A DNA stretch of 64,000 bases from Anaerolineae bacterium (GTDB lineage: Bacteria > Chloroflexota > Anaerolineae > Aggregatilineales > UBA2796), in the NCBI GenBank assembly GCA_019637555.1, contig JAHBVK010000003.1:158236-222235 (forward strand), written 5' to 3'. Below are positions 1-64,000 of the stretch, one piece after another. The notes below the pieces were generated by a model, which saw only the letters and a list, made by a program, of their open reading frames with translations, was not told the origin of the DNA and made no database searches. Each line of letters starts with the position of its first letter. Position 1 is the stretch's first letter. The position numbers and the translations under genes were made by a program.

Positions 1-1
1 T

Positions 2-238
2 CTGCCCCGCTTCTCTACGGAACCGCGCTACGGCAAAGCGATCTTCGGTTGGTGGAGTTTCGGCTTGCTCAACAGCGGCGTGCTGCTGACTGCCATTGGT
101 TTGTGGGCTGCTCTGCTGCCGATAGCCATTATCGGGCGACTGTGTACCCTCAGTGCGGTGATCTTATTCGCTCGCCTGATCTGGGCGCGGATCAAACCAT
201 TAGGCGGTCTTGCGGCTTCTCAGCAGTCCTCAACTTGA
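2..238 (+). CDS. C-terminal end of an integral membrane protein (5' truncated)
   Basis: An open frame enters from the left edge and stops with TGA at 236-238, giving 78 residues. It holds two clear hydrophobic stretches (around GVLLTAIGLWAALLP and LCTLSAVILFARLIW), separated by a short polar turn, and ends with a basic then polar tail. This is typical of the last two helices of a polytopic membrane protein. The aromatic-rich FGWWSFGLLNSG segment recalls the end of heme-copper oxidase-like membrane proteins, but that is only an impression. The gene converges on crtI, 98 bp away. Most of the protein is outside the window, so no function is assigned. Confidence 0.6.
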   Translation: MPRFSTEPRYGKAIFGWWSFGLLNSGVLLTAIGLWAALLPIAIIGRLCTLSAVILFARLIWARIKPLGGLAASQQSST

Positions 239-336
239 GTTGTATTTTGCCGCGCCTACCTCAACCTACTTCTTTGAGATCGTGACCAGCCAGTGTGGAC
301 CTAAAGTTTTAGCACTGGCGGCATTCTGCCTTTCGA

Positions 337-1833
337 TCAGAATAGGGTGGCGGCGGCATGCTCATCAAGGATGCGATCTGCCACCAGACGCGCGGAGATC
401 AGCGCAGTAGGGATGCCCGTGCCCGGATGCGTACTCGCGCCCACGAAATACAGGTTGTGGTAGCGCGGATGCCGATTATGCGGACGCAAGTAACCGAGCT
501 GCAGCAGTGTATGACTCAGTCCATGCGTCGATCCTTTCATCAGGTTATAGCGCTTGCGCCATGACAGCGGCGTATAGTTGGACTCGAACTTAATGTGCTT
601 CTTCAGATCGTTGATCCCAAGCAGTGCCAAGCGTTTGAACACCTGCTGCCGCGCCTGTTCGCGAATGCAGATCCAATCCTGTTCGCCTCTGCCACCGAGA
701 TGCCCGACAGGCACGATAGCGATCAGGGTATCTTGCCCTTGTGGTGCGCGCGTGGGATCAAGGCGCGTTGGCGCGTGAACGTAGAGGCTAGGATTGTCGG
801 GCAGCGTCAGATCGTTGATGATGCTCTCGAAATTCTGACGGTAGTCGTCGGCTAGAAACAGCGTGTGACCGCCGAGTTGGGGGCACGTCTTATCCACAGC
901 CCAGAAGAAGCTGATCACCGAGCAGGAGAAACGCTTATTGCTCACCTCCGCCGCCTCCCGTTGATCCGGCAGCAACTGTTCGTAGACATAGGGTAGATCG
1001 GCGTTCGCCACGATGATCGCAGCATCCATGCGCCGCCCGTCCTCAAGGATCACGCCACGTGCGCCGTTGGCATCCACATCAATGTGAGTGACCGACGTCT
1101 CGTAGATAAACTCCACGCCCGCTGCTTCCGCGATCTGGAGCAGTGCTTTGACGATGCTGTACATCCCGCCACGCGGATACCAGACACCGTGCGCCAATTC
1201 AGTGTAAGGCATCATGGAGAAGGTCGCCGGAGCCTCGAAGGGACTCAAGCCCATGTACACATCCTGAAAGGTGAATGCCGATTTCAGGCGCGGCGAGGCA
1301 AAGTAGTTCGCCATGTTGGCGTAGTGGTTGCTCAAAGGTTTGAGCTGACGCAGCAGCGGCAAGTTGCCCAGATTGAAGAACTCGAAAGGCGTGCGGAAAT
1401 CGCGCTGCACCAAGCGCTCCATGGCGATGTCGTAATGGCGCTGACCTTCTTGCAGATAGCGCAGGAAGCCCGCAAAGCTGCCCGGTTCGAGCGCCTCAAG
1501 CTGATCGTACATGCTCTTGAGATCGGACGTGAGTGCCAACTGCTGCCCATCATCGAAAACCAGATGATAGGTCGGATCGACGCGCTGCAAATCGAGTAGT
1601 TCGTGCAGCGATGCACCCAATGCCGCGAACTCCGTCTGGTAGACATGGGGCATGATCAGCAGCGTGGGACCGGTGTCAAAAAAGTGACCATCGCGGACAA
1701 AGTAGTCGCAGCGCCCACCCGCATCAGGGTTTTTCTCGAATACGGTGACGTGATAGCCGTGCTGGGCAAGATGCGCGGCGGTAGCGATCCCGCCGATGCC
1801 CGCGCCGATAATGATGGCTGAAAGTTTGTTCAT
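337..1833 (-). CDS. crtI: Phytoene desaturase family protein (CrtI type)
   Basis: A 498-residue protein of normal length for CrtI desaturases, which introduce double bonds into phytoene at the membrane during carotenoid synthesis. The N-terminus carries the FAD dinucleotide motif GAGIGG (residues 10-15), followed by an acidic residue at the end of the second strand (VTVFEK) and then GGRCDYF. The C-terminus has the family motif GASTHPGTGIP (about 465-475), followed by an amphipathic helix. ATG at 1833 is used because the FAD motif begins at residue 10. The gene lies downstream of crtB on the same strand, across a 180-bp gap filled by a REP-like repeat. The number of desaturations cannot be read from the sequence, and a CrtI-like ketolase or isomerase is a less likely alternative. 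Confidence 0.9.
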   Translation of the reverse strand: MNKLSAIIIGAGIGGIATAAHLAQHGYHVTVFEKNPDAGGRCDYFVRDGHFFDTGPTLLIMPHVYQTEFAALGASLHELLDLQRVDPTYHLVFDDGQQLALTSDLKSMYDQLEALEPGSFAGFLRYLQEGQRHYDIAMERLVQRDFRTPFEFFNLGNLPLLRQLKPLSNHYANMANYFASPRLKSAFTFQDVYMGLSPFEAPATFSMMPYTELAHGVWYPRGGMYSIVKALLQIAEAAGVEFIYETSVTHIDVDANGARGVILEDGRRMDAAIIVANADLPYVYEQLLPDQREAAEVSNKRFSCSVISFFWAVDKTCPQLGGHTLFLADDYRQNFESIINDLTLPDNPSLYVHAPTRLDPTRAPQGQDTLIAIVPVGHLGGRGEQDWICIREQARQQVFKRLALLGINDLKKHIKFESNYTPLSWRKRYNLMKGSTHGLSHTLLQLGYLRPHNRHPRYHNLYFVGASTHPGTGIPTALISARLVADRILDEHAAATLF

Positions 1834-1853
1834 CGAGTCCTCAATTGAAGATT

Positions 1854-1955
1854 TACCTCATCCCTACCCCTCTCCGTCAACGGAGAGGGGATTTACTCAC
1901 TCAACGGTAGTTTTTGATTCCCTCTTTAAGAGGTGGAGAGGGTAGCGGTGAGGTA
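1854..1955. repeat. REP-like palindromic repeat, family A
   Basis: The outer arms TACCTCA and TGAGGTA enclose a perfect 10-bp hairpin (CCCCTCTCCG / CGGAGAGGGG, loop TCAA, 1867-1890) and a second imperfect hairpin. Similar elements with CCTCACC, CTCTCC, GGAGAG and GGTGAGG blocks recur at about 21.6, 22.9, 33.8, 46.1, 46.6, 55.9 and 59.6 kb. This copy lies between crtB and crtI. Confidence 0.75.
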
Positions 1956-2013
1956 GATAAGCCTTAGTGCTTGGTTCTACAACAGGCACATTTGCTGTCG
2001 AAACCTCGATACC

Positions 2014-2946
2014 TTAGATGAGCGTTTGCCACAACACTGACCAGCCCATACGCAGCGCAGCAGAAGTATCTTTGCAGTCCGCATAGTCGGCACGCAGCAA
2101 ATAGTGATCGCGTTCGATGGCGTTCAAGACCTGCTCGAAACGCGCGATGTAGGCATAACCGGCTAGTTTGCAGCGTAGATTACTGATCTGCGCCAGATAG
2201 CGTTTACCCGCCGCGAAGTAATCACGCGCCAACTGTACGCGGCTCCTGACCCATGATCGATAGGCGGGGCTGGCGATGTCCGCCGGATGTAGATTGTTGG
2301 CGCTGAGATATTCAGAGGGGATATTGAAGTAGCCATTATCAACGTCCTCAACAGTATCGCGCAGCAAATGGGTAATGTGGGCGGCGATGGCGGCAAGATA
2401 ACGCTGCTCGCCATGCGGAGAGTGGCAGGCATGTCCGATGAAGTAGTGCAGCGCCTCCATCACCGCAACAGCGAGATGGTGCGAGTATTCGTCTAGCTGT
2501 CGCTGGGTGATCAATCTGCCACGCCGACGGGCGTCGAACTCCATCACCGCCATCATCTGCTGAATGTAGGCAGCCACGCCACTGCCCGGATCGCTGTCAC
2601 TGCGGATCAGGTCTCGCAGCATATTCTCCTCCGGCACAAGATCGCACAGCGGTTCGCCATGATAGCAGCGTTCCACAAGCTGCCGCTGTCGTTCTATAAA
2701 GGCGAGGTTATCGCTGCGCCACGATCCGCGCTGATCCAGCGAATCATCAACCCAGCGAAAGTAAGCATAGGCGCGGTAGGCGTGATCGCGCCGTTCGCGA
2801 TCCACCAGAAAATGGATGATGTAATAGGATTGCTGGCTGGCGATCTTGGTGATCGCCGCGCCCAATGCCGGATCGGAGTGCGCTACTGCGCTGGATTCAG
2901 TCCGTTCCCCGATCAGGCTGTCAGTGTAGACGGCAGACGTGGACAT
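2014..2946 (-). CDS. crtB: Phytoene/squalene synthase family protein (CrtB type)
   Basis: A 310-residue protein expected to condense two prenyl diphosphates, normally geranylgeranyl diphosphate to phytoene. The two aspartate-rich motifs that bind magnesium-diphosphate are present: DDSLD at 67-71 and DTVEDVD at about 197-203, followed by NGYFNIP. The helical N-terminal half and the length fit the trans-isoprenyl head-to-head synthase fold. It is transcribed ahead of crtI, with which it probably forms the phytoene-to-coloured-carotenoid step. A palindrome lies about 60-80 bp upstream of its ATG. Squalene synthase activity is possible from the fold, but the crtI neighbour favours phytoene. Confidence 0.88.
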   Translation of the reverse strand: MSTSAVYTDSLIGERTESSAVAHSDPALGAAITKIASQQSYYIIHFLVDRERRDHAYRAYAYFRWVDDSLDQRGSWRSDNLAFIERQRQLVERCYHGEPLCDLVPEENMLRDLIRSDSDPGSGVAAYIQQMMAVMEFDARRRGRLITQRQLDEYSHHLAVAVMEALHYFIGHACHSPHGEQRYLAAIAAHITHLLRDTVEDVDNGYFNIPSEYLSANNLHPADIASPAYRSWVRSRVQLARDYFAAGKRYLAQISNLRCKLAGYAYIARFEQVLNAIERDHYLLRADYADCKDTSAALRMGWSVLWQTLI

Positions 2947-3346
2947 AACCGTAGGATTCCTCGTAGCACCAAAGGCAGGCTAGGTGGATCGATGATGGCG
3001 GATTGATTGTTAAATTATTCACAATCATTTACGCTTCACGGCTGTCTTGGTTGCGAGGAAATCAGGGGGAATTTACGCTGCCAGACTCATGATCACGAAC
3101 GGTCAGTCTGATCAAAATAGGTAGGCGAACGCAAACTTAGAATCTATGGCGCCATTAACTCGATTGCACAACGTGGGAAGGAAATTCCGGAGTGCAATTG
3201 ATACCGCTATCTCAACAGGGCTAGGAAGTTCACGCGCATTTGTGCCCTCTTGCACTGGTGGCTTCCCGCGCGAAGGCAAAGAAGGCGGTGGCAATTGCAG
3301 CGTGATCATCGCGACTGAACACAAACGGCACACCATAGGCGTTCAG
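2947..3346. other. Intergenic region upstream of crtB, no supported gene
   Basis: 400 bp between the crtB start and the end of the receiver-kinase gene. Short open frames on both strands lack ribosome sites and recognisable composition. The only structure I see is the inverted repeat at 3004-3027. Confidence 0.5.
3004..3027 (-). promoter_or_regulatory. CRP/FNR-like palindrome upstream of crtB
   Basis: Perfect 7-bp arms TGATTGT and ACAATCA are separated by 10 bp. Read on the crtB strand it contains TGTGA-N6-TAACA, close to the TGTGA-N6-TCACA consensus of CRP/FNR-family regulators. It lies 58-81 bp upstream of the crtB start, a plausible promoter-proximal operator. The regulator itself is not in the window. 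Confidence 0.35.
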
Positions 3347-4489
3347 CTAGTTATTTCCTACCTCGTGTTGATGGGGCAGCGAGATCGTAAACTGGCTGCC
3401 CACACCCAGTTTGCTGATGACCAGAAGTTCGCCGCCATGCTGCCGCGCGATCTCGCGGACGATAGAGAGACCCAATCCTGTGCCCGCCACTGCCATGTGT
3501 TCGACGGTGTTGACGCGGAAGAACTTCTGCGCCAAATGGTTCAGACTCTCCTGCGGAATGCCGAGACCTGAATCGGCAACATGAATGCACACCGTATACT
3601 CGGTGACTTCCGCGCTAACCCTGACCAATCCATTCGCGGGCGTGTACTTCAACGCATTGGAAATCAAGTTTTGCAATGCCTGCCCGATCTGGAAGCCAAC
3701 ACAGTGCATAGTCACGTCATGCGTAAGCAGTCGCAAGGTCAACTTGATCTGTTTTTCTTCGGCTGCTGCCGCAGCACGGGCAAAACTGGAGTCCAGAATC
3801 TGGTTGAGTGAGAAATCGCCTTTCTCGGCAGCAACTCCGGTTTCCAGTCGAGCTAAGTCCAGCAAGTTGACAATCAAATCGCACATGTGCTTCGCCGCTT
3901 CATCGATGTGATCGAGCTTGCGAGTAGCGCGGTCATTATCTTTAGGAACATAGTGCCGTAGGACGGCTGTAGCGGTCATGATCGTTGCCAATGGATTTTT
4001 CAGATCGTGAGAGGCGGTACTAAGCACCTGATCTTTCATATGGGAAAGGGTTTCATATTGAAGGCGATCTTGCTCTCGCAAGCGCTCGATCTCCTGACGC
4101 TGATGAGACAAGGTGAGGTGAGCATTAACCCGCGCCACGACTTCTTCCTGATGCAGCGGTTTCGCCACATAATCCGCCGCGCCAAGCTCGAAGCCATGTA
4201 CTTTGTCTACCGTATCCGTCAGTGCCGTCATGAAGATGACCGGAATGTCGCTGGTGGCGGGTTCTGCTTTGAGGCGGCGGCAAGTTTCGAAACCATCAAT
4301 GCCCGGCATCATGACATCGAGCAAGATAATATCCGGTCGGGCATAGTGGACTTGCTCAATGGCGCTTTCGCCATCTACTGCCACTAATACACGGTAGCCC
4401 GAACTTTCCAGAAATTCCATCAGTACATTCAAGTTTGTGGGAACATCATCAACAATCAAAATAGTTCCGCGGTTAAGTCTAGCTGTCAT
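3347..4489 (-). CDS. Receiver domain fused to a histidine kinase
   Basis: 380 residues with the input and output order reversed from a hybrid kinase. An N-terminal receiver domain (about 8-125; phosphoacceptor D58 in LLDVMMPG, conserved K110) is joined by a coiled coil (about 128-150) to a HisKA domain with the phospho-histidine H161 in ASHDLKNPL. The HATPase domain has an N box (LQNLISNALKYT), G1 (DSGLGIP) and G2 (GTGLGLSIV). There is no membrane segment, so it is cytoplasmic. Its ATG overlaps the stop of the giant kinase gene by 4 bp (ATGA), implying coupled translation. The receiver is the natural acceptor for phosphate from the upstream kinase. No output DNA-binding domain is present in the operon. 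Confidence 0.92.
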   Translation of the reverse strand: MTARLNRGTILIVDDVPTNLNVLMEFLESSGYRVLVAVDGESAIEQVHYARPDIILLDVMMPGIDGFETCRRLKAEPATSDIPVIFMTALTDTVDKVHGFELGAADYVAKPLHQEEVVARVNAHLTLSHQRQEIERLREQDRLQYETLSHMKDQVLSTASHDLKNPLATIMTATAVLRHYVPKDNDRATRKLDHIDEAAKHMCDLIVNLLDLARLETGVAAEKGDFSLNQILDSSFARAAAAAEEKQIKLTLRLLTHDVTMHCVGFQIGQALQNLISNALKYTPANGLVRVSAEVTEYTVCIHVADSGLGIPQESLNHLAQKFFRVNTVEHMAVAGTGLGLSIVREIARQHGGELLVISKLGVGSQFTISLPHQHEVGNN

Positions 4490-7400
4490 TGTGATTTTCC
4501 TCCGTGCTGCGCTAAGAAGTGGCGCAGTTCCCTAATCTTGAATGACTTCGCCAAATTACTGACCGTAGCAGCAAAGGTGGGGTACTCATTGGCAAGCTGT
4601 TGACATTGCACCTGAATGCCGCGCACATCCCCTTGCAGTACCAGATCGTAGAGCTGTGACAGCACTTTTTCCGGAGGCAGTATCAAGGGAATCACGTCGC
4701 CATCGGCAGTGGGCACAAGGTATTCCTCAATGATCCAATCCAGCTTCAAGTTTTGTCCCAGCACGTCCAGCAGGCGCTGCAAGCGGAAAGGCTTGGCTAA
4801 AAAGCCATTCGCTCCGGCTAAGATACTTTCAGTGCGGTTATGATCGAAGGCGCTGGCTGAAATGGCGATCAAGACATGGTTGGTTCCCTGTTGGCTCTGG
4901 CGCAGCCGCTTGATCGTTTCCAGCCCTCCTAAGCCGGGCATTCGTAAATCCAGCAGAATCGCGTCAAAGTGCGTGGTGCTGACTATTTCCAGACACTCTA
5001 GCCCGTTGACGGCTTCACTAATCTCGAAGCCTAATGGCTGTAACATCTCCCGCAGCACACTGCGATTTTCGGCGCGATCATCGACCACCAAAATGTGGCG
5101 TCGTTCACCGCGATAGCCGATGATGTTTTGTTCCAATGGCTGCGGTGGTTCTTCGAAATCATCCACACGGGGCATGGTGAGTTCAAACCAGAACGTGCTG
5201 CCCTCTCCCAATTGTGTTTTGACCTGTAGTTGTCCGCCCATCAAGCTGACGAGCTGGTTGCTGATCGCTAATCCTAAGCCAGTCCCTTCAACTTGAGCGC
5301 GTCGCTCCGCCTGTACGAAGGGCTGGAACAACTGTGGCAGCAATTCGGGGGGGATACCGATGCCCGTATCTTCGACCTGAAAACGGATCCGCTGATCTTC
5401 ATGTGCCACTTTCAGAACTACCCCGCCATGTTCGGTATATTTCACGGCATTAGTCAGCAGATTCAGCAGTACCTGACGCAGCCGCACTTCGTCGCCATAG
5501 ACTCCAGCAGGTAGATCAGTGATTTCTTCGTAATGGAAGACCAGATTCTTTTGCTCGGCACGAATCTGGATCATTTCGCAGATCGTCCGCAGCATCGGCG
5601 CTAAGGCGAAGGCAGCCGGACTTAGCTGCATCCGCTGCGCCTCGATCTTGGAGAAGTCGAGCACATCGTTGATCAGACTGAGTAGATGCTCGCCGCTGCG
5701 CGCGATGATGCCTAAACCATCTAGTTGCTTGGGGGTAGCTCTATCTCGCTGCAAAATTTGCACATAGCCGAGGATGCCGTTGAGCGGAGTGCGTAATTCG
5801 TGGCTCATATTCGCCAGAAATTCGCTCTTGGCTCGGCTTGCTTTCTCGGCAAGCGCAGTAGCTTCCTGCAACTGCCGCGTGCGCCGCGCGTTCTGGACAG
5901 CGATACCCAGAAAAGAGGCGATGTGTTGCAGCACATTTTCATCTTCAGTGGTGTAAGCGTTCAATGTTTCGCTGTTCACCACCACCGCGCCGATGTTGTG
6001 TTCGCCTACCTTGATTGGCACAATCAGACTGGACGCTAGCGTTGAATTGGCTATCCGTTCTCGTAAAGCGGCTGGTGTCCGAGCCAGATTTGCGGGAATA
6101 TCCCCGACATTGATCACCTGCCCTGTAAGCACAACGTGTCCGGTAATCGACTCCCTTAGAGGAATAGGATCGCCAACGTTGGCAATTGGGTTCTCCCCTT
6201 CGCTAACCACGATGGTGAGAGTCTCAGCATCTGCTTGGCGTTCCAGAATCATGAAGTGCTTGGCGTTAAAAATACGCTTGATGCTGTTCACGGCAATGCG
6301 ATAAATATCGTCTTCAGAACTAGTACGGTTAACGCGCTGGCTTAGTTCGTTGAGTAGATCGAGGCGTTCCGCATAAGCCTTGCTGGCTGCCAGTGCCGTC
6401 TGAGTCTGTTCATAAAGCTGATTACGCTCACGTTCGATCAGCCGTGGGACGGTTACATCGCGCAGCAGTCCGGTAAAGAGCAGCTTTCCGTTGACATCGA
6501 CCTCGTTGATCGCCAGTTCGATAGGGAAGACACTGCCATCTTTCCGCAGCGCTAGTTCTTCGCGCTGAACGCCGATCACTTTTGTTTGCGAAGTGCTCTT
6601 TCGTCGTTCGATGTAGCTATCGTGTTGATGGGATGCAGGCTCTGGCATCAGCATACGAACATTCTTGCCTATCACCTCATCAAGGCTATAACCAAAAATG
6701 CGTGTCGCTGCCGTATTGAAAGATTGGATGGTGCCAATCGAGTCGATGCTGATGATGGCATCGGCGGTGGTGTTGACGATGGCACGGATCATCCCTTCGC
6801 GCTCACGCAGCAGACTTTCACTGGCAAGCAGTGCTTCTTCAGCGCGTTTGCGCTCGCTAATATCACGCGAGGAGGTAATGAACCCTAACAGTTCCTGCGT
6901 AGACTCGGAGAAAAAGGCTTGATTGGAAGATTCCAGCCACACATAATGTCCGTCTTTATGACGCACCCGATAGACCGCTAGAGGCAGCGGCGTCGGCGTA
7001 TCGGGCGTAATCTCCAAACCCGCTGGCGTTGCCAGCGCTCCTATATCATCGGGATGGACGATTTCGTAGCCGTTCTTGCCGATGAGTTCTTCCGGTTCGT
7101 AACCGAGGATACGCCGGATCGAGGGGGATACGTAGAGAAATTCACCGGACAATGACATGCGCCCCACCAGATCGGTGATATTCTCCGCTAAGAGGCGATA
7201 ACGCTCCTCGTTTTCGCGCATTGCCAGATCGGATCTTTTGCGTGCTAAGAGCGTACCGATGCTTAGCGCGTAGAGTGAGAGGATATCTAACTGCGGCTTG
7301 GTGGCAGGGCGATGTTTGATACCGTTATCCGCCACTAACCAACCGATGTTTTGCCCTCCATCCCACAGAATCGCGGCAAGGTTCCAGCCCAGCATTACTG

Positions 7401-10400
7401 GTTGCAGGTTTTGGGTAAGTTCGGTATTTCCGTCAAAGTAGAACCGTTCATTCCCAAGCAGTGCCCTACTCATGGCGCGGTTCGGGGCGGGCGTAAAGCG
7501 AAGGTTGCGTTCGTCGGTCAGATTACCTTCTAGATCGGTGCCATACGTGCCGACGGCTTGACCACTTTGCTCATCGTAGAGAAACAGCGCCATACGATCC
7601 ACATTAAACTGCTGTATGCCCAGTTTGATCGCCCGCTGGTACAGTTCATCAAGGTCATTGATCAGCGTCAATTCGATAGTGATTTCGTGCAGCGCCTTAA
7701 GATAGTTCTGGAATTCGCGCTGTTCTTCTAAACGCGCGCTCAACTCGTCTTCGACGCGCTTGCGTTCGCTGACATCGCGCGAGACGGCTATCCCTTCGCG
7801 CAGCGCACCCGTGGCGGGGTCATAAATGAACTGCGTGGCAGTTTCCAACCAGACATAATGACCATCTTTGTGTTGGACGCGCCACGTAAAGTTATGAGAC
7901 TTAAGCTGCAATTCAAGCGCACGTACGTATTCTTGCATGACTGGAGACACATCGTCGGGATGCATATGCTCGGAACTGGAGTGACCAATTAACTCCTCCG
8001 GTGCATAGCCCGTAACTGCCTTGCTAGACGCTGAAATATAAAGGAACTCTCCTTGCTTGTTAGCGCGAGTGACTACATCGCTGACGTTCTCTGCCAGCAA
8101 GCGGTAGCGTTCTTCGCTTTGAACCAGCGAGATTTCGATCCGCTTGCGTGCCAGCAGTGCGCCTAGTGTCGAGCCGTAGAGTGCGAGAGTGTCTAGCAAC
8201 GCCTTTGACGCGGGGCGTCGATGGATCAGGTTATCTGCTACCAGCCAGCCCAATGCCTCTGTCCCGTTCCACAAAACGGTGGCGGCATTCCAACCTATTC
8301 CCACGGACTGCATATTCATATACAGTTCCACACCATCGTCAAAGGCGAATCGCTCTACGCGGTTCAATGCTCGCATAGTGATGTCTTGTGGACCGGGCTG
8401 ATAAGAAAACGAACGTTCATCGGTTAGGCTGCCTTCAGCATCCGTACCGAATGTGCCCGTTGCTGAAGCGGTACTGGCATCGTAAAGGAACAATGCCAGT
8501 CGATCAAAGCCGAGTCGCTCGCGTCCTAGTTCGACAGCACGTCGGAATAGGTTGTCGAGTTCATCAATGCTGGTCAACTCAATGCTGATCTCGTGCAGTG
8601 CCTTGAGATACTGCTGAAACTCCCGTTCTTCGGCTCGCTTTTCCTCTAGTGCGTTCTCTGCCCGCTTGCGTTCTGTGATGTCATAAACCGTCGAACGGCT
8701 GGAGAGGTAGTTGCCTCGTTCATCATAAATGGCGGTAGCGTTGACCAAGACGGTCATTGTACTGCCATCTTTGCGGACCATCTCCAGTTCCAAATCTTTC
8801 AACCAGCCGCGATCTTTGAAGATGGGATAGTTGACGCCAAAGGTCTGGTGGCTGGCGGGAGTAAGCAGCTCAGGCAACCGCCGTACCCCAATGATCTCGT
8901 CGCGCGTGTAGCCGAGCCAGAGCAGTTCGGTGTCGTTCATGCGGGTGATCAAGCCGTAAGTATCTAACGCATGATAACCAGCGGGCGCATTGTTATAGAG
9001 GTCTTCGATCTCGGCGGTGTAGTGCTTTAGCGCCTCCTCTGCTTTGCGCTTCTCGGTGATGTCGCGGTTAACGGCGACAATGCCGAAGGGTGCGCCATTT
9101 TCGTCCTTGGTCAAGGTTACCGATGACTGGATGTAGACATCCTCACCATTCTTGCGCGTCTGGACAACCTCGCCTGCCCAATATCCTTTTGCCAGAAAAT
9201 CCCGGCTAATCTGCTGGGAGTCATGGTCAGACGGGAAGCGCGAATGTAGCAGATCGACCACCTTCAGACCTTGTGCGTCTGCGGTACGCCAGCCATAGAT
9301 GTTCTCAGCGGCTCTATTCCAACTCTGGATGCGATATTCCAAGTCAGTGACGATCACTGCATCGCTAACGCTCTCTTGTATACCGGCGTGGAAGCGAAGC
9401 TGGCGTTCCTGTGCTTTACGCTCCGTAATATCGCGGTTGATGTAGACGATTCCAAGAGGCGTACCATCATCCTCGCGTAGGAAAGTTGCGGAGCAATGGA
9501 CAATGATCTGCTGCCCGTTTCTATCGTGCTGCTCGAGTTCACCCTCCCATGCACCCGTTTCCAGCAGCGCCCGTTGCAGTAGATCGGCTTGCTGCGGCGT
9601 TCTAAACGGCGAGGGATCGGCTAATTCGGAAAATGTCTTGCCCACTGCTTCCGCAGCGCTCCAGCCGTACATCACCTCGGCACGATGATTCCAACTTTGA
9701 ATTCGCCGATCTACATCAGCGACGATTACAGCGTCGTAGATGCTCTCCTGTACGCTGGCGTGGAAGCGCAGTTGGCGTTCACGTTCCTTACGCTCGTTGA
9801 TGTCGCGGGTCACTACGACCAAGCCCGTGATCTCGCCGTTTAAGTTGCGCAAAGGGATCTTGGTCGAGGACATCCACCGATAATCGTGGTAAACAGGCAC
9901 AAGTTCTTCGTGATTGAGGAGCGCTTCACCTGTTAGCAATATTTCGGCTTCATCAGCCTTAAACTGCCGTGCAACGTCTGCTGGAAAATGATCGGCGTCA
10001 CTTTTGCCGATCAATTCATCAGGCGAGTGATAGCCATGTGCATGCGCCAACGCCCTGTTGCCCAAGACAAAGCGATGGGAAGTATCCTTGATTGAAACAA
10101 AATCAGGAATGGTATCGATCAAGGTGCGCAGGAGTTTGCGCTCGTCATTCAATTGGGCGCTGCGCTCCGCCACCAACTGCTCCAACCGTGCGCGGTAATC
10201 CGCCAATTCCGCTTCGGTATTTTTGCGCTCGGTAATATCGCGCCCGACGCCCTGATACTCGACGATATTGCCTTCGCCATCCAGCAGCGCCCGATCCGTC
10301 CACTGGAACCAGCGCATAGAGCCATCAGGCATCAGCGAATGATGCTCACTAATATTTACCGGATTTGTGGCGCTGAGTGATGCAACATGGGCAGCGGCTA

Positions 10401-12114
10401 TCGGGCGTTCTGCTTCAGGAATATTGAGCAGCAGATTGGTGCCCAGCATTTGCTCCGGGGTCTTTCCGTAGGGGGCGGCGTAGGATTGGTTGACAAAGGT
10501 GAGGTTGAAATCTCGATCATAGCGGCACACCAGATCGATCTGGTCTTCAACGATGCGGCGGTAACGTGCTTCGCTGTGGATCAGCGCCTGTTCCGCTTCT
10601 TTAAGCGCGGTGATATCCTCGATCACGGTGACGAAATAATCCGGCTGCCCTTTCGCATCCCGAATCAGCCGCGAGGTCAGATTGACCCAAATAACGCGCC
10701 CATCTTTGTGCAGGTAGCGCTTATGTCGCGTGTAATCGGTGAACTCACCCCCCAACATTTTCGGTATGCGTTTCAAGTCGGATACCAGATCATCAGGGTG
10801 CGTAATTTCCTGAAAAGTTCTGGTCAGCAGTTCTTCTTGCGTATAACCGATGATGTCGCACAGCCGTTGATTAACGCGCAGCCAGCGTCCTTCTGGCGAG
10901 ACATGAGCGATGCCGACGGCGGCTTGCTCGAACGTAGCGCGGAGTAGTGCTTCGCTCTGGCGCATGGCGCGTTCCGCTTTTACACGCTCGGTGATCAACT
11001 CTGCCATGATCAGGATGCCGCCGATCTCGTTCTGCTCGTTGCGCCATGGATGAACAGACCAGCGCAGCCATTCTACCGAACCGTCGGCGTGGATGAATTC
11101 ATCCTCCTCGCAGCTTTCTACCGCACCGTTCAAGCAGCGCTGATGGATTTCCTTCCAGCGTTCAGGGAGTTCGGGAAATAAGTCATAGTGCGAGCGTCCT
11201 ATGACATTCGCTGCGTCCAGCCGATAATCCGATAACCAGCGCTTGCTAACTACCAGATAGCGCATCTGCCTATCTAGCATGATAATGGCAGCGGGCGCGT
11301 GTTCTACGAACAGCTCAAGCTGCTGCCTGCTGATGCGGAGTTTTTCTTCCGCCTGATGCAGTTCGGTTAGATCACGTCCGACGCCTTGATAGCCAATGAT
11401 TTTCCCTGCCGCGTCGAGCAGTGCGCGATCTCGCCATTGAACCCAACGCCTACTGCCATCGGGCAAGATCATCCATTCTTCGAAGGTAGCTTCAGGAGTC
11501 GCCGCGTTGAGCCTGTGCAAGTGTGCTGTGACGCGTTCCCAAGCTGCCGCCGGGATCAATTGCATCAAGTTCACACCGACGAGCGATTCGGGACTGCGTC
11601 CGTGCAGCGCAGCAAATGCGGAGTTAGCGAGGGAAATGGTGAAATCCGTGTCGTAGCGGCACACCATCTCTAACTGATCTTCCACAACTTTGCGGAAGTG
11701 TGCTTCACCCTCGTCGCGCGTTGTTGCCAACGTCATAAGGCGGCGCAAGATGAAGGGTAGCCGTTGAGGTTGATCGGTCAGCAGGACATCGCTGAGGATG
11801 GGTCTTTGAGCTAGCGCATAGGTAAAAGCAGCATCTGCTGTGTCTGGTTTGCACAGTAGGATCAGCGGCGTGTTGGCAGCCAACGACTGTATTTGATCGA
11901 ACACACCACGCGCCAGAGGATAAGCGGCGATGATGGCATCATAGCGCTGCTTCCGCAAGGCGTCGGGGACTTCTTTTGCAGCGCTGATTGGCGTGATCGG
12001 AGCTGACAACCCTGCTGCTAAGAGCGTTTCGCTAAGAGCATGGATTTGCGCCTTACCGATCTTGATACCTAGGAGCCGGAGTGTGATGTCGCTAGAAAGT
12101 GATGTCATGGTCAC
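4486..12114 (-). CDS. Giant multi-PAS/GAF hybrid sensor histidine kinase (2542 aa)
   Basis: A cytoplasmic hybrid kinase far longer than typical. Residues 1-130 resemble a degenerate receiver. Then come eight PAS units (about 135-1150), many with a PAC end such as ITERK or INERK, GAF1 (about 1170-1320), PAS9 (about 1330), GAF2 (about 1470-1620), PAS10 (about 1630), PAS11 (about 1766) and GAF3 (about 1920-2080). HisKA follows with MSHELRTPLNG (H near 2103), then HATPase (LLNLLTNAVKYT, DTGIGIP, GTGLGL) and a C-terminal receiver with LLDLRMPG. PAS1/PAS4, PAS6/PAS7 and the two GAF-PAS modules look like internal duplications. No transmembrane segment is evident. GTG at 12114 has an AAGGG site 5 nt upstream; ATG at 12108 is an alternative. 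Ligands are unknown. Confidence 0.93.
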   Translation of the reverse strand: MTMTSLSSDITLRLLGIKIGKAQIHALSETLLAAGLSAPITPISAAKEVPDALRKQRYDAIIAAYPLARGVFDQIQSLAANTPLILLCKPDTADAAFTYALAQRPILSDVLLTDQPQRLPFILRRLMTLATTRDEGEAHFRKVVEDQLEMVCRYDTDFTISLANSAFAALHGRSPESLVGVNLMQLIPAAAWERVTAHLHRLNAATPEATFEEWMILPDGSRRWVQWRDRALLDAAGKIIGYQGVGRDLTELHQAEEKLRISRQQLELFVEHAPAAIIMLDRQMRYLVVSKRWLSDYRLDAANVIGRSHYDLFPELPERWKEIHQRCLNGAVESCEEDEFIHADGSVEWLRWSVHPWRNEQNEIGGILIMAELITERVKAERAMRQSEALLRATFEQAAVGIAHVSPEGRWLRVNQRLCDIIGYTQEELLTRTFQEITHPDDLVSDLKRIPKMLGGEFTDYTRHKRYLHKDGRVIWVNLTSRLIRDAKGQPDYFVTVIEDITALKEAEQALIHSEARYRRIVEDQIDLVCRYDRDFNLTFVNQSYAAPYGKTPEQMLGTNLLLNIPEAERPIAAAHVASLSATNPVNISEHHSLMPDGSMRWFQWTDRALLDGEGNIVEYQGVGRDITERKNTEAELADYRARLEQLVAERSAQLNDERKLLRTLIDTIPDFVSIKDTSHRFVLGNRALAHAHGYHSPDELIGKSDADHFPADVARQFKADEAEILLTGEALLNHEELVPVYHDYRWMSSTKIPLRNLNGEITGLVVVTRDINERKERERQLRFHASVQESIYDAVIVADVDRRIQSWNHRAEVMYGWSAAEAVGKTFSELADPSPFRTPQQADLLQRALLETGAWEGELEQHDRNGQQIIVHCSATFLREDDGTPLGIVYINRDITERKAQERQLRFHAGIQESVSDAVIVTDLEYRIQSWNRAAENIYGWRTADAQGLKVVDLLHSRFPSDHDSQQISRDFLAKGYWAGEVVQTRKNGEDVYIQSSVTLTKDENGAPFGIVAVNRDITEKRKAEEALKHYTAEIEDLYNNAPAGYHALDTYGLITRMNDTELLWLGYTRDEIIGVRRLPELLTPASHQTFGVNYPIFKDRGWLKDLELEMVRKDGSTMTVLVNATAIYDERGNYLSSRSTVYDITERKRAENALEEKRAEEREFQQYLKALHEISIELTSIDELDNLFRRAVELGRERLGFDRLALFLYDASTASATGTFGTDAEGSLTDERSFSYQPGPQDITMRALNRVERFAFDDGVELYMNMQSVGIGWNAATVLWNGTEALGWLVADNLIHRRPASKALLDTLALYGSTLGALLARKRIEISLVQSEERYRLLAENVSDVVTRANKQGEFLYISASSKAVTGYAPEELIGHSSSEHMHPDDVSPVMQEYVRALELQLKSHNFTWRVQHKDGHYVWLETATQFIYDPATGALREGIAVSRDVSERKRVEDELSARLEEQREFQNYLKALHEITIELTLINDLDELYQRAIKLGIQQFNVDRMALFLYDEQSGQAVGTYGTDLEGNLTDERNLRFTPAPNRAMSRALLGNERFYFDGNTELTQNLQPVMLGWNLAAILWDGGQNIGWLVADNGIKHRPATKPQLDILSLYALSIGTLLARKRSDLAMRENEERYRLLAENITDLVGRMSLSGEFLYVSPSIRRILGYEPEELIGKNGYEIVHPDDIGALATPAGLEITPDTPTPLPLAVYRVRHKDGHYVWLESSNQAFFSESTQELLGFITSSRDISERKRAEEALLASESLLREREGMIRAIVNTTADAIISIDSIGTIQSFNTAATRIFGYSLDEVIGKNVRMLMPEPASHQHDSYIERRKSTSQTKVIGVQREELALRKDGSVFPIELAINEVDVNGKLLFTGLLRDVTVPRLIERERNQLYEQTQTALAASKAYAERLDLLNELSQRVNRTSSEDDIYRIAVNSIKRIFNAKHFMILERQADAETLTIVVSEGENPIANVGDPIPLRESITGHVVLTGQVINVGDIPANLARTPAALRERIANSTLASSLIVPIKVGEHNIGAVVVNSETLNAYTTEDENVLQHIASFLGIAVQNARRTRQLQEATALAEKASRAKSEFLANMSHELRTPLNGILGYVQILQRDRATPKQLDGLGIIARSGEHLLSLINDVLDFSKIEAQRMQLSPAAFALAPMLRTICEMIQIRAEQKNLVFHYEEITDLPAGVYGDEVRLRQVLLNLLTNAVKYTEHGGVVLKVAHEDQRIRFQVEDTGIGIPPELLPQLFQPFVQAERRAQVEGTGLGLAISNQLVSLMGGQLQVKTQLGEGSTFWFELTMPRVDDFEEPPQPLEQNIIGYRGERRHILVVDDRAENRSVLREMLQPLGFEISEAVNGLECLEIVSTTHFDAILLDLRMPGLGGLETIKRLRQSQQGTNHVLIAISASAFDHNRTESILAGANGFLAKPFRLQRLLDVLGQNLKLDWIIEEYLVPTADGDVIPLILPPEKVLSQLYDLVLQGDVRGIQVQCQQLANEYPTFAATVSNLAKSFKIRELRHFLAQHGGKSQ

Positions 12115-12319
12115 ACTTACCCTTACAATCGATCAGAAATCGTTGATTAGCGTACCTACCACCTCAACGTAAAGAGCGCAAAGTCGATCTCACTCCACAT
12201 GCCAAACCCGCAGCCACAAGCGACAACATCAATTGCAGTTACATCTAGCGTGATGAGATGGGGAATTGAGTATTCAGGTCTATCACAATACGAAACACAA
12301 ACTAACATTTCGAACTTTT

Positions 12320-12339
12320 CTAGGTATCTAGATACCTAG
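12320..12339. promoter_or_regulatory. Perfect 20-bp palindrome
   Basis: The arms CTAGGTATCT and AGATACCTAG meet with no spacer, so every base is matched. It lies about 205 bp upstream of the kinase start and 300 bp upstream of the arsR-like gene. It is too symmetrical and too loop-free for a good RNA hairpin, so a protein-binding operator is the likelier reading. Confidence 0.45.
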
Positions 12340-12349
12340 CTAGTGTTTT

Positions 12350-12377
12350 ACGAGGTACAGCACTGGTAACGAGGTAC
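12350..12377 (+). promoter_or_regulatory. Direct repeat ACGAGGTAC, 19-bp period
   Basis: ACGAGGTAC occurs at 12350-12358 and again at 12369-12377, just beside the palindrome at 12320. A near two-turn period places both copies on nearly the same face of the helix, as for a dimeric regulator. Confidence 0.3.
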
Positions 12378-12601
12378 CGAGACTCTAAACCAATGTTTTT
12401 TGTCTAATGTTTAAATTGTAACTGCAAAGTAAGAATAATATGTATTTCAATTACATTATACCTTTTACTGGAGACAAAATCTCAGATTTTCCTGCTCATT
12501 TGTTATCCAATACCGCCGTTTAAACACTTCACAGAATTCACACTTTTGTGCGCAAAATCCGCTCAACTTGAGTCTTCTGATCAACATAATCCTTATATGC
12601 C

Positions 12602-12631
12602 TTGACAGTTATATAACCAATGTGGTATATT
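12602..12631 (+). promoter_or_regulatory. Promoter of the arsR-like operon, leaderless
   Basis: TTGACA at 12602-12607, an 18-bp spacer and TATATT at 12626-12631. The ATG begins 6 nt after the -10 box, so transcription should start at or next to the A of the start codon. The spacer holds the perfect palindrome GTTATATAAC (12608-12617), well placed for ArsR-type repression. Confidence 0.7.
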
Positions 12632-12637
12632 TGAACC

Positions 12638-13000
12638 ATGACGACATTTGAAGCCTTAGCCGACCCAACGCGCCGCCGCATTCTCGATTTACTGCGCGAC
12701 CAGCCACGCCTTGTTGGCGAACTAGTAGACCTACTAGCGATCAGCCAACCGGGAGTATCCAAACATCTGCGCGTACTGCGAGAAGCAGGTCTGGTGCGGG
12801 TGCGGCAGGATGCTCAACGTCACTGGTACGAACTGCGCTCTGAACCATTACAAGAACTGGATCAGTGGTTGGACTCTTATCGTCATCTGTGGCTCGAAAG
12901 GTTTGATCGCTTAGACTCCTTTCTACAGGAACTACAGCAAGAACGAGAGCAACAGCAAGTAGAGGATGTACAGCAACAGGAGAACGAAGATGAGCAATAA
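12638..13000 (+). CDS. ArsR-family HTH transcriptional regulator
   Basis: A 120-residue winged-helix protein. The start MTTFEALADPTRRRILDLL is the classic ArsR opening, followed by the recognition helix ISQPGVSKHLRVLREAGLV (about 44-62) and a wing with WYELR. No metal-binding cysteine cluster is present; the C-terminus is Gln/Glu-rich and may form a coiled coil. Members lacking the metal motif and paired with SRPBCC proteins are common. It overlaps the downstream SRPBCC gene by 11 bp, so the two are co-translated. The ATG lies 6 nt after a -10 box, implying a leaderless message. Autorepression through the palindrome in the promoter spacer is inferred. Confidence 0.9.
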   Translation: MTTFEALADPTRRRILDLLRDQPRLVGELVDLLAISQPGVSKHLRVLREAGLVRVRQDAQRHWYELRSEPLQELDQWLDSYRHLWLERFDRLDSFLQELQQEREQQQVEDVQQQENEDEQ

Positions 13001-13487
13001 CAAGACGATTGTTAGCACGGCAGGCAAGCAGTTGAACATGGAACGCATCTTCAACGCCCCGCGTCAACTGGTCTTCGAGGCATGGTCGAAGCCCGAATAT
13101 CTGGCGCGCTGGTGGGGTCCTCAAGGGTGGACGCTGCCCGTCTGCAACGTCGATTTCCGCGTGGGCGGCTCGTGGCACTACTGTATACGCGGACCAGAGG
13201 GCGAGGAATCGTGGGGCAAGGCGCTTTACCATGAGATCGTAGTGCCAGAGCGCATCGTCTATACCGATTACTTCTCCGATGCCGCTGGTACGCTCTCGGA
13301 TCAAATGCCTGCCGCCACCACTACCATGTCCTTTATCGAAGTAGATGGTAAGACCAAAGTCACCGGACGCTCCGAGTATCCTGCCGTCGCCGATCTGGAG
13401 AAAGTGATCCAGATGGGGATGCTAGATGGCATGAACGAATCGCTGGATCGTCTGGACGCGGCGCTAGCTGCTCTCAGCAACGCCTAA
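12990..13487 (+). CDS. SRPBCC (AHSA1-like) domain protein
   Basis: 165 residues of the START-like helix-grip fold, which binds hydrophobic ligands in a deep cavity. Visible family signatures are RIFNAPRQLVFEAWSKPEYLARWWGP near the N-terminus, split here by variable positions, VGGSWHY, and the final long helix with MLDGMNESLDRLDAAL. The ATG at 12990 has AGGAG about 7 nt upstream and overlaps the end of the ArsR gene. An earlier in-frame start at 12966 would add eight Gln/Asn-rich residues and is rejected. The ligand is unknown. Pairing with ArsR suggests ligand-responsive control of a small detoxification or stress unit. Confidence 0.88.
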   Translation: MSNNKTIVSTAGKQLNMERIFNAPRQLVFEAWSKPEYLARWWGPQGWTLPVCNVDFRVGGSWHYCIRGPEGEESWGKALYHEIVVPERIVYTDYFSDAAGTLSDQMPAATTTMSFIEVDGKTKVTGRSEYPAVADLEKVIQMGMLDGMNESLDRLDAALAALSNA

Positions 13488-13579
13488 CGCGGTAGCTAAT
13501 TGTGACCAACACTGAACGCTGGACACAGCACATTGATCGTCTAACTGAAGTTCTGAACAATATCAAAGGAAGCAGCATC

Positions 13580-14062
13580 ATGAAAAAGCACACCCTGATC
13601 GCGGAACCCGGCAGCAATGCCTTCACCCTGACCCGCACTTTCGACGCCCCACGCGAGTTGGTCTTCAAGACCATGACCGATCCCAAATTGATCCCGCAGT
13701 GGTGGGGACCAAAGGATTACACCACCGTCGTCGCCACGATGGATGTTAGACCGGGTGGGGGATGGCGCTTCGTCCAGAAGGGTCCCGACGGTAGCGAATA
13801 CGGCTTCTTCGGTTTCTTCCATCAGATCGAAGCACCGTCCCGCGTGGTGCAGACCTTTGAGTTTGAAGGGATGCCCGGACATGTGCTGATGGAGACGATG
13901 ATCCTTGAAGAGCGCGACGGCAAGACGCTGTTCACCGATATCTCCGTGTTTCAAACGGTGGAAGATCGGGACGGCATGATCGCCTCCGGCATGGAGCACG
14001 GCTTCTCGGACTCGATGGAGCAGCTAGAAGCACTAATCGAAGCTGCCCGCGTCGCCCGCTAA
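13580..14062 (+). CDS. SRPBCC (AHSA1-like) domain protein, paralogue
   Basis: 160 residues, a paralogue of the preceding gene: TRTFDAPRELVFKTMTDP, then WWGPKDY, RPGGGWRF and a terminal helix with GMEHGFSDSMEQLEALI. It lies 92 bp downstream on the same strand and is probably in the same transcript. The ATG at 13580 has AAAGGA about 10 nt upstream. The in-frame GTG at 13502 would add 26 residues that do not look like the fold and has no clear ribosome site. The substrate is unknown. Confidence 0.88.
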   Translation: MKKHTLIAEPGSNAFTLTRTFDAPRELVFKTMTDPKLIPQWWGPKDYTTVVATMDVRPGGGWRFVQKGPDGSEYGFFGFFHQIEAPSRVVQTFEFEGMPGHVLMETMILEERDGKTLFTDISVFQTVEDRDGMIASGMEHGFSDSMEQLEALIEAARVAR

Positions 14063-14110
14063 CTCAAGCTCACATCACACTCTCAACTCTTATCAGCAAG
14101 ATCACGCCGC

Positions 14111-14138
14111 CGTAGGGGTGGGTTAAACAACTCACCCA
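14111..14138 (+). repeat. REP-like hairpin, family B (degenerate copy)
   Basis: GTAGGGGTGGGTT followed by an imperfect inverted arm (CTCACCCA). It matches the better-preserved copies at about 62.97, 63.10 and 63.15 kb. Confidence 0.5.
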
Positions 14139-14202
14139 ACATCGGCTCATGCTGCCTCGAACTCGAAACAAGCGAGGCAATAAACCAATATGGAGTAAAC
14201 AC

Positions 14203-15003
14203 ATGCCTACAGTCACTTCCAAAGACGGCACGATTATCGCTTACAACCGCAGCGGCACGGGACCAACGCTCGTCCTTGTCGGCGGGGCGCTGGAATATCG
14301 CGCGTGGGTTTCCGAATCTTCCACGCTGGGCGGCTCGCCGCTGTTAGCCGAACACTTCACGGTCATCCAATATGATCGGCGGGGGCGCGGCGAAAGCGGC
14401 GACACACCTCCTTACGCCGTTGATCGAGAGATCGAGGACATTGAAGCGCTGATCAACGCGGAAGGCGGCTCGGCATACCTGTTCGGTATTTCCTCCGGCG
14501 CGGCGCTGGCGCTGCACGCAGCGGTCAAACTGGACAGCAAAATCAAGAAGCTGGCGATCTATGAAGCGCCCTACAACGATGACGAGACGGCGCGTAAGGC
14601 ATGGCGGGAGTACCGCGCGAACCTGGATCAGATTGTGGCGGAAGGGCGCAAGGGCGATGCAGTTGGCTTGTTCATGATGCTGGTCGGTATGCCACCGGAT
14701 CATCTAGAAGCGATGCGCCAACATCCATTGTGGGGCAACTGGGAAGCGGTGGGACATACCCTCGCCTACGATGCAGCCGCACTCGGTGCTGAAGCCGCCG
14801 TAGCCACTGATCTCGCCGCCAAGCTGAAGGTACCCGCGCTGGTGCTGGATGGCAGTGCTAGTTATCCCTTCATGCACACCGCCGCCGTCGCACTGGCTGA
14901 GGCAATGCCGCAGGGACAGCAGCGCACACTCGAAGGTCAAACGCACGAGGTATCAACGGACGTACTCGCGCCGATACTGGTCGAGTATTTCGAGGCGAGA
15001 TAA
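14203..15003 (+). CDS. Alpha/beta hydrolase
   Basis: 266 residues with the standard fold order. The YDRRGRGESGD oxyanion/strand motif is at about 57-67 and the nucleophile elbow GISSG at 95-99 (S97). The acid is probably the Asp in LVLDGSASYPF, and the base the His in GQTHEV near the C-terminus. ATG 14203 has GGAG 7 nt upstream; an upstream frame extension from 14149 runs through non-coding sequence. The next gene but one element is a close paralogue (15229-16077), so this is a tandem duplication separated by repeats. The substrate is unknown. The Asp-His-Ser triad indicates an esterase or lactonase-like enzyme rather than a dehalogenase. Confidence 0.88.
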   Translation: MPTVTSKDGTIIAYNRSGTGPTLVLVGGALEYRAWVSESSTLGGSPLLAEHFTVIQYDRRGRGESGDTPPYAVDREIEDIEALINAEGGSAYLFGISSGAALALHAAVKLDSKIKKLAIYEAPYNDDETARKAWREYRANLDQIVAEGRKGDAVGLFMMLVGMPPDHLEAMRQHPLWGNWEAVGHTLAYDAAALGAEAAVATDLAAKLKVPALVLDGSASYPFMHTAAVALAEAMPQGQQRTLEGQTHEVSTDVLAPILVEYFEAR

Positions 15004-15012
15004 CGGTAGACA

Positions 15013-15074
15013 TGGTAGACCGGAGGTTGAAACCTCCGGCTACAACACCTTTGAAACCCACTGAAGTGGGTTAG
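15013..15074 (-). repeat. REP-like double hairpin, family C
   Basis: Two perfect hairpins in series: CCGGAGGTT/AACCTCCGG (15020-15039) and AACCCACT/AGTGGGTT (15055-15072). A second copy in the opposite orientation lies at 16899-16960, with the same order of the two hairpins. Confidence 0.8.
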
Positions 15075-15228
15075 GAGTGAAAGAACTCTATCACTTCCCT
15101 ACTTGCGAGTTAGGCAACGAATAATCGTGTCTCTCGGCTCTCCCTCTCCACGAAGTAGCGCAGGGATGCGGCGAGTTGGCACTACCCATTGGTAACGTGC
15201 GAATAATTTGATGAATGGAGACAATCAC

Positions 15229-16077
15229 ATGGCTACCGTAACCTCCAAAGATGGCACTAGAATCGGCTACGACAAGTACGGCGATGGCAAGGCACCCGCG
15301 ATCATCCTGATCACTGGTGCGCTCGGCGTCCGCAGCGAACCGATGAAAAACGATCTCGCGGCACTGCTTGCGACTCACTTCACCGTCTACGATTATGATC
15401 GGCGCGGGCGTGGCGAAAGTGGCGACAACAAGCCTTACGAAGTCGCCCGCGAAATTGAAGACATCGAAGCGTTGATCGACCTTGCTGGTGGATCGGCGGC
15501 GTTGTATGGCATGTCCTCCGGTGCAGTGCTAGCACTGGATGCCGCCAATAAGCTGCCCAATAAAGTCACCAAGCTGATCATGTACGAACCGCCGTTCATC
15601 ATTGATGACAGCCGCCCGCCCGCGCCAGTTGATTACGTAGATCAGCTCAATGCGGCGATTGCCAAGGGGGATCGCGGCGGCGCAGTCGAGATTTTTATGA
15701 CCAAGGCATTGCTGATACCCGCCGAATTCGTGGCGCAAATGCGCACCGCTCCAATGAGCGAATCGTTCAGCGAGTCTGATGGCGCGATGCCGCCGGAATG
15801 GGCGCAGATGGAGAAAGTAGCGCATACGCTGGCATATGACGGCACGATCTTGCAAGGCTTGATGTTAGGTAAACCGCTGCCGACGGATCGCTGGACTGCC
15901 GTGACCGCGCCGACGCTGGTGATCACGGGTGAACTCACCGAGCCATTTTTCCACGATGGCGCGAAAGCACTGATCCAGCAGCTACCCGATGCACGTCATC
16001 ATTTGCTGGCGGGGCAAAGCCATGCGGTGATGTCTGACGTACTCGCGCCCGTGATGATCGAATTCCTCAAATCCTGA
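15229..16077 (+). CDS. Alpha/beta hydrolase, paralogue of the 14203 gene
   Basis: 282 residues sharing the opening TVTSKDGT, the YDRRGRGESGD motif and the elbow GMSSG (S96) with the hydrolase at 14203. The catalytic His is in GQSHAV and the acid probably in the LVITGELTEPF strand, where Glu replaces the Asp of the paralogue. The ATG at 15229 follows ATGGAGACAATCAC, with GGAG about 9 nt upstream. The two hydrolases and the DHFR-like gene downstream form a colinear group behind the ArsR/SRPBCC genes, but repeats between them make a single transcript uncertain. Confidence 0.88.
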   Translation: MATVTSKDGTRIGYDKYGDGKAPAIILITGALGVRSEPMKNDLAALLATHFTVYDYDRRGRGESGDNKPYEVAREIEDIEALIDLAGGSAALYGMSSGAVLALDAANKLPNKVTKLIMYEPPFIIDDSRPPAPVDYVDQLNAAIAKGDRGGAVEIFMTKALLIPAEFVAQMRTAPMSESFSESDGAMPPEWAQMEKVAHTLAYDGTILQGLMLGKPLPTDRWTAVTAPTLVITGELTEPFFHDGAKALIQQLPDARHHLLAGQSHAVMSDVLAPVMIEFLKS

Positions 16078-16109
16078 TCGACCAGTAGTGCTAGATGGAG
16101 CTTACGCTC

Positions 16110-16718
16110 ATGGGCAAAGTTATCTTGGCGATCACTATGTCGCTGGATGGATTCGTGACCGGACCGAACGACAGTCCCAGCAACCCGTTAGGCGATCACG
16201 GCGAACGCTTATTTGAGTGGTATCGCAGCGGCGACACAGACGTACCGATGCCGGACGGCTTGGTGCTCAAAGTATCGGCGGAGAGCGCCGACCTGATCAA
16301 GCAGGCATTCCGCGAAACTGGCGCAATGGTGGCAGGACGCGAGATGTTCGATGTTGCTGATGCGTGGGGCGGTCATCCGCCATTCTCACCCTGCTTTATC
16401 CTCACGCATCATCCGCCCGCCGAGTGGATCAAGCCTGACTCGCCGTTCACCTTCGTCACCGATGGCATCGAGAGCGCGATCCGGCAAGCGAAGCAAGCCG
16501 CCGGAGAGAAGAACGTGGCGATTTCCACCGCCAGCGTCATGCAGCAATGCCTCAAGGCTGGTTTGCTCGATGAAATCCATATCGATCTTGCGCCTGTGCT
16601 GCTAGGATCGGGAACGCGGCTGTTTGAGCATCTAGGCGTTGAACCAATAGCGCTGGAACGCACGCAAGCCGTTGCCACGCCGGATGTCACGCATCTGACT
16701 TTCCGTGTAATCAAGTGA
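16110..16718 (+). CDS. Dihydrofolate reductase family protein (RibD C-terminal type)
   Basis: 202 residues. The start MGKVILAITMSLDGFVTGPN matches the RibD-C/DHFR-like family, whose members reduce pteridine- or pyrimidine-like substrates with NADPH. The family signature GR(E)MFD appears as VAGREMFDVADAW, and the C-terminal half has the IDLAPVLLGSGTRLFEHL strand-helix. It is too far from true DHFR for a folate role to be assigned. ATG 16110 has GGAG 9 nt upstream; an in-frame ATG at 16095 lacks one. Such genes often sit with SRPBCC proteins and hydrolases in soil bacteria, as here. Confidence 0.87.
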   Translation: MGKVILAITMSLDGFVTGPNDSPSNPLGDHGERLFEWYRSGDTDVPMPDGLVLKVSAESADLIKQAFRETGAMVAGREMFDVADAWGGHPPFSPCFILTHHPPAEWIKPDSPFTFVTDGIESAIRQAKQAAGEKNVAISTASVMQQCLKAGLLDEIHIDLAPVLLGSGTRLFEHLGVEPIALERTQAVATPDVTHLTFRVIK

Positions 16719-16765
16719 GCGTCAATCGATTTTCGACTTGACCATCGCCGTGCGATTGTTACGAT

Positions 16766-16852
16766 CCCGACGCTGAAGCAAGCGGGCTGAAACAGCAGCT
16801 AACTGACTGGCGTTAGCTTCCTGCTTGGGCGAGGCTCCCTGATGCTTGTCGG
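16766..16852 (+). repeat. REP-like element, family D
   Basis: Outer arms CCCGACGCTGAAGCA and TGCTTGTCGGG, with GGGCTGAAACAG and an inner CTAAC/GTTAG hairpin. The copy at 19111-19200 has the same core and layout. Confidence 0.6.
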
Positions 16853-16898
16853 GTCTATCGTTTGCATCGGACGTGAAGCGCCCACAAGAGTTCGTATC

Positions 16899-16960
16899 TC
16901 CTAACCCGCTTAAGCAGGTTTACCAAGTGTGGTAGCCGGAGGTTTCTACCTCCGGTTTAC
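16899..16960 (+). repeat. REP-like double hairpin, family C, second copy
   Basis: TCCTAACCC.. followed by a degenerate CGCTTAAGCAGG hairpin and the perfect CCGGAGGT/ACCTCCGG hairpin. It is the reverse complement in order of the copy at 15013-15074. Confidence 0.75.
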
Positions 16961-16993
16961 AATTCTCCTGCTTTCCCGCCTCACCTTTCCCGA

Positions 16994-17022
16994 TTGACAT
17001 ACGTCGCTGTTTAAGCTACGAT
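16994..17022 (+). promoter_or_regulatory. Strong sigma-70 type promoter
   Basis: TTGACA at 16994-16999, a 17-bp spacer and TACGAT at 17017-17022. It precedes a 21-codon frame with a good ribosome site and, 330 bp further on, the ABC exporter gene. Confidence 0.65.
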
Positions 17023-17061
17023 GGGCGCTATCGTCCGCGCTTATGAAAGGAGTTTCTGACA

Positions 17062-17127
17062 ATGAAAACCACCAAAATGCTCACGCTTGTGGTCGACGCA
17101 GGAAGCTCCGTACTCCACTGCGCTTAG
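17062..17127 (+). CDS. Short ORF (21 aa), leader peptide or gene remnant
   Basis: A 21-residue frame starting MKTTKMLTLVV and ending at TAG 17125-17127. It is worth listing because it has a complete promoter (16994-17022) and AAAGGAG 10 nt upstream of the ATG. The Lys/Thr start followed by a hydrophobic run resembles the first residues of a membrane or secreted protein. The 170 bp that follow hold another short Leu/Val-rich frame in a different register. A frameshifted gene remnant or a leader peptide for the exporter downstream are both possible; nothing decides between them. Confidence 0.35.
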   Translation: MKTTKMLTLVVDAGSSVLHCA

Positions 17128-17354
17128 GGACGATTTAGCATCTCGTTGCCATTCTGATTCCCGGTTAGCGCCAGCCTGATTTACGAGTACCTGACGACCT
17201 CATGCTTTGAGGTGGTGGTACTGCGCTGCTTGCTCCCCATGATTGATCTTCACAACCTGCCGCGCTCCTCCCGTCACCTCTGATCGTTCAGCGGATGACG
17301 CGCCGCGTCTCCACCATCTATCTCAACGATAACGTGTGCTTCAGGAGCAATTTT

Positions 17355-19091
17355 GTGAATTCTCGTCGCAGAAAATTCATCTCCTATTACAAACCGTATC
17401 TCGGGCTGTTCTTAGCGGATATGGCGTGTGCCTTCATCGTCTCTGGCGCGGCGCTGCTGCTGCCACTGTGTACCGGGTACATCACCAAAAGCGTGCTAGC
17501 GGAAAATAATCCCGACGCACTCAACCAGATTTACGGCATGGGTGCGATCATGCTGCTGCTGGTGATCATCCATACCGCCTGCAACCTGTTCGTGGACTAT
17601 CAGGGGCACATGATGGGCACCCTAATGGAAAGCGATATGCGCCGCGAACTGCTGGAACATTATCAGAAGCTGTCGTTCAGTTTCTATGACGATAACCGCA
17701 CCGGACAACTGATGACGCGCCTGTCCACTGATCTGTTCTCACTGTCGGAGTTCTACCATCACGGACCGGAAGACCTCGCTATCGCCTTTCTCAAGCTGAT
17801 CGGCGCGTTCGTGATCATGTTTCATCTCAATACCAGCCTGACACTGATGATCCTCGCCTTTCTGCCGCTAGTGATCGTCTACGCGTTCTACTTCAACCGT
17901 CGTATGAACATCGCCTTACTTGCCATGCACGAGCGCATCGGGGACATCAATGCACAGGTTGAGGATACGTTAGCGGGCATCCGTGTCGTCAAGTCCTTTA
18001 CCAACGAGCACATCGAACAGCGTAAGTTCGAGCGTGAAAACGCGCGGTTTGTGGTTAGTCGGCGAGATGGCTACCGCAGCGAAGGCTATTTCTACAGCGG
18101 CACGGGGCTATTCGTCCAACTGATCACGTTCGCTGTGATCGTCTTTGGCGGAATCGCAATCGTCAATCGCTCCTTCGATCTGCCTGATTTACTGACCTAT
18201 CTGCTGTGCGTGGGCATCCTCACCGAACCAATCCAGCGGTTAGTCAACTTTGCACGCCTGTATCAGGAAGGCACGACAGGTTTCAACCGCTTCATGGACA
18301 TTATGGAGATTGCCCCCGACATTCAGGACGCGCCGCAGGCAGTCGAACTCACCGACGTGCGCGGCGATGTGCAGTTTAAGGAGGTCAGCTTCAAGTATCG
18401 CGAAGAGTCAAACTTCGTGGTCAAGCACATCTCGCTCAATGTGAAGGCGGGTGAATACGTGGCACTAGTGGGATCATCAGGCGTCGGCAAGACCACGCTG
18501 TGCTCGTTAATCCCGCGTTTCTACGAGGTTAGCGAAGGCTGCATCCTGATCGACGGCATGAACATCAAGGATGTCACGCTGCGTTCACTGAGGCGCAACA
18601 TCGGCATCGTGCAGCAGGATGTCTATCTATTCGCGGGAACAGTGGCAGAGAATATCGGCTACGGCAAACCCGACGCCAGCGACGCTGAGATCATCGCGGC
18701 GGCAAAGCGGGCGAACGCGCATGACTTCATCATGGCACTACCGCACGGCTACGATACGGATATTGGTCAGCGCGGCGTCAAACTCTCCGGCGGTCAGAAG
18801 CAGCGTCTGAGCATCGCCCGCGTGTTCCTCAAGAATCCACCGATTTTGATCTTCGATGAGGCGACCAGTTCCCTCGATAATGAGAGTGAACGCGCCGTCC
18901 GCGAATCGCTGGAATCGCTGACCGACAACCGCACCACCTTCGTGATCGCGCACCGCCTGTCGACGGTCAGGCACGCGCAGCGCATCATCGTCCTCACGGA
19001 TCAGGGTGTTGAGGAGCAGGGTACGCACGATGAATTGATCGCGCGGGGTGGCACGTATGCTAATTTGTATAACCTTCAACTGGAGCTGTGA
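17355..19091 (+). CDS. ABC transporter, fused permease and ATPase (exporter type)
   Basis: 578 residues in the order of a type IV exporter half-transporter. A six-helix transmembrane domain (about 15-310) is followed by a nucleotide-binding domain with Walker A (GSSGVGKTT), a Q-loop, the signature LSGGQKQR, Walker B (ILIFDEATSSLD) and the switch histidine (IAHRLSTV). It should work as a homodimer exporting lipids, drugs or peptides. GTG 17355 is chosen because AGGAG ends 7 nt upstream and the protein then begins at the first cytoplasmic helix. The frame is open back to 17295, but that stretch has no ribosome site. No partner half-transporter is adjacent. Confidence 0.93.
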   Translation: MNSRRRKFISYYKPYLGLFLADMACAFIVSGAALLLPLCTGYITKSVLAENNPDALNQIYGMGAIMLLLVIIHTACNLFVDYQGHMMGTLMESDMRRELLEHYQKLSFSFYDDNRTGQLMTRLSTDLFSLSEFYHHGPEDLAIAFLKLIGAFVIMFHLNTSLTLMILAFLPLVIVYAFYFNRRMNIALLAMHERIGDINAQVEDTLAGIRVVKSFTNEHIEQRKFERENARFVVSRRDGYRSEGYFYSGTGLFVQLITFAVIVFGGIAIVNRSFDLPDLLTYLLCVGILTEPIQRLVNFARLYQEGTTGFNRFMDIMEIAPDIQDAPQAVELTDVRGDVQFKEVSFKYREESNFVVKHISLNVKAGEYVALVGSSGVGKTTLCSLIPRFYEVSEGCILIDGMNIKDVTLRSLRRNIGIVQQDVYLFAGTVAENIGYGKPDASDAEIIAAAKRANAHDFIMALPHGYDTDIGQRGVKLSGGQKQRLSIARVFLKNPPILIFDEATSSLDNESERAVRESLESLTDNRTTFVIAHRLSTVRHAQRIIVLTDQGVEEQGTHDELIARGGTYANLYNLQLEL

Positions 19092-19110
19092 GGCGAGTAT
19101 CCAGCCCAAA

Positions 19111-19200
19111 ATTCCCGGCGCTTCAGCGCCGGGCTGAAACAGTATCTAACTTGCTGAAGTTAGTACTACTCTTTTAGCTCGAGGCTTGAGTGCCGGGAAC
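19111..19200 (+). repeat. REP-like element, family D, second copy
   Basis: A perfect 9-bp hairpin CCCGGCGCT/AGCGCCGGG (19114-19133), the shared core GGGCTGAAACAG, then CTAACT/AGTTAG (19146-19163) and a closing GTGCCGGGAA arm. It may also end transcription of the ABC exporter gene. Confidence 0.7.
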
Positions 19201-19223
19201 GTGAGTCAATAGCACCTCACCAC

Positions 19224-19253
19224 TTGCCAAATAGAACAAATGTACGGTATAAT
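19224..19253 (+). promoter_or_regulatory. Promoter of the araC-like gene
   Basis: TTGCCA at 19224-19229, an 18-bp spacer and TATAAT at 19248-19253. The predicted transcription start is near 19260, so the upstream ATG at 19240 cannot be the start codon. This supports ATG 19300. Confidence 0.65.
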
Positions 19254-19299
19254 AATTGCCTGTTCAGCGCTAGATCACCAGCACCCATTAGGGAAAGCT

Positions 19300-19989
19300 A
19301 TGAGCTTTGTGGTTCAAGGCAGGACGTCGGACTCGCCCTATATCGAGATGATCTGGCATGGGCATGTGATTCGCGACTACGCGCCTGTCTGCCCTGCCGA
19401 TGTGCGCTGGAATCTGCTGTTCGCCAAGCGCGATGGACGCATCCGCGTCTCTGTCGAAGGTCCAACCACCGGATTCGTACCCAAGACTCAATCCGAGGGC
19501 AGCGAATTTCTGGTGATCAAGTTTAAGCTCGGCACCTTTATGCCCTATCTACCTGCCAGCAAACTGGTCGATGCTGATGCCTTCTTGCCGGAAGGAGCGG
19601 GCAAATCCTTTTGTCTGGATGGCTCTACATGGCAATTCCCTGATTTCGATAACGTCGAAATATTCGTGGAACGTCTGGTGCGCCAGAACATTCTCGTGAT
19701 CGATCCGCTGGTCAGTGCGGCAGCACAGCAAGCACAACAAGGTCATGTAGAGTTATCAGAGCGCACGCTGCGCCGCCGCTTCCTCTATGCAACTGGATTG
19801 ACGCACAAGACGATCCAGCAGATCGAGCGGGCGCAGCAAGCAGCGGCACTGTTGGAACAAGGTACGCCGATTCTCGATGCCGTTTACCAGCTTGGCTACG
19901 CAGATCAGCCGCACCTGACCAGATCGCTGCGGCGCTTCATCGGCAGCACACCGGCACAGATTATCCGCGCTGCCCAAGTTCAAGTTTAA
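19300..19989 (+). CDS. AraC-family transcriptional regulator
   Basis: 229 residues: an N-terminal sensing domain of beta-rich character (about 1-140) and a C-terminal AraC pair of helix-turn-helix motifs. The first is LSERTLRRRFLYATG and the second ILDAVYQLGYADQPHLTRSLRRF, with the family ending IGSTPAQI. The N-terminal segment fits the DUF6597-like domain found in many AraC proteins (SPYIEMIWHG). ATG 19300 follows AGGGAAAGCT and lies downstream of the predicted transcription start. Its target is unknown. It stands alone between the ABC exporter and the flavin oxidoreductase, either of which it could control. Confidence 0.88.
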   Translation: MSFVVQGRTSDSPYIEMIWHGHVIRDYAPVCPADVRWNLLFAKRDGRIRVSVEGPTTGFVPKTQSEGSEFLVIKFKLGTFMPYLPASKLVDADAFLPEGAGKSFCLDGSTWQFPDFDNVEIFVERLVRQNILVIDPLVSAAAQQAQQGHVELSERTLRRRFLYATGLTHKTIQQIERAQQAAALLEQGTPILDAVYQLGYADQPHLTRSLRRFIGSTPAQIIRAAQVQV

Positions 19990-20103
19990 TAATCTCACCA
20001 GCCATCATCGACCCACCATCTGCAACGCTGTCCATTTTTTTCAAGACGCAGCTATCTGGCTGTGTTACGATGCAATTGTTCGATCTCACCGAAAGGACAC
20101 CTG

Positions 20104-21441
20104 ATGACACTGGCAAGTCTGGAAACGCTCAAGCAAGATTTTTCTGGCGATGTGATCCTGCCAGAAGACAACAACTACGAACAAGTACGCAATGCCTACA
20201 TCTATAAAGGATCGCCAGCAGTTGTGCTGCGTCCTAACAATGCTGCCGATGTCGCCGCTGCCATCCGTTATGCCAAAGATCGCGGCTTACTGTTGTCGAT
20301 CCGCAGCGGTGGGCACAGCAACGCCGGACATTCCACGAATAACGGTGGCTGTGTAATCGATCTTTCGGGCATCAATCAGGTCGAGGTGATCGACACCGCT
20401 AGACATCTCGTCCGCATCGGCGCGGGCGCGAAGTGGGGCGATGTTGCCAAGGCGCTGCAACCGCATCATCTGGGGATCTCCTCCGGTGATACCGTTTCCG
20501 TCGGTGTTGGCGGCTTGACGCAGGGCGGTGGCATCGGCTGGATGGTACGCAAGCACGGTCTGGCGATTGATAGCCTCGTGGCGGCGGAAGTGGTCACAGC
20601 GGATGGTCGCATTCTGCGTGCCAGCGCCAGTGAAAACGCCGATCTATTCTGGGGCATTCGCGGCGGCGGTGGCAATTTCGGTGTGGTCACCAACTTCGAG
20701 TTTGAGGCACATCCCGTCGGCAAAGTCCACGCGGGCGTGATCATGTATGCGCTCGACGATGTGCCTGCTTTGGTCAAGGGTTGGCGCGATTATATGCGCG
20801 TTGCACCTGAAGAACTAAGCACGACGCTGCTGTTGATGCCCAACTTTGGCGATTTCCCGCCCGGCGCGATGGTTCTGGTTTGCTACGCTGGCGACGATGC
20901 CGCTGCCGCGCAGCAAGCGCTTGATCCGCTGCTAAAAATCGCTCCGGTACTGCAACAACACATCAACGAAAAAGAATATGCCGCCGTACTGGAAGAAGCC
21001 CGCCCGCCTGCCGGAGTCCGCATCCTCGTCCGCAATGCCTTTGTACCTGATTTCAATGACGATCTGGTGGCAGCAGTCGCGGCGCATCACTGCAAGACCG
21101 GCACACCCGCACTGCAAATCCGCAGTCTCGGGGGAGCGATGAAACGCGTCCCTGCAGATGCCACCGCCTTCGCGCACCGTGATGCCGAAGTTCTGTTCGT
21201 TGCCGCGATCTTCCTACCGCTGGATGCCGACGACGCCATGACTAAAGCAGCACTCAAGCCGTGGGACGCGATCTCTTACACGTCGACAGGCGCGTACATC
21301 GGGTTCTTCGACAGCGCCACCGCCAAAGAAGTCGCCGCGATCTACCCGCCTGCTACCTATCAACGGTTGGCGAAGATCAAGAAGCAGTACGATCCGCAGA
21401 ACGTTTTCAATCAGAACTACAACGTCACCCCCGCCGATTAA
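20104..21441 (+). CDS. FAD-binding oxidoreductase (berberine-bridge/GlcD fold)
   Basis: 445 residues. The PCMH FAD-binding half begins near 35 and carries RSGGHSNAGHS, where the first His normally bears 8-alpha covalent FAD. The position that holds the second (6-S-cysteinyl) link in bicovalent members is SGDTVSVGVGG here, with no Cys, so a single covalent link is predicted. The C-terminal BBE motif (YDPQNVFNQNYNV) is intact. These enzymes oxidise sugars, lactones or alkaloid-like alcohols using oxygen. ATG 20104 has AAAGGA about 9 nt upstream. A strong terminator follows at 21465, so the gene is probably monocistronic. Confidence 0.9.
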   Translation: MTLASLETLKQDFSGDVILPEDNNYEQVRNAYIYKGSPAVVLRPNNAADVAAAIRYAKDRGLLLSIRSGGHSNAGHSTNNGGCVIDLSGINQVEVIDTARHLVRIGAGAKWGDVAKALQPHHLGISSGDTVSVGVGGLTQGGGIGWMVRKHGLAIDSLVAAEVVTADGRILRASASENADLFWGIRGGGGNFGVVTNFEFEAHPVGKVHAGVIMYALDDVPALVKGWRDYMRVAPEELSTTLLLMPNFGDFPPGAMVLVCYAGDDAAAAQQALDPLLKIAPVLQQHINEKEYAAVLEEARPPAGVRILVRNAFVPDFNDDLVAAVAAHHCKTGTPALQIRSLGGAMKRVPADATAFAHRDAEVLFVAAIFLPLDADDAMTKAALKPWDAISYTSTGAYIGFFDSATAKEVAAIYPPATYQRLAKIKKQYDPQNVFNQNYNVTPAD

Positions 21442-21464
21442 TGTTCGATCTCGGCAGTATGCGC

Positions 21465-21491
21465 AAGCCCGCTTCGGCGGGCTTTTTGTTT
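21465..21491 (+). terminator. Rho-independent terminator
   Basis: A perfect 8-bp stem AAGCCCGC/GCGGGCTT with a TTCG tetraloop, running straight into TTTTTGTTT. It ends the flavin oxidoreductase transcript. Confidence 0.9.
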
Positions 21492-21562
21492 ATGCGGCGT
21501 TTCAGTTGCCATATCAGAACACATGAGCTAAACTTCTGCTCAAGTAGCTATTTACGCTGACG

Positions 21563-21649
21563 CTCACCCCAACCCCTCTCCCGCATGTGTGAGAAGGGCG
21601 AAAACAAACTTCCCCTCTATCCGCGTGCGGGGGGCTGGAAGGTGAGGGG
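21563..21649. repeat. REP-like palindromic repeat, family A
   Basis: CTCACCCC at the left and GGTGAGGGG at the right enclose CCCCTCTCCCGC and CGTGCGGGGGG blocks. It is more degenerate than the copies at 1.9 and 46 kb. It lies immediately upstream of the small HhH gene. Confidence 0.6.
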
Positions 21650-21674
21650 TGATCTACCGATCAGGAGCAAATGT

Positions 21675-21902
21675 ATGACCCACAAGATCGATCCCAAACG
21701 CGGTGGCTTCCCGCCGAACCTCAGTCAACCTGCGTTACGGGCGCTCGAAAACGCAGGCTATCACAACCTCAACCAGTTAACCGCTATCACCGAAAAAGAC
21801 TTGCTCGCGCTGCATGGCATGGGAGCTAAAGGCATCCGACTGCTGCGCGAGGCGCTTGCCGAGAGAGGCTTATCGTTCGCGCAGCCGCAGCCGAAGAAGT
21901 AA
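21675..21902 (+). CDS. Small helix-hairpin-helix protein like the RNA polymerase alpha C-terminal domain
   Basis: 75 residues. The pattern LSQPALRALENAGYHNLNQL, then ITEKDLLALHGMGAKGIRLLREAL, follows the alpha-CTD fold with its paired HhH motifs; the second has the GMGAKG hairpin. Stand-alone proteins of this type probably bind DNA, but their role is not known. ATG 21675 has AGGAG 7 nt upstream. The frame is open further upstream only because it reads through the REP-like repeat. A promoter-binding accessory role is an inference from the fold. Confidence 0.75.
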   Translation: MTHKIDPKRGGFPPNLSQPALRALENAGYHNLNQLTAITEKDLLALHGMGAKGIRLLREALAERGLSFAQPQPKK

Positions 21903-22047
21903 ACGCCGCCGACATTAGACTAGACTCCCACCGCACTCCCTCTGCAGTCTCATCGTCGCACCACCAAAGCACCATTGCAGCACAGTCAAATTCAACCAAA
22001 AGCCTACTTATGTTCTGACGCGCACAAACCTGACGATGGGGGATACT

Positions 22048-22833
22048 ATGCTGCTTAAAAACAAGAATGCTGTGATCTACGGGGCAGGGGGCGCAATCGG
22101 CAGCGCGGTGGCGCTAGCCTTTGCACGCGAAGGCGCAACAGTCTTTCTGGCTGGCAACACCAGTGCCAAACTTGACGCTGTAGCACAGCAGATCACCAAC
22201 GCGGGTGGATCAGCCGAAACCGCGCAAGTTGATGCATTGGATAACGAGGCGATAGAGGATCATCTGAGCACCATCCTCAGCAAGGCTGGCACTATTGACA
22301 TCTCTTTCAATGCCATCGGACTCGGTGATACGCAGGGCGCACCGCTGATTGACATGCAGCAAGAGCGCTTTGCACTGCCGATCAGCACTGCTATGCAAAC
22401 CCATTTCTTCACCGCTACCGCCGCCGCGCGACAGATGGCGAAGCAGCGATCAGGGGTGATTATGGCGATCACGGCGAACGTCGCCCGCGTGCCAGAACCA
22501 AACGTCGGCGGATTCGGAGTCGCATGCGCTGCCATCGAGAGCTTGTGCCGTCAGTTGGCGGTTGAGGTCGGACCACTTGGCATCCGCGTCATCTGCTTGC
22601 GATCCGCTGGATCGCCAGATGCGCCGGGAGTGCGGGAAGCATTCAAACTGCGCGCGGCGGAGATAGGCACTTCGCTTGAGGAATTTACCGCCTATGCTGC
22701 CAGAGAAATCCCGCTGCGCCACCTACCACTGCTGGCGGAAGTCGCCAATGTCGCCGCGTTCATGGCATCTGATCAGGCAAGCGCGATGACGGGCGCAGTC
22801 GCCAATGTGACCTGCGGGCAGATTATTGACTAA
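22048..22833 (+). CDS. Divergent short-chain dehydrogenase/reductase family protein
   Basis: 261 residues of Rossmann fold with the cofactor motif YGAGGAIGSAV (about 11-21) and the NAxG-type segment FNAIGLGD. The catalytic centre is abnormal: where classical SDRs have YxxxK, this protein reads FGVAC, with Phe for Tyr and Cys for Lys, and the catalytic Ser region is TANVA. Such changes mean it either has an altered mechanism, like some enoyl-reductase-type SDRs, or is not a standard oxidoreductase. ATG 22048 is chosen because the GGGGGA run lies just upstream; ATG 22036 has no ribosome site. Confidence 0.85.
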   Translation: MLLKNKNAVIYGAGGAIGSAVALAFAREGATVFLAGNTSAKLDAVAQQITNAGGSAETAQVDALDNEAIEDHLSTILSKAGTIDISFNAIGLGDTQGAPLIDMQQERFALPISTAMQTHFFTATAAARQMAKQRSGVIMAITANVARVPEPNVGGFGVACAAIESLCRQLAVEVGPLGIRVICLRSAGSPDAPGVREAFKLRAAEIGTSLEEFTAYAAREIPLRHLPLLAEVANVAAFMASDQASAMTGAVANVTCGQIID

Positions 22834-22838
22834 CGTTG

Positions 22839-22922
22839 CCTCTCCCTGCCCGCAGAGTGCAAAACCTCCGATCAACGCGGATTCCCTTCCCGTTGACGGA
22901 GAGGGGGTAGGAGGTGAGGTAA
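22839..22922. repeat. REP-like palindromic repeat, family A
   Basis: CCTCTCCCTGCC at the left, and TTCCCGTTGACGGAGAGGGGG then GAGGTGAGGTA at the right. It shares the GTTGACGGAGAGGGG block with the copy at 1.9 kb. It lies between the SDR and DUF2277 genes. Confidence 0.65.
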
Positions 22923-22960
22923 ACTTATTCGAAATTCCGCTTAGTGTTAAGGGTGTAATC

Positions 22961-23251
22961 ATGTGTCGGAACATCAAAACTCTGTATAACTTCGCACCAC
23001 CCGCCACCGAAGACGAGATTCAGGCAGCGGCGTTGCAGTTCGTACGTAAGATCAGCGGCTTCAATAAGCCCTCAAAAGGGAACGAAGCGGCATTCCTCGC
23101 CGCCGTCGATCAGATTGCCGCCGCCGCTAGCACGCTGCTCAACTCGCTGGAAACCAACGCCGCGCCGCGAGATCGCATTATCGTGGCAGCGCAAGCCAGA
23201 GAGCGCAGTGCCAAACGCTTCGGGCGTCTGCCAGAGAAACGACAGGGATAG
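22961..23251 (+). CDS. DUF2277 family protein
   Basis: 96 residues starting MCRNIKTLYNFAPPATEDEI, the conserved opening of DUF2277, with the family's LQFVRKISGF and the later AAPRDR and AKRFG motifs. The protein is predicted to be small, soluble and alpha-helical. The family is widespread and has no known function. The Cys at position 2 is conserved in the family as I recall it. ATG 22961 is clear because the upstream extension reads through a repeat. A hairpin at 23304 probably ends the transcript. Confidence 0.88.
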   Translation: MCRNIKTLYNFAPPATEDEIQAAALQFVRKISGFNKPSKGNEAAFLAAVDQIAAAASTLLNSLETNAAPRDRIIVAAQARERSAKRFGRLPEKRQG

Positions 23252-23303
23252 TAATGAACAGCGTACGCTGATGGTCGTTAAAATCGTACGGTAACTGTCT
23301 CAT

Positions 23304-23323
23304 CCCGGAGCAGAAGCTCCGGG
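23304..23323. terminator. Hairpin after the DUF2277 gene, possible terminator
   Basis: An 8-bp stem CCCGGAGC/GCTCCGGG with a 4-nt loop, 52 bp after the stop codon. There is no T tract, so it may instead be a single-hairpin REP remnant like family D. Confidence 0.4.
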
Positions 23324-23410
23324 TATGCGCCAAGCAGTCACCGCTCTTGACAACTTGCTCGATCACTCCTACTATGTCCGTAGCTGATATATCAGAAACG
23401 GATGCAATGA

Positions 23411-23782
23411 ATGTCTACCCCTGCCAAACCTGACAATCTGCGCGATTTGCTGCCGCTGACTCCCGCGGTGTTTCACATCCTGCTGGCGCTGGCAGACGGT
23501 GAAAAGCACGGTTACGGGATCATGCAAGAGGTCACGGCTATTTCCAACGGCGCGATCAAGATGGGACCGGGTACGCTCTATGGTTCGATCAAGAGAATGC
23601 TGGAATCGCAGCTGATCCGCGAAACCGACGAGCGCCCCGATCCGGCGTTGGATGATGAGCGCCGCCGCTACTATGAACTGACCGCGCTCGGTAAACGGGT
23701 GCTCTCAGCGGAGTTGCAGCGGATGGAGAGCTTGCTTAACGTAGCACGCACGAAAAGGTTTGCTGGAGGGCTATCCTCATGA
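23411..23782 (+). CDS. PadR-family transcriptional regulator
   Basis: 123 residues with the PadR winged helix: LTPAVFHILLALADGEKHGYGI, then GPGTLYGSIKRMLESQLI, the wing with RRRYYELT and the family's LGKRVL, and a C-terminal dimerisation helix. Its stop overlaps the start of the membrane-protein gene by 4 bp (ATGA), so the two are translationally coupled. PadR genes paired in this way usually repress the operon in which they lie and respond to small hydrophobic compounds. The ligand here is unknown. Confidence 0.9.
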   Translation: MSTPAKPDNLRDLLPLTPAVFHILLALADGEKHGYGIMQEVTAISNGAIKMGPGTLYGSIKRMLESQLIRETDERPDPALDDERRRYYELTALGKRVLSAELQRMESLLNVARTKRFAGGLSS

Positions 23783-24657
23783 CGACGCGACCACGCCCCA
23801 CGATGCCGAACATCGCTGAACGCGGCTATCAACTGCTGCTGCTGCTCTACCCGCCTGATCATCGGGCGGAGTACGGTTACTGGATGGCACAAGCATTCCG
23901 CGATTTGTGCCGCGATGCCTACCGCGATCACGGTCTGATCGGGCTGCTGGAGGTGTGGCTGCGTACTTTCATTGATGCGCTGCTTACCGCGTATCAGGAA
24001 CGGCGGCGTACCGTGAACGTGTTCAAGCCAGTTGCCCTGCGCGGCGCATGGATCACGCTGCTTGGTGGTGTGCTGCTGCTGATCGGTGCAGCCGCGCAAT
24101 CAATCGTCTTGATCCCCTTCTGGCAGCGCTGGCGTTATCAGTCGATGAGCGAGAGCCTGTGGTGGCTGATCTTTCCGGCAATATTATGCCTGTTGTTCAC
24201 TTACTGGCAGCTTTATCGCCAGCATGCAGGGCGCATCGGCGTGTGGGGACGGGGTTTATTCAACGCCGCTACCATCTTCGGATCGATCTCACTCCTGATG
24301 ATGGTCGGCTTGGTTGTCCTCAAAGATCCGCCCGGCTGGTGGGATGCCATGATGATTCCCTGTATCCTCTACGTCATCACGTTGGCGATCATCGGCTTGG
24401 AAAATCTTCACTGGAAATTGCTTCCACGCTGGAACTTCCTACTCTTGCTGGTCGGGTTGCCGATGCTGCTAGCGATCCTCTTGCAGCAGTTCGTCGGCTA
24501 TGTCGCCATCGGGCAGGCTGCTGACGATCTCGAGCGCTTGCTGTACTTTCTCGCATATCTGGTGATGGGCTTAGCTTCCTTTGTACTCGGCATCGTGCTG
24601 ACGCTGGCGGCAAGGGTTAACGCTGGGCGCGGGTCGCCATCAGTAAATCAGGGATAA
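23779..24657 (+). CDS. PadR-linked integral membrane protein
   Basis: 292 residues. The first 75 are a soluble region with LYPPDHRAEYGYWMAQAFRD, resembling the prefix domain found before some ABC permeases and in PadR-linked membrane proteins. After it come about seven hydrophobic segments, the first around LLGGVLLLIGAAA. No ATPase or transporter motif is visible. The 4-bp overlap with the padR gene indicates that PadR controls it. A role in envelope stress or export is an inference from such pairings; the family is not otherwise recognised. Confidence 0.8.
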   Translation: MTTRPRPTMPNIAERGYQLLLLLYPPDHRAEYGYWMAQAFRDLCRDAYRDHGLIGLLEVWLRTFIDALLTAYQERRRTVNVFKPVALRGAWITLLGGVLLLIGAAAQSIVLIPFWQRWRYQSMSESLWWLIFPAILCLLFTYWQLYRQHAGRIGVWGRGLFNAATIFGSISLLMMVGLVVLKDPPGWWDAMMIPCILYVITLAIIGLENLHWKLLPRWNFLLLLVGLPMLLAILLQQFVGYVAIGQAADDLERLLYFLAYLVMGLASFVLGIVLTLAARVNAGRGSPSVNQG

Positions 24658-24775
24658 GATCAATCTGCTGTAACTTCCATCTTTTGCCTGTGCGTCTATC
24701 TCCTCAGACCATCCACCTCCCTTTCCCTCAACCTGAAATACTCGCTATCATTGACGCAAAATAGGAACTTTGCCC

Positions 24776-25330
24776 ATGAATCCCACCGCCTCCATCGTTT
24801 CCATTGCGGGCAGTCCGTCCGCGCCCTCGCGTTCGGCGGCACTGCTAAATTACCTCCATACCGTGATCCAAGAGCAAACTAGCGCCGTCATCTCGCTGAT
24901 CACCGTGCGCGATCTCAATCACAGTGCCCTGATCACTGGCGACTTCGACGATCCTTCAATCGATGTGGCGACGGGAATGATCACTGATGCTGACGGCGTA
25001 ATCGTAGCAACGCCCGTCTACAAAGCGGCGTACAGCGGCGTCCTCAAAGTGCTGCTTGATCTACTGCCACAGAACGCGCTGGCGGGCAAAGTGATCCTGC
25101 CTATCGTCTCCGGCGGCGCACCCGGACACATGCTGGCATTGGATTACGCGCTCAAGCCTGTGCTGGCGGCGCTCGGTGCTGGACAAATCCTCAACGGTGT
25201 CTACCTGATCGACAGTCAATACGACTACAGCGAAGGCAAGATCATGCGCTTCCACGATGTAGGTGCAGAAACCAAACTGCGCGAGGCGGCGCTGGCGTTC
25301 ATCAAAGCAATCGAGCACAACAAAGAATAA
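24776..25330 (+). CDS. ssuE: NADPH-dependent FMN reductase (SsuE type)
   Basis: 184 residues of flavodoxin-like fold. The FMN phosphate loop is SIAGSPSAPSRSAALL near the N-terminus, and the family segment TPVYKAAYSGVLKVLLDLLP is intact, followed by the SGGAPGHMLALDYALKPVL stretch. In SsuE systems this enzyme hands reduced FMN to the monooxygenase SsuD, whose gene begins 17 bp downstream. ATG 24776 has AGGAA 8 nt upstream. The pair releases sulfite from alkanesulfonates during sulfur limitation. Confidence 0.9.
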   Translation: MNPTASIVSIAGSPSAPSRSAALLNYLHTVIQEQTSAVISLITVRDLNHSALITGDFDDPSIDVATGMITDADGVIVATPVYKAAYSGVLKVLLDLLPQNALAGKVILPIVSGGAPGHMLALDYALKPVLAALGAGQILNGVYLIDSQYDYSEGKIMRFHDVGAETKLREAALAFIKAIEHNKE

Positions 25331-25347
25331 TCTTAAGGGAGAGCATG

Positions 25348-26463
25348 ATGGAAATTTTGTGGTTTATCCCCGGTATGGGCGACGCCCGCTTCCTGAATAC
25401 GCAGGAAAGCCGCCGCAATACCTCGTTCGGTTATCTGGCAACGGTGGCACGGGCGGTGGACTCGCTCGGATTCACGGGGGCGCTGCTGCCCACTGGCGCT
25501 GGCTGCGAAGATTCGTGGACGCTGGCATCCGGCTTGATGGCAGTCACCGAGCGCATGAAGTTCCTGATCGCCGTCCGTCCGGGCAGCATGTCGCCCACCT
25601 TAGCGGCACGCATGGCAGCCAGCTTTGATCGCCTCTCCGGTGGACGCTTGCTGCTCAACATTATCACGGGTGGCGATCCGGTGGAACTGGCGGGAGATGG
25701 CACGCACCTGACCCACGATGAACGCTACGAAGTGACCGATGAATTTCTGAGCATCTACCGTCAGCTCTTCACGGGTGAGGAAGTCAACTTCAAGGGCAAG
25801 CACAACGATATTCGCGGCGGCAAACTGCTGCTGCCGCCGTTCACGCGTCCCTATCCCACTTTATTCTTCGGCGGATCGTCGCCCGCTGGTCATCGCGTTG
25901 CTGCCAAGCACGTTGATGTCTATCTGACGCTCGGTGAACCGCCCGCCGCCGTCGCCGCAAAGATCGCTGACGTGCGCGGACAAGCAGAGGCGCAGGGGCG
26001 GAAATTGCGAGTCGGTGTGCGGCTGCATATGGTCGTGCGCGATACCGAAGGACAGGCTTGGGACGCCGCCAACGAGATCATCAAGTACGTCGATGATGCC
26101 GCCATCACCGCGCATCAGGCGAAGCTGGCGCAGTTCGATTCGGTGGGGCAATCACGGCAGGCGACTCTCAACAAAGGCAACCGCGAAACCTTGGAGATTT
26201 CCCCGAATCTGTGGGCTGGGATCGGGCTGGTGAACAAGGGCGTAGGCACGGCACTGGTCGGCGATCCGCAGACCGTCGCGGATCGACTGCGCGAGTATAT
26301 GGCGCTCGGCGTCGATACCTTCATTCTCTCCGGCTATCCCCATCTGGAGGAAGCGTACCGCGTGGCGGAGTCAGTATTCCCGCTGCTGCCCGAATGGAAC
26401 AACGATCCTGACCGCGTAGATGAGGTATTCCGCAAATCAACGCTGCCGACGACATGGCAGTGA
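25348..26463 (+). CDS. ssuD: FMNH2-dependent alkanesulfonate monooxygenase
   Basis: 371 residues of the bacterial luciferase-like TIM barrel, close to the usual SsuD length. Visible features are WFIPGMGDARFL, the SFDRLSGGRLLLNIITGGDP segment that binds flavin phosphate, and PTLFFGGSSPAGH. It cleaves C-S bonds of alkanesulfonates with oxygen and FMNH2 supplied by SsuE. ATG 25348 is preferred to 25345 because AGGGAG then lies 6 nt upstream. No ssuABC importer is adjacent, so uptake must be encoded elsewhere. A good terminator follows at 26487. Confidence 0.93.
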   Translation: MEILWFIPGMGDARFLNTQESRRNTSFGYLATVARAVDSLGFTGALLPTGAGCEDSWTLASGLMAVTERMKFLIAVRPGSMSPTLAARMAASFDRLSGGRLLLNIITGGDPVELAGDGTHLTHDERYEVTDEFLSIYRQLFTGEEVNFKGKHNDIRGGKLLLPPFTRPYPTLFFGGSSPAGHRVAAKHVDVYLTLGEPPAAVAAKIADVRGQAEAQGRKLRVGVRLHMVVRDTEGQAWDAANEIIKYVDDAAITAHQAKLAQFDSVGQSRQATLNKGNRETLEISPNLWAGIGLVNKGVGTALVGDPQTVADRLREYMALGVDTFILSGYPHLEEAYRVAESVFPLLPEWNNDPDRVDEVFRKSTLPTTWQ

Positions 26464-26486
26464 GCGTGCTGCCCGCAGCAAAGATC

Positions 26487-26519
26487 AGCCGGACACTAAT
26501 CACTGTGCCCGGCTTTTTA
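26487..26519 (+). terminator. Rho-independent terminator after ssuD
   Basis: The stem AGCCGG/CCGGCT has an inner CAC/GTG extension and is followed by TTTTTATT, 23 bp after the ssuD stop codon. Confidence 0.8.
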
Positions 26520-26572
26520 TTCTCGTTGCAACTTCGGCTCGCTGGCGTGAACTTAGCGAAAGAGATCTGCGC

Positions 26573-27580
26573 ATGACGACTGCGATCCCCAAAATGATGA
26601 AGGCGCTACAACTCAATAACTTCGATGGAACTGCGGCATTAGAGCTAGTCGAAAAGCCTGTACCTCAGCCGCAAGCGGGTGAAGTCCTAATCAAGATCAG
26701 TGCTGCTAGCGTCAATCCCTCGGATTTAGCGTTCTTAAATGGCGACTATAAGAGCCAGAAGAAACCGCCGATTGTGGCTGGCTTTGAGGGCAGCGGCGAG
26801 GTTGTGGCTGTCGGCGCTGGCTTATTGGGGCGCTATCTGTTGGGTAAGCGGGTCGCCTGTGTAGCGGCAGATGGCGATGGCACTTGGGCGCAGTACATGA
26901 TCACAAAGAGCAATCTCTGTTTGCCCCTACAAAAGCAGATCACGGACGAACAGGGTGCGGCGTTGTTGATCAACCCGTTCACGGCATATGTGCTGGTCTC
27001 GCTGGCAGAAAAGGCACACGCCAAAGCGCTTGTTCAAACGGCGGCGGCGAGTCAGGTTGGGCGAATGGTGGAGCGGCTATGCCAACATAAGGAGCTTCCC
27101 GTCATCAACATCGTCCGGCGTGATGAACAGGCACAATTGCTGCGGGATATGGGAGCCAGACATATCCTGAATTCCAGTGCAGATGGATTTGAAGGTCAGT
27201 TGAGCAGCCTGTGTCAGCAATTGCAAGCCTCTTATGCTTTCTGCGCGGTGGGCGGCAGGGTTACAGGGCAGATTCTGAAGGCGCTGATCGACGGGGGAAC
27301 AGTGAACATTTACGGACTTTTATCTGAAGAGCTTCCCGTCATCGATACATTGCAGCTGCTGTTCAATGGTAAACAGATGATCGGATTCTGGCTGCCCGTA
27401 TGGTTCGCCCAGCAGAACATCCTGACGCTGCTGCGCATTGGTTTCAAAGTGCAGAAATTACTCAGCAGTACCCTAGCAAGCACTATCCAAGGACGATACG
27501 CGCTGCCACAGGCGATTGAAGCGATCAAGCACTATGCGGCAAATATGACCGAAGGCAAGGTATTGATCACGCCGAACTAA
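26573..27580 (+). CDS. Zinc-independent MDR-family oxidoreductase (quinone/enoyl reductase-like)
   Basis: 335 residues: an N-terminal GroES-like domain with VNPSDLAFLNGDY and GFEGSGEVVAVG, then a Rossmann domain with a weakened dinucleotide segment (TAAASQVGRMV in place of GxGxxG). The cysteine and histidine ligands of zinc alcohol dehydrogenases are absent. The closest named groups by eye are NADPH:quinone reductase and MECR-type enoyl reductases. The substrate cannot be told. ATG 26573 is 110 bp after the ssuD stop and beyond its terminator, so it is a separate unit. Confidence 0.85.
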   Translation: MTTAIPKMMKALQLNNFDGTAALELVEKPVPQPQAGEVLIKISAASVNPSDLAFLNGDYKSQKKPPIVAGFEGSGEVVAVGAGLLGRYLLGKRVACVAADGDGTWAQYMITKSNLCLPLQKQITDEQGAALLINPFTAYVLVSLAEKAHAKALVQTAAASQVGRMVERLCQHKELPVINIVRRDEQAQLLRDMGARHILNSSADGFEGQLSSLCQQLQASYAFCAVGGRVTGQILKALIDGGTVNIYGLLSEELPVIDTLQLLFNGKQMIGFWLPVWFAQQNILTLLRIGFKVQKLLSSTLASTIQGRYALPQAIEAIKHYAANMTEGKVLITPN

Positions 27581-27612
27581 GGCAATCATTCTCGGCAGCA
27601 GCACGTGGTTCG

Positions 27613-28254
27613 TTATCGCTGATCCAACTGGCTAACCAGCTTAGCGATGAAGGTGCTCCTTGATTCCTTGTTCAGCTCGATGAAACAGGTCGGGTTACTG
27701 ATCACTGAATTGACCAGCAGTACATCGAAGTCGAGACTTTCTACCAACCGTAGACTCGCGATGTAAGTGGACACGGTAGCTTTACGCGCGGTAGATATCC
27801 ACTGCTCACCATCGTGCCAGATAAAATCGCCAGCGAACAGATAGCGCTGTCCAGCAGCAGAGACCAGATAACAGACGCCACCATCGCGGTGCCCCGGTGT
27901 TGGGATGACCTCAACCTTAGCAGCCAAGAAATGGCGCGTGAATGGGAACGTCACCACGTGCTGCAGCGTGGCAGTAACATCCGGCGCTTCGACCTCGCTG
28001 CAATAGAGAGGGGCATCGAAACGCTTGGCGATTTCATCGCAGTGGGCAGCTTTGAAGTGAGAGTCACCGAGCAATTGGCGCTTGATACCGCCTAAGCCAT
28101 CGATTGCGGAAAAGTTTGCATCGATGGTGCTGCTGGCGGAAAAACAGGGAAATAATAGATTGCCTTCCGGGTGTTGCACGAAAAATGTGCGATATTTTTT
28201 CGGCGTTTGCTTGGAGGGCATGACTTCGTAGATGGCTGGAAAGATCTCTCGCAT
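27613..28254 (-). CDS. MBL-fold-like protein with a degenerate metal site
   Basis: 213 residues resembling metallo-beta-lactamase-fold hydrolases. PTPGHRDGG matches the third metal ligand region, and YLFAGDFIWHDG the bridging Asp region. The first motif, normally HxHxDH, reads DSHFKAAHCDE, so most of the first metal site is lost. It may bind one metal or none. ATG 28254 is used; GTG 28260 is an in-frame alternative 6 nt upstream. It is the last minus-strand gene after the ribose-type importer, separated from it by a 13-bp hairpin, so it may be an independent unit. Function unknown. Confidence 0.72.
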   Translation of the reverse strand: MREIFPAIYEVMPSKQTPKKYRTFFVQHPEGNLLFPCFSASSTIDANFSAIDGLGGIKRQLLGDSHFKAAHCDEIAKRFDAPLYCSEVEAPDVTATLQHVVTFPFTRHFLAAKVEVIPTPGHRDGGVCYLVSAAGQRYLFAGDFIWHDGEQWISTARKATVSTYIASLRLVESLDFDVLLVNSVISNPTCFIELNKESRSTFIAKLVSQLDQR

Positions 28255-28353
28255 AGACACCGAACCTAACGCTAGATTGCATTTAGGAGTTAGTTTACAG
28301 CGAGATGAAATTTCCTGCTTTGGGGGGACAGCAGCAGTGATTAGCGCTAATAG

Positions 28354-28392
28354 ACGGTAGTTCGGTAGGAGGCGGATCCACCGAACTACCGT
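28354..28392 (-). terminator. 13-bp perfect hairpin after the ribose-type importer operon
   Basis: ACGGTAGTTCGGT and its exact complement are separated by a 13-nt loop, 16 bp after the permease stop codon. There is no T tract, so it may act as an mRNA-stabilising or REP-type hairpin rather than a true terminator. Confidence 0.5.
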
Positions 28393-28408
28393 ACATCAGT
28401 TGCGCGGG

Positions 28409-29461
28409 TCACGTCCTATCTCGTGGCGCGCGACCAGCGAACACGATGTTAACGATGAGTGCACCGAGCAAGACTAGTCCGGTGATGAAAGTCTTGGCAA
28501 AGCTGTTGATGTTGGCGATGTTATCCAAGCCATTAGTGAGCGAGCCATAGATTAACAAACCGATGGTAGTTTGCCAGATGCCGCCTTTACCGCCGTTCAG
28601 GGAAGTGCCGCCCAGCACAACGACGGCAATTGCTTGAATCAGGTAGCCCGACTGCGGTGAAGGCAGTGCCGTGCCTAACCGCCCTTGCGCCGCAATGCCT
28701 GCGACACCTGCTGTAAACCCGCAGATGGTCAGCACTGCAAAGACCATTAGCCGTGTGTTGATGCCTGCCAAACGCGCCGCGTATGGATTCGCACCCGTCA
28801 TGTAGACGTAGCGCCCGAAGCGAGTGTAGCGCAGCACCAGATAGCCGATTAGCAGGCAAAAGGCGCACAACAGGATCATGACACCCTGCCGCAGCCCTGC
28901 ATCTCCACCGATCTTCTCGCTGCCGATCCACAGCGTCAGCGGCGAAATCTCCGTCTGGAAGAACTGCCGTCCCTGACTGATCCACAGAGTCAAGCCTTCC
29001 GCGATCAGTGACATTGCCAGCGTTGCCATGAAGGTTGGTACGCGGATCACAGTGCTAATGATGCCACTGCCAGCGCCGCACAGAATGCCGACCAGCAGCG
29101 CGGCAATTAGCGGCACGGGTTCGGGTAGGTGATAGTTCGTGTAGAGCTGAACGGATACCTCCGCCGCCAGAGCCATGACCGCCGCGATGCTCAGATCGAT
29201 TTCGCCCGTCAGCAGCACAAACGTCATACCAACCGCCAGAATACCAGCGGTTGCCGATTGCGACAGGATATTGTTGAAGTTGGCTGCCGTCAGGAAACTT
29301 GGAGTAGCCAGACTGAAGAATATCCACATTACCAAGAGCGTCCACACTGGTGCCAGCACTTTCAAGCGCCGCATCCAGAGATCGCGAGTGCTCTCTTGAG
29401 CCATGCTCAATTCAGCTTTTGGCTCGGTTTTGATCTCAGAACGTCCAGCTTGTGCGTCCAT
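28409..29461 (-). CDS. Sugar ABC transporter permease (RbsC/XylH type)
   Basis: 350 residues. A charged cytoplasmic N-terminus of about 30 residues is followed by eight to ten membrane segments of the BPD_transp_2 family, with the family stretches NILSQSATAGILAVGMTFVLLTGEIDLS and, near the C-terminus, VVLGGTSLNGGKGG. It forms the membrane channel with the ATPase encoded 3 bp upstream. With the binding protein at 31289 this is a complete CUT2 importer for a monosaccharide, such as ribose, xylose or arabinose. The sugar cannot be read from the sequence. Confidence 0.92.
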   Translation of the reverse strand: MDAQAGRSEIKTEPKAELSMAQESTRDLWMRRLKVLAPVWTLLVMWIFFSLATPSFLTAANFNNILSQSATAGILAVGMTFVLLTGEIDLSIAAVMALAAEVSVQLYTNYHLPEPVPLIAALLVGILCGAGSGIISTVIRVPTFMATLAMSLIAEGLTLWISQGRQFFQTEISPLTLWIGSEKIGGDAGLRQGVMILLCAFCLLIGYLVLRYTRFGRYVYMTGANPYAARLAGINTRLMVFAVLTICGFTAGVAGIAAQGRLGTALPSPQSGYLIQAIAVVVLGGTSLNGGKGGIWQTTIGLLIYGSLTNGLDNIANINSFAKTFITGLVLLGALIVNIVFAGRAPRDRT

Positions 29462-29464
29462 GTT

Positions 29465-30949
29465 CTAAATTAGCCTTATTAGTGCATCTTTGTCCAAGTC
29501 TTTGTTATCCAACTGCGCCACGATCCGTCCGTGCGTCATCACGATGATCCGATCCGCGACTGCCAGCACCGTCTCAGGCTCGGAGGAGACCACCAGCACA
29601 CCGAAATGTTCATTGCGCAGCGTACGCAAAATCCCTAGCACCTCGTTCTTTGCCCCTACATCCATGCCCCGCGTCGGCTCACTGGCGATCAAGACTCTGG
29701 GTGGGAAGGCGATCCAGCGCGCAATGGCGACCTTTTGCTGGTTGCCGCCGCTCAATTTGCCAACCGGGTTGAAGGGATCGGGCGGTTGCACATCGGTCCG
29801 CGCGATGGCGGGCTGCGCCACTTTCAATTCTTGTTCGCGGCTGGGCACAAAGCGCCCGATCTTGGGCAGGTGCGGCAGCGTGATGTTGCGATAGATTGGC
29901 TCATCCAGAAACAGACTTCTGCGCCGCGATTCGGTAGCATACGAAACACCGTGCCTGATGGCATCCCGCGCGGAGAAATTGGCGGGCAGGGTTTTACCCT
30001 CAACGGTGACCGTGCCGTGATCGAAGCGGTACATACCGAAGATCGCCCGCGCTACGTCGAAATGCCCCGCGCCGATAGGTCCGTAAATGCCTAACACCTG
30101 TCCGGCGAGTACCTGAAAGTTCACATTCGAGAACACATCGGCGCTAAGGTCTTTGACTTCCAGCAGGACGTGTTCACGTTCGGTGGCTTCGGGCAGCGCG
30201 GGCGGCAGCGCGGCGTTAACCTCGCGTCCTAAGATCAAGGAGATCAAGTGGTTGAGGTTGGTATTCTGGCGCTCCAGCGTCTCCACGCGGCGTCCATCGC
30301 GCAGTACGGTAATGCGATCCGACACGCGCATCACTTCATCAAGGAAGTGCGAAATATAGACGATGCTGCGGTTTTGCTGGCGCAAGGTGTGGATCAATTG
30401 GATCAGGCGATCCACTTCGGCAGGCGAGAGTGCCGAGGTCGGCTCGTCCATGATTAGCACCCGCGCACCGGAAAGGATCACGCGCAGGACTTCCACTACT
30501 TGCTGGATACCCAGCGCATAGTTTCCCAGTGGCAGTTTCACGTTGATCTCAGGGAAACCGAGCGCCGTTAATTCTTTCCGCGCTACCTGCTCCATCTGTT
30601 GCCAGTCCACCACGCCGAAGCGGTTGAGGGGTTGGCGTCCGAGAAACAGATTTTCCGCCACTGTCAGCGAAGGCATCGTGCTTAGTTCCTGATGGATCAT
30701 GCCGATGCCCGCCTTCAAGGCTTCTTTGGGAGTGTGGAAATGGACCGCTTTGCCGTTGAGCCGGAATTCGCCCTCATAATCGTCGTAAACGCCAGCGAGG
30801 ATGCGCATCAACGTGCTTTTGCCTGCGCCGTTTTCCCCGACCAAGGCGTGGGTTTCGCCTTCACGGAGGTCGAAATCGACGTGATCGAGTGCCTGAATAT
30901 TGCGGAACCGCTTGGAGATATTTCTGAGTTCCAGAACAATCGGACTCAT
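29465..30949 (-). CDS. Sugar ABC transporter ATPase with two nucleotide-binding domains (RbsA/XylG type)
   Basis: 494 residues. The N-terminal domain has Walker A GENGAGKST (38-46) and Walker B VLIMDEPTSAL. The second domain has the degenerate Walker A expected in this family (GPIGAGHFDVARAIFG), the signature LSGGNQQKVAIARW and then ASEPTRGMDVGAK. It energises the CUT2 importer with the permease downstream (3-bp gap). The 339-bp space between it and the binding-protein gene contains a strong hairpin, a common device for producing more binding protein than ATPase from one transcript. Confidence 0.93.
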   Translation of the reverse strand: MSPIVLELRNISKRFRNIQALDHVDFDLREGETHALVGENGAGKSTLMRILAGVYDDYEGEFRLNGKAVHFHTPKEALKAGIGMIHQELSTMPSLTVAENLFLGRQPLNRFGVVDWQQMEQVARKELTALGFPEINVKLPLGNYALGIQQVVEVLRVILSGARVLIMDEPTSALSPAEVDRLIQLIHTLRQQNRSIVYISHFLDEVMRVSDRITVLRDGRRVETLERQNTNLNHLISLILGREVNAALPPALPEATEREHVLLEVKDLSADVFSNVNFQVLAGQVLGIYGPIGAGHFDVARAIFGMYRFDHGTVTVEGKTLPANFSARDAIRHGVSYATESRRRSLFLDEPIYRNITLPHLPKIGRFVPSREQELKVAQPAIARTDVQPPDPFNPVGKLSGGNQQKVAIARWIAFPPRVLIASEPTRGMDVGAKNEVLGILRTLRNEHFGVLVVSSEPETVLAVADRIIVMTHGRIVAQLDNKDLDKDALIRLI

Positions 30950-31214
30950 GAGTGATCTCCTCTAATGGATAGAGTTTTAGTTAAGGATGCCCAATAGGCT
31001 GCCCGTCAACCCCACTTCGGGCATCGTGACACGAATCAGCCCCCGTGCCGATCTCCAATCCCTGATCGTGACGGGAATGATTACGCAAGTGATGCTGAAA
31101 CAGTAATGCCCTGCCAGTGTGTAGTGAGTGTTAGCGCGATCAATTTCTGCTGCCGTACGCGGTCGAGCGCAATAGGTGTGATCAATAGCAAGACACCCAC
31201 CGCCAGCATGGTTG

Positions 31215-31270
31215 GGAGAGGCGGGCGCCGTACCTGTAGCAAGCATCTTTCAGCATTTGCTCGCCTCTCC
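31215..31270 (-). other. Hairpin between the binding-protein and ATPase genes
   Basis: 9-bp arms GGAGAGGCG/CGCCTCTCC enclose a second AGCAA/TTGCT stem. It lies 19 bp after the binding-protein stop in a 339-bp gap (30950-31288) with no supported gene. It probably stabilises the upstream mRNA or partly terminates it. Confidence 0.55.
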
Positions 31271-31288
31271 ACAACCCGGTCTAGATCA

Positions 31289-32389
31289 CTACATCAGATG
31301 GTTCTCTTCCAGCCAGAGTGAACCTTCGGCTGTACCGATACCCAGACTCTTCATCAGCCACGGCGTATCTACCAGTTTCGGATCAACTGGATCGGGCACC
31401 GTGATGATTGGTCCATCGACATAGAGCCACTGCGGGATCTTGCCTCTAGCGTTATCCAGACCTACGGTGGCAGCCCACGCGCCAGCAATCACTGACCATG
31501 AGTGAACGCGGTTAGCAGAGTTGCGTGCGGTGGCGGTCAGTTGACCGGCTGCAACCAACTGAATGGCTGGCGGCATGGCATCCAGACCACCGACGAAAAC
31601 CGTCTTCTCACGACCAGCATCCTGTACCGCTTTCAAGCCCGGTACCGCCATGTCGTCGTTGTCATAGAAGATGGCGACTAGATCAGGATATTTGGTCAGG
31701 AAGGTCTGCGTGAGGGCGGCGGACTTATCAGCGAGCCAGTTGGCTGGCTGATCTTCCACGATCTTCACCGCGCCGCTGGCTGCCAGCGGATCGAAGACAT
31801 TATGGAAGCCCTTCTGTCGACCCTGCGCGCCACTGTGACCGGGGTCGCCGCCAATATGGGCTACACTGCCCTTGCGACCAATCTTCTCAGCCAGCGCATT
31901 GCAGACGCCTTCAGCGAGGATAATGTTGTCGCAAGACATAAAGGTCAGTACGCCCATGTCCTGCTGCTGCTTCAACGGCGCGATCAGGGTGTCAATCGCT
32001 ACCACTGGCTTGCCAGCCTTAATCAGCGTGGTGATCGGCTCGACCAGCGTACCAATGCTGACGGGTTGAACGCCAACGAAATCATAGTTGGCGGCGTTTG
32101 CCGCAAATTGGTTGAAGATCGCCAGTTGCGCGTTCGGATCACCGGACTGGTCTTGCCAATCGATCTTGATGTTCATCAGGCTGCCGAAGTAATCAACGGC
32201 ATCTTTACCCTGTGCGCACCATGAATGGCTGAGGCTGTTATTGGAGTAGGCGGCGGTCATCGCTTTGCTTTGGGCTGCGGCGGATGACACACGCCATTCG
32301 AGGAATTCCCAGAGAGGAGTACCAACGCCGACACCAGCGATGGCAGCTAACTTAAGAAAACTACGACGATTCATTTTTTTGATTAGCAT
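31289..32389 (-). CDS. Periplasmic-type sugar-binding protein (RbsB-like), Tat signal
   Basis: 366 residues. The N-terminus MNRRSFLKLAAIAGVG has a twin-arginine pattern before a hydrophobic stretch and AAA-type cleavage region, so export is probably by Tat. The mature part is a Peripla_BP_4 two-lobe protein with PVVAIDTLI, then GDPGHSGAQGRQKGF and the DDMAVPGLKAVQDAG hinge segment. It delivers a sugar to the ATPase and permease downstream. ATG 32389 has AGGAG 9 nt upstream; the ATG at the Tat motif is an alternative. A promoter with an overlapping operator lies about 210 bp upstream. Confidence 0.9.
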   Translation of the reverse strand: MLIKKMNRRSFLKLAAIAGVGVGTPLWEFLEWRVSSAAAQSKAMTAAYSNNSLSHSWCAQGKDAVDYFGSLMNIKIDWQDQSGDPNAQLAIFNQFAANAANYDFVGVQPVSIGTLVEPITTLIKAGKPVVAIDTLIAPLKQQQDMGVLTFMSCDNIILAEGVCNALAEKIGRKGSVAHIGGDPGHSGAQGRQKGFHNVFDPLAASGAVKIVEDQPANWLADKSAALTQTFLTKYPDLVAIFYDNDDMAVPGLKAVQDAGREKTVFVGGLDAMPPAIQLVAAGQLTATARNSANRVHSWSVIAGAWAATVGLDNARGKIPQWLYVDGPIITVPDPVDPKLVDTPWLMKSLGIGTAEGSLWLEENHLM

Positions 32390-32475
32390 GATGAACTGCT
32401 CCTAAAGACGGGGTAATTGACTCCTTGTGTATGGATATAGACTGGCGGATAGGACCAAGGGGCTTGGGCGGAGCG

Positions 32476-32494
32476 CAGGCAATGCTAATGCCTG
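32476..32494. repeat. Short hairpin CAGGCA/TGCCTG in the leader of the sugar-importer operon
   Basis: A 6-bp perfect stem with a 7-nt loop, 90-110 bp upstream of the binding-protein start. It falls within the transcribed leader predicted from the promoter at 32622-32650. A regulatory role is unproven. Confidence 0.35.
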
Positions 32495-32598
32495 TGGACA
32501 AGCAAGGCTCTGCCTATCCAAGACTAATGAGGGTTGAACGATATCCTGCTGAGTTGGTAAACCACGAGAGGTAATTAATTCTCGCTGCACCGCCTCAA

Positions 32599-32650
32599 TG
32601 TGTGAACCTTCACACACCCGGATTATACCATGAACTAGAATCGGGGTCAA
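32599..32650 (-). promoter_or_regulatory. Promoter and operator of the ribose-type importer operon
   Basis: On the minus strand, TTGACC (32650-32645), a 17-bp spacer and TATAAT (32627-32622). The predicted start lies inside a perfect 18-bp palindrome (8-bp arms TGTGTGAA/TTCACACA with a 2-bp centre, 32599-32616). The TGTGAA-N2-TTCACA core is of the LacI-family type. It implies repression by a LacI-type protein, with release by the transported sugar. Confidence 0.7.
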
Positions 32651-32710
32651 TCAGTTGTCGGGAAGGTATTAACTAGCCAGTCTAGCAGGTATCTAGCGGG
32701 ACAACCTGAG

Positions 32711-32757
32711 GATGCGGGGGCTTCCGCATCATCTAGGCGACAGGATGCGGAAGCATC
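32711..32757. repeat. REP-like GATGCGG hairpins
   Basis: GATGCGG/CCGCATC (32711-32730) is followed by a second GATGCGGAAGCATC unit (32744-32757). It lies just after the GH43 stop codon and may end that transcript. Confidence 0.55.
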
Positions 32758-32792
32758 ACCTGAACTGAAGGAAGCGTAGAAAATCTGAATTA

Positions 32793-33716
32793 CTAACCAG
32801 CGTCGCCTGATGGCTCGGCAAGAGGCTCGCCCAATGCCACTGGTTTGCCGAAATTGGGCGTGCCGTCGGCATCCCAATGGAATGGTTGCGCCCGTGTGAT
32901 GCGCCCCTGATAGGTATACTCTGGCGTCGTCTTGGCGTGGTAGACGATCCAATCCTCAGTGCCATCCGGCGACTTGAAAAAACCATTGTGACCCGGAGCA
33001 AAGACTCCGGCGGCATCATTGCGGCTGAACACTGGTTGGGGCGACTTGACCCACGATTTCGGATCCAGCAGGTTTGATGCTGCGTCCGCCGTTAACATGC
33101 CCAGACAATAATCCGGCGTGCCTGTATCGCTGGCGGAATAGATCAGATAGATCTTGCCGTTGCGCTGCAATAGTTCCGGCGCTTCATTTACCGGAAAGCC
33201 ACAGCGTTCCCAGTCGAGTTGTGGGGCGGAAATCAGCGCTCCGTCGCCCTCAATGGTGTACGGATTGCTCATCCGTGCGATGAACAGCGCGTTGCCGTCA
33301 TGCTGTCCCGTCCACAGGAAATACAAATCACCATTGGGCAGCAGCAGCAGTCCGGGATCAATCGCCCAGAAGTCAGTCAACTGCGCTTTGAAGTGGTAAG
33401 GTCCGCAGGGATCATTGCCCGCGCTTTCCAGTACAAACAGCCGATGATTCTTGTCCTCGCCATCACTCGCAGTGTAGTACATGTACCAGTGCTCACCGAT
33501 CTGGTGAAACTCTGCCGCCCACACCTGCTTATTGCGCGTCGGATTGTCATCTCGCCAGACCACTTCACCCGCCGCCGTCGCCAGTCCGCTGATCGTCGGC
33601 GCTGTCCACATGCGAATGCAGTCGTGTTGGGTGGTGGTCAGATAGTAATTCCCTTTGCAGTAAAGCATCCACGGGTCAGGACCATGATTGATAGGGTTGA
33701 CGAATGTATTGGTCAC
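32793..33716 (-). CDS. Glycoside hydrolase family 43 protein
   Basis: 307 residues of five-bladed beta-propeller type. The catalytic base is expected at D14 in NHGPDPWML, the pKa-modulating Asp in FWAIDPGLLLL, and the general acid in VNEAPELL. No signal peptide is present, so it acts in the cytoplasm on imported oligosaccharides. GH43 enzymes cleave arabinose- or xylose-containing substrates; alpha-L-arabinofuranosidase is the likeliest activity. GTG 33716 has AGGA about 9 nt upstream. It lies between the secreted GH2 gene and the CUT2 importer operon, whose sugar may be the monosaccharide it releases. Confidence 0.88.
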   Translation of the reverse strand: MTNTFVNPINHGPDPWMLYCKGNYYLTTTQHDCIRMWTAPTISGLATAAGEVVWRDDNPTRNKQVWAAEFHQIGEHWYMYYTASDGEDKNHRLFVLESAGNDPCGPYHFKAQLTDFWAIDPGLLLLPNGDLYFLWTGQHDGNALFIARMSNPYTIEGDGALISAPQLDWERCGFPVNEAPELLQRNGKIYLIYSASDTGTPDYCLGMLTADAASNLLDPKSWVKSPQPVFSRNDAAGVFAPGHNGFFKSPDGTEDWIVYHAKTTPEYTYQGRITRAQPFHWDADGTPNFGKPVALGEPLAEPSGDAG

Positions 33717-33781
33717 GATGGTTGATCCTAAAGTGTTGCTAGTTATTATCGGTAATGGCGAAAGGGATCACGCACTTACTC

Positions 33782-33863
33782 CCTCACCTCCCGCTGGTCA
33801 AGTGCAACAGCCGCTGCTAGCCGACGCCCCTATCCGTTGATGGGCAGGGGTGTCGGGGTGAGG
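33782..33863. repeat. REP-like palindromic repeat, family A
   Basis: Outer arms CCTCACC/GGTGAGG, with inner GACGCCCCTATCCG and TGATGGGCAGGGGTGTC blocks. It lies between the GH2 and GH43 genes. Confidence 0.65.
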
Positions 33864-33876
33864 TAGATCGAACTGC

Positions 33877-35949
33877 CTATTGCGCGGGCTGGATCGTGAA
33901 CACAGCGAAGTTCATGGCGCGGCGTTCCGCACCGTCGTACAGTTCGATCCACAGGTGGATCTTGCCCGGACTATCGGGAACAGTGAGCGATAGCGGCGCG
34001 AGGTTGGTCACCGTGAAGGGAGTCACGGTCTGTGCCTCCATGCTGCCTTCAGCGATCACGATGTCATCACGCATCATCCGCCACTTGACCACACCCTTAT
34101 CAAAGGTGGGCATACCATACAGACTGACGAATACGGGCAGCGTGAGCGTTTTGCCAATCACCAGATTTGGCTCGATTTTGAACATATCGAAGGCGATGAA
34201 GTCGTCGCTGTTGATGATGCTCAGATCGTAGTCAACGAATTTGGGGCGACGCTCGTAAGTAGTGAAGCCCGCTAGCTCGTGCTCGATGTCGTACAGTTCG
34301 GTGTACGTATAACCGACCACGTTGGCGTGGCGGCGGATTTCATCGGTCTGCCACTTGAACTGTGAAACGCGCCCTGCTCCCCAACCCACACCGTACTCGC
34401 TCATCAGCAGCGGCTCGCCGTTATATTTGTGCCGTCCAGCGAAAAAAGGATGCCCTAGCACTTCCAGCGCCATCGGGTCGTTTGCCAGCAAAGTCATCAC
34501 GCCGCGCCATTCGCTGCGATCATCGGTGTACTTATGGCTGTCAGCAATATCGGTTTTGACGTGCCGCCAACCACTGTTATCGACTACCAAGCGCGTGGGG
34601 TCCCATGCTTTGATCTGGTCGTAGCTGGTCACCATCCACTCCTGAAACGCCGTATCGCTGCGGAATTCCAAGCCCCACGATTCGTTGTAAGGACTCCAGA
34701 TCACAATCGAGGGATGGTTGTAGTCACGGTCAATCATGCCCTTGAGATCGCGCATCAGGTTATTGCGGGCAGGTTCGTTGAAGGTGGTAGGGCTGGGCGT
34801 GTCGCACCACATCAGCAAACCCAACTGGTCTGCCCAATAGTAGAAGCGCGGGTCTTCGATCTTGATGTGCTTACGCAGCATATTCAAGCCGATGGACAGT
34901 GCGTACTGCACATCCCACTTAATGGCTGCGTCGGTTGACGGTGTGTAGATGCCATCGTGCCAGTAACCCTGATCCAGCGCTGACATCACATAAATCGGGC
35001 GACCATTCAGGTGAATCTGGTTGCCGACTCGCTCAATCGAGCGCATCCCGAAATAAGTGTGCAGCACATCGCCGGAGTCGCTAACCATCAGCGTGACGTT
35101 GTACAGATTCGGCTGGCGGATGTCCCACAAGACCGGTGAGGGGATGGCAATTCGCGTTGTACCTGCCTTGATGGTCTGCGTGATTGCTTTGCCGTCGGGC
35201 GCGGTGATGCTCAGTTCGATTGCGCCTGTGGTGTTGGCAGCGATCTCAAAGATCGCCGCTTGATTCGCTACGTCAGGCGTGATCCTGACGCTCTGCACAT
35301 AGATCGCCGGACGAGACTCCAGCCAGACGGTTTGCCAGATGCCGCTGGTGGTGGTGAAGGAGACATCATCCCACGGATTAGGCGGTAAACTCTTTTGCTT
35401 GCCGTGCGGGATCTCACTCAGATCGGCAGGATCATCGACGCGTACGACAAGGATGTTCTCACCCGCTGTCAGCAGATCGCTGATGTCGAACTCGAACGGG
35501 GTGTAGCCGCCTTCGTGCGTCTCGCCTGCCTGTTTACCGTTGATCCATACGGTAGCGCGGTAATCCACTGCACCGAAGTGCAGTACGGTGCGCTGCTGCC
35601 AATCGGTGGGGATGCTGAAGCTACGACGATACCATGCCACACCGCGATGATCGACATTGGCGACGCCAGAAAGTTCGCTCTGCCAAGGGTAAGGGACGAC
35701 GATCTCACCCGCGATAGCTGCCGACTCGGAGGCGAACCAAGTCTGATCGACACCCACATTTTCGGGATCGATCTGAAACGACCATGTACCGTTCAGATTC
35801 AGCCATGCATCTCGCTGAAAATCTGGACGCGGGTACTCCGGACGTGGAATATCGGCTGCCTGCGATGGCTTGCCCTGCGTAGTCATTGATACCGTCATGA
35901 TCACCACCATCAGAAGTGAATGAAACAAAATGCGCGTTGTTTTGGACAT
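33877..35949 (-). CDS. Secreted glycoside hydrolase family 2 protein
   Basis: 690 residues. A signal peptide (about 1-31, MVVIMTVSMTT core) is followed by a sugar-binding jelly roll (WLNLNGTWSFQID, WINGKQAGETHEGGYTPFEFD), an Ig-like domain and a TIM barrel. The acid/base Glu is in WSPYNESWG and the nucleophile probably in LLMSEYGVG. Residues after about 590 form an extra beta domain. Family members include beta-galactosidases, glucuronidases and mannosidases; the substrate is undetermined. It is encoded 26 bp after the second permease, so it is part of the LacI-linked transport operon and probably trims polysaccharide outside the cell membrane. Confidence 0.9.
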   Translation of the reverse strand: MSKTTRILFHSLLMVVIMTVSMTTQGKPSQAADIPRPEYPRPDFQRDAWLNLNGTWSFQIDPENVGVDQTWFASESAAIAGEIVVPYPWQSELSGVANVDHRGVAWYRRSFSIPTDWQQRTVLHFGAVDYRATVWINGKQAGETHEGGYTPFEFDISDLLTAGENILVVRVDDPADLSEIPHGKQKSLPPNPWDDVSFTTTSGIWQTVWLESRPAIYVQSVRITPDVANQAAIFEIAANTTGAIELSITAPDGKAITQTIKAGTTRIAIPSPVLWDIRQPNLYNVTLMVSDSGDVLHTYFGMRSIERVGNQIHLNGRPIYVMSALDQGYWHDGIYTPSTDAAIKWDVQYALSIGLNMLRKHIKIEDPRFYYWADQLGLLMWCDTPSPTTFNEPARNNLMRDLKGMIDRDYNHPSIVIWSPYNESWGLEFRSDTAFQEWMVTSYDQIKAWDPTRLVVDNSGWRHVKTDIADSHKYTDDRSEWRGVMTLLANDPMALEVLGHPFFAGRHKYNGEPLLMSEYGVGWGAGRVSQFKWQTDEIRRHANVVGYTYTELYDIEHELAGFTTYERRPKFVDYDLSIINSDDFIAFDMFKIEPNLVIGKTLTLPVFVSLYGMPTFDKGVVKWRMMRDDIVIAEGSMEAQTVTPFTVTNLAPLSLTVPDSPGKIHLWIELYDGAERRAMNFAVFTIQPAQ

Positions 35950-35974
35950 GAGTCATCAATCTCAGTCATTTAGC

Positions 35975-36955
35975 TCAGTCGTTATAGAACACCCAGCGGC
36001 GTGCCACCAGAAACTGTATGATCGTCAGCGCGAACATGACGATGCCGAGCAGCCACGCAATCGCCGAGGCATAACCCATCTGGTAATACTGGAAACCGTT
36101 CAGCCACAAGTAGTAAACCACCGTCAGCGTCGCCCATTTCGGTCCGCCGCCGATGCTGCTCGGACCCGACCCTCGCGTCATCAAGTGGATTTGCGCGAAC
36201 ACTTGAAAGGTCCCGATGATGCTAGTTACGAAGACGAAAAAGATCGTCGGGGTGATGAAGGGCCAAGTGATGTGACGGAAGCGCTGCCAAACGCCCGCAC
36301 CGTCAATCGTGGCGGCTTCCATCAATTCCTTCGGGACGGCTTGCAGTGCGGCTAAGAACAGCAGCATGTTGAAACCTAAGCCGCCCCAGACTCCGACGAT
36401 GATCAGGGCAGGTTTCGCCCAATCAGCACTCGCCAACCACAGTGGACCGTCGATGCCGATGTACTTCAACAGCACATTGAGCAGACCGAAGTCAGGGTTG
36501 AAGATCCAGCGCCACAGCACCGAAATCGCCACCACCGAGGAGACGACGGGCAGAAAGTAGATCGTGCGGAAGATAGAGATGCCTTTGATCTTCTGGTTCA
36601 TTGCCAGTGCCAGCAGCAGCGATAGCGCCATGCCAATCGGAATACCCGCCATCAGATAAACCGTGTTGGCGAAGGCGATCCCGACCAGCCGATCTTTGGT
36701 CAGCGCCTTGATGTAATTGGCGAAGCCGACGAATTTCTGCGTGCCGATCAGGTCCCAATCGGTAAAGCTGATCGTGATCGAGTGCAGCATCGGGTAAAGC
36801 TGGAAGATCAGGAATCCGATCACCAGCGGCGCGATGAACAGATAGCCGACGATTGCCTCTTGGGTTCGCAAGTTACCGAAACTCAACCACGAACGCTTGA
36901 CGGCTGCTGTGGCGACGGGAGATGGTGCGCCTTGCTTTAGTACGTTATTTGCCAT
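35975..36955 (-). CDS. Sugar ABC transporter permease, MalF/UgpA type
   Basis: 326 residues. A cytoplasmic N-terminus of about 35 residues is followed by six membrane segments with GYLFIAPLVIGFLIFQLYP at the first. The cytoplasmic EAA loop reads EAATIDGAGVWQRFRHITWPF, which contacts the ATPase. It forms a heterodimer with the MalG-type permease encoded upstream (4-bp gap). No ATPase gene is in the operon, so a shared MsmK-like ATPase is expected elsewhere in the genome. Confidence 0.92.
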   Translation of the reverse strand: MANNVLKQGAPSPVATAAVKRSWLSFGNLRTQEAIVGYLFIAPLVIGFLIFQLYPMLHSITISFTDWDLIGTQKFVGFANYIKALTKDRLVGIAFANTVYLMAGIPIGMALSLLLALAMNQKIKGISIFRTIYFLPVVSSVVAISVLWRWIFNPDFGLLNVLLKYIGIDGPLWLASADWAKPALIIVGVWGGLGFNMLLFLAALQAVPKELMEAATIDGAGVWQRFRHITWPFITPTIFFVFVTSIIGTFQVFAQIHLMTRGSGPSSIGGGPKWATLTVVYYLWLNGFQYYQMGYASAIAWLLGIVMFALTIIQFLVARRWVFYND

Positions 36956-36959
36956 GGCA

Positions 36960-37796
36960 TTACCCTTTCAGCCCCGTCATCGCAATACCTTCGACGAAAT
37001 AGCGCTGGAGGAAGAAGAACAGAATCACGATGGGCAGAATCGAGAGCACCGAAGCCGCCATCAACATGCCGTACTGCGTCAGATATTGGCTCTGGAACGA
37101 GGAGATCAGCACAGGCACGGTCTGCATATTCGGGTCTTGCAAGTAGATCAACGGTCCCATGTAGTCGTTCCAGCGCCACATAAACGCCAGCACCGCCAGC
37201 GTAGCGAACACCGGGCGCGACAGCGGTACCGCGATCCGCCAGAAGACCGTGAAAAGCGATGCACCATCGATCTTGGCGGCGTCGATCAGATCGTTGGGCA
37301 GACCGCGAAAGAATTGGCGGAAGAAGAAAGTTTCGTAGACCGCGCCGAACAAACTGGGGATGATCAACGGATTGTAAGTGCCTACCCAGCGCAAGTCTTT
37401 GTACAGGATGAACTGCGGCACGAGCAAGATCGCGCCCGGAATCATCAGCGTGACCAGCAGCACGACAAAGATTTTGTCGCGTCCGGGAAAGCGCAGCTTG
37501 GCAAAGGAGAAGCCTGCCAGCGAGGAGGCGATCAACACGCCAATCGTCCCCGTAATCGAGATGAAGGCGCTGTTTAAGAACCCCCGTGCCAGTGGAATTT
37601 GCGTCCAAATGTCAGCGTAATTCTGCGTATTAATCGGATTTGGTATCCACTGCGGCGGGAACTGCAAAATGTACTGAGTCTGCTTGAGCGAGGTGGAAAT
37701 CATCCACAGGAAGGGGAACAACATAAAGATGCTGCCCGCGCTCAAGATGACATACGATCCGCCGATGACCAATCGCTGTACGGTCTTAGGGGTCAT
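36960..37796 (-). CDS. Sugar ABC transporter permease, MalG type
   Basis: 278 residues. The opening LFPFLWMISTSLKQTQYI is typical of MalG-type permeases, six membrane segments follow, and the EAA loop reads DAAKIDGASLFTVFWRIAVPLSRP. ATG 37796 is the natural start; the frame is open upstream, but that extension overlaps a hairpin and has no family similarity. Its gene precedes the MalF-type gene, the reverse of the usual order in such operons. Confidence 0.92.
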   Translation of the reverse strand: MTPKTVQRLVIGGSYVILSAGSIFMLFPFLWMISTSLKQTQYILQFPPQWIPNPINTQNYADIWTQIPLARGFLNSAFISITGTIGVLIASSLAGFSFAKLRFPGRDKIFVVLLVTLMIPGAILLVPQFILYKDLRWVGTYNPLIIPSLFGAVYETFFFRQFFRGLPNDLIDAAKIDGASLFTVFWRIAVPLSRPVFATLAVLAFMWRWNDYMGPLIYLQDPNMQTVPVLISSFQSQYLTQYGMLMAASVLSILPIVILFFFLQRYFVEGIAMTGLKG

Positions 37797-37931
37797 AAAG
37801 CACCTATTGAGTAAGTAATTTAGGTAAGCTACTGGTTGCTGAATGCTCACTCTCACTGGCAATCCGACCTCTGCCGCAGCTGCATCAATCGCAGCGCTCA
37901 GCGACAGAAGCGACAAGCTGCCCATAAGTGC

Positions 37932-37952
37932 GAGGGCGCACTCTACGCCCTC
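37932..37952 (-). other. Hairpin between binding-protein and permease genes
   Basis: A 7-bp stem GAGGGCG/CGCCCTC with a 7-nt loop, in the 183-bp gap after the binding-protein gene. As at 31215, its position suggests differential expression of the binding protein. Confidence 0.5.
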
Positions 37953-37979
37953 ACACTTACAAGGAGAGTCAGGCTATCT

Positions 37980-39311
37980 CTATTTCGCCTGTGGCAATGG
38001 GTTGCCATACGGTATGGCGCGAATCTGGTCAGTTTCGTTCAAGATGTCGTTCAATTGCGGTGCCCATTCAGCACCCCAATCAGCAGCCGACATGCTGCCT
38101 TCCCAAACGGGCGCGAGTTCCTGCCACATGGTGTCGATCCACTTGGTATTGGAGACATACGTTCCGGGCGTGTTGTGACCATACTTGCGGATGTTATCGA
38201 GGAACACATAGGCATTGGCGGGGGCTTTCTCCCATTGCAGGAATTCACCCTCTGCCATGCTGATCAGGTTTGGCACTTGCTGCCCAAGCTGATAGAACTG
38301 GCGCTGACCTTCCACGCTCAGGGACAGGTAACGCATCAGATCGACGGCTTGCTGTGGATTGGCGGTCTTAGCGGAGACGGCATAACCCATCGAGCCAGTC
38401 CACATCGCGGGAGTCATAGTACGCGGGCTGCTGGGGAAGACACCAATATCCCATTTGAAGGGGAGTTCCCAGAAGGCGGGCTGATCCCACGGTCCCATCA
38501 CGAAGGTAGCGATCTTGCCTGCCAGCCACATGTCGTAAGCGCCTTGCGAGGCGAGGTCCTGGGCATTGGGCATGACGTGATGAACGTTAGCAAGGTCGGC
38601 GCGCCATTGGATCGCTTCGGTGAACAGCGGATCATCGACGGTGACGGCGGTGCGATCAGCATTCATGAAGTCCGCGCCGTTTGTCCAGACGACAGCTTCC
38701 GGTGGGATGTCGCCAATGCCGAAGGAAACGGGGTTGCCGTTGGCATCGAACTCGGTCAGTTTCTTATAGTCTTCCAGCGCCTTATCCCACGTCCACGAAC
38801 CATCGGTGGCAGGATAGGCAACGCCATGCTTGTCGAATAGATCTTTGTTGTAGACCATCACGAATGGACCGAGGTCTTTGGGCAGACCGTAGAGCGTGCC
38901 CTGACCGACTACTGTGCCATCATAGCTGTAGCGGGCGATAGCGGCGGGCCACACATCCTTCAATTCATCGGCGGGAACTAAGTCTTGAATAGGCAGCAGC
39001 AGCCCGCGCGATACCCATCCGCCAAACCAACCATCCGCCATGTAAAAGACATCTGGTAGATCGTCGGCAGCGGCGAGGGTTTGCAGTTTCTGTAGGAATT
39101 CACCGGGTGGTACGTTGATGTATTCGACAGTGACGTTGGGGTTGGCTTTCTGATAGGAGTCAAAAACCGTCTGGAATATCTGTTGTTCGGAAGGCTGACC
39201 CCAGCCCATAAACTTAATCGTGATTTTATCTTGCGCCTTGCTGCCCTGCACGCCAAGCGCGAAGGTGAGCGCAAGTAGAACGCAAAGTAACACAGTGGTT
39301 GTGCGTTTCAT
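37980..39311 (-). CDS. Extracellular solute-binding protein, family 1 (sugar)
   Basis: 443 residues. A signal peptide (MKRTTTVLLCVLLALTFALG) is followed by a SBP_bac_1 fold with KFMGWGQPSEQQ, LPDVFYMADGW, FVMVYNKDLFDKHG and a late WKL-type ligand loop. There is no lipobox Cys at the cleavage site, so anchoring is unclear in a bacterium that may lack an outer membrane. It should bind an oligosaccharide for the two permeases downstream. The 308-bp gap to the LacI gene holds a hairpin and presumably its own promoter, which I could not define. Confidence 0.9.
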   Translation of the reverse strand: MKRTTTVLLCVLLALTFALGVQGSKAQDKITIKFMGWGQPSEQQIFQTVFDSYQKANPNVTVEYINVPPGEFLQKLQTLAAADDLPDVFYMADGWFGGWVSRGLLLPIQDLVPADELKDVWPAAIARYSYDGTVVGQGTLYGLPKDLGPFVMVYNKDLFDKHGVAYPATDGSWTWDKALEDYKKLTEFDANGNPVSFGIGDIPPEAVVWTNGADFMNADRTAVTVDDPLFTEAIQWRADLANVHHVMPNAQDLASQGAYDMWLAGKIATFVMGPWDQPAFWELPFKWDIGVFPSSPRTMTPAMWTGSMGYAVSAKTANPQQAVDLMRYLSLSVEGQRQFYQLGQQVPNLISMAEGEFLQWEKAPANAYVFLDNIRKYGHNTPGTYVSNTKWIDTMWQELAPVWEGSMSAADWGAEWAPQLNDILNETDQIRAIPYGNPLPQAK

Positions 39312-39553
39312 GGTGTCCTCGTTTTGAGCAAATGAAAAACTATTCGGAACCTAACGAGAAACGTAATCCTCCCCTGAACGGTCACCTCCTTGGAGTAATC
39401 GGGGAGTACGCGCAACCCGCTACCTCAGCAGAGGCAGACGTGCTACAATGGATCAACCACTATAACTTTGGGTGCGCAAACTCCTCCGGGCGAACACAAC
39501 TTGTGCTTAAGGCTGGGTAGCGCGGAGCCGCATTTCCCAATCTATGGTGCTGG

Positions 39554-39581
39554 GTTTATCACTGTGTCCGCAGTGATAAAC
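39554..39581. other. 11-bp perfect hairpin after the lacI-like gene
   Basis: GTTTATCACTG/CAGTGATAAAC with a 6-nt loop, 39 bp after the LacI stop codon and in the 308-bp gap before the binding-protein gene. It lacks a T tract, so it is a candidate terminator or operator. The rest of the gap shows nothing I can identify. Confidence 0.5.
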
Positions 39582-39619
39582 TCCCTTCAAACAAGCCCGA
39601 GACTGGCAATCACGCGATG

Positions 39620-40663
39620 TTACGCTGAGTCTCGCCTGATCAAGGTGCAAGGTACTTCAAACATCCGCTGCGTTCCTGTATATTTCCCCTCAATACGCTC
39701 TAACAACGCTTGTGCCAACTGCCGCGCCATCTCTACCGGATGCTGTGCCATGGTCGTCAGATGAGGACGGATCAGGGTCGCTTCGGGGATGTTATCGAAG
39801 CCTATGACTGCCACATCAGTTGGTACACGACGCCCCATATCTTGCGCCGCCGCAATCGCGCCGATGGCAATGCGGTCATTGCAGCAAAAAACGGCAGTAG
39901 GCGGCGTGGGCAGCGAGAGAAAATTCTGCATTGACTGATAGCCTGTTTCCGCCGTGAAATCTCCGAACACCATGTACTCCGGATTCAGGGCTATTCCTGC
40001 TTCTGTTAAAGCAGCCTCATAGCCATGCAGCCGTCGCGGTCCGGGCGGGAAGCTGTCCGGCACGCCGATGAAGCCAATGTGCTGATGCCCTTGATCCGCG
40101 ATCAACCAGTGAACGCCCTGATACGTCGCCAGTTGGTCATCCGCGTACACCAGATCGACCTCCGGATGGGTGATGTGCTTGCCGAGGGCGACGATGGAGG
40201 TACCGGTGCGTTTGATCACTTGATCGATTTCTTCGGTGCTGAGGTGGAACGGCACCATGATCACGCCATCGACAGCGCGGCGCATCACGGCGGCGCAAAA
40301 ACGCTTTTCGTCTTCGTAATGATGATCCGTATTAGCGATCATCACATCGTAGTCTTTGACGCGCACAATGTCTTGAATAGTGCGGACGATGGAGTGGTAG
40401 AACGGGTTGGAGATGTCCGCGATCATGATGGCAATGAGGTGGGTGCGTTGAGTACGCAAAGTGCGCGCCGCCAGATTGGGATAGTAGCCCAATTCTTCAA
40501 CGGCTTGCATGACCCGCTGCTGGGTGTCGCTGCTGATTGAGATCGAGGTGGGCGTGCCGTTCAGGACGCGGGAGACAGTTCCCTGCGAGACGCCCGCCTT
40601 CAGCGCTACGTCACGCATCGTCACCACACCGTTGGGCTTAACGCCTTTTTTATGTGCTTTCAT
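39620..40663 (-). CDS. LacI-family transcriptional regulator
   Basis: 347 residues. The N-terminal HTH is TMRDVALKAGVSQGTVSRVLNG (about 15-36, given here as the family reads it), followed by the hinge helix NLAARTLRTQ and a two-lobe sugar-binding domain with AIMIADISNPFYHSIV and FCCNDRIAIGAIAAAQDMG. It is divergent from the GH32 gene. Its own promoter (TTGACA-17-TTTAAT) is followed at once by a near-perfect LacI-type operator, indicating autoregulation. Likely targets are the GH32 gene and the adjacent transport operon. The effector is probably a sugar derived from fructan, sucrose or plant polysaccharide. Confidence 0.92.
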   Translation of the reverse strand: MKAHKKGVKPNGVVTMRDVALKAGVSQGTVSRVLNGTPTSISISSDTQQRVMQAVEELGYYPNLAARTLRTQRTHLIAIMIADISNPFYHSIVRTIQDIVRVKDYDVMIANTDHHYEDEKRFCAAVMRRAVDGVIMVPFHLSTEEIDQVIKRTGTSIVALGKHITHPEVDLVYADDQLATYQGVHWLIADQGHQHIGFIGVPDSFPPGPRRLHGYEAALTEAGIALNPEYMVFGDFTAETGYQSMQNFLSLPTPPTAVFCCNDRIAIGAIAAAQDMGRRVPTDVAVIGFDNIPEATLIRPHLTTMAQHPVEMARQLAQALLERIEGKYTGTQRMFEVPCTLIRRDSA

Positions 40664-40730
40664 GAACTGGGTGTCTCAAATAAGTTACTAGACCAAGAAA
40701 GCAAGCTGATCTATAATCGCAAACACTAGA

Positions 40731-40782
40731 TGCAATCGTTTGCAGTCAATCGTATTAAAACATAATTGTGTGGCTCTGTCAA
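40731..40782 (-). promoter_or_regulatory. lacI-like gene promoter with operator O1
   Basis: On the minus strand, TTGACA (40782-40777), a 17-bp spacer and TTTAAT (40759-40754). Operator O1 is TGCAATCGTTTGCA (40731-40744), matching in 6 of 7 base pairs about its centre and lying immediately after the predicted start. Confidence 0.65.
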
Positions 40783-40806
40783 CAAAATGCTTGGAAGAAG
40801 ACGAAC

Positions 40807-40827
40807 GCAACGATTGGAACGATTGCA
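40807..40827 (+). promoter_or_regulatory. Operator O2 upstream of the GH32 gene
   Basis: AACGATTG occurs twice (40809-40816 and 40818-40825). The second copy, AACGATTGCA, is the complement of the left part of O1. It lies 48-68 bp upstream of the GH32 start, fitting joint control of both divergent genes by the LacI-type protein. Confidence 0.5.
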
Positions 40828-40874
40828 TTGAACGTCGTGAGCCTTAAAGCTAATTTTTTCAAGGAATAATGATC

Positions 40875-42278
40875 ATGCTGACCGAGACTCCCGCCCTCCT
40901 TCGTCAACGACTAGCGCTCGATCCACAGCGCCCGCGTTATCACTTTCTACCGCCTTCCAACTGGATGAACGATCCCAACGGTTTCATTCAATGGCAAGGA
41001 CAGTGGCATCTGTTCTATCAGCACAATCCCTACAGTCCGCTGTGGGGTAAGATGCATTGGGGACACGCGGTAAGCAGCGATCTGATCCACTGGTCGGATC
41101 TGCCGCTGGCGCTAACGCCAACCATTGGCAGCGCGGATGAAGCGGGCTGTTACTCTGGCTGCACCGTAGATAACAACGGGATTCCCACCATTATGTATAC
41201 GGGAACACGCGGCGCTCACAATGAAATTCAGACTCAATGCCTTGCCAGCAGCCACGATGGTCTGTTGACGTGGCAGAAATACGCGCATAATCCCGTTCTC
41301 AGCGATGTTCCAGCGGAAGCCGGGCAGACGCAGGATTTCCGCGATCCGTTCGTCTGGTGCGAAGGAGATACGTGGTACATGCTGCTCGGATCTCGCATTC
41401 ATAATGTCGGCGGCGCGATCTTCCTGTACCGTTCAAAGAACCTGATCGATTGGGAATACCTGCACCCGCTGCTGATCGGAGATAGCAAGCGTAATGGCAT
41501 CGTCTGGGAATGCCCCAACTTCTTCAAATTAGCGGATGATCGCTGGGTGCTGGTCGTTTCCGCCTACACAGCCGAACACATCAACTTGGTGTACTACTTC
41601 GTCGGCAGCTATGCCGAGCAGCGCTTCACCGTGATCACCGAAGGCATACTGGATTACGGTCAGCTTTATGCGCCACTGACGGCAGTAGATGATCAAGATC
41701 GTCGTGTGCTGATCGGCTGGTTGCGGGAAGCACGCTCCAACGAGTCGATGGAGGAGGCGGGTTGGTCGGGTGTCCAGTCGATCCCGCGAGTGCTCAGCCT
41801 CGATCCCGAAAATCGGCTGTGCATGTCCCCGATTAACCTCGATAGTATACGAGGGCGGCACCATCACCTTGAGGCGCAGGCGGTGGATCAGCGCATCCCG
41901 CTGGAGTTGCGAGGTCTGGCTCTGGATATTGAAGCAGTCTTTGAGCAGCAGGCGTTGGGCTGCTGCGGACTTGCGCTGGCGTGTACAGAAGATGGCAGCG
42001 AATATTTGTCGATCTTCTACGATGTGCCAGCGCAGCGACTGATGGTGCGTTATGCGGATCAGGAGCGCAAAGCCACAGTCTCTTTAGCGCCGCAAGAACG
42101 ATTGCAGCTACGCATCCTGCTCGATGGTTCTGTGGCAGAAATCATCGTCAACGAGCGCATCAGCCTGAGCGCACGCTTGTACCCCTCGTCAGCAGGGAGC
42201 GACGGCGTGCAGATCATTGGTCAGGGTGCTTATCTACACTCGCTGGATATCTGGGAGATGGCTTCGATCTGGGGCTAA
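40875..42278 (+). CDS. Glycoside hydrolase family 32 protein (sucrose/fructan hydrolase)
   Basis: 467 residues. The nucleophile is D33 in WMNDPNG; the transition-state motif is in FRDPFVW, and the acid/base Glu is in WECPNFF. A five-bladed propeller is followed by a C-terminal beta sandwich from about residue 330. No signal peptide is present, so it acts inside the cell on imported sucrose, sucrose phosphate or short fructans. ATG 40875 has AAGGA 9 nt upstream; ATG 40869 is in frame but too close to it. It is transcribed divergently from LacI across shared operators. Confidence 0.92.
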   Translation: MLTETPALLRQRLALDPQRPRYHFLPPSNWMNDPNGFIQWQGQWHLFYQHNPYSPLWGKMHWGHAVSSDLIHWSDLPLALTPTIGSADEAGCYSGCTVDNNGIPTIMYTGTRGAHNEIQTQCLASSHDGLLTWQKYAHNPVLSDVPAEAGQTQDFRDPFVWCEGDTWYMLLGSRIHNVGGAIFLYRSKNLIDWEYLHPLLIGDSKRNGIVWECPNFFKLADDRWVLVVSAYTAEHINLVYYFVGSYAEQRFTVITEGILDYGQLYAPLTAVDDQDRRVLIGWLREARSNESMEEAGWSGVQSIPRVLSLDPENRLCMSPINLDSIRGRHHHLEAQAVDQRIPLELRGLALDIEAVFEQQALGCCGLALACTEDGSEYLSIFYDVPAQRLMVRYADQERKATVSLAPQERLQLRILLDGSVAEIIVNERISLSARLYPSSAGSDGVQIIGQGAYLHSLDIWEMASIWG

Positions 42279-42301
42279 GGTTCACGGGCTTTACGCAGCA
42301 A

Positions 42302-42331
42302 GAAGGCGAACGATGTTCACCGTTCGCCTTC
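42302..42331 (+). terminator. Hairpin after the GH32 gene
   Basis: A perfect 11-bp stem GAAGGCGAACG/CGTTCGCCTTC with an 8-nt loop, 23 bp after the stop codon. The T tract is missing; it lies between convergent genes and probably ends both transcripts. Confidence 0.6.
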
Positions 42332-42382
42332 GCGTCCATGTCTATATAATTGTGCTGCTGATGCTATTGATTCGGAGGCAGG

Positions 42383-42634
42383 TTATTGGTGAGCGAATTC
42401 GCTTTCGTTCTCCACCATGCCCTTCAGGACTCGTTCGAGCGCCATCGTATGGCTGCACACGCCGCGCGACTTGAAGAAATTGCAGTCGCACGCCCAGCCG
42501 TCGTCGCTGTAGCTAATACTATGCTGACCGTTCTCGCCATTGAACTCGACGGTGAAACTGGTGAAGTGGATGCGGTCACGTTCCTCGGCGTAGCGCTTTG
42601 CCTTTTCGATCTTGCCGATCATCCCGTAATCCAT
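42383..42634 (-). CDS. Small SWIM-type zinc-finger protein
   Basis: 83 residues. The zinc ligands C49, C51, C60 and H62 form the SWIM pattern CxC-x8-CxH (CDCNFFKSRGVCSH), preceded by two beta strands (FTVEF, HSISYSDDGWACDC). SWIM domains bind DNA or protein and usually occur in larger proteins; short stand-alone versions have no known function. ATG 42634 has AGGAG 9 nt upstream. The gene's leader carries a complete promoter, a short peptide frame and an intrinsic terminator, so its expression may be controlled by read-through. Confidence 0.82.
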   Translation of the reverse strand: MDYGMIGKIEKAKRYAEERDRIHFTSFTVEFNGENGQHSISYSDDGWACDCNFFKSRGVCSHTMALERVLKGMVENESEFAHQ

Positions 42635-42682
42635 AGCGGTTTCTCCTTATTGATTGAGCAGGCTAGACAGACACACGGACCG

Positions 42683-42788
42683 AAAAATAAAAAAGGCACG
42701 GTGACTACGCAGAGTTACCGTGCCTTGAAACGCCTTGTTTCAGGACTGACGACAGTAGTAAAGGTATGTGAATAATTTCTACTTTCAT
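42683..42788 (-). ncRNA. Predicted ~105-nt transcript: attenuator leader or small RNA
   Basis: The transcript runs from the promoter at 42795-42823 to a strong intrinsic terminator. The terminator stem is AAGGCACGGT/ACCGTGCCTT (42693-42702 and 42717-42726) with a 14-nt loop, followed on this strand by an almost uninterrupted T run (42694-42683). A second hairpin TGAAAC/GTTTCA (42726-42742) abuts the terminator, as pause hairpins do in attenuators. It contains a 27-codon frame whose stop lies in the terminator loop. The SWIM gene begins 49 bp further on. Confidence 0.55.
42705..42788 (-). CDS. Possible leader peptide (27 aa)
   Basis: The frame MKVEIIHIPLLLSSV onward gives 27 residues. Its ATG coincides with the predicted transcription start, so it would be leaderless, and its TAG stop lies in the terminator loop. 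Four Leu codons (TTA, CTA, CTG, CTG) occur within eight codons, as in leucine-type attenuators. However, the downstream gene is a SWIM protein and not a biosynthetic enzyme, so the sensed signal is unclear. Without conservation data it remains a candidate. Confidence 0.35.
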   Translation of the reverse strand: MKVEIIHIPLLLSSVLKQGVSRHGNSA

Positions 42789-42794
42789 GCTCCA

Positions 42795-42823
42795 AGTATA
42801 GGCATCGTTTAAGAGAATGTCAA
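42795..42823 (-). promoter_or_regulatory. Consensus promoter upstream of the SWIM gene leader
   Basis: On the minus strand, TTGACA (42823-42818), a 17-bp spacer and TATACT (42800-42795). The predicted start is at about 42788. One of the best sigma-70 matches in the window. Confidence 0.75.
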
Positions 42824-43062
42824 GCAGTTAATCAGCCTATAACATTTTGCGCCGATCCCGCCGTGACGCCATAAATGCCGATCCTCATGGGCAGCCGGAG
42901 CACCCCTCTTAGGCACAGTCACAAGGCTGTATCAATCTGCGGACTCGCACACAAGTTTCGGGTATCATAGGGAACACAATAGAGATAGAATTACTCTGGT
43001 GTCACAAATCGGCTTCGGCTCAATTCAACCTCGGCATGATGGCATAAGCAGGCGCAAATTCT

Positions 43063-44262
43063 ATGTCCCCCAAAAACACGCGTATTATCGTTGTTGACCG
43101 CAAGCAAGAGACTTATCAGGTGGTGCGCGGCGCGCTCGATCTGATGGAACGCCATCCGCGCATGATCCATACGCACACACCGGAAGATGCGCTGGCGGAA
43201 TTACGGGCTAGCGGTGCCGATCTGCTGGTGACGGCGCAAGCGCTGCAGGCAGGCGATGATGGACTGGAACTGGCACTTGCCGCCAAACGGGAACTCGCCG
43301 CGCTGACGGTGGCGGTGATCGCTGAAGGGGACGATCCCGAAATTGAAGGGGCTGCCGAGTCCACGCTGTTCACCTACCTGCGCCGCCCGTTCATCCCCGA
43401 ATCCTTCCTGCGGATCGTGCGTCTTGCACTGGATGGACCGGAAGCCGTCGCCGCCGAACCTGCTGCTGCCGCCAAAGAAGTGCTGATCCCTGTACCCGAA
43501 ATCGACACCACCCGTTTGCACCCACCGTTGTTCCAATTACTGCGCGATGTCAGTGCGATGGCGGTGGTGCTGGCAAATCGGCACGGCAAGGTGATCACTT
43601 ACGAGGGTGCAGCGGGCTACGTTGACCGCGACCTGATCGCCGTCGCTGTCAGCCATTCGATGCAGGGATTACCGCGCATCATGCCAATCGTCGGGGAGCA
43701 GCCGCGCATGTTACAGTTCTTCGACGGCGATAAGCGCGATCTGTTCGTGCTGGCGCTCGGTCTACATTATTTCGTGGTGCTGATCTTCGAGGGCAACGAG
43801 CCAGCCGCCGCGCTGGGTAAAGTGCGCAGCTTCGGCTTCTCTGCCATCAACGCGATGCTCAATCTGATGAGTTTGGAAGTCGCCTACAGCACCAAGATGC
43901 TGCCAACGACTGCCGCCAAACGCGACACGGGCGAACTGCATTTGCCGCGCCGCCGCCGCACGCAGGAGATCAACATCTCGGCGGGCTTGGGCGTACTGCC
44001 GACGGTGCCAGCCCCGCGCCCGGATCAGGTTCGACAGGAGAGCAAACCCCGCGCTGCCGAGCCTGAACCGATGCTCGATCCGATCCCCAACTTCGATCCC
44101 AATATTCTGGATAATCTTGGTGAACTCGATCTCAGCGCGGCGGATGACCTATTCAATGACAGCGCCGTGCAGCAGACTCTCCGCCGCAACGATGGACCGA
44201 GGATCAGCTTTGAGGACGCCATGATGCAGGGGATCATCAGCGGGCTGGAGGAAGATCAGTAA
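43063..44262 (+). CDS. Pseudo-receiver protein with a Roadblock/LC7-like domain
   Basis: 399 residues. Residues 1-130 have the receiver fold (RIIVVDRKQETYQVV, then TYLRRPFIPESFLRIV at the end), but the phosphoacceptor position reads LLVTAQAL, with no Asp, so it cannot be phosphorylated in the normal way. A central domain (about 155-280) with MAVVLANRHGKVITYEG and the FVVLIFEG strand resembles Roadblock/LC7 proteins that regulate small GTPases. The last 120 residues are Pro/Arg-rich and probably disordered, ending in an acidic helix. It is probably a scaffold or GTPase-linked polarity regulator; no GTPase gene is adjacent. The 428-bp gap on its left holds the SWIM leader; its own promoter is not clear. 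Confidence 0.72.
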   Translation: MSPKNTRIIVVDRKQETYQVVRGALDLMERHPRMIHTHTPEDALAELRASGADLLVTAQALQAGDDGLELALAAKRELAALTVAVIAEGDDPEIEGAAESTLFTYLRRPFIPESFLRIVRLALDGPEAVAAEPAAAAKEVLIPVPEIDTTRLHPPLFQLLRDVSAMAVVLANRHGKVITYEGAAGYVDRDLIAVAVSHSMQGLPRIMPIVGEQPRMLQFFDGDKRDLFVLALGLHYFVVLIFEGNEPAAALGKVRSFGFSAINAMLNLMSLEVAYSTKMLPTTAAKRDTGELHLPRRRRTQEINISAGLGVLPTVPAPRPDQVRQESKPRAAEPEPMLDPIPNFDPNILDNLGELDLSAADDLFNDSAVQQTLRRNDGPRISFEDAMMQGIISGLEEDQ

Positions 44263-44567
44263 GCTCCCGTGACAGCTTGCTAGTCCGAATCGTATAGCGT
44301 ACTAATCACCTCAGTTCGAGTCTGATCCATCGCGCCATTCAGCAAGTCTATCCCGCTGCATTATGCTCATGCTGCTAAGCGCTTGCCTCGCCACATTAAG
44401 TGCTAATCACTCATTTGGGCAATCGCGCCAGCGTCTACGTAATGAGTCGCCAAAGCGATAAATTCTCTGCAAAAAGTCTATAAATCCCTTGTCACTCAAA
44501 TTGTATTAGTGTGAAAATTGTAATACCATACGATTATCTCGTATGAGATATGTAGGAGGAGTTACCT
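44263..44567. other. Intergenic region before the secreted-protein gene
   Basis: 305 bp with no supported gene. It becomes AT-rich toward the right. The only structure is the CATACG/CGTATG inverted repeat at 44527. Confidence 0.45.
44527..44561 (+). promoter_or_regulatory. Inverted repeat and strong ribosome site
   Basis: CATACG (44527-44532) and CGTATG (44540-44545) are followed by AGGAGGAG (44554-44561), 6 nt before the ATG. The hairpin is close enough to influence ribosome access. Confidence 0.45.
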
Positions 44568-45032
44568 ATGCAGCTCAATAAGCTCACGCGAACTTGCTTC
44601 ATCCTCGCCATTGTCGCCGCTGTCGTGCTAGCTGGCAGCCTGACACCAGCCAAAGCTGATCCCGGTGGAGTGGTCGCCAACGCTGGTCCTGCTGGCAGCA
44701 GCGGAGCCGGGCTTGCCTCAATTGCTGCTGTACCCATCGCCACCTACGCCGTTGGTGACGAGATTAACTGGTTCGCCAGCATCTCCACCAACATCGATCT
44801 GGATATGTGGGATGTCTCGTGCGTCCCCGAAGCCGTCTGGCCCGCCCGCGATGAGGGTATCGTGCTGACGCGCACCGAGGGTTATGGCGGCACATTAGCT
44901 GCCGGAGAATCCGCCGAGCAGGATTTCTTCTATGATGCTCTAGAAGCTGGTCAGTACGAGATCGCCTGCTATTTCTGGGTGAATGATGCCTTCTACGCTC
45001 GTTTAGCATGGCTGATCGAAGTCACTGAATAG
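44568..45032 (+). CDS. Small secreted protein of unknown function
   Basis: 154 residues. A signal peptide (LTRTCFILAIVAAVVLAGS, cleavage near AKA about residue 30) is followed by a Gly/Ala-rich linker and an acidic domain of about 95 residues. That domain has two Cys (DVSCVPEAVW and YEIACYFWV), which could form a disulfide, and several beta strands, suggesting a small Ig-like or CARDB-like sandwich. I do not recognise a family. The strong ribosome site and the long terminator suggest high expression. It stands alone between the pseudo-receiver gene and the nucleoside hydrolase operon. Confidence 0.8.
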   Translation: MQLNKLTRTCFILAIVAAVVLAGSLTPAKADPGGVVANAGPAGSSGAGLASIAAVPIATYAVGDEINWFASISTNIDLDMWDVSCVPEAVWPARDEGIVLTRTEGYGGTLAAGESAEQDFFYDALEAGQYEIACYFWVNDAFYARLAWLIEVTE

Positions 45033-45064
45033 CCCTCAGCAGCGATCCAACTGCATACGAAAAC

Positions 45065-45093
45065 AGAGAGGGGAGTCAACGACTCCCCTCTCT
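45065..45093 (+). terminator. Terminator-like hairpin after the secreted-protein gene
   Basis: A perfect 13-bp stem AGAGAGGGGAGTC/GACTCCCCTCTCT with a 3-nt loop, between convergent genes. The T run is weak (TCTTCAT). Confidence 0.75.
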
Positions 45094-45125
45094 TCATACC
45101 CGGCAGTAACGAAGTACCGCGGCGA

Positions 45126-46100
45126 CTAGCTCAGGCACTTGTATAGCAGTTCTTTCCAGCGTTCATTATCCAGCGACCAGCACACGCTGATGTGAGGCTT
45201 GCCCTTCTGCACGACTGGCTGCCACATCTCTACATTTTCGGTTTCGTAGTTGGTTACATTGCAAGAATCCACGATGGTCATACCGCGTGTGAAGGTGCCA
45301 TCGCACTCGATCTCTACGTAGTGTTTACTGCTGCGGGTGCAGATCGTCGGATCGATTGCCACTGCCATCGCCGTAGGGTCGGGCAAGCCGAGTCCCGGAT
45401 CACCGAGCCATTCGCGGCTTGCTTTCAGCGCGGAAGCGTTGCAGTCGATAGCGAAGTTTGAGTACTTGGTGTTGATTACTTGCTTGCAGTGATGCATATC
45501 CTCATCGCTGAGATTCGCCTCGCCGCGACACAACTCCCAGCCAACCATCTCAATTGGCAGACCGCTGCGGAAACAGATACGCGCCGCTTCGGGATCGCAC
45601 CAGATGTTGTACTCAGCAGCGGGCGTCACGTTGCCGACGGTATTCGCCGCCCCACCCATGACCACGCAGCGTGAGACGTTGCCCACGATCTCCGGCGCTT
45701 TGCTCAATGCCAGCGCCACGTTGGTCAGCGGACCCAACGTGACAAGGATGATGCCCGGGTTCGCTTTGATCGTCTCGATCAGCGCGTCAACGGCGTGCCC
45801 TTGCCGAGGCTGCATCTTGGGCGCGGGATACTCCATGTTACCCATGCCGTCATTGCCGTGAAAGAAGTAGGCGCGGTAGACCTCGCGGGTCAGTGGTGCA
45901 TCCGCCCCGTGATAGACGGGTACGTCGGTCTTGCCGCACAGTTCCAGCGTGTAACGGGCATTGATGCTGCCTTGGGCAACAGGCATATTCCCCGCCACGA
46001 TGGTGACCGCCTTAATGTCGATGTCCGGTGTACGCGCTGCCATCAGGATGGCGACCGCATCATCGGAAGCGGTGTCAGTGTCAATGATCATACTACGCAT
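45126..46100 (-). CDS. Nucleoside hydrolase
   Basis: 324 residues of the inosine-uridine hydrolase family, which cleaves the N-glycosidic bond of ribonucleosides. The calcium-binding N-terminal motif DTDTASDD is present; VTLGPLTNVALAL and NIWCDPEAA are also family signatures. ATG 46100 is chosen; a longer frame to 46148 only reads through the left inverted repeat of the adjacent cassette. It is the last gene of the PfkB/YjbQ/nucleoside hydrolase operon, now separated from its upstream paralogue by the cassette. Base specificity cannot be told. Confidence 0.92.
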   Translation of the reverse strand: MRSMIIDTDTASDDAVAILMAARTPDIDIKAVTIVAGNMPVAQGSINARYTLELCGKTDVPVYHGADAPLTREVYRAYFFHGNDGMGNMEYPAPKMQPRQGHAVDALIETIKANPGIILVTLGPLTNVALALSKAPEIVGNVSRCVVMGGAANTVGNVTPAAEYNIWCDPEAARICFRSGLPIEMVGWELCRGEANLSDEDMHHCKQVINTKYSNFAIDCNASALKASREWLGDPGLGLPDPTAMAVAIDPTICTRSSKHYVEIECDGTFTRGMTIVDSCNVTNYETENVEMWQPVVQKGKPHISVCWSLDNERWKELLYKCLS

Positions 46101-46122
46101 AAGTAAATGGGTTCCTTTCTTA

Positions 46123-46188
46123 CCCCTCACCTCGACGCTTCGCGCCACCCCTCTCCTACGCTGCGTGAGTACACTGCGGGGAGAGGGG
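46123..46188 (+). repeat. Left inverted repeat of the DUF559 cassette
   Basis: 66 bp, starting CCCCTCACCTCGACGC and ending GGGGAGAGGGG. It contains a CGCTTCGCG hairpin and the CCTCTCC/GGAGAGG blocks of repeat family A. Confidence 0.85.
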
Positions 46189-46197
46189 AAGTGGATG

Positions 46198-46566
46198 TTA
46201 GGTCGTGAGGGAATCTCGAATTTTGGTCAACACAGAACCAAGACTTTTCTCTACTTCGTCGGCGGTCACGCGGATAAAGTGGATGCCAAGCGACTCGAGT
46301 ATCTCTTGTCGCTCTTGATCTAACTTTTCTTGGACTTCATCTATGTGATAGCCGCCGTCAACTTCCACAGCTAGTTTCGCATCGGCGCAATAAAAATTCA
46401 CTATATATGCGCCGATTGGTTGCTGATACCTAAATTTATAGCCATCCATTTTCCGCCCGCGTAGCGATTCCCATAATAAATCTTCGCTGCGCGTCGGTAT
46501 TTTCCTAATCCTCTGCGCGATCTCGTGCATCCGATGTGGCAACTCGCGCGAAATCTCAAATTCCAT
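46198..46566 (-). CDS. DUF559 protein, Vsr-like PD-(D/E)XK endonuclease fold
   Basis: 122 residues of full family length. The helix SEDLLWESLRGRK (27-39) and KFRYQQPIG (44-52) are DUF559 signatures. The predicted nuclease core is YIVNFYCADAKLAVEVDGGYH (54-74), with acidic E68 and D70 and H74, related to very-short-patch repair endonucleases. ATG 46566 has AGGGGA 6-7 nt upstream and lies just inside the right inverted repeat. An in-frame ATG at 46590 abuts the repeat, and the frame is even open through it. Function is unknown for the family. Its position as the sole gene between inverted repeats suggests that it acts on those repeats or moves with them. Confidence 0.85.
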   Translation of the reverse strand: MEFEISRELPHRMHEIAQRIRKIPTRSEDLLWESLRGRKMDGYKFRYQQPIGAYIVNFYCADAKLAVEVDGGYHIDEVQEKLDQERQEILESLGIHFIRVTADEVEKSLGSVLTKIRDSLTT

Positions 46567-46590
46567 CAGGTTTCCCCTGAAGGTGATCAT

Positions 46591-46656
46591 CCCCCCTCCC
46601 CACAGTGTACTCACGCAGCGTGGGAGAGGGGTGGCGCGAAGCGCCGGGGTGAGGGG
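46591..46656 (-). repeat. Right inverted repeat of the DUF559 cassette
   Basis: 66 bp, the reverse complement of 46123-46188 with five transitions. The open frame of the DUF559 gene continues through it upstream, but the ribosome site and ATG lie inside the cassette. Confidence 0.85.
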
Positions 46657-46671
46657 CAACCAGCGCCTAAC

Positions 46672-47625
46672 TTAGCTCCCGCGCATCCGGCTCAACTCTA
46701 GATCGACTACGCCTTGCCCGTTGACGCCAACGCAGACATTGATGCGCGGGCGGTTTTCCCATGGCGGCAGGATGTAGACATCAGGATGCAGTGTGGGCCA
46801 CGTCTTGCCGCGACTGATCCCGTCGTTGGTATCCACGCGGATGGGAAGCTGCTTGGTGGTGAACAGCGAGGGATCGATCAGATAGGCAATGGCAGAAGGA
46901 TCGTGAACGAAAATGCCGTTCAACTCCTCGTATCTGCCGTAGAACGCCTGATACAGCGGCACGATCTTGGCGATGTGCTGCGCCATGGGATTATCGAACT
47001 TGCTGTATTCACTCAGATGATCAGGCGTCATCACCGTTTGCTGTGTTACGTCCAGCCCGACCATCGTCAATTGCCAATCCGCGCCGAAAACCACATCGGC
47101 AGCTTCGGGATCGTTATGGATGTTCGCTTCGGCAGCGGGCGTAGCGTTACCGGGACCGAGCGCGTTGCCGCCCATGATCACCACTTCTTTGACCCGCTGC
47201 GCGATACGCGGTTCCAGCCGCAGCGCCAGCGCGATATTGGTGAGCGGTCCAATGGGCACGAGGGTCACTTCATCAGGTTGGCTCATCACCTGCTCAACAA
47301 TGAACTGTGCGGCGGTCTTATCCACTGGCTTGGTGGTCGGATCAGGCAGGAATACATTGCCCTGACCATCTTCGCCATGAACGTAAGGTACAGGACCGCC
47401 ATATGGCACCGCCAGCGGATTATCCGCGCCGTGAGCGACAGGAATATCGGGGCGTCCGGCGATCTCCATCAGTCGCAGCGCGTTGGTGGTCGCCAGTGAG
47501 GTATGCACGTTGCCGAAAATAGTGGTCAAGCCGATGAGTTCAAGTTCCGGTGAGCGCATGGCGAAATAGATCGCCATCGCGTCGTCTACGCCGGGATCAG
47601 TGTCGATGATAATTTTACGTGGCAT
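46672..47625 (-). CDS. Nucleoside hydrolase, paralogue
   Basis: 317 residues with the calcium motif DTDPGVDDA near the N-terminus, VPIGPLTNIALAL, and EANIHNDPEAAD in the family positions. It is only moderately similar to the copy at 45126, so the two probably differ in substrate. It is encoded 6 bp after yjbQ in the same operon. Together with the PfkB kinase it suggests nucleoside breakdown to base and ribose, followed by ribose phosphorylation. Confidence 0.93.
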   Translation of the reverse strand: MPRKIIIDTDPGVDDAMAIYFAMRSPELELIGLTTIFGNVHTSLATTNALRLMEIAGRPDIPVAHGADNPLAVPYGGPVPYVHGEDGQGNVFLPDPTTKPVDKTAAQFIVEQVMSQPDEVTLVPIGPLTNIALALRLEPRIAQRVKEVVIMGGNALGPGNATPAAEANIHNDPEAADVVFGADWQLTMVGLDVTQQTVMTPDHLSEYSKFDNPMAQHIAKIVPLYQAFYGRYEELNGIFVHDPSAIAYLIDPSLFTTKQLPIRVDTNDGISRGKTWPTLHPDVYILPPWENRPRINVCVGVNGQGVVDLELSRMRGS

Positions 47626-47631
47626 GATGAT

Positions 47632-48039
47632 TTATCCCTGAATGACTTTGATCTGTACCTGACGCTTGCGGGGTCCGTCGAATTCGTAAAAGAGGATGCT
47701 CTGCGATCCGCCGAGCAGCAGCTTGCCCTTGTTGAGGATCAGCGTGACACTGTGCCCGACAAGCGCAGCTTTGATATGTCCGGCGGCATCGGCGGGGGTA
47801 TCGTACTGGTGCGCGAAATCAACGCGCGTGGGCACAATTCGCCGCAGGTCGGCAACGATGTCCACTGCCGTCATCGGATCGAGCGCGGAGTTGATAGTGA
47901 TGGCGGCAGTTGTGTGCGGTACGAACAGCACGCAGATGCCCTCGGCAACGCCCGCCGACTCCACCGCAGCGCGCACTTGTGCAGTGATGTCGATGAGCGA
48001 GTCGCCCTTCTCGGTTTGTAGATCGATGGTGCTTAACAC
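47632..48039 (-). CDS. YjbQ/UPF0047 family protein
   Basis: 135 residues, the normal size. The family signatures FVPHTTAAITINS, DFAHQYDTPADAAGHIKAAL and GKLLLGGSQSILFYEFDGPR are all present; the His residues form a metal site. Annotated as a secondary thiamine-phosphate synthase on the basis of E. coli YjbQ complementation, but its true role is not settled. Its start overlaps the end of the PfkB kinase gene by 7 bp and its stop is 6 bp from the nucleoside hydrolase, so it is firmly embedded in this nucleoside operon. Confidence 0.92.
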   Translation of the reverse strand: MLSTIDLQTEKGDSLIDITAQVRAAVESAGVAEGICVLFVPHTTAAITINSALDPMTAVDIVADLRRIVPTRVDFAHQYDTPADAAGHIKAALVGHSVTLILNKGKLLLGGSQSILFYEFDGPRKRQVQIKVIQG

Positions 48040-48983
48040 GGTAATTCTAGTTTTACTCCTGTTTGCTCAAGAATGGATTTTATTTCAGCGCAGGTCGGTA
48101 CATGGCGACCCGCGCCAGCTTTCTGCACTGCCGCCGCGCCTGCCCCGTTGCCAATGATCAGCCGTTCGCGCCAATCATAGCCGCGCAGCAGCCCATACAA
48201 GAATCCGGCGTTGAAGCTGTCGCCCGCGCCAACGGTATCCACCACCTGCACCGGCAGGCTAGGCAGTTCCAGCGTCAGATCGGGTCGAAAGAGCGCCACG
48301 CCCGCCGCACCCCGCGTAGTGATCACTGCTTCCACACCGAGGTCGAACAGGTAACGCATAGCATCTGCGCCCTGCTTTCCTTCCGACACCAGCGGTAGTT
48401 CATCCTCGGTCATCCTGATGATCGTGGACTGCTGAACAGCACGGCGCACGCGGTCAGCGGCGATGCTGCGGATGGTTGGACCTGAGTCAAAATAGATCGG
48501 GATATCGCGCGCGCGTGCCGCCTCCAGAACCGGATCGATCAGTGGACTGATCTGCGTTTCGTGCAGCACATAGCCCTGCCAGTATAGCGCATCTGCTTGG
48601 CGTAAAGCATCCGCGATCTGCGCCGTGAATGGTGGCGGATCGCCCTGCCCCACGTTGCCGATGAAGACATGCTGCTTGCTCTGGTGGTCGATCAGCGCCA
48701 GAGTTAGCGGCGAGATCGTCGTCCGCGAAACGTCGATCAGGCTAGTGTCGATCCCCTCATCACGCAGCACTTCAAGCAGCAGCGTCCCCGCCGGATCAGT
48801 ACCCAGTGCGCCCAATGCCTGCACGCTAATGCCTAACCGCGCCGCCGCGATCATCACGTTGGCAGACGCGCCAGCCTCGAAGCGCATCGGGCGGGCATCT
48901 TGCGCCACACCTGCCATGATCGGCAGCGTCACTTCCGCGATCAAATCGGTAACCATTCCGGCGAGGCAGATCAAGCGTGGCAT
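48033..48983 (-). CDS. PfkB-family carbohydrate kinase
   Basis: 316 residues of the ribokinase fold. The first PfkB signature region is GASANVMIAAARLG and the second is DTVGAGDSFNAGFLYG, with the catalytic Asp in GAGD. It starts the operon PfkB, YjbQ, nucleoside hydrolase, nucleoside hydrolase. In this setting ribose or a nucleoside is the likeliest substrate, although fructose or other sugars cannot be excluded. It is divergent from the phosphatase gene across 164 bp. Confidence 0.9.
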   Translation of the reverse strand: MPRLICLAGMVTDLIAEVTLPIMAGVAQDARPMRFEAGASANVMIAAARLGISVQALGALGTDPAGTLLLEVLRDEGIDTSLIDVSRTTISPLTLALIDHQSKQHVFIGNVGQGDPPPFTAQIADALRQADALYWQGYVLHETQISPLIDPVLEAARARDIPIYFDSGPTIRSIAADRVRRAVQQSTIIRMTEDELPLVSEGKQGADAMRYLFDLGVEAVITTRGAAGVALFRPDLTLELPSLPVQVVDTVGAGDSFNAGFLYGLLRGYDWRERLIIGNGAGAAAVQKAGAGRHVPTCAEIKSILEQTGVKLELPC

Positions 48984-49147
48984 CAGCGGTAGATCCTTGA
49001 AGTAAGTGTAGGCGCTTGCAGACCTTCCATTGTACAGATTAAGATCAAAACTTACCGCTTCGACTTAACCAGACGTTACCCGCAACGTAATCTGCGATTA
49101 ACGCGACGGAAGCAAACTGCAACTTCAGGCATAGGAGCACGGAGCGT

Positions 49148-49912
49148 ATGAGCACAATCGTTCCCTTCGAGGCGAACTCGCGCCATATACCATTGGATGG
49201 TTGCTATAACCTGCGCGACATCGGCGGATATCCAACCCGTGATGGCAAAATGACGCGCTGGCGCACCGTCTATCGATCCGACAGCCTGCACCGCCTAACT
49301 GCCGACAGTCAGAATACGCTGCTCAGTGACGGTCTGAAAACGATCATCGATCTGCGTTTTCCCGAAGAAGTACAACACGATCCCAATGTATTCGCGGCAT
49401 CAACGGCGCTGCGCTACCATCACATCCCGCTCATCCTCCGCGATCCAGTGCAACCGAACGGCGATGGTCGGCGCCACGATGTACCGCCTAGCCTCTACGC
49501 GATCTATCTCAGCATCATCGACCGTTACCAGTCACAGGTATGCGCTGTCCTGACTACGATCAGCGAGAGCAGCTTCCCGGTACTGATTCACTGCACGGCA
49601 GGCAAGGATCGTACAGGCGTGATCATCGCACTGCTGCTCGGATTAGCGGGTGTGGAGCCAGAAACTATCGTTGAGGATTACGCACTTACCAGCACTTATC
49701 TGACGCCGCTGGTGGAAAGTTTGAAACAGCGCAGCGTCGAGTTGGGCATTGATCCCGAAGTCTATGCCAAAATGTTAGAGACACCACCACAAGCGATGCA
49801 CGATACGCTCATTCACATCGCCTCAGTCTATGGCAGTGTGGAAGCCTATCTACACGCCATTGGGCTAACCGACCAGCAATTGAAGACATTACGAGATCGC
49901 CTTGTGGAGTGA
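49148..49912 (+). CDS. Tyrosine-protein phosphatase (Y_phosphatase3 type)
   Basis: 254 residues. The active-site loop HCTAGKDRTG has the nucleophile C149 and the Arg that binds phosphate. The N-terminal NLRDIGGY and the YRSDSLHRL segment define the PTP family that contains bacterial dual-specificity and lipid phosphatases. It may act on phosphotyrosine proteins or phosphoinositides. ATG 49148 has GGAG about 7 nt upstream. It is convergent with the membrane glycosyltransferase-like gene (9-bp gap) and divergent from the kinase operon, so it is a lone gene. Confidence 0.9.
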   Translation: MSTIVPFEANSRHIPLDGCYNLRDIGGYPTRDGKMTRWRTVYRSDSLHRLTADSQNTLLSDGLKTIIDLRFPEEVQHDPNVFAASTALRYHHIPLILRDPVQPNGDGRRHDVPPSLYAIYLSIIDRYQSQVCAVLTTISESSFPVLIHCTAGKDRTGVIIALLLGLAGVEPETIVEDYALTSTYLTPLVESLKQRSVELGIDPEVYAKMLETPPQAMHDTLIHIASVYGSVEAYLHAIGLTDQQLKTLRDRLVE

Positions 49913-49921
49913 CTACGTTGT

Positions 49922-51724
49922 TTAGCTGCCCGCATTAAAAGTAAAGTAGCGTAGTCGATCCAGCAAGATCGAGTCGGTGGATGTCCCCTGTGGTGTCAGG
50001 CGCACGCCATCCTCCCAGCGATAAGCGAGCAGATGCAGCGTCATCCGCCCTGATGCCAGCCCATAAGGGATAGTGAGTGTCCGCTGATCAAGCACAAGCT
50101 GTTCCGGTATCCACGATGATAGCGGCATCGGCACACCGTCGCTTTGCACGATCACCCGTCCCTGAGAATCACGGAGTTGCAACGAGAATGAATAAAGGTC
50201 GGCAAGGGGTTGCGCGGCTTGCCACCATAGCGTGACCGACACCGTGTCGCCCCCGTAGATTTCCACCTGCCGATCTATATCCGCCCCCATGAAGCGAATT
50301 CCACTATCACCGAACACCAGACCTTCAGGATCAGGCGGCAGTTCCCACAGGGTCACGGCAAAGTACCACGGACCCCAGAATGACCGCTGGATGCGTCCGT
50401 TTTGGATGCGGTTCAGCAGTTGCGGCGTTTCACTGCCCTGCCGCGTGATGTACCACAAGCGCCGCACTGAATAGTCGGGATGAGTCGTGATCGGCAGCTT
50501 TTTCATGGGCAGATACAGCGATTCGTAGTAGCTCCATGTGATCTGGCTGCCCTGACAGCTACAGCGCGGGTCGATGATCACTTCGTCGCCCAATTGCAGT
50601 TCTGTCGCCACATAGCGCATAAACTGTTGCAGCGGTGGGAATCCATCCGTTTCGGCAGGGCGGTGATCGTAGGGTTTCCACGGCACTGCTGCCAGCACGA
50701 TCACGCCCGCTGCGCCGATCAACCGCAGTGCCTGCCAGCGCAAACTCGCCACCCCGACACCGATCAGTATGAACACGGGGATCGCCGTGAAGGTGAGATA
50801 GCGCGTCGTCCAAAGCGTCAGTCGTTCGCGCAGCAGATACGCAAGGATCGGGATCAGCACGCCCCATCCGCCGAGCAACAAGATCGTTTGCCAGCTCAAT
50901 TTCCGGCTGATCAGCGCCGTAGCGATGCCGATCACTGTCAGCAGAACGATTCCCCCGAACAGCCAATCCTCTTGGGCGCTGTAGGCACGGAATTGCGTCT
51001 CCAATGGAAAGAAGTAGTAACCCGGTAACGTGCCGCCGAACATTCCGCGCACCTGAAAGGAGAGGATAAACTGCGGGATCAGCGGCGCGGCGATCACGAA
51101 ACTGGCGATCAGCAGCAGCAGCCACGTCAGCAGCTTGCGCGGCTTACTTACGATGAGGTGAGCAGTCGTAGCGACCAGCACGAACCACAGGATGAAGTGC
51201 GTGTACAGCATCGCCGCGCCCGCAATCACTAGCCAGACGCGCCGCCAACGCGAGTCGTGTTTGAGCCAGCGCAGGTAACACAACAAAAACAGGGCAATGG
51301 TCAGAAACATCAGTGTGTAGCCGCGCAGTTCGAGAATGAAGGTTAGCGCATAACTGGACGTGGCAAAGGCAACCCCGATCAGCCACCCCGCCAATGGATC
51401 GAGCAGTTCGCGTCCAGTGCGGATCAGCAGCGCCGTGGTCAGCAGTCCGAGCAGAGCACCAAGCCAATGCAGCGAGAAATCATTGAAGGAAGCAACATTC
51501 CCCCAACCGTGCAGTAGCACGAAATAGCCAGCGGGCCAGTTGAGATCGCGGTCAATGATGATCTGTTCGAGTGTGCCCCGCGCATGAACGACGCTGAAAA
51601 TCTCATCGGGCCACAGCGCCAGATCATCGGCGTGGCTGCTGATGGCGGCGGCAGCGATCAGGAGTGCAAGGAGCGAGAGTAGTAGGTGTCGACGGTGAAG
51701 TGGAGTTGTGATTGTGCTCGACAT
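49922..51724 (-). CDS. GT39/PMT-like membrane glycosyltransferase family protein
   Basis: 600 residues. The first helix ends in DDLALWPDEIFS, where the acidic pair matches the first extracytoplasmic loop used for catalysis by GT-C enzymes. About ten to twelve hydrophobic segments fill residues 13-345, and the last 250 residues form a soluble beta-rich domain outside the membrane. It probably transfers a sugar from a polyprenyl phosphate to protein or envelope glycan. The acceptor is unknown. No polyprenyl-glycosyl synthase lies nearby. Confidence 0.78.
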   Translation of the reverse strand: MSSTITTPLHRRHLLLSLLALLIAAAAISSHADDLALWPDEIFSVVHARGTLEQIIIDRDLNWPAGYFVLLHGWGNVASFNDFSLHWLGALLGLLTTALLIRTGRELLDPLAGWLIGVAFATSSYALTFILELRGYTLMFLTIALFLLCYLRWLKHDSRWRRVWLVIAGAAMLYTHFILWFVLVATTAHLIVSKPRKLLTWLLLLIASFVIAAPLIPQFILSFQVRGMFGGTLPGYYFFPLETQFRAYSAQEDWLFGGIVLLTVIGIATALISRKLSWQTILLLGGWGVLIPILAYLLRERLTLWTTRYLTFTAIPVFILIGVGVASLRWQALRLIGAAGVIVLAAVPWKPYDHRPAETDGFPPLQQFMRYVATELQLGDEVIIDPRCSCQGSQITWSYYESLYLPMKKLPITTHPDYSVRRLWYITRQGSETPQLLNRIQNGRIQRSFWGPWYFAVTLWELPPDPEGLVFGDSGIRFMGADIDRQVEIYGGDTVSVTLWWQAAQPLADLYSFSLQLRDSQGRVIVQSDGVPMPLSSWIPEQLVLDQRTLTIPYGLASGRMTLHLLAYRWEDGVRLTPQGTSTDSILLDRLRYFTFNAGS

Positions 51725-51815
51725 GGATACAGTTGGACTAAAGTAACCTCAGAGATTGCCCATTTTAGACCAAAGTTTCTACATCGTTCCCAACGAAAAG
51801 TCTGCTTCGTTCCGA

Positions 51816-52433
51816 TTAGTTCCAGTCTCTAAAGCAAAGCCACCAATGTTCATCTAACTGTGATTCGATTCTTCCGTCCCAACTACATGCGCTTACGCTG
51901 CGAAGATCGTCTCTGTGCGGAGCATAGGCAATATAGCTGTATAAGCTATCGATAGGACTGAACAAAATTACCAATGGATCGCTCTTTTCAACTTTTGCCT
52001 GAAACAGGCCTGCTCCAGAAGTAGTATCCTGAGTGATTATCCCCGTGTGAGCCTGCTCAACTATGAACTCGTATTGTGCCCGATAAGCATAGAAGTGCTG
52101 TTCCGTTTCATTCATTTGCAGTGGTAACAAAGGAGCTACAAAACCCAAACTGATTAGTGGAACGAATAGGATCACTGGAATCCAATTCCTCCGTACCGCG
52201 CAATAGACTGCTGTGATCAAACCCGCAGCACAAACTATAGCCAAAGGCATTAGCACAATCGGGAAGATGCAGAGCCACATAATGCCCAGAGTTCCCTGAT
52301 GCCTAATCGCGTAATAGCTATATCTTGTAAGGTATGCGCCTAATGGAAGAAAGGGCAAAACGAGGTAAAGAACCTTTTTGATTCTGTGGTTTTTAGCTGG
52401 AAATCTCGATAGGTCAATGCTACCAGTAGACAT
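51816..52433 (-). CDS. Orphan membrane protein, copy 2 of a tandem pair
   Basis: 205 residues with three hydrophobic segments in the first half (around VLYLVLPFLPLGAYL, LCIFPIVLMPLAIV and WIPVILFVPLISLGF) and a soluble C-terminal half ending DEHWWLCFRDWN. It is paralogous to the protein encoded at 52477, sharing HQGxLG, ending WWLCFR(D/E)WN and similar spacing. I do not recognise a family. The soluble domain probably lies outside the membrane. The two genes are 43 bp apart on one strand and were produced by tandem duplication. Confidence 0.72.
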   Translation of the reverse strand: MSTGSIDLSRFPAKNHRIKKVLYLVLPFLPLGAYLTRYSYYAIRHQGTLGIMWLCIFPIVLMPLAIVCAAGLITAVYCAVRRNWIPVILFVPLISLGFVAPLLPLQMNETEQHFYAYRAQYEFIVEQAHTGIITQDTTSGAGLFQAKVEKSDPLVILFSPIDSLYSYIAYAPHRDDLRSVSACSWDGRIESQLDEHWWLCFRDWN

Positions 52434-52476
52434 CTATTACTTCCAAGTGATTGCAGAATTCCACTTTACACCGACG

Positions 52477-53091
52477 CTAATTCCACTCTCGAAAACATAG
52501 CCACCAATGATCGGCTAACTGAGAGATTACACCACCGTCTGAATAACACGCACTAACGACGCGAAGATCTTCTACTTTCTCCGCATATGCTACATAGTTA
52601 TAGAAATCATCTTGAGGATTAAAGCTCATTACCAACAGATCGGTCTGCAAGACTTCTGCATAGAATGTCGCTGCTTCAGGAGTCATCTTTCCTATGAATT
52701 GCCCGTTTCGTGCAGTTTCGACGATAGCTTCATATTGAGCACGATGTTGGTAGAAATGCCCTTCCGCTTGATTCGCAGGCAAAGGCAGGAGTGTAAATAT
52801 AAATCCGAGAATAATCAGTGGTGCAAACAATAATAGCGGTATACAGTCTCTAAGTGTCGCGCTGAATATCGCTATACACAAACCTATAACACCTCCAACT
52901 AGCAATGGAATGACGAGAATAGGTAGCGCACACACCCATAAGAAACCCAAGTCACCCTGATGTCCGAGTGAAAAAAAGCAATACTTAGAAATGTAGATGC
53001 CTAAAGGGGTCGCTAACAAGGCGGCTCGAAGGATGTTTCTAAAGCTGAATTCCTGTTCCTTCGACAGATCGTTTAGATACTCTGTGGACAT
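52477..53091 (-). CDS. Orphan membrane protein, copy 1 of a tandem pair
   Basis: 204 residues, a paralogue of the protein at 51816 with the same layout: membrane segments around LLATPLGIYI, VCALPILVIPLLVGG and CIPLLLFAPLIILGF, then an extracytoplasmic-type domain ending ADHWWLCFREWN. The base composition of this pair is more AT-rich by eye than the flanking genes, hinting at acquisition or relaxed selection. Function unknown. It lies 35 bp from the tatD-like gene on the same strand and could be in its transcript. Confidence 0.72.
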   Translation of the reverse strand: MSTEYLNDLSKEQEFSFRNILRAALLATPLGIYISKYCFFSLGHQGDLGFLWVCALPILVIPLLVGGVIGLCIAIFSATLRDCIPLLLFAPLIILGFIFTLLPLPANQAEGHFYQHRAQYEAIVETARNGQFIGKMTPEAATFYAEVLQTDLLVMSFNPQDDFYNYVAYAEKVEDLRVVSACYSDGGVISQLADHWWLCFREWN

Positions 53092-53126
53092 CTAGAACCG
53101 TCCTCACTCAGATAACATTTACTGCT

Positions 53127-53927
53127 CTACACTACCAACGTAAACAACCTCTCAGCATTCTGTGTCGTCTGCGCTGCCATCTCCTCGATGCTGATGTTAT
53201 GCAGCGCACTCAGCCGATCATTGACGTAGGCGACGTAAGCAGGTTCGTTGCGCTGACCGCGATGCTGCTGCGGCGTCAGGAAAGGACCATCGGTTTCCAC
53301 CAACAGCCGATCCAGTGGCACGCGCGAGGCGATCAAGCGCAAGTCGTTGGCGTTCTTGTAGGTGATCGGTCCCGTAAAGCCGAGATAGAAGCCGATCTTG
53401 AGAGCGCGTTCGGCAGCTTCGCGCGGTGCGGAGAAGGAGTGCATCACGCCCGGACGATCTTTGAGCGATTCCGGCAGCGTCCCCGTCCAGCGTTCGAGGA
53501 TTGCCAGCACATCGTCGCTTGCCTCGCGGTTGTGGATGATCACGGGCAGCGAGAGTCGCGCCGCCAGTTCCAACTGTGCCTCAAACATGCGCCACTGCTG
53601 ATCTTTAGGGCTGTCATCCCAATGATAATCCAGCCCGATCTCGCCAATCGCCAGCACTTTCGATTGTGCCGCCTGCGTCTCTACCGCAACTAGATCAGCC
53701 AGCGTTACTTCCGCCGTGCTGTTGGGATGGATACCCACCGCCACGTACACGCCCGCGTACTTCTCGGCGATCTTCAACGCCGCTGCCCCTGATTCCAGAT
53801 CAGTCGCCGGATTAATGATCCGCGTCACACCCTGTTCGGCTGCTCGCGCGATCACCGCTTCCAGATCATCGTTATAGGCGCCGAAGTTGAGATGACAGTG
53901 CGTATCGATCAACTGTAGCTGTTGCAA
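53127..53927 (-). CDS. TatD-family metal-dependent hydrolase
   Basis: 266 residues of TIM-barrel fold. The metal ligands are in IDTHCHLNF (HxH), IGEIGLDYHWD (Glu), IIHNREA (His), MHSFS (His) and LLVETDGPFL (Asp). The family acts as a 3'-5' DNA/RNA exonuclease linked with oxidative damage repair. The length is normal and all motifs are intact. The only oddity is its lone position between the orphan membrane proteins and the BLUF gene. Confidence 0.93.
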   Translation of the reverse strand: MQQLQLIDTHCHLNFGAYNDDLEAVIARAAEQGVTRIINPATDLESGAAALKIAEKYAGVYVAVGIHPNSTAEVTLADLVAVETQAAQSKVLAIGEIGLDYHWDDSPKDQQWRMFEAQLELAARLSLPVIIHNREASDDVLAILERWTGTLPESLKDRPGVMHSFSAPREAAERALKIGFYLGFTGPITYKNANDLRLIASRVPLDRLLVETDGPFLTPQQHRGQRNEPAYVAYVNDRLSALHNISIEEMAAQTTQNAERLFTLVV

Positions 53928-53998
53928 TGGCTTATCCTCAAGTTGAAGGAAATTTCAGAGAATTTTTAGACTTTGCCCAACGATAAAGCGATTTCTGG

Positions 53999-54007
53999 TG
54001 TTAAAAT
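53999..54007 (+). promoter_or_regulatory. Extended -10 promoter of the BLUF gene
   Basis: TG-T-TAAAAT: an extended -10 box with TAAAAT at 54002-54007. No convincing -35 box is seen. The predicted start is about 54014, giving a leader of about 24 nt. Confidence 0.4.
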
Positions 54008-54037
54008 GCCGGACAGATGTAATTGTTGAGGACTTCC

Positions 54038-54463
54038 ATGACCGAACTGATTAATCTTATTTACGGTAGTTCCGCCAAATATCCGATGAAAGATGCTGAA
54101 CTGCTAGACATTTTAGCCAAGGCGCGCGAAAAGAACAGACGACTCGGCGTCACCGGCATGCTGCTCTATCGTGGTGGCAATTTCCTGCAGGTGCTGGAGG
54201 GTGAGCGCAGCGTCGTCGAACCACTGTATAAGGTAATCCAACGCGATCCGCGCCACCACTTGACGCAGCTATTCACGACCCGATCGGTACCGCAGCGCGG
54301 CTTCGGCGAGTGGGAAATGGGCTTTGCGCACCTCGATACGATGGATGTCAAATCACTGCCCGGTTACACCTCGTTCCTTGATGAACCACTGAACTCGGAT
54401 CGATTCAACGATCCCAGCTTCGCCCACATCTTCCTGCGCATCTTCAAAGAAGGCATCCGCTGA
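54038..54463 (+). CDS. BLUF-domain blue-light sensor
   Basis: 141 residues. All the photocycle residues are at the expected spacing: Y9 in LIYGSSA, N33 in EKNRRLGVTG, Q51 in FLQVLEG, W92 and M94 in GEWEMGF. The Tyr-Asn-Gln spacing of 24 and 18 residues equals that of AppA (Y21, N45, Q63). It should bind FAD and respond to blue light. The C-terminal 45 residues are a short cap without an output domain, so it must signal through a partner. ATG 54038 has GAGGA 7 nt upstream; the frame opens 15 nt earlier. No adjacent partner gene is obvious. Confidence 0.92.
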   Translation: MTELINLIYGSSAKYPMKDAELLDILAKAREKNRRLGVTGMLLYRGGNFLQVLEGERSVVEPLYKVIQRDPRHHLTQLFTTRSVPQRGFGEWEMGFAHLDTMDVKSLPGYTSFLDEPLNSDRFNDPSFAHIFLRIFKEGIR

Positions 54464-54485
54464 ATAAACACACGGCAGCAAAATA

Positions 54486-54520
54486 GACAGCGGCGCAGTT
54501 GAACTACTTACGCCGCTGTC
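54486..54520. terminator. Bidirectional hairpin between convergent genes
   Basis: A perfect 10-bp stem GACAGCGGCG/CGCCGCTGTC with a 15-nt loop, 22 bp after the BLUF stop and 34 bp after the enolase-superfamily stop on the other strand. Confidence 0.6.
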
Positions 54521-54554
54521 CTCTCAGTTACTAACTACTGATGATGGTTGAGCA

Positions 54555-55865
54555 TTAGCTCCACAGCCGATCATGCGCCTTCTCTCGATCCCACACATCG
54601 GAGGGATCGAAGAAGCCGGGATCATCGGGATCGCATAGTTCCTTGAACACTTCAGGATTGAAATCCGTGAAGCCGAGTCCGGGAGTCTCCGGCACCGTGA
54701 TAAAGCCCTCTTGGATCAGCGGCTTGGGCAGACCATCCACGATGTCATTCCAGCGCGGCAAATCTACCGAGTGATTCTCTAGCACCATGAAGTTCTCCGT
54801 TGCCGCAGCGCAGTGGACACTCGCCAGCGCCGCAATCGGTGATCCCGCCATGTGCATCGCCATCGCAATGCCGTGCTCCTGCGCGTAATCCCCGATCTTC
54901 TTGGTTTCCAAGATGCCGCCTGAGGTAGCGATGTCGGGATGGATTACGCTGACGGCTTCCTTCTCGATCAAATCCTTGAAGCCTTCCTTCAGGTAAATAT
55001 CCTCGCCCGTGCAGATCGGGGTATTGACCGCACGTGACAGCCGCACGTATTGATCCGCGAACTGCCACGGGATCATGTCCTCGTACCACGCCAGCGTGAA
55101 CTGATCCAGCGCCTGACCAGCGCGGATGCACGTCTCGACATTGATGTGTCCGAAGTGATCAGCGGCGAGGGGAACTTCATAACCGATGATGTCGCGCACC
55201 GTGCCGACGTATTCGACCAGCTTGTTGATGCCCAGCGGCGTCAGTTGGATGCCCGTGAATTGATGCATGATGGTGCGCGATGCCAGCATTTCCGGCGGCG
55301 CGCTGATCGCACCGGGGATGTGCTCGACCAGATCGATGCCCACATCCATCTTCAGGAACTTGAAGCCCATCTCCATGCGCTGCTTGAGGGCATTCCCCAT
55401 CTCCACCGGATCGACGCGCGAGGGTGTATCGGCGTAGCACAGGATTTTGTCGCGGAACTTGCCGCCCGCCAGTTGATAAGCCGGGACGCCATACGCCTTG
55501 CCCGCCAGATCCATCAGCGCCATCTCAATGGCACAGACACCGCCGCCCTGCCGCGCATGAAAGCCGAACTGCTTGATCTTGCGGAAAATCTTATCGACAT
55601 TGCAGGGATTCTCACCGATCAAGCGGCTCTTAAGCATCAGCGCGTAAGTTTTACTCGCGCCATCGCGCACCTCACCATAACCGCTGATCCCCTGATTGGT
55701 GTCGATGCGAATGATCGAGGTCGAGAATGGTACTTTGGTCATCGAGGCGATGCGAATGTCGGTGATCCGCAGTTCGCTGGGGCGCGACTGTGTTTTAACG
55801 TGCTGTTCACTAATTAGAGGTTTCTGTGCAGCTTCAGAGGCAGACATCGATCTTTCCTTATTCAT
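54555..55865 (-). CDS. Enolase-superfamily enzyme (mandelate racemase/muconate cycloisomerase type)
   Basis: 436 residues. The capping domain covers about 30-160, followed by the barrel with the base FLKMDVG, metal ligands in LAADHFG (Asp), AWYEDMIP (Glu) and CTGEDIY (Glu), then HPDIATSGG and the general base His in MHMAGSP. The motif set and the operon partner uxuA point to an acid-sugar dehydratase or cycloisomerase for a hexuronate or aldonate. The N-terminus has about 30 extra polar residues, so a later Met is possible. It is the last gene of a three-gene operon with an epimerase and UxuA. Confidence 0.9.
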   Translation of the reverse strand: MNKERSMSASEAAQKPLISEQHVKTQSRPSELRITDIRIASMTKVPFSTSIIRIDTNQGISGYGEVRDGASKTYALMLKSRLIGENPCNVDKIFRKIKQFGFHARQGGGVCAIEMALMDLAGKAYGVPAYQLAGGKFRDKILCYADTPSRVDPVEMGNALKQRMEMGFKFLKMDVGIDLVEHIPGAISAPPEMLASRTIMHQFTGIQLTPLGINKLVEYVGTVRDIIGYEVPLAADHFGHINVETCIRAGQALDQFTLAWYEDMIPWQFADQYVRLSRAVNTPICTGEDIYLKEGFKDLIEKEAVSVIHPDIATSGGILETKKIGDYAQEHGIAMAMHMAGSPIAALASVHCAAATENFMVLENHSVDLPRWNDIVDGLPKPLIQEGFITVPETPGLGFTDFNPEVFKELCDPDDPGFFDPSDVWDREKAHDRLWS

Positions 55866-55893
55866 TAAACGGCGAATCTGATTTTTGGATAAT

Positions 55894-55925
55894 TTACCTC
55901 ATCTCTCCTGTGCGTGGAGAGGGGA
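55894..55925. repeat. REP-like palindromic repeat, family A, short copy
   Basis: TTACCTCAT followed by the hairpin CTCTCC/GGAGAG (55903-55921) with a 7-nt loop. It is a half-size version of the family A element and lies between uxuA and the enolase-superfamily gene. Confidence 0.55.
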
Positions 55926-55932
55926 GTTCACT

Positions 55933-56913
55933 CTACTCCGCATACACGGCTTGACGCAAGCCCTTCAGATAACCGATGGCGAACAAGCGCCCGATTGAGG
56001 AGTAACCCGCGAACTCATTGTTATCGCCTTCCATCGTCGGCACATGGTCAGGACGCGCCACGCCCTCAAAGCCGATCTCGCGGTAGGCGCGGATGCACGC
56101 CAGCATATCGGTCTGACCGTCGTCATGGAAGGTCTCCTCGAAGCGTTCCGGCGTACCACGCACATCGCGCAGATGTACGAAGAAGATTTTGCCCTGCTTG
56201 CCGAAGTGCCGGATAACCGACGGGAGATCATCGGTCATCAGTGCGAAGTTGCCCTGACACAAGGTGATCCCGTTGACCTCGCTAGGGACCAGATCGAGTA
56301 AGCGCTGGTAATTTTCCACGCTGCGCATGATCCGCCCCAACCCACGAATCGGAGACAGCGGCGGATCGTCAGGATGCATCGCCAGCTTGACCTTAGCCTT
56401 CTCCGCGACGGGGATCACGCGCTCAAGGAAGTATTTGAGGTTGTCCCACAATTGGTCTTCGGTGACGATGCCATACTCGGTAAGTGGTGCATCCTTCATC
56501 AGTGCGTTGTCGTAGCCCGTGACCAACGCGCCACCACGCGAGGGGATGGTGGTTGAGGTACGCATCCAGTTAAAGATAGGCATCCACTCGTAACACCAAA
56601 CCGGAATCCCCAGCGCGCCCATGTTGCGGATCAACTCGATAGCAGTGTCGATCTCCTCATCGCGTCCGGGCAAGCCCAGTTTCGCCTTGTTCAGCGGCGG
56701 GCGGCTTTCTAGCACGGAAAGTTCAAAGCCGTAATCCTCATAAGCGGACTTCAGCCGTGCCAGTGACATATAGCCCCACGGCAGATCGTCTTTGGCGACG
56801 TTCAAGCCCCTACTGAAATCCATCGTGCCTACGGCGTGGTTCAAACCGCACTGTTTCGCCAGAGTCCACAGCGTGGAGCGCGGTGGTGGTAATACTTCGG
56901 CAATCTCCATCAT
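55933..56913 (-). CDS. uxuA: Mannonate dehydratase
   Basis: 326 residues of UxuA type, a TIM-barrel metal enzyme that converts D-mannonate to 2-keto-3-deoxygluconate. The metal and substrate motifs are all visible: [27 protein letters not shown] and RPDHVPTM. The length is a little shorter than E. coli UxuA, as in many Gram-positive forms. Its start overlaps the end of the epimerase gene by 4 bp (ATGA). With the neighbouring enzymes it forms part of a hexuronate pathway; the isomerase UxaC and reductase UxuB are not in the window. Confidence 0.92.
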
Positions 56914-57935
56914 GATAATAAGTCCCCTACGGAATAAGCTGGCTCAAAACCGATCAACTGACGTGCTTTTTCTATACTGACGAGTGACTGTGTACCGGAT
57001 AGATTGACGTTGGAGTCGCTGACATCGGGGAAGAATAAGTGCACCAGCGCCCGCGAATCGTAACCGAGCGTATTGTGCTGATCGTTAACGAACAGCGCGT
57101 GCGCCCCTTCGTAGTCGGCGGTCAACCCTTTTTCCAGCGCCTGTGCCGCATCCCGATCATCGATCACCGTCCACAGGTTGAAGCGATCAAAGGTGTACAT
57201 TGCCCACAGGTCATCATATCCCTGCCGTGCCTGCCGCCAATCCGGCGGACCATCTCTGTACTCCAATACCTTGCTGCGGCGCACTTCCAGCATGGTGCGC
57301 TGAATCTCCGCGATTCGCGCCGCGCGCTCGTCATCCGAGAGCGCCGCAAACTGAGCGATCACGCTGCGGGAGTGATCGCGCTGGCGCTGGTAATCATCTT
57401 TGTGCTGCCAACCACCGACGCGCACACCGGGGAGTCGCAGCGCCACGCTAGAGATGCCATCGCGGCGCCAATAGTATTCCCCGATCTGTTCCACTACATT
57501 CTTGCCGAACGAATAGGGATCCGTGGTGTAGGTGGGATGATCCTCATCAATCGGGAAGTAGTGCGCTTTGAAGTCGGTCAGGCTGTAGACCGCGCCAATC
57601 GCGTTGATGGAGCTGGCATGGGCGATGCGGCGGATGCCTTCAGCGCTAGCGGCTTCAAAGACGTGGAATGTGCCTGAAGCATTGCTATCGAACACCTGAT
57701 AGCCTTTCGCCAGCACCGGACTGCTGATCGCCGCCAGATGGATCACCGCCTGACAGCCGCGCATCTGCTGGCGCAAAGCTTCGTAATTGAGCACATCGCA
57801 CTTGACGAATTCAGCGCCGGGGATGTCGATGCCGTCTTCTAATCCGATGACGCGCACTTCCCAGCCATTGTCGAGCAAGCGACGGGTCGTAGCGTTGCCG
57901 ACACGCCCCGCGCCTCCGGTAACCAGCACTCGCAT
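56910..57935 (-). CDS. NAD-dependent epimerase/dehydratase (extended SDR)
   Basis: 341 residues. The Rossmann motif is VTGGAGRVG near residue 5; the catalytic site has SSINAIG and DPYSFGKNV (YxxxK with Ser insertion: Y-S-F-G-K). It belongs with uronate dehydrogenases and UDP-sugar epimerases. In an operon with UxuA, a uronate dehydrogenase or sugar-acid oxidoreductase is plausible. ATG 57935 has GGAG about 13 nt upstream; a 19-residue hydrophobic extension to 57992 is possible but is unlike the family. Confidence 0.88.
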
Positions 57936-58253
57936 AAGTGTTTCTTTCTCCACAAATAAGCAAAGCAAAATAGCTAAGGCAAGCCACTTCAAGTGTTAAG
58001 CAGACGTTGCACTGTAACTCACTGGCTAGTGATCTCAATCACCATCTTTCTATGACTTTTATCCACTGTAAACATGACATCCAGTCGCTAAAGTCGCCTG
58101 CTAGGATGCCAATTTTGTGCGACTTGGCGCACACAACAGCAGCATTCGTTGCGGACTAATCAGGAACCGTGTGGTTCGCCTATTTTATCCCGTTGTCGGC
58201 ACCAATCCGACAATCCCAATTATTTACTTCTCCACATCCCCCGGGAGGAAGAG
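57936..58253. other. Divergent intergenic region with a TGTGCG/CGCACA palindrome
   Basis: 318 bp between the uronate operon and the radical SAM gene, no supported gene. TGTGCG-N6-CGCACA (58116-58133) is a perfect 6-bp inverted repeat in the size range of a GntR- or LacI-type operator. Promoter boxes are not clear. Confidence 0.4.
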
Positions 58254-59546
58254 ATGAGACCTTACAAGCAGGATATGTATCGATTTCCGTGGTCGTTGAA
58301 CGATAACCCCATTGGCTGGTTAGAAATCACCGACAAGTGCAATATTTACTGCCGAGGCTGCTACCGCCTAAACCGAACCGGACACAAGTCACTGGAACAG
58401 GTGAAAGAGGAAATTCGGTTCCTCAAAGAATGGCGTAACTGCGATAACATCTCCATCGCTGGCGGCGAACCGCTGATCCACCCCGACATTCTCGAAATTG
58501 TGTCATACATCCGCAGCCTGAAAATGAAGCCGTTGGTGCTGACGAACGGTGTTAAGTTAGTCGATAACCGACCGCTGATCGTTGAACTAAAGAAAGCCGG
58601 TTTGTTTGGCTTTACCTTCCACGTTGATAGCGAACAGAATCGCCCTCACTGGAAAGGCAAGACCGAACTGGAATTATGCGATCTGCGCCTTGAGTTCGCC
58701 AAGATGGTGGCGGATGTCGGTGGCTTGTTCGCCAGCTTCGGCGCGACCATCTATCAATCTAACCAGCAGTTGATCCCCGAACTGGTGCGCTGGGCGATGA
58801 AGCACATCGATATCGTTCACGGACTGGTGTTCATCACCTTCCGTGCCGCGCCCTCCGACGGCAGCTATGCTTACGAAGTTGAGGGGCAGCAGGTAGATAA
58901 CCTTGAAGTTCCCTATCTGGCGAAGCCGGAAGCCGAGCAAACCTTCGAGTTCACCTCTCGCCATGTCTATGCGCGGATCAAGGAAGCTAACCCCAATTAC
59001 GAAACATCAGCATATCTCGGCGGCACACAGACGCATGATTCATTGAAGTGGCTCATCGCCGTTCAGCTAGGGACGAAAGGTAGTATGTACGGCTCGCTTG
59101 GACCGAAGATGGTGGAACTCTCCGAAGCGTTCTATCACTTCTTCACAGGCAAGTACATGGCATATACCAATATGCATAAACTGCCTAAAGCTGCCTTCCT
59201 GCTAGGTTTATTTGACAAGGCAACCCGTCAAGCGCACGCCAATTATTGGCGCGACATTCGCCGCAACCCGCTGCGCTTCTTCCAGCCGATCTACCAGCAG
59301 AGTATTGGCATCGTGCAAGCGCCAGACATCCTCGCGGACGGACGGCAGGATATGTGCGATAGCTGCCCTGATATGACGGTCTGGGATGGCAAGCTGGTGC
59401 ATTCCTGCCGCATGGAAGAGTGGCGTTTGTATGGCAATTACATCACCGCCCAGCCGACGGAATCCGATGGCTCGAAACCGCAGCCACAGCAGCCGCAGCC
59501 TGCGATTATCGCGGCGGACAAGATTCCGGTCATCAATCAAAATTAG
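58254..59546 (+). CDS. Radical SAM protein with a C-terminal cysteine cluster
   Basis: 430 residues. The [4Fe-4S] motif CxxxCxxC is C29, C33, C36 (CNIYCRGC), followed by the SAM-binding SIAGGEPL. The C-terminal part has MCDSCPDM and HSCRMEEW (Cys near 368, 371 and 385), which could hold an auxiliary cluster as in SPASM proteins, and then a Pro/Gln-rich tail. The mid region has no transmembrane helix. No precursor peptide or methyltransferase gene is adjacent, so the substrate cannot be inferred. ATG 58254 has GGGAGGAAG just upstream, a strong site; the longer frame to 58149 is not used. Confidence 0.88.
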   Translation: MRPYKQDMYRFPWSLNDNPIGWLEITDKCNIYCRGCYRLNRTGHKSLEQVKEEIRFLKEWRNCDNISIAGGEPLIHPDILEIVSYIRSLKMKPLVLTNGVKLVDNRPLIVELKKAGLFGFTFHVDSEQNRPHWKGKTELELCDLRLEFAKMVADVGGLFASFGATIYQSNQQLIPELVRWAMKHIDIVHGLVFITFRAAPSDGSYAYEVEGQQVDNLEVPYLAKPEAEQTFEFTSRHVYARIKEANPNYETSAYLGGTQTHDSLKWLIAVQLGTKGSMYGSLGPKMVELSEAFYHFFTGKYMAYTNMHKLPKAAFLLGLFDKATRQAHANYWRDIRRNPLRFFQPIYQQSIGIVQAPDILADGRQDMCDSCPDMTVWDGKLVHSCRMEEWRLYGNYITAQPTESDGSKPQPQQPQPAIIAADKIPVINQN

Positions 59547-59577
59547 GACTCTCACCAAACTCCACATCTTCAAATCT

Positions 59578-59612
59578 CTCTCCTGCTTACTAAAGTGTTA
59601 TTGACAGGAGAG
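59578..59612. repeat. Hairpin related to repeat family A
   Basis: CTCTCCTG/CAGGAGAG with a 19-nt loop, 32 bp after the radical SAM stop codon. It may end that transcript. Confidence 0.5.
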
Positions 59613-59650
59613 GGGTTTGCTGATGGAAAGCGTAGAGCATTTTGGCAGAG

Positions 59651-62023
59651 ATGGCGCTTCTACAGCAGTCAGTTAGCGATCAACCTCTGGATCAGCCAAC
59701 AGCGCGACATTCGCTGGACATCCGTTTAGCTGGCGATTGGCTAGTCGTCGCTGCGCCACTGCCACTAGCAGCGGAAACGGCGCTGGAGTCGCTAGACTTT
59801 GAAGCTGGCATCCTTATTCCCGATTCTTGCCATCTTCAGACGGCGCTGCACCCTGATCAATTGTATTGGGGTAAGCATCTCCGCGAGATCAACCAGAAGG
59901 CATGGTTCTTCCGCCGCCAGTTTTACGTGCCTGATCAGGACTTTGAACGCGCCCGCTTGCGCTTCGATGGCGTGGATTACTATGCCGCTGTCTGGCTCAA
60001 TGGTGAGTTTATCGGCACCCATGAGGGCAGTTTCGCCCCGTTTACGTTTGATGTGACCGCAGCTCTACGCGCGAACGCCGAAAACACACTGATCGTGCGC
60101 GTGACCTCGCCATGGGACGCCCCCAATTTGAACGGCATCTTCCCTACCGATCACGTGATCCGGGGCATGGTCAAAGGCTTGTACGAGCATGGCGAAGGCG
60201 TGATCCCTCCCGACGTGAACCCACTCGGCATCTGGCAACCTGTTTGGCTGCTGCTGGACGATGGCATCAGTCTGGATCGCCTGTGGATTCAAGCTGATAC
60301 TACTGGCGAGGCGCAGATCAGCCTTGCGGTCAACAATGCCAGCACCCGAACGTGGCGCGGCACGATCAGCTTGAACATAGCGGCGGAAAACCATGACGGA
60401 CGCGGCACATCGGCGCTCGTTCCGATAACGGTTTGCCCCGGTGAGCAGACCATTACCCACATTGTTCAGATTGCTGATCCGCGTCTGTGGTGGTCATGGG
60501 ATCAAGGGCTGCCGAATCTGTACCGCCTATGCGCTCAACTGCGGACTGAAGACGGATCGCCCGCGCCCTACAGCACCATCAGCAGTACTTTCGGCTTACG
60601 TGAGATCAAGCTGGATCGATCACCTCAGCAGTTCACTTATCAGCTTAATGGGCGCTCCGTTTTTCTACGCGGCACTTCCTATATCCCTGACCTCTATTTG
60701 TCTCAATGTAGTACCGAAACGCTGCGCCGCGATCTCGATCTGGTACGCGATCTCAACCTCAACGCGCTGCGCGTTCACGTCCACATCGCTCCTGCGACGC
60801 TGTACGATTTGTGCGATCACTTGGGCATCATGATCTGGCAAGACTTCGAGTTGAGCTGGATTCATGAGAATTCCCTCGACTTCGAGCGGCGTGCGGCGGT
60901 TGTGCAGCGGGAAATGCTCGACCTGTTGGGTAACCATCCCTCGATCATTACATGGTCGTGCCACAACGAGCCGACGATGGTTTACTCTCAGCGGGCGAAT
61001 CTGGAGCAGCACCCCGATCCGCTGCTGTACGAGGAGGTGCGCCGCTGCGATCCCTCGCGTCCGGTATTTATTTGCTCCGGACAACTGGAAGCGGACTGGC
61101 GACGTTCCGGTGATACCCATTCCTATTACGGTGCGATCTGGACTGCCCGCTATACCGATGTCTACTCCCAGCGTTATCGGCTCGCCACCGAATTCGGATT
61201 CGAGGCTCCAGCGGCTGTTTCAACGCTCCAATCATTTGCTGAATGTTGGCAGCGTTTAGGACATCTCGAAGAACAAATCGATCACTTGTGGACGTATCAG
61301 GCGCAGTTGATCCAGTATCATGTAGAGCATTTTCGCCGTCAGCGCGCCCAAAGCTGCGGCGGCTATCTGCATTTCATGCTCAACGATCTAGCACCGCAAG
61401 TGGGCTGCGGGATCGTTGATGTGCTGCGCCAGCCCAAAGGTGGCTACCGCGCTTTGCAACTGGCATCTCAACCGCTTCATGTTGCGCTCGAATACGATCA
61501 TCGCCGCGCTTATGCGCTGTGGATCTTCAACGATCTGGACGCCACCATCAGCAATGGCACACTGCTTTGTAGAGTCTATGATCGGGCAAATCAACTAATG
61601 ATCGAAAAGCTGTTGAGTGTGGATGTCAGCGCCAATTGTTCGCAGCGTGTAACCACGCTTGAATGGTCGATTTCAGCAGATGATTGCTGGCGCGTAGAGC
61701 TTGAGTTGCAAGACGAACTCGGCGTCATCGTCGCCCGCAATATTTATGATCGCCCACTGCAACCGCTGCAACGTCCGCGGGGCTATCCGTGGAAATTCGA
61801 TATGTATCTGGGCTGCAAGGTCTTCGATCTTCCCGGCGCGTCGAGTCTTGCCGAACAGACCGGTGGTGTGCTGATGAAGCTGATTCCTCTCGCGTGGCGT
61901 GAAAAGTTGGGAGAATGGTCGCTAAGACAACATTTTCCGCCTGCGCTGCTCTCCATCATTGCCCGTATCGCTGCCTTGCTGATGCCGCCGACTGCGCCGC
62001 GCCGCGCTGACCGCCGTTCGTAG
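59651..62023 (+). CDS. Glycoside hydrolase family 2 protein, beta-mannosidase-like
   Basis: 790 residues without a signal peptide, so it is cytoplasmic. The sugar-binding domain (FRRQFYVPDQ, VWLNGEFIGTHEGSFAPF), an Ig-like domain and a TIM barrel follow the GH2 order. The acid/base Glu is in WSCHNEPTM and the nucleophile probably in ATEFGFEAP. The WQDFELSW segment recalls beta-mannosidases. The last 170 residues form additional beta domains and a basic tail. ATG 59651 is used; a TTG 9 bp upstream is in frame. It probably finishes mannose- or glucoside-containing oligosaccharides. Confidence 0.88.
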   Translation: MALLQQSVSDQPLDQPTARHSLDIRLAGDWLVVAAPLPLAAETALESLDFEAGILIPDSCHLQTALHPDQLYWGKHLREINQKAWFFRRQFYVPDQDFERARLRFDGVDYYAAVWLNGEFIGTHEGSFAPFTFDVTAALRANAENTLIVRVTSPWDAPNLNGIFPTDHVIRGMVKGLYEHGEGVIPPDVNPLGIWQPVWLLLDDGISLDRLWIQADTTGEAQISLAVNNASTRTWRGTISLNIAAENHDGRGTSALVPITVCPGEQTITHIVQIADPRLWWSWDQGLPNLYRLCAQLRTEDGSPAPYSTISSTFGLREIKLDRSPQQFTYQLNGRSVFLRGTSYIPDLYLSQCSTETLRRDLDLVRDLNLNALRVHVHIAPATLYDLCDHLGIMIWQDFELSWIHENSLDFERRAAVVQREMLDLLGNHPSIITWSCHNEPTMVYSQRANLEQHPDPLLYEEVRRCDPSRPVFICSGQLEADWRRSGDTHSYYGAIWTARYTDVYSQRYRLATEFGFEAPAAVSTLQSFAECWQRLGHLEEQIDHLWTYQAQLIQYHVEHFRRQRAQSCGGYLHFMLNDLAPQVGCGIVDVLRQPKGGYRALQLASQPLHVALEYDHRRAYALWIFNDLDATISNGTLLCRVYDRANQLMIEKLLSVDVSANCSQRVTTLEWSISADDCWRVELELQDELGVIVARNIYDRPLQPLQRPRGYPWKFDMYLGCKVFDLPGASSLAEQTGGVLMKLIPLAWREKLGEWSLRQHFPPALLSIIARIAALLMPPTAPRRADRRS

Positions 62024-62125
62024 TTCTGCTTCCGACCAAGTGGTTAATGCCTCTTGCCATGTCCCCATGAATTGGTCAGTATAATGCTACTTCTTTTTTA
62101 ATTTCAATTGAGGTTGATTACTCTC

Positions 62126-62944
62126 GTGAAACTCTTTAACTCTCCCGAAAATGTAGCCGAACTGACCCGCCTGTGGACGGGAGATCGCTTCCCCGACGGC
62201 AGACCAAACGTACCCGATAACCTGTTGACGCGGCTGAAAGACATCACCAGCGAACAAGCATGGACGATCCTCGACAAGGAGAAATATCTGTTTCAGTTCG
62301 AGGGCAACTGGTTCCACACGCATCCCAACCGCATCCTCGTCGGGCGCGTAGTCACCGCCCAGATGATGCCCTACCGCCCCGATTTACACGCCGTCGTGCA
62401 GGAGACTGGCGAACGCGAAGGACGCATCGGCGGACAGAACTCGTGGGTGATCGACACGCTGCAAACCAACGATGTGCTGGTGGTCGATCTCTTCGGTAAG
62501 GTGAAGGAAGGGACATTCGTTGGTGATAATCTGGGCACTTCAGTGATGACTCGTACGCAGGCAGGCGCGGTGATCGACGGCGGGATCAGGGATTATCAGG
62601 GTTTAGTAGAACTGGATAACGTGGCGTTCTTCGTACGCGGCGTCGACCCCACCCCGATCCGCAACACCACGCTGACGGGCGTCAATATCCCGATCCGTAT
62701 CGGTGAGGCGACGGTACTTCCCGGCGATGTGGTCTTGGGCACACCAACAGGCGTCTACTTCATCCCCGCTCATCTGGTACAGCGTATTGTGGAGACGGGT
62801 GAAGCGATCAATCTGCGAGATATCTTCGGCAAACTGCGCCTCTCGGAGAAGAAATACACCCCCGGCGAGATCGACGTGGAAGTGTGGGCGGATCACATCC
62901 AGCAGGATTATGATCAGTGGGTTGCAGCACGGCTGCAGAAGTAA
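62126..62944 (+). CDS. RraA-like protein (HMG/CHA aldolase superfamily)
   Basis: 272 residues. The signature GDNLGTSVMTRTQAGAVIDG and IRDYQGL (split here at the family Asp) is typical of the RraA/HMG-CHA aldolase fold, in which Asp and Arg bind the metal and pyruvate. Members are either aldolases for keto acids or regulators of RNase E. The longer N-terminal part, about 80 residues more than RraA, favours an enzyme role. The start GTG 62126 is preferred; TTG codons at 62108 and 62114 are in frame. TATAAT lies upstream at about 62080, with no good -35. Nearby uronate genes make a keto-acid aldolase plausible. Confidence 0.8.
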   Translation: MKLFNSPENVAELTRLWTGDRFPDGRPNVPDNLLTRLKDITSEQAWTILDKEKYLFQFEGNWFHTHPNRILVGRVVTAQMMPYRPDLHAVVQETGEREGRIGGQNSWVIDTLQTNDVLVVDLFGKVKEGTFVGDNLGTSVMTRTQAGAVIDGGIRDYQGLVELDNVAFFVRGVDPTPIRNTTLTGVNIPIRIGEATVLPGDVVLGTPTGVYFIPAHLVQRIVETGEAINLRDIFGKLRLSEKKYTPGEIDVEVWADHIQQDYDQWVAARLQK

Positions 62945-62967
62945 GCTGCCAGTACGAAAATGACATC

Positions 62968-62992
62968 GTAGGGGTGGGTTTGTAACCCACCC
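62968..62992 (+). repeat. REP-like hairpin, family B
   Basis: GTAGGGGTGGGTTTGT followed by AACCCACCC, a 9-bp arm. It is 24 bp after the RraA-like stop. Confidence 0.75.
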
Positions 62993-63095
62993 GTCTGCCT
63001 AACCGATAAGCATCACAAGCGGAGTGGAGTTCCATAGAAACTTAGTTCTGTCAGCAGGGTAATTTAGGGTCATGATCGCCACCACAAAATAAGAA

Positions 63096-63117
63096 GGGTA
63101 GGTTTGGAAACCTACCC
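63096..63117 (-). repeat. REP-like hairpin, family B, inverted copy
   Basis: GGGTAGGTTT/AAACCTACCC with a 2-nt loop. The flanking CTACAA shows it is in the opposite orientation to the copies at 62968 and 63148. Confidence 0.75.
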
Positions 63118-63147
63118 CTACAAGGCGATTACGTGATGCTGGCGATG

Positions 63148-63174
63148 TTGTAGGGGTGGGTTTCTAACCCACCC
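63148..63174 (+). repeat. REP-like hairpin, family B
   Basis: TTGTAGGGGTGGGTTTCT followed by AACCCACCC. It ends 8 bp before the stop codon of the convergent kinase gene. Confidence 0.75.
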
Positions 63175-63182
63175 TTTGGAAT

Positions 63183-64000
63183 CTAACCCGCGCTGACAGT
63201 CTCCGGCTGATGTGGTATCCAGAAGCCGACCACGCTGCCCACATTTTCCTTGCTCTGCATGAAGGCTTCGCCACCGTGCGCCGTTGCCGCATAGCGCACC
63301 AGCGGCAGCCCCAAACCCAAGCCTTCTTCGCTGCGCAGCACCGCGTCCGCCATCTGCTCGAACGGCTCCCACAACCCTGCCTGCTTGGAATCAGGGATTC
63401 CGGGACCATCATCCTTTACCTCGAACACCAGATAGTCCGGCTCATTGCGCGCACTGATCTCAATGTGTCCACCATTGGGAGTGAAGCGCACCGCGTTATG
63501 CAGCACGTGCCACAGCGCCTCGGCGATTAGCTCCCGATCCGCGTGATAGGCGGTCTGACGCAGGACATTGACCTTAAGCTCCTGACGCTTGCGCCGTGCC
63601 GTCGGTTCCAGCGCCGAGACTACTTCCTCGATCATCTCAGACACCTCGAAATCGCCCAGATGCAGCGTGCCGCGCTTGCTCAACAAGTGGACGTACTTAA
63701 CCAGCTTATCTACACGCTGGAAAGCACGCTTGGAGCTGGTCTCGATGCTGGCAAGCAGATCGCGCTGTTCGGCGGTGAAACGATCAGTACCGTAGCGCCC
63801 GAACGATTGCAGCGCCAAGTTCAAATCAACGAACGGTGATCGTAACTCATGCCCGATCACGCTGAGAAATGAGGATTTCAGATCGCTCAACTGCTGTAGC
63901 TGTGAATTTAGCCGTTTTAATTCGGCGTTGGCGTCTTTTAAGCGCTGGAACATGGCACGCATATCGCGGGCGTAAACCAGCGATTGCCGTGTGGTGTTGT
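63183..64000 (-). CDS. Sensor histidine kinase, C-terminal part (5' truncated by window end)
   Basis: The reading frame stays open to the right edge; the visible 272 codons lack the true start, because the residues before the first internal ATG (QSLVYARD, then MRAMFQRL) read as normal kinase coiled coil. A long coiled coil is followed by HisKA with SVIGHELRSPF and HATPase with HVLHNAVRFTPN, DDGPGIP and GLGLGLPLVRYAA. Input domains, typically GAF or PAS, lie outside the window. Its output partner is unknown. It ends beside the family B repeats. Confidence 0.88.
   Translation of the reverse strand, partial: NTTRQSLVYARDMRAMFQRLKDANAELKRLNSQLQQLSDLKSSFLSVIGHELRSPFVDLNLALQSFGRYGTDRFTAEQRDLLASIETSSKRAFQRVDKLVKYVHLLSKRGTLHLGDFEVSEMIEEVVSALEPTARRKRQELKVNVLRQTAYHADRELIAEALWHVLHNAVRFTPNGGHIEISARNEPDYLVFEVKDDGPGIPDSKQAGLWEPFEQMADAVLRSEEGLGLGLPLVRYAATAHGGEAFMQSKENVGSVVGFWIPHQPETVSAG

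Follow-up and report, generated by a model that had tools for sequence, protein, structure and literature searches.

Triplex repeats go by several names and are associated with genome instability, while DUF559 is, to our knowledge, a widespread family without a settled common role. In the intrastrand triplex, the third strand (the head in the repeats described here) has to match the purine stem (PMC4666352). A single strand of the E. coli motif reportedly forms such a triplex in solution (PMC4666352). The Discussion of that paper states that transposase or integrase remnants were not found near TM repeats, and ties no gene to them (PMC4666352). In addition, 100 CCCTCTCCC..GGGAGAGGG palindromes in Enterobacter sp. 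638 were interpreted as terminators (PMC2869309). For REPs, a job comparable to the one proposed here for DUF559 is done, by different chemistry, by RAYT (PMC2817692). In the part of the literature covered by our search (preprints and most subscription papers lay outside it), no work linking DUF559 or ycjD with triplex repeats was found.

The present study concerns a 64,000-nucleotide stretch of an Anaerolineae bacterium genome (contig JAHBVK010000003.1, positions 158,236 to 222,235; hereafter the window), in which a DUF559 gene lies between two inverted arms and two nucleoside hydrolase genes.

45126..46100, minus strand: NH1, nucleoside hydrolase (IU_nuc_hydro), downstream neighbour; start ATG 46100 by sequence reading
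46120..46189, plus strand: left arm, a TM/BoxC (intrastrand-triplex-type) repeat by sequence, head outward; 44 arm matches in its own genome
46123-46131, plus strand: left-arm head, CCCCTCACC
46148-46156, plus strand: left-arm pyrimidine stem, CCCCTCTCC, followed by the loop
46178-46188, plus strand: left-arm purine stem, GGGGAGAGGGG
46198..46566, minus strand: DUF559 gene, predicted Vsr/EDxHD-fold nuclease; start by sequence reading
46590..46659, minus strand: right arm, an inverted copy of the left arm, 61/66 identical, head outward
46672..47625, minus strand: NH2, nucleoside hydrolase (IU_nuc_hydro), upstream neighbour; adjoins NH1 without the insert in two relatives

The earlier note had described arms matching in 61 of 66 positions, and direct comparison of the left (46123-46188) with the right arm (46591-46656) gave the same figure, all five differences being transitions; the inverted repeat is longer than 66 bp, reaching 70 nt (46120-46189 / 46590-46659, 91%, spacing 400 nt). 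DUF559 (PF04480; profile E 1e-28, 99.8 bits against a cut-off of 20.6) was the sole gene detected between the arms, in line with the claim that this nuclease is the only product of the cassette. The sequence also bears out that about 37 bp would remain between the nucleoside hydrolases, as excising the unit leaves exactly this length (46101-46122 plus 46657-46671). The open reading frame listed for DUF559 begins at TTG 46659, within the right arm, and ends with the stop codon at 46198-46200; ATG 46566, with AGGGGA upstream, is the likelier start, and ATG 46590 is possible. More generally, annotation probably often places the beginning of a DUF559 gene within an arm.

In each arm, the head CCTCACC precedes the pyrimidine stem CCTCTCC, which a loop separates from the purine stem GGAGAGG; seven consecutive triads are possible in the window arm. 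Judged by its sequence, the arm is a G/C-rich class II intrastrand triplex motif (TM, PIT, BoxC) described by Holder et al. 2015 (PMC4666352), with loops (~22 and ~16 nt in the window arm) longer than the 1-6 nt of the TM search in that paper and thus outside its search definition; the loops of L002, another DUF559 unit of the same genome, are short. In single-stranded form, the arms folded better than shuffled sequences (z values: window arms, -2.6 and -2.5; L001, a further unit, -4.1; L002, -4.2). Moreover, in the repeats compared, head and stem covary as the triplex demands. Among distinct repeats near DUF559, the head CCTCAC was paired with the stem C-C-TCTCC 59 times and the head CCTCAT with the stem C-T-TCTCC 16 times, and the mixed pairs numbered two (T-head/C-stem) and zero (C-head/T-stem; Fisher 1e-14, a p-value that serves only as a guide since related repeats are non-independent). 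Elsewhere in these loci, at a distance from DUF559, matched pairs numbered 11 and three, with no mixed cases, and among the listed pattern matches holding T, with no hairpin demanded, there were 11 T-head/C-stem, nine T-head/T-stem, and two C-head/T-stem combinations. The stem class of the repeats also clusters on the DUF559 tree, this clustering, like the covariation, having been computed on related sequences. Both classes are present within some loci, suggesting that the C/T switch of head and stem probably occurred more than once.

In the genome that carries the window (6.5 Mb, 116 contigs), a search with the arm, as the earlier note had proposed, returned 44 matches, including the element's own two arms, and the strict head-plus-stem pattern CCCTCACCCCN{0,20}CCCTCTCC returned 88 matches against none for its reversed control. 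Based on these counts and on the family-wide flanking described below, a chance inverted repeat was rejected. Many of the strict-pattern matches are paired in inverted orientation, with a total length of ~90 bp, and the loop of the window arm, slightly changed in some cases, was found in eight single gene-less copies within the set of 30 arm loci retrieved (L006, L008-L013, and L016). PF04480 had four matches in this genome, namely L001, L002, L003 (the window unit), and L004. In the first three, a full-length DUF559 gene lies within inverted arms of a common plan and differing loops, and L004 is a DUF559 fragment with pyrimidine/purine hairpins alongside. The two arms of L002 do not diverge over a 36-nt core, those of L001 differ at 2/61 positions, and those of the window at 5/66. 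For Y1_Tnp, five matches were obtained, four of which (L144-L147) are enclosed by inverted repeats of a different class (e.g., CCGGAGCTGAAGCTCCGGGCTGAAA) and may, from their layout, be read as RAYTs; the words CTCACCCC, GGGGTGAG, CCCTCTCC, and GGAGAGGG were absent from all five loci. With RAYT-type genes located in another repeat class, two repeat classes thus appear to pair with two kinds of enzyme in one genome. At L001, the left end of the unit and the stop codon of the ABC gene upstream of it coincide (1355-1357), and the repeat end may thus provide the stop of that gene.

The association was then measured across the family, using 80 named DUF559 loci (the best of 553 relatives from the contig scan, which had yielded no matches with the single protein as query) and a full set of 166 domains from the named loci, the own genome, a phylum survey, plasmid records, and one genus; these loci are top-scoring matches rather than random draws, with no more than 30 loci per genome search. 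Sufficient flank was available for 163 of the 166 domains (77 of the 80 named loci), and a pyrimidine/purine hairpin was scored when its stem was at least 8 and it lay within 250 bp of the gene. Of the 163 DUF559 loci, which come from many phyla, 71 had hairpins on both sides and 124 on at least one; among 1757 placements shifted within these loci, the corresponding counts were 0 and 37. An inverted-repeat score of at least 30 was reached by 48/163 loci vs 13/1270 shifted placements, and a score of at least 40 by 24/163 vs 0/1270, both DUF559 tallies including L077, whose score of 101 is an N-run artefact. Among the named loci, 62/77 had a hairpin on at least one side, and by phylum the same was true of 18/28 in Bacteroidota, 12/12 in Chloroflexota, 11/11 in Pseudomonadota, and 6/8 in Cyanobacteriota, with others besides. 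The strict head-plus-stem repeat was present on each side of 37/166 domains (30 inverted, seven direct) and on neither side of 101/166; in the 30 inverted loci the heads pointed outward in 15 and inward in 15. Arms of this kind are thus frequent beside DUF559 genes, contrary to the possibility, raised in the earlier note, that DUF559 genes elsewhere are never so flanked.

Control families did not show such a pattern. In the same sampling of the window's phylum, DUF559 had hairpins on at least one side in 27/33 loci and on both in 15/33, compared with 0/25 for Uma2, which we take to be another PD-(D/E)XK family. For Y1 transposases, most of the loci fetched being high-scoring Y1 proteins and not necessarily RAYTs, the counts were 1/27 on at least one side and 0/27 on both, and no hairpin was found beside nucleoside hydrolases (0/12). 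In these controls, gene ends were assumed from the usual locus layout, and loci with short flanks were dropped (5/30 for Uma2, 7/34 for Y1, and 3/15 for the hydrolases).

The pairing is not universal, with no hairpin within 250 bp in 39/163 DUF559 loci and none by the same criterion in 14/46 of genus g3. A 43-row clade from one bacterial family, of which 39 were scored bare, is mostly without flanking on both sides; an upstream hairpin was visible in the ten members whose flanks were inspected by eye. Across 301 genomes of the phylum, DUF559 was present in 62/88 with at least 10 pattern matches vs 80/213 with fewer (p 3e-7, relatedness uncorrected), and no DUF559 match was obtained in 26 of those 88. 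The genomes G034 and G043 had 343 and 413 repeat-pattern matches, respectively, and no DUF559, and their sister genomes G078 and G110 had one DUF559 match each. A terminator or promoter role behind the pairing was rejected, as hairpins outside genus g3 lay upstream in 70/108 and downstream in 73/108. Outside the chromosome sets, 37 plasmid and two phage matches to DUF559 were obtained, and five plasmid/phage records were inspected together with the gonococcal one. In 14 control genomes, PF04480 matches were found only in Caulobacter and Corynebacterium; E. coli gave none there, and E. coli MG1655 nonetheless has ycjD annotated.

The two hydrolases stand side by side in two relatives of the same order (L152 and L153), where the aligned ends are 34 and 51 bp apart with no repeat in between; it is therefore not the case, as the earlier note had allowed, that the gene occupies this site in all relatives. 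The window operon was comparable in these two loci only, as the second hydrolase is not next in L150, L151, and L155 and L154 lies at a contig edge. Likewise, the ABC operon interrupted at L001 is uninterrupted in L293-L295, one of which is of the same genus, the comparison covering these three as the best of 13 relatives with loci. Furthermore, the 57 genomes of genus g3 had between 0 and 19 DUF559 matches each. Uninterrupted operons and patchy copy number favour movement of DUF559 units, and the evidence as a whole favours the minimal mobile cassette akin to RAYT/REP that had been suggested earlier, its mobility being a reading of these comparisons. No target duplication is visible beside the window arms, the relatives being too diverged for exact comparison, and no exact empty site at high flank identity was obtained among the relatives compared. 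In a whole-locus search with L199 in genus g3, the conserved flank stops at the element in four genomes; since other, variable DNA occupies the spot in those four, this is not a clean empty site. At this intergenic spot (L199 1936), G376 has a DUF559 unit and G382, G080, G348, and G269 have different DNA (L227-L230), two of these inserts looking like RAYT genes by eye. In each of the Nostoc-type pairs L086/L100 and L058/L069, the two members have both flank and element in common. Many partial DUF559 matches, some with stops, occur within a few kb at G345:C1:964385-978555 and G349:C5:633-8207, which looks like a site where DUF559 copies accumulate and decay. A classical IS with target duplication was rejected, no duplication having been seen and DUF559 being the only gene detected inside.

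The association extends to E. coli K-12, in which ycjD is an annotated DUF559 gene (1351407-1351760, minus strand) with a TM repeat (1351204-1351239) on one side only, 167 bp beyond its stop codon. By sequence and position, this repeat is entry 9 in Table 1 of PMC4666352, and simple arithmetic (23 sites in 4.64 Mb) gives a chance of ~0.003 for a TM repeat so near ycjD. The gene and its region are present in 3362/5426 E. coli genomes. For E. coli genomes without ycjD among the matches listed, the match is confined to the 123 bp on the fabI side or to the repeat, indicating that the break is not at the repeat. For a Neisseria gonorrhoeae DUF559 gene, the downstream hairpin is clearly of triplex type and the upstream one degenerate; 3hrl is from the same species. 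Downstream of the gonococcal gene (L232 1395-2090), hairpin repeats stand in tandem every 281 bp.

The predicted DUF559 fold matches those of the homing endonuclease I-Bth0305I and of Vsr. Alone among 163 aligned domains, the window protein has N at a column where the remaining 162, including L001 and L002, have D, and the complete near-invariant set of acidic residues of an active Vsr/EDxHD/PD-(D/E)XK nuclease is consequently not present in this copy. This D is presumably a metal ligand, as expected for the PD-(D/E)XK fold, so its replacement predicts an impaired enzyme, and the window DUF559 copy has probably decayed, with the decay of the arms and that of the gene agreeing with each other. 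N-terminal extensions resembling the translated repeat (HPQPLSQGGRGE, LTPNPSPN) were seen in P0003, P0004, and P0007, like that of the open reading frame listed for the window. A defence role was rejected, as the PADLOC matches were weak and limited to the window protein (mREase_II 1.5e-6, DpdF 1e-4), with none for L001 or L002. Beyond the earlier note, the arm thus proves to be, by sequence, a known repeat, its link with DUF559 holds family-wide, E. coli ycjD included, and the window copy looks catalytically decayed.

The explanation that we consider probable is that DUF559 and its two inverted triplex repeats form a REP-like mobile element, whose nuclease, by cleaving the folded ends, would copy either the unit or gene-less repeats to new sites. 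During replication, or when single strands are otherwise exposed, the repeat would adopt a hairpin or triplex fold, at the base of which the DUF559 nuclease would cut; if both ends were cut, the whole unit would be copied or moved, and if one repeat were cut, a gene-less copy would result. We infer binding and cleavage of the repeat by the nuclease, with the single-stranded hairpin or triplex as its substrate, movement of gene-less repeats in trans, and present inactivity of the window copy itself. The DUF559 product is thereby likely the missing enzyme that spreads the triplex repeat. Only tentatively, and with some doubt, would we go on to regard DUF559 as a new class of transposase, with a Vsr fold recognising folded triplex ends and with the triplex/PIT/BoxC repeats, like the REPs of RAYTs, as gene-less offspring in hundreds of genomes, including E. 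coli K-12. EDxHD homing endonucleases spread introns by a double-strand break and recombination, and DUF559 might similarly break DNA at or in gene-less triplex repeats, recombination then copying the gene in and the repeats spreading otherwise. Such spread seems unlikely, considering that the uninterrupted sites in L152, L153, and L293-L295 carry no repeat as a target and that arms with inward heads are as common as those with outward heads (15 and 15); it would also leave the multiplication of the repeats themselves unexplained.

DUF559 could instead be a cellular nuclease, structure-specific or acting on mismatches, beside which the repeat is regulatory or a substrate, with the packaging secondary and the repeats moved by other means. 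In Caulobacter, a DUF559 protein has a role in DNA damage that was interpreted as Vsr-like repair (PMC12907096), some sites are common to several species (e.g., L055, L074, and L090), and one-sided and bare DUF559 genes occur; however, interrupted operons, private gene-less copies, and 0-19 copies in one genus look mobile, and we regard a purely cellular role as quite unlikely. It is very improbable that RAYT (Y1) transposases move the triplex repeats with DUF559 as cargo. The REP/RAYT layout is identical (PMC2817692) and the own genome has five Y1_Tnp matches, but four of these genes lie within a different repeat class, triplex words are absent from their loci, and the Y1 loci of the phylum, largely of high-scoring Y1 proteins, had such hairpins on both sides in 0/27 and on one side in 1/27. 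Scarcely credible is a chance packaging by independent insertions of repeats either side of an unrelated gene: the repeats are indeed abundant (88 strict matches in the own genome), yet hairpins on both sides were seen in 0/1757 shifted placements, which contradicts it at the family level, and the loop common to both window arms occurs in few other copies in the genome.

Mobility driven by the DUF559 product, as preferred here, offers a candidate enzyme for the triplex repeat and a candidate substrate for the DUF559 family, and E. coli K-12, with ycjD and the 23 TM sites of PMC4666352, offers a test system. If true, the fold of mismatch repair and intron homing would also serve as a stand-alone driver of short mobile repeats, and the DUF559/triplex system would have evolved in parallel to RAYT with an unrelated enzyme.

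Among known systems, MITEs and IS with terminal inverted repeats resemble the present unit in their inverted ends and in having one or no gene inside, whereas the window unit has no known transposase and no visible target duplication, and its triplex-repeat ends are hairpins themselves, found in either orientation. Compared with the EDxHD homing endonuclease I-Bth0305I and with Vsr, the window gene is associated with no intron or intein, and the DUF559 protein has 120 residues, no added DNA-binding domains, and triplex-repeat flanks. The TM repeats (TMECO; earlier PIT, BoxC) share with the window arm the head-stem-loop-stem plan and the match between third strand and purine stem, and they are likewise dispersed, intergenic, and often in inverted pairs (PMC4666352). 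Unlike RAYT, which is a Y1 (HUH) transposase, the enzyme here is a DUF559 protein of predicted Vsr/EDxHD fold without Y1 character; the REP head is GTAG, whereas the head here is CCTCACC, the third strand of the putative triplex, and flanking by two repeats is not obligate for DUF559. In their architecture, the REP/REPIN and RAYT (TnpA-REP) systems are similar to the DUF559 unit, as in both the repeats are short palindromes that carry a head and are dispersed, a single enzyme gene lies within two inverted copies, each enzyme has a repeat of its own, and gene-less copies of the repeat are present in the genome (PMC2817692).
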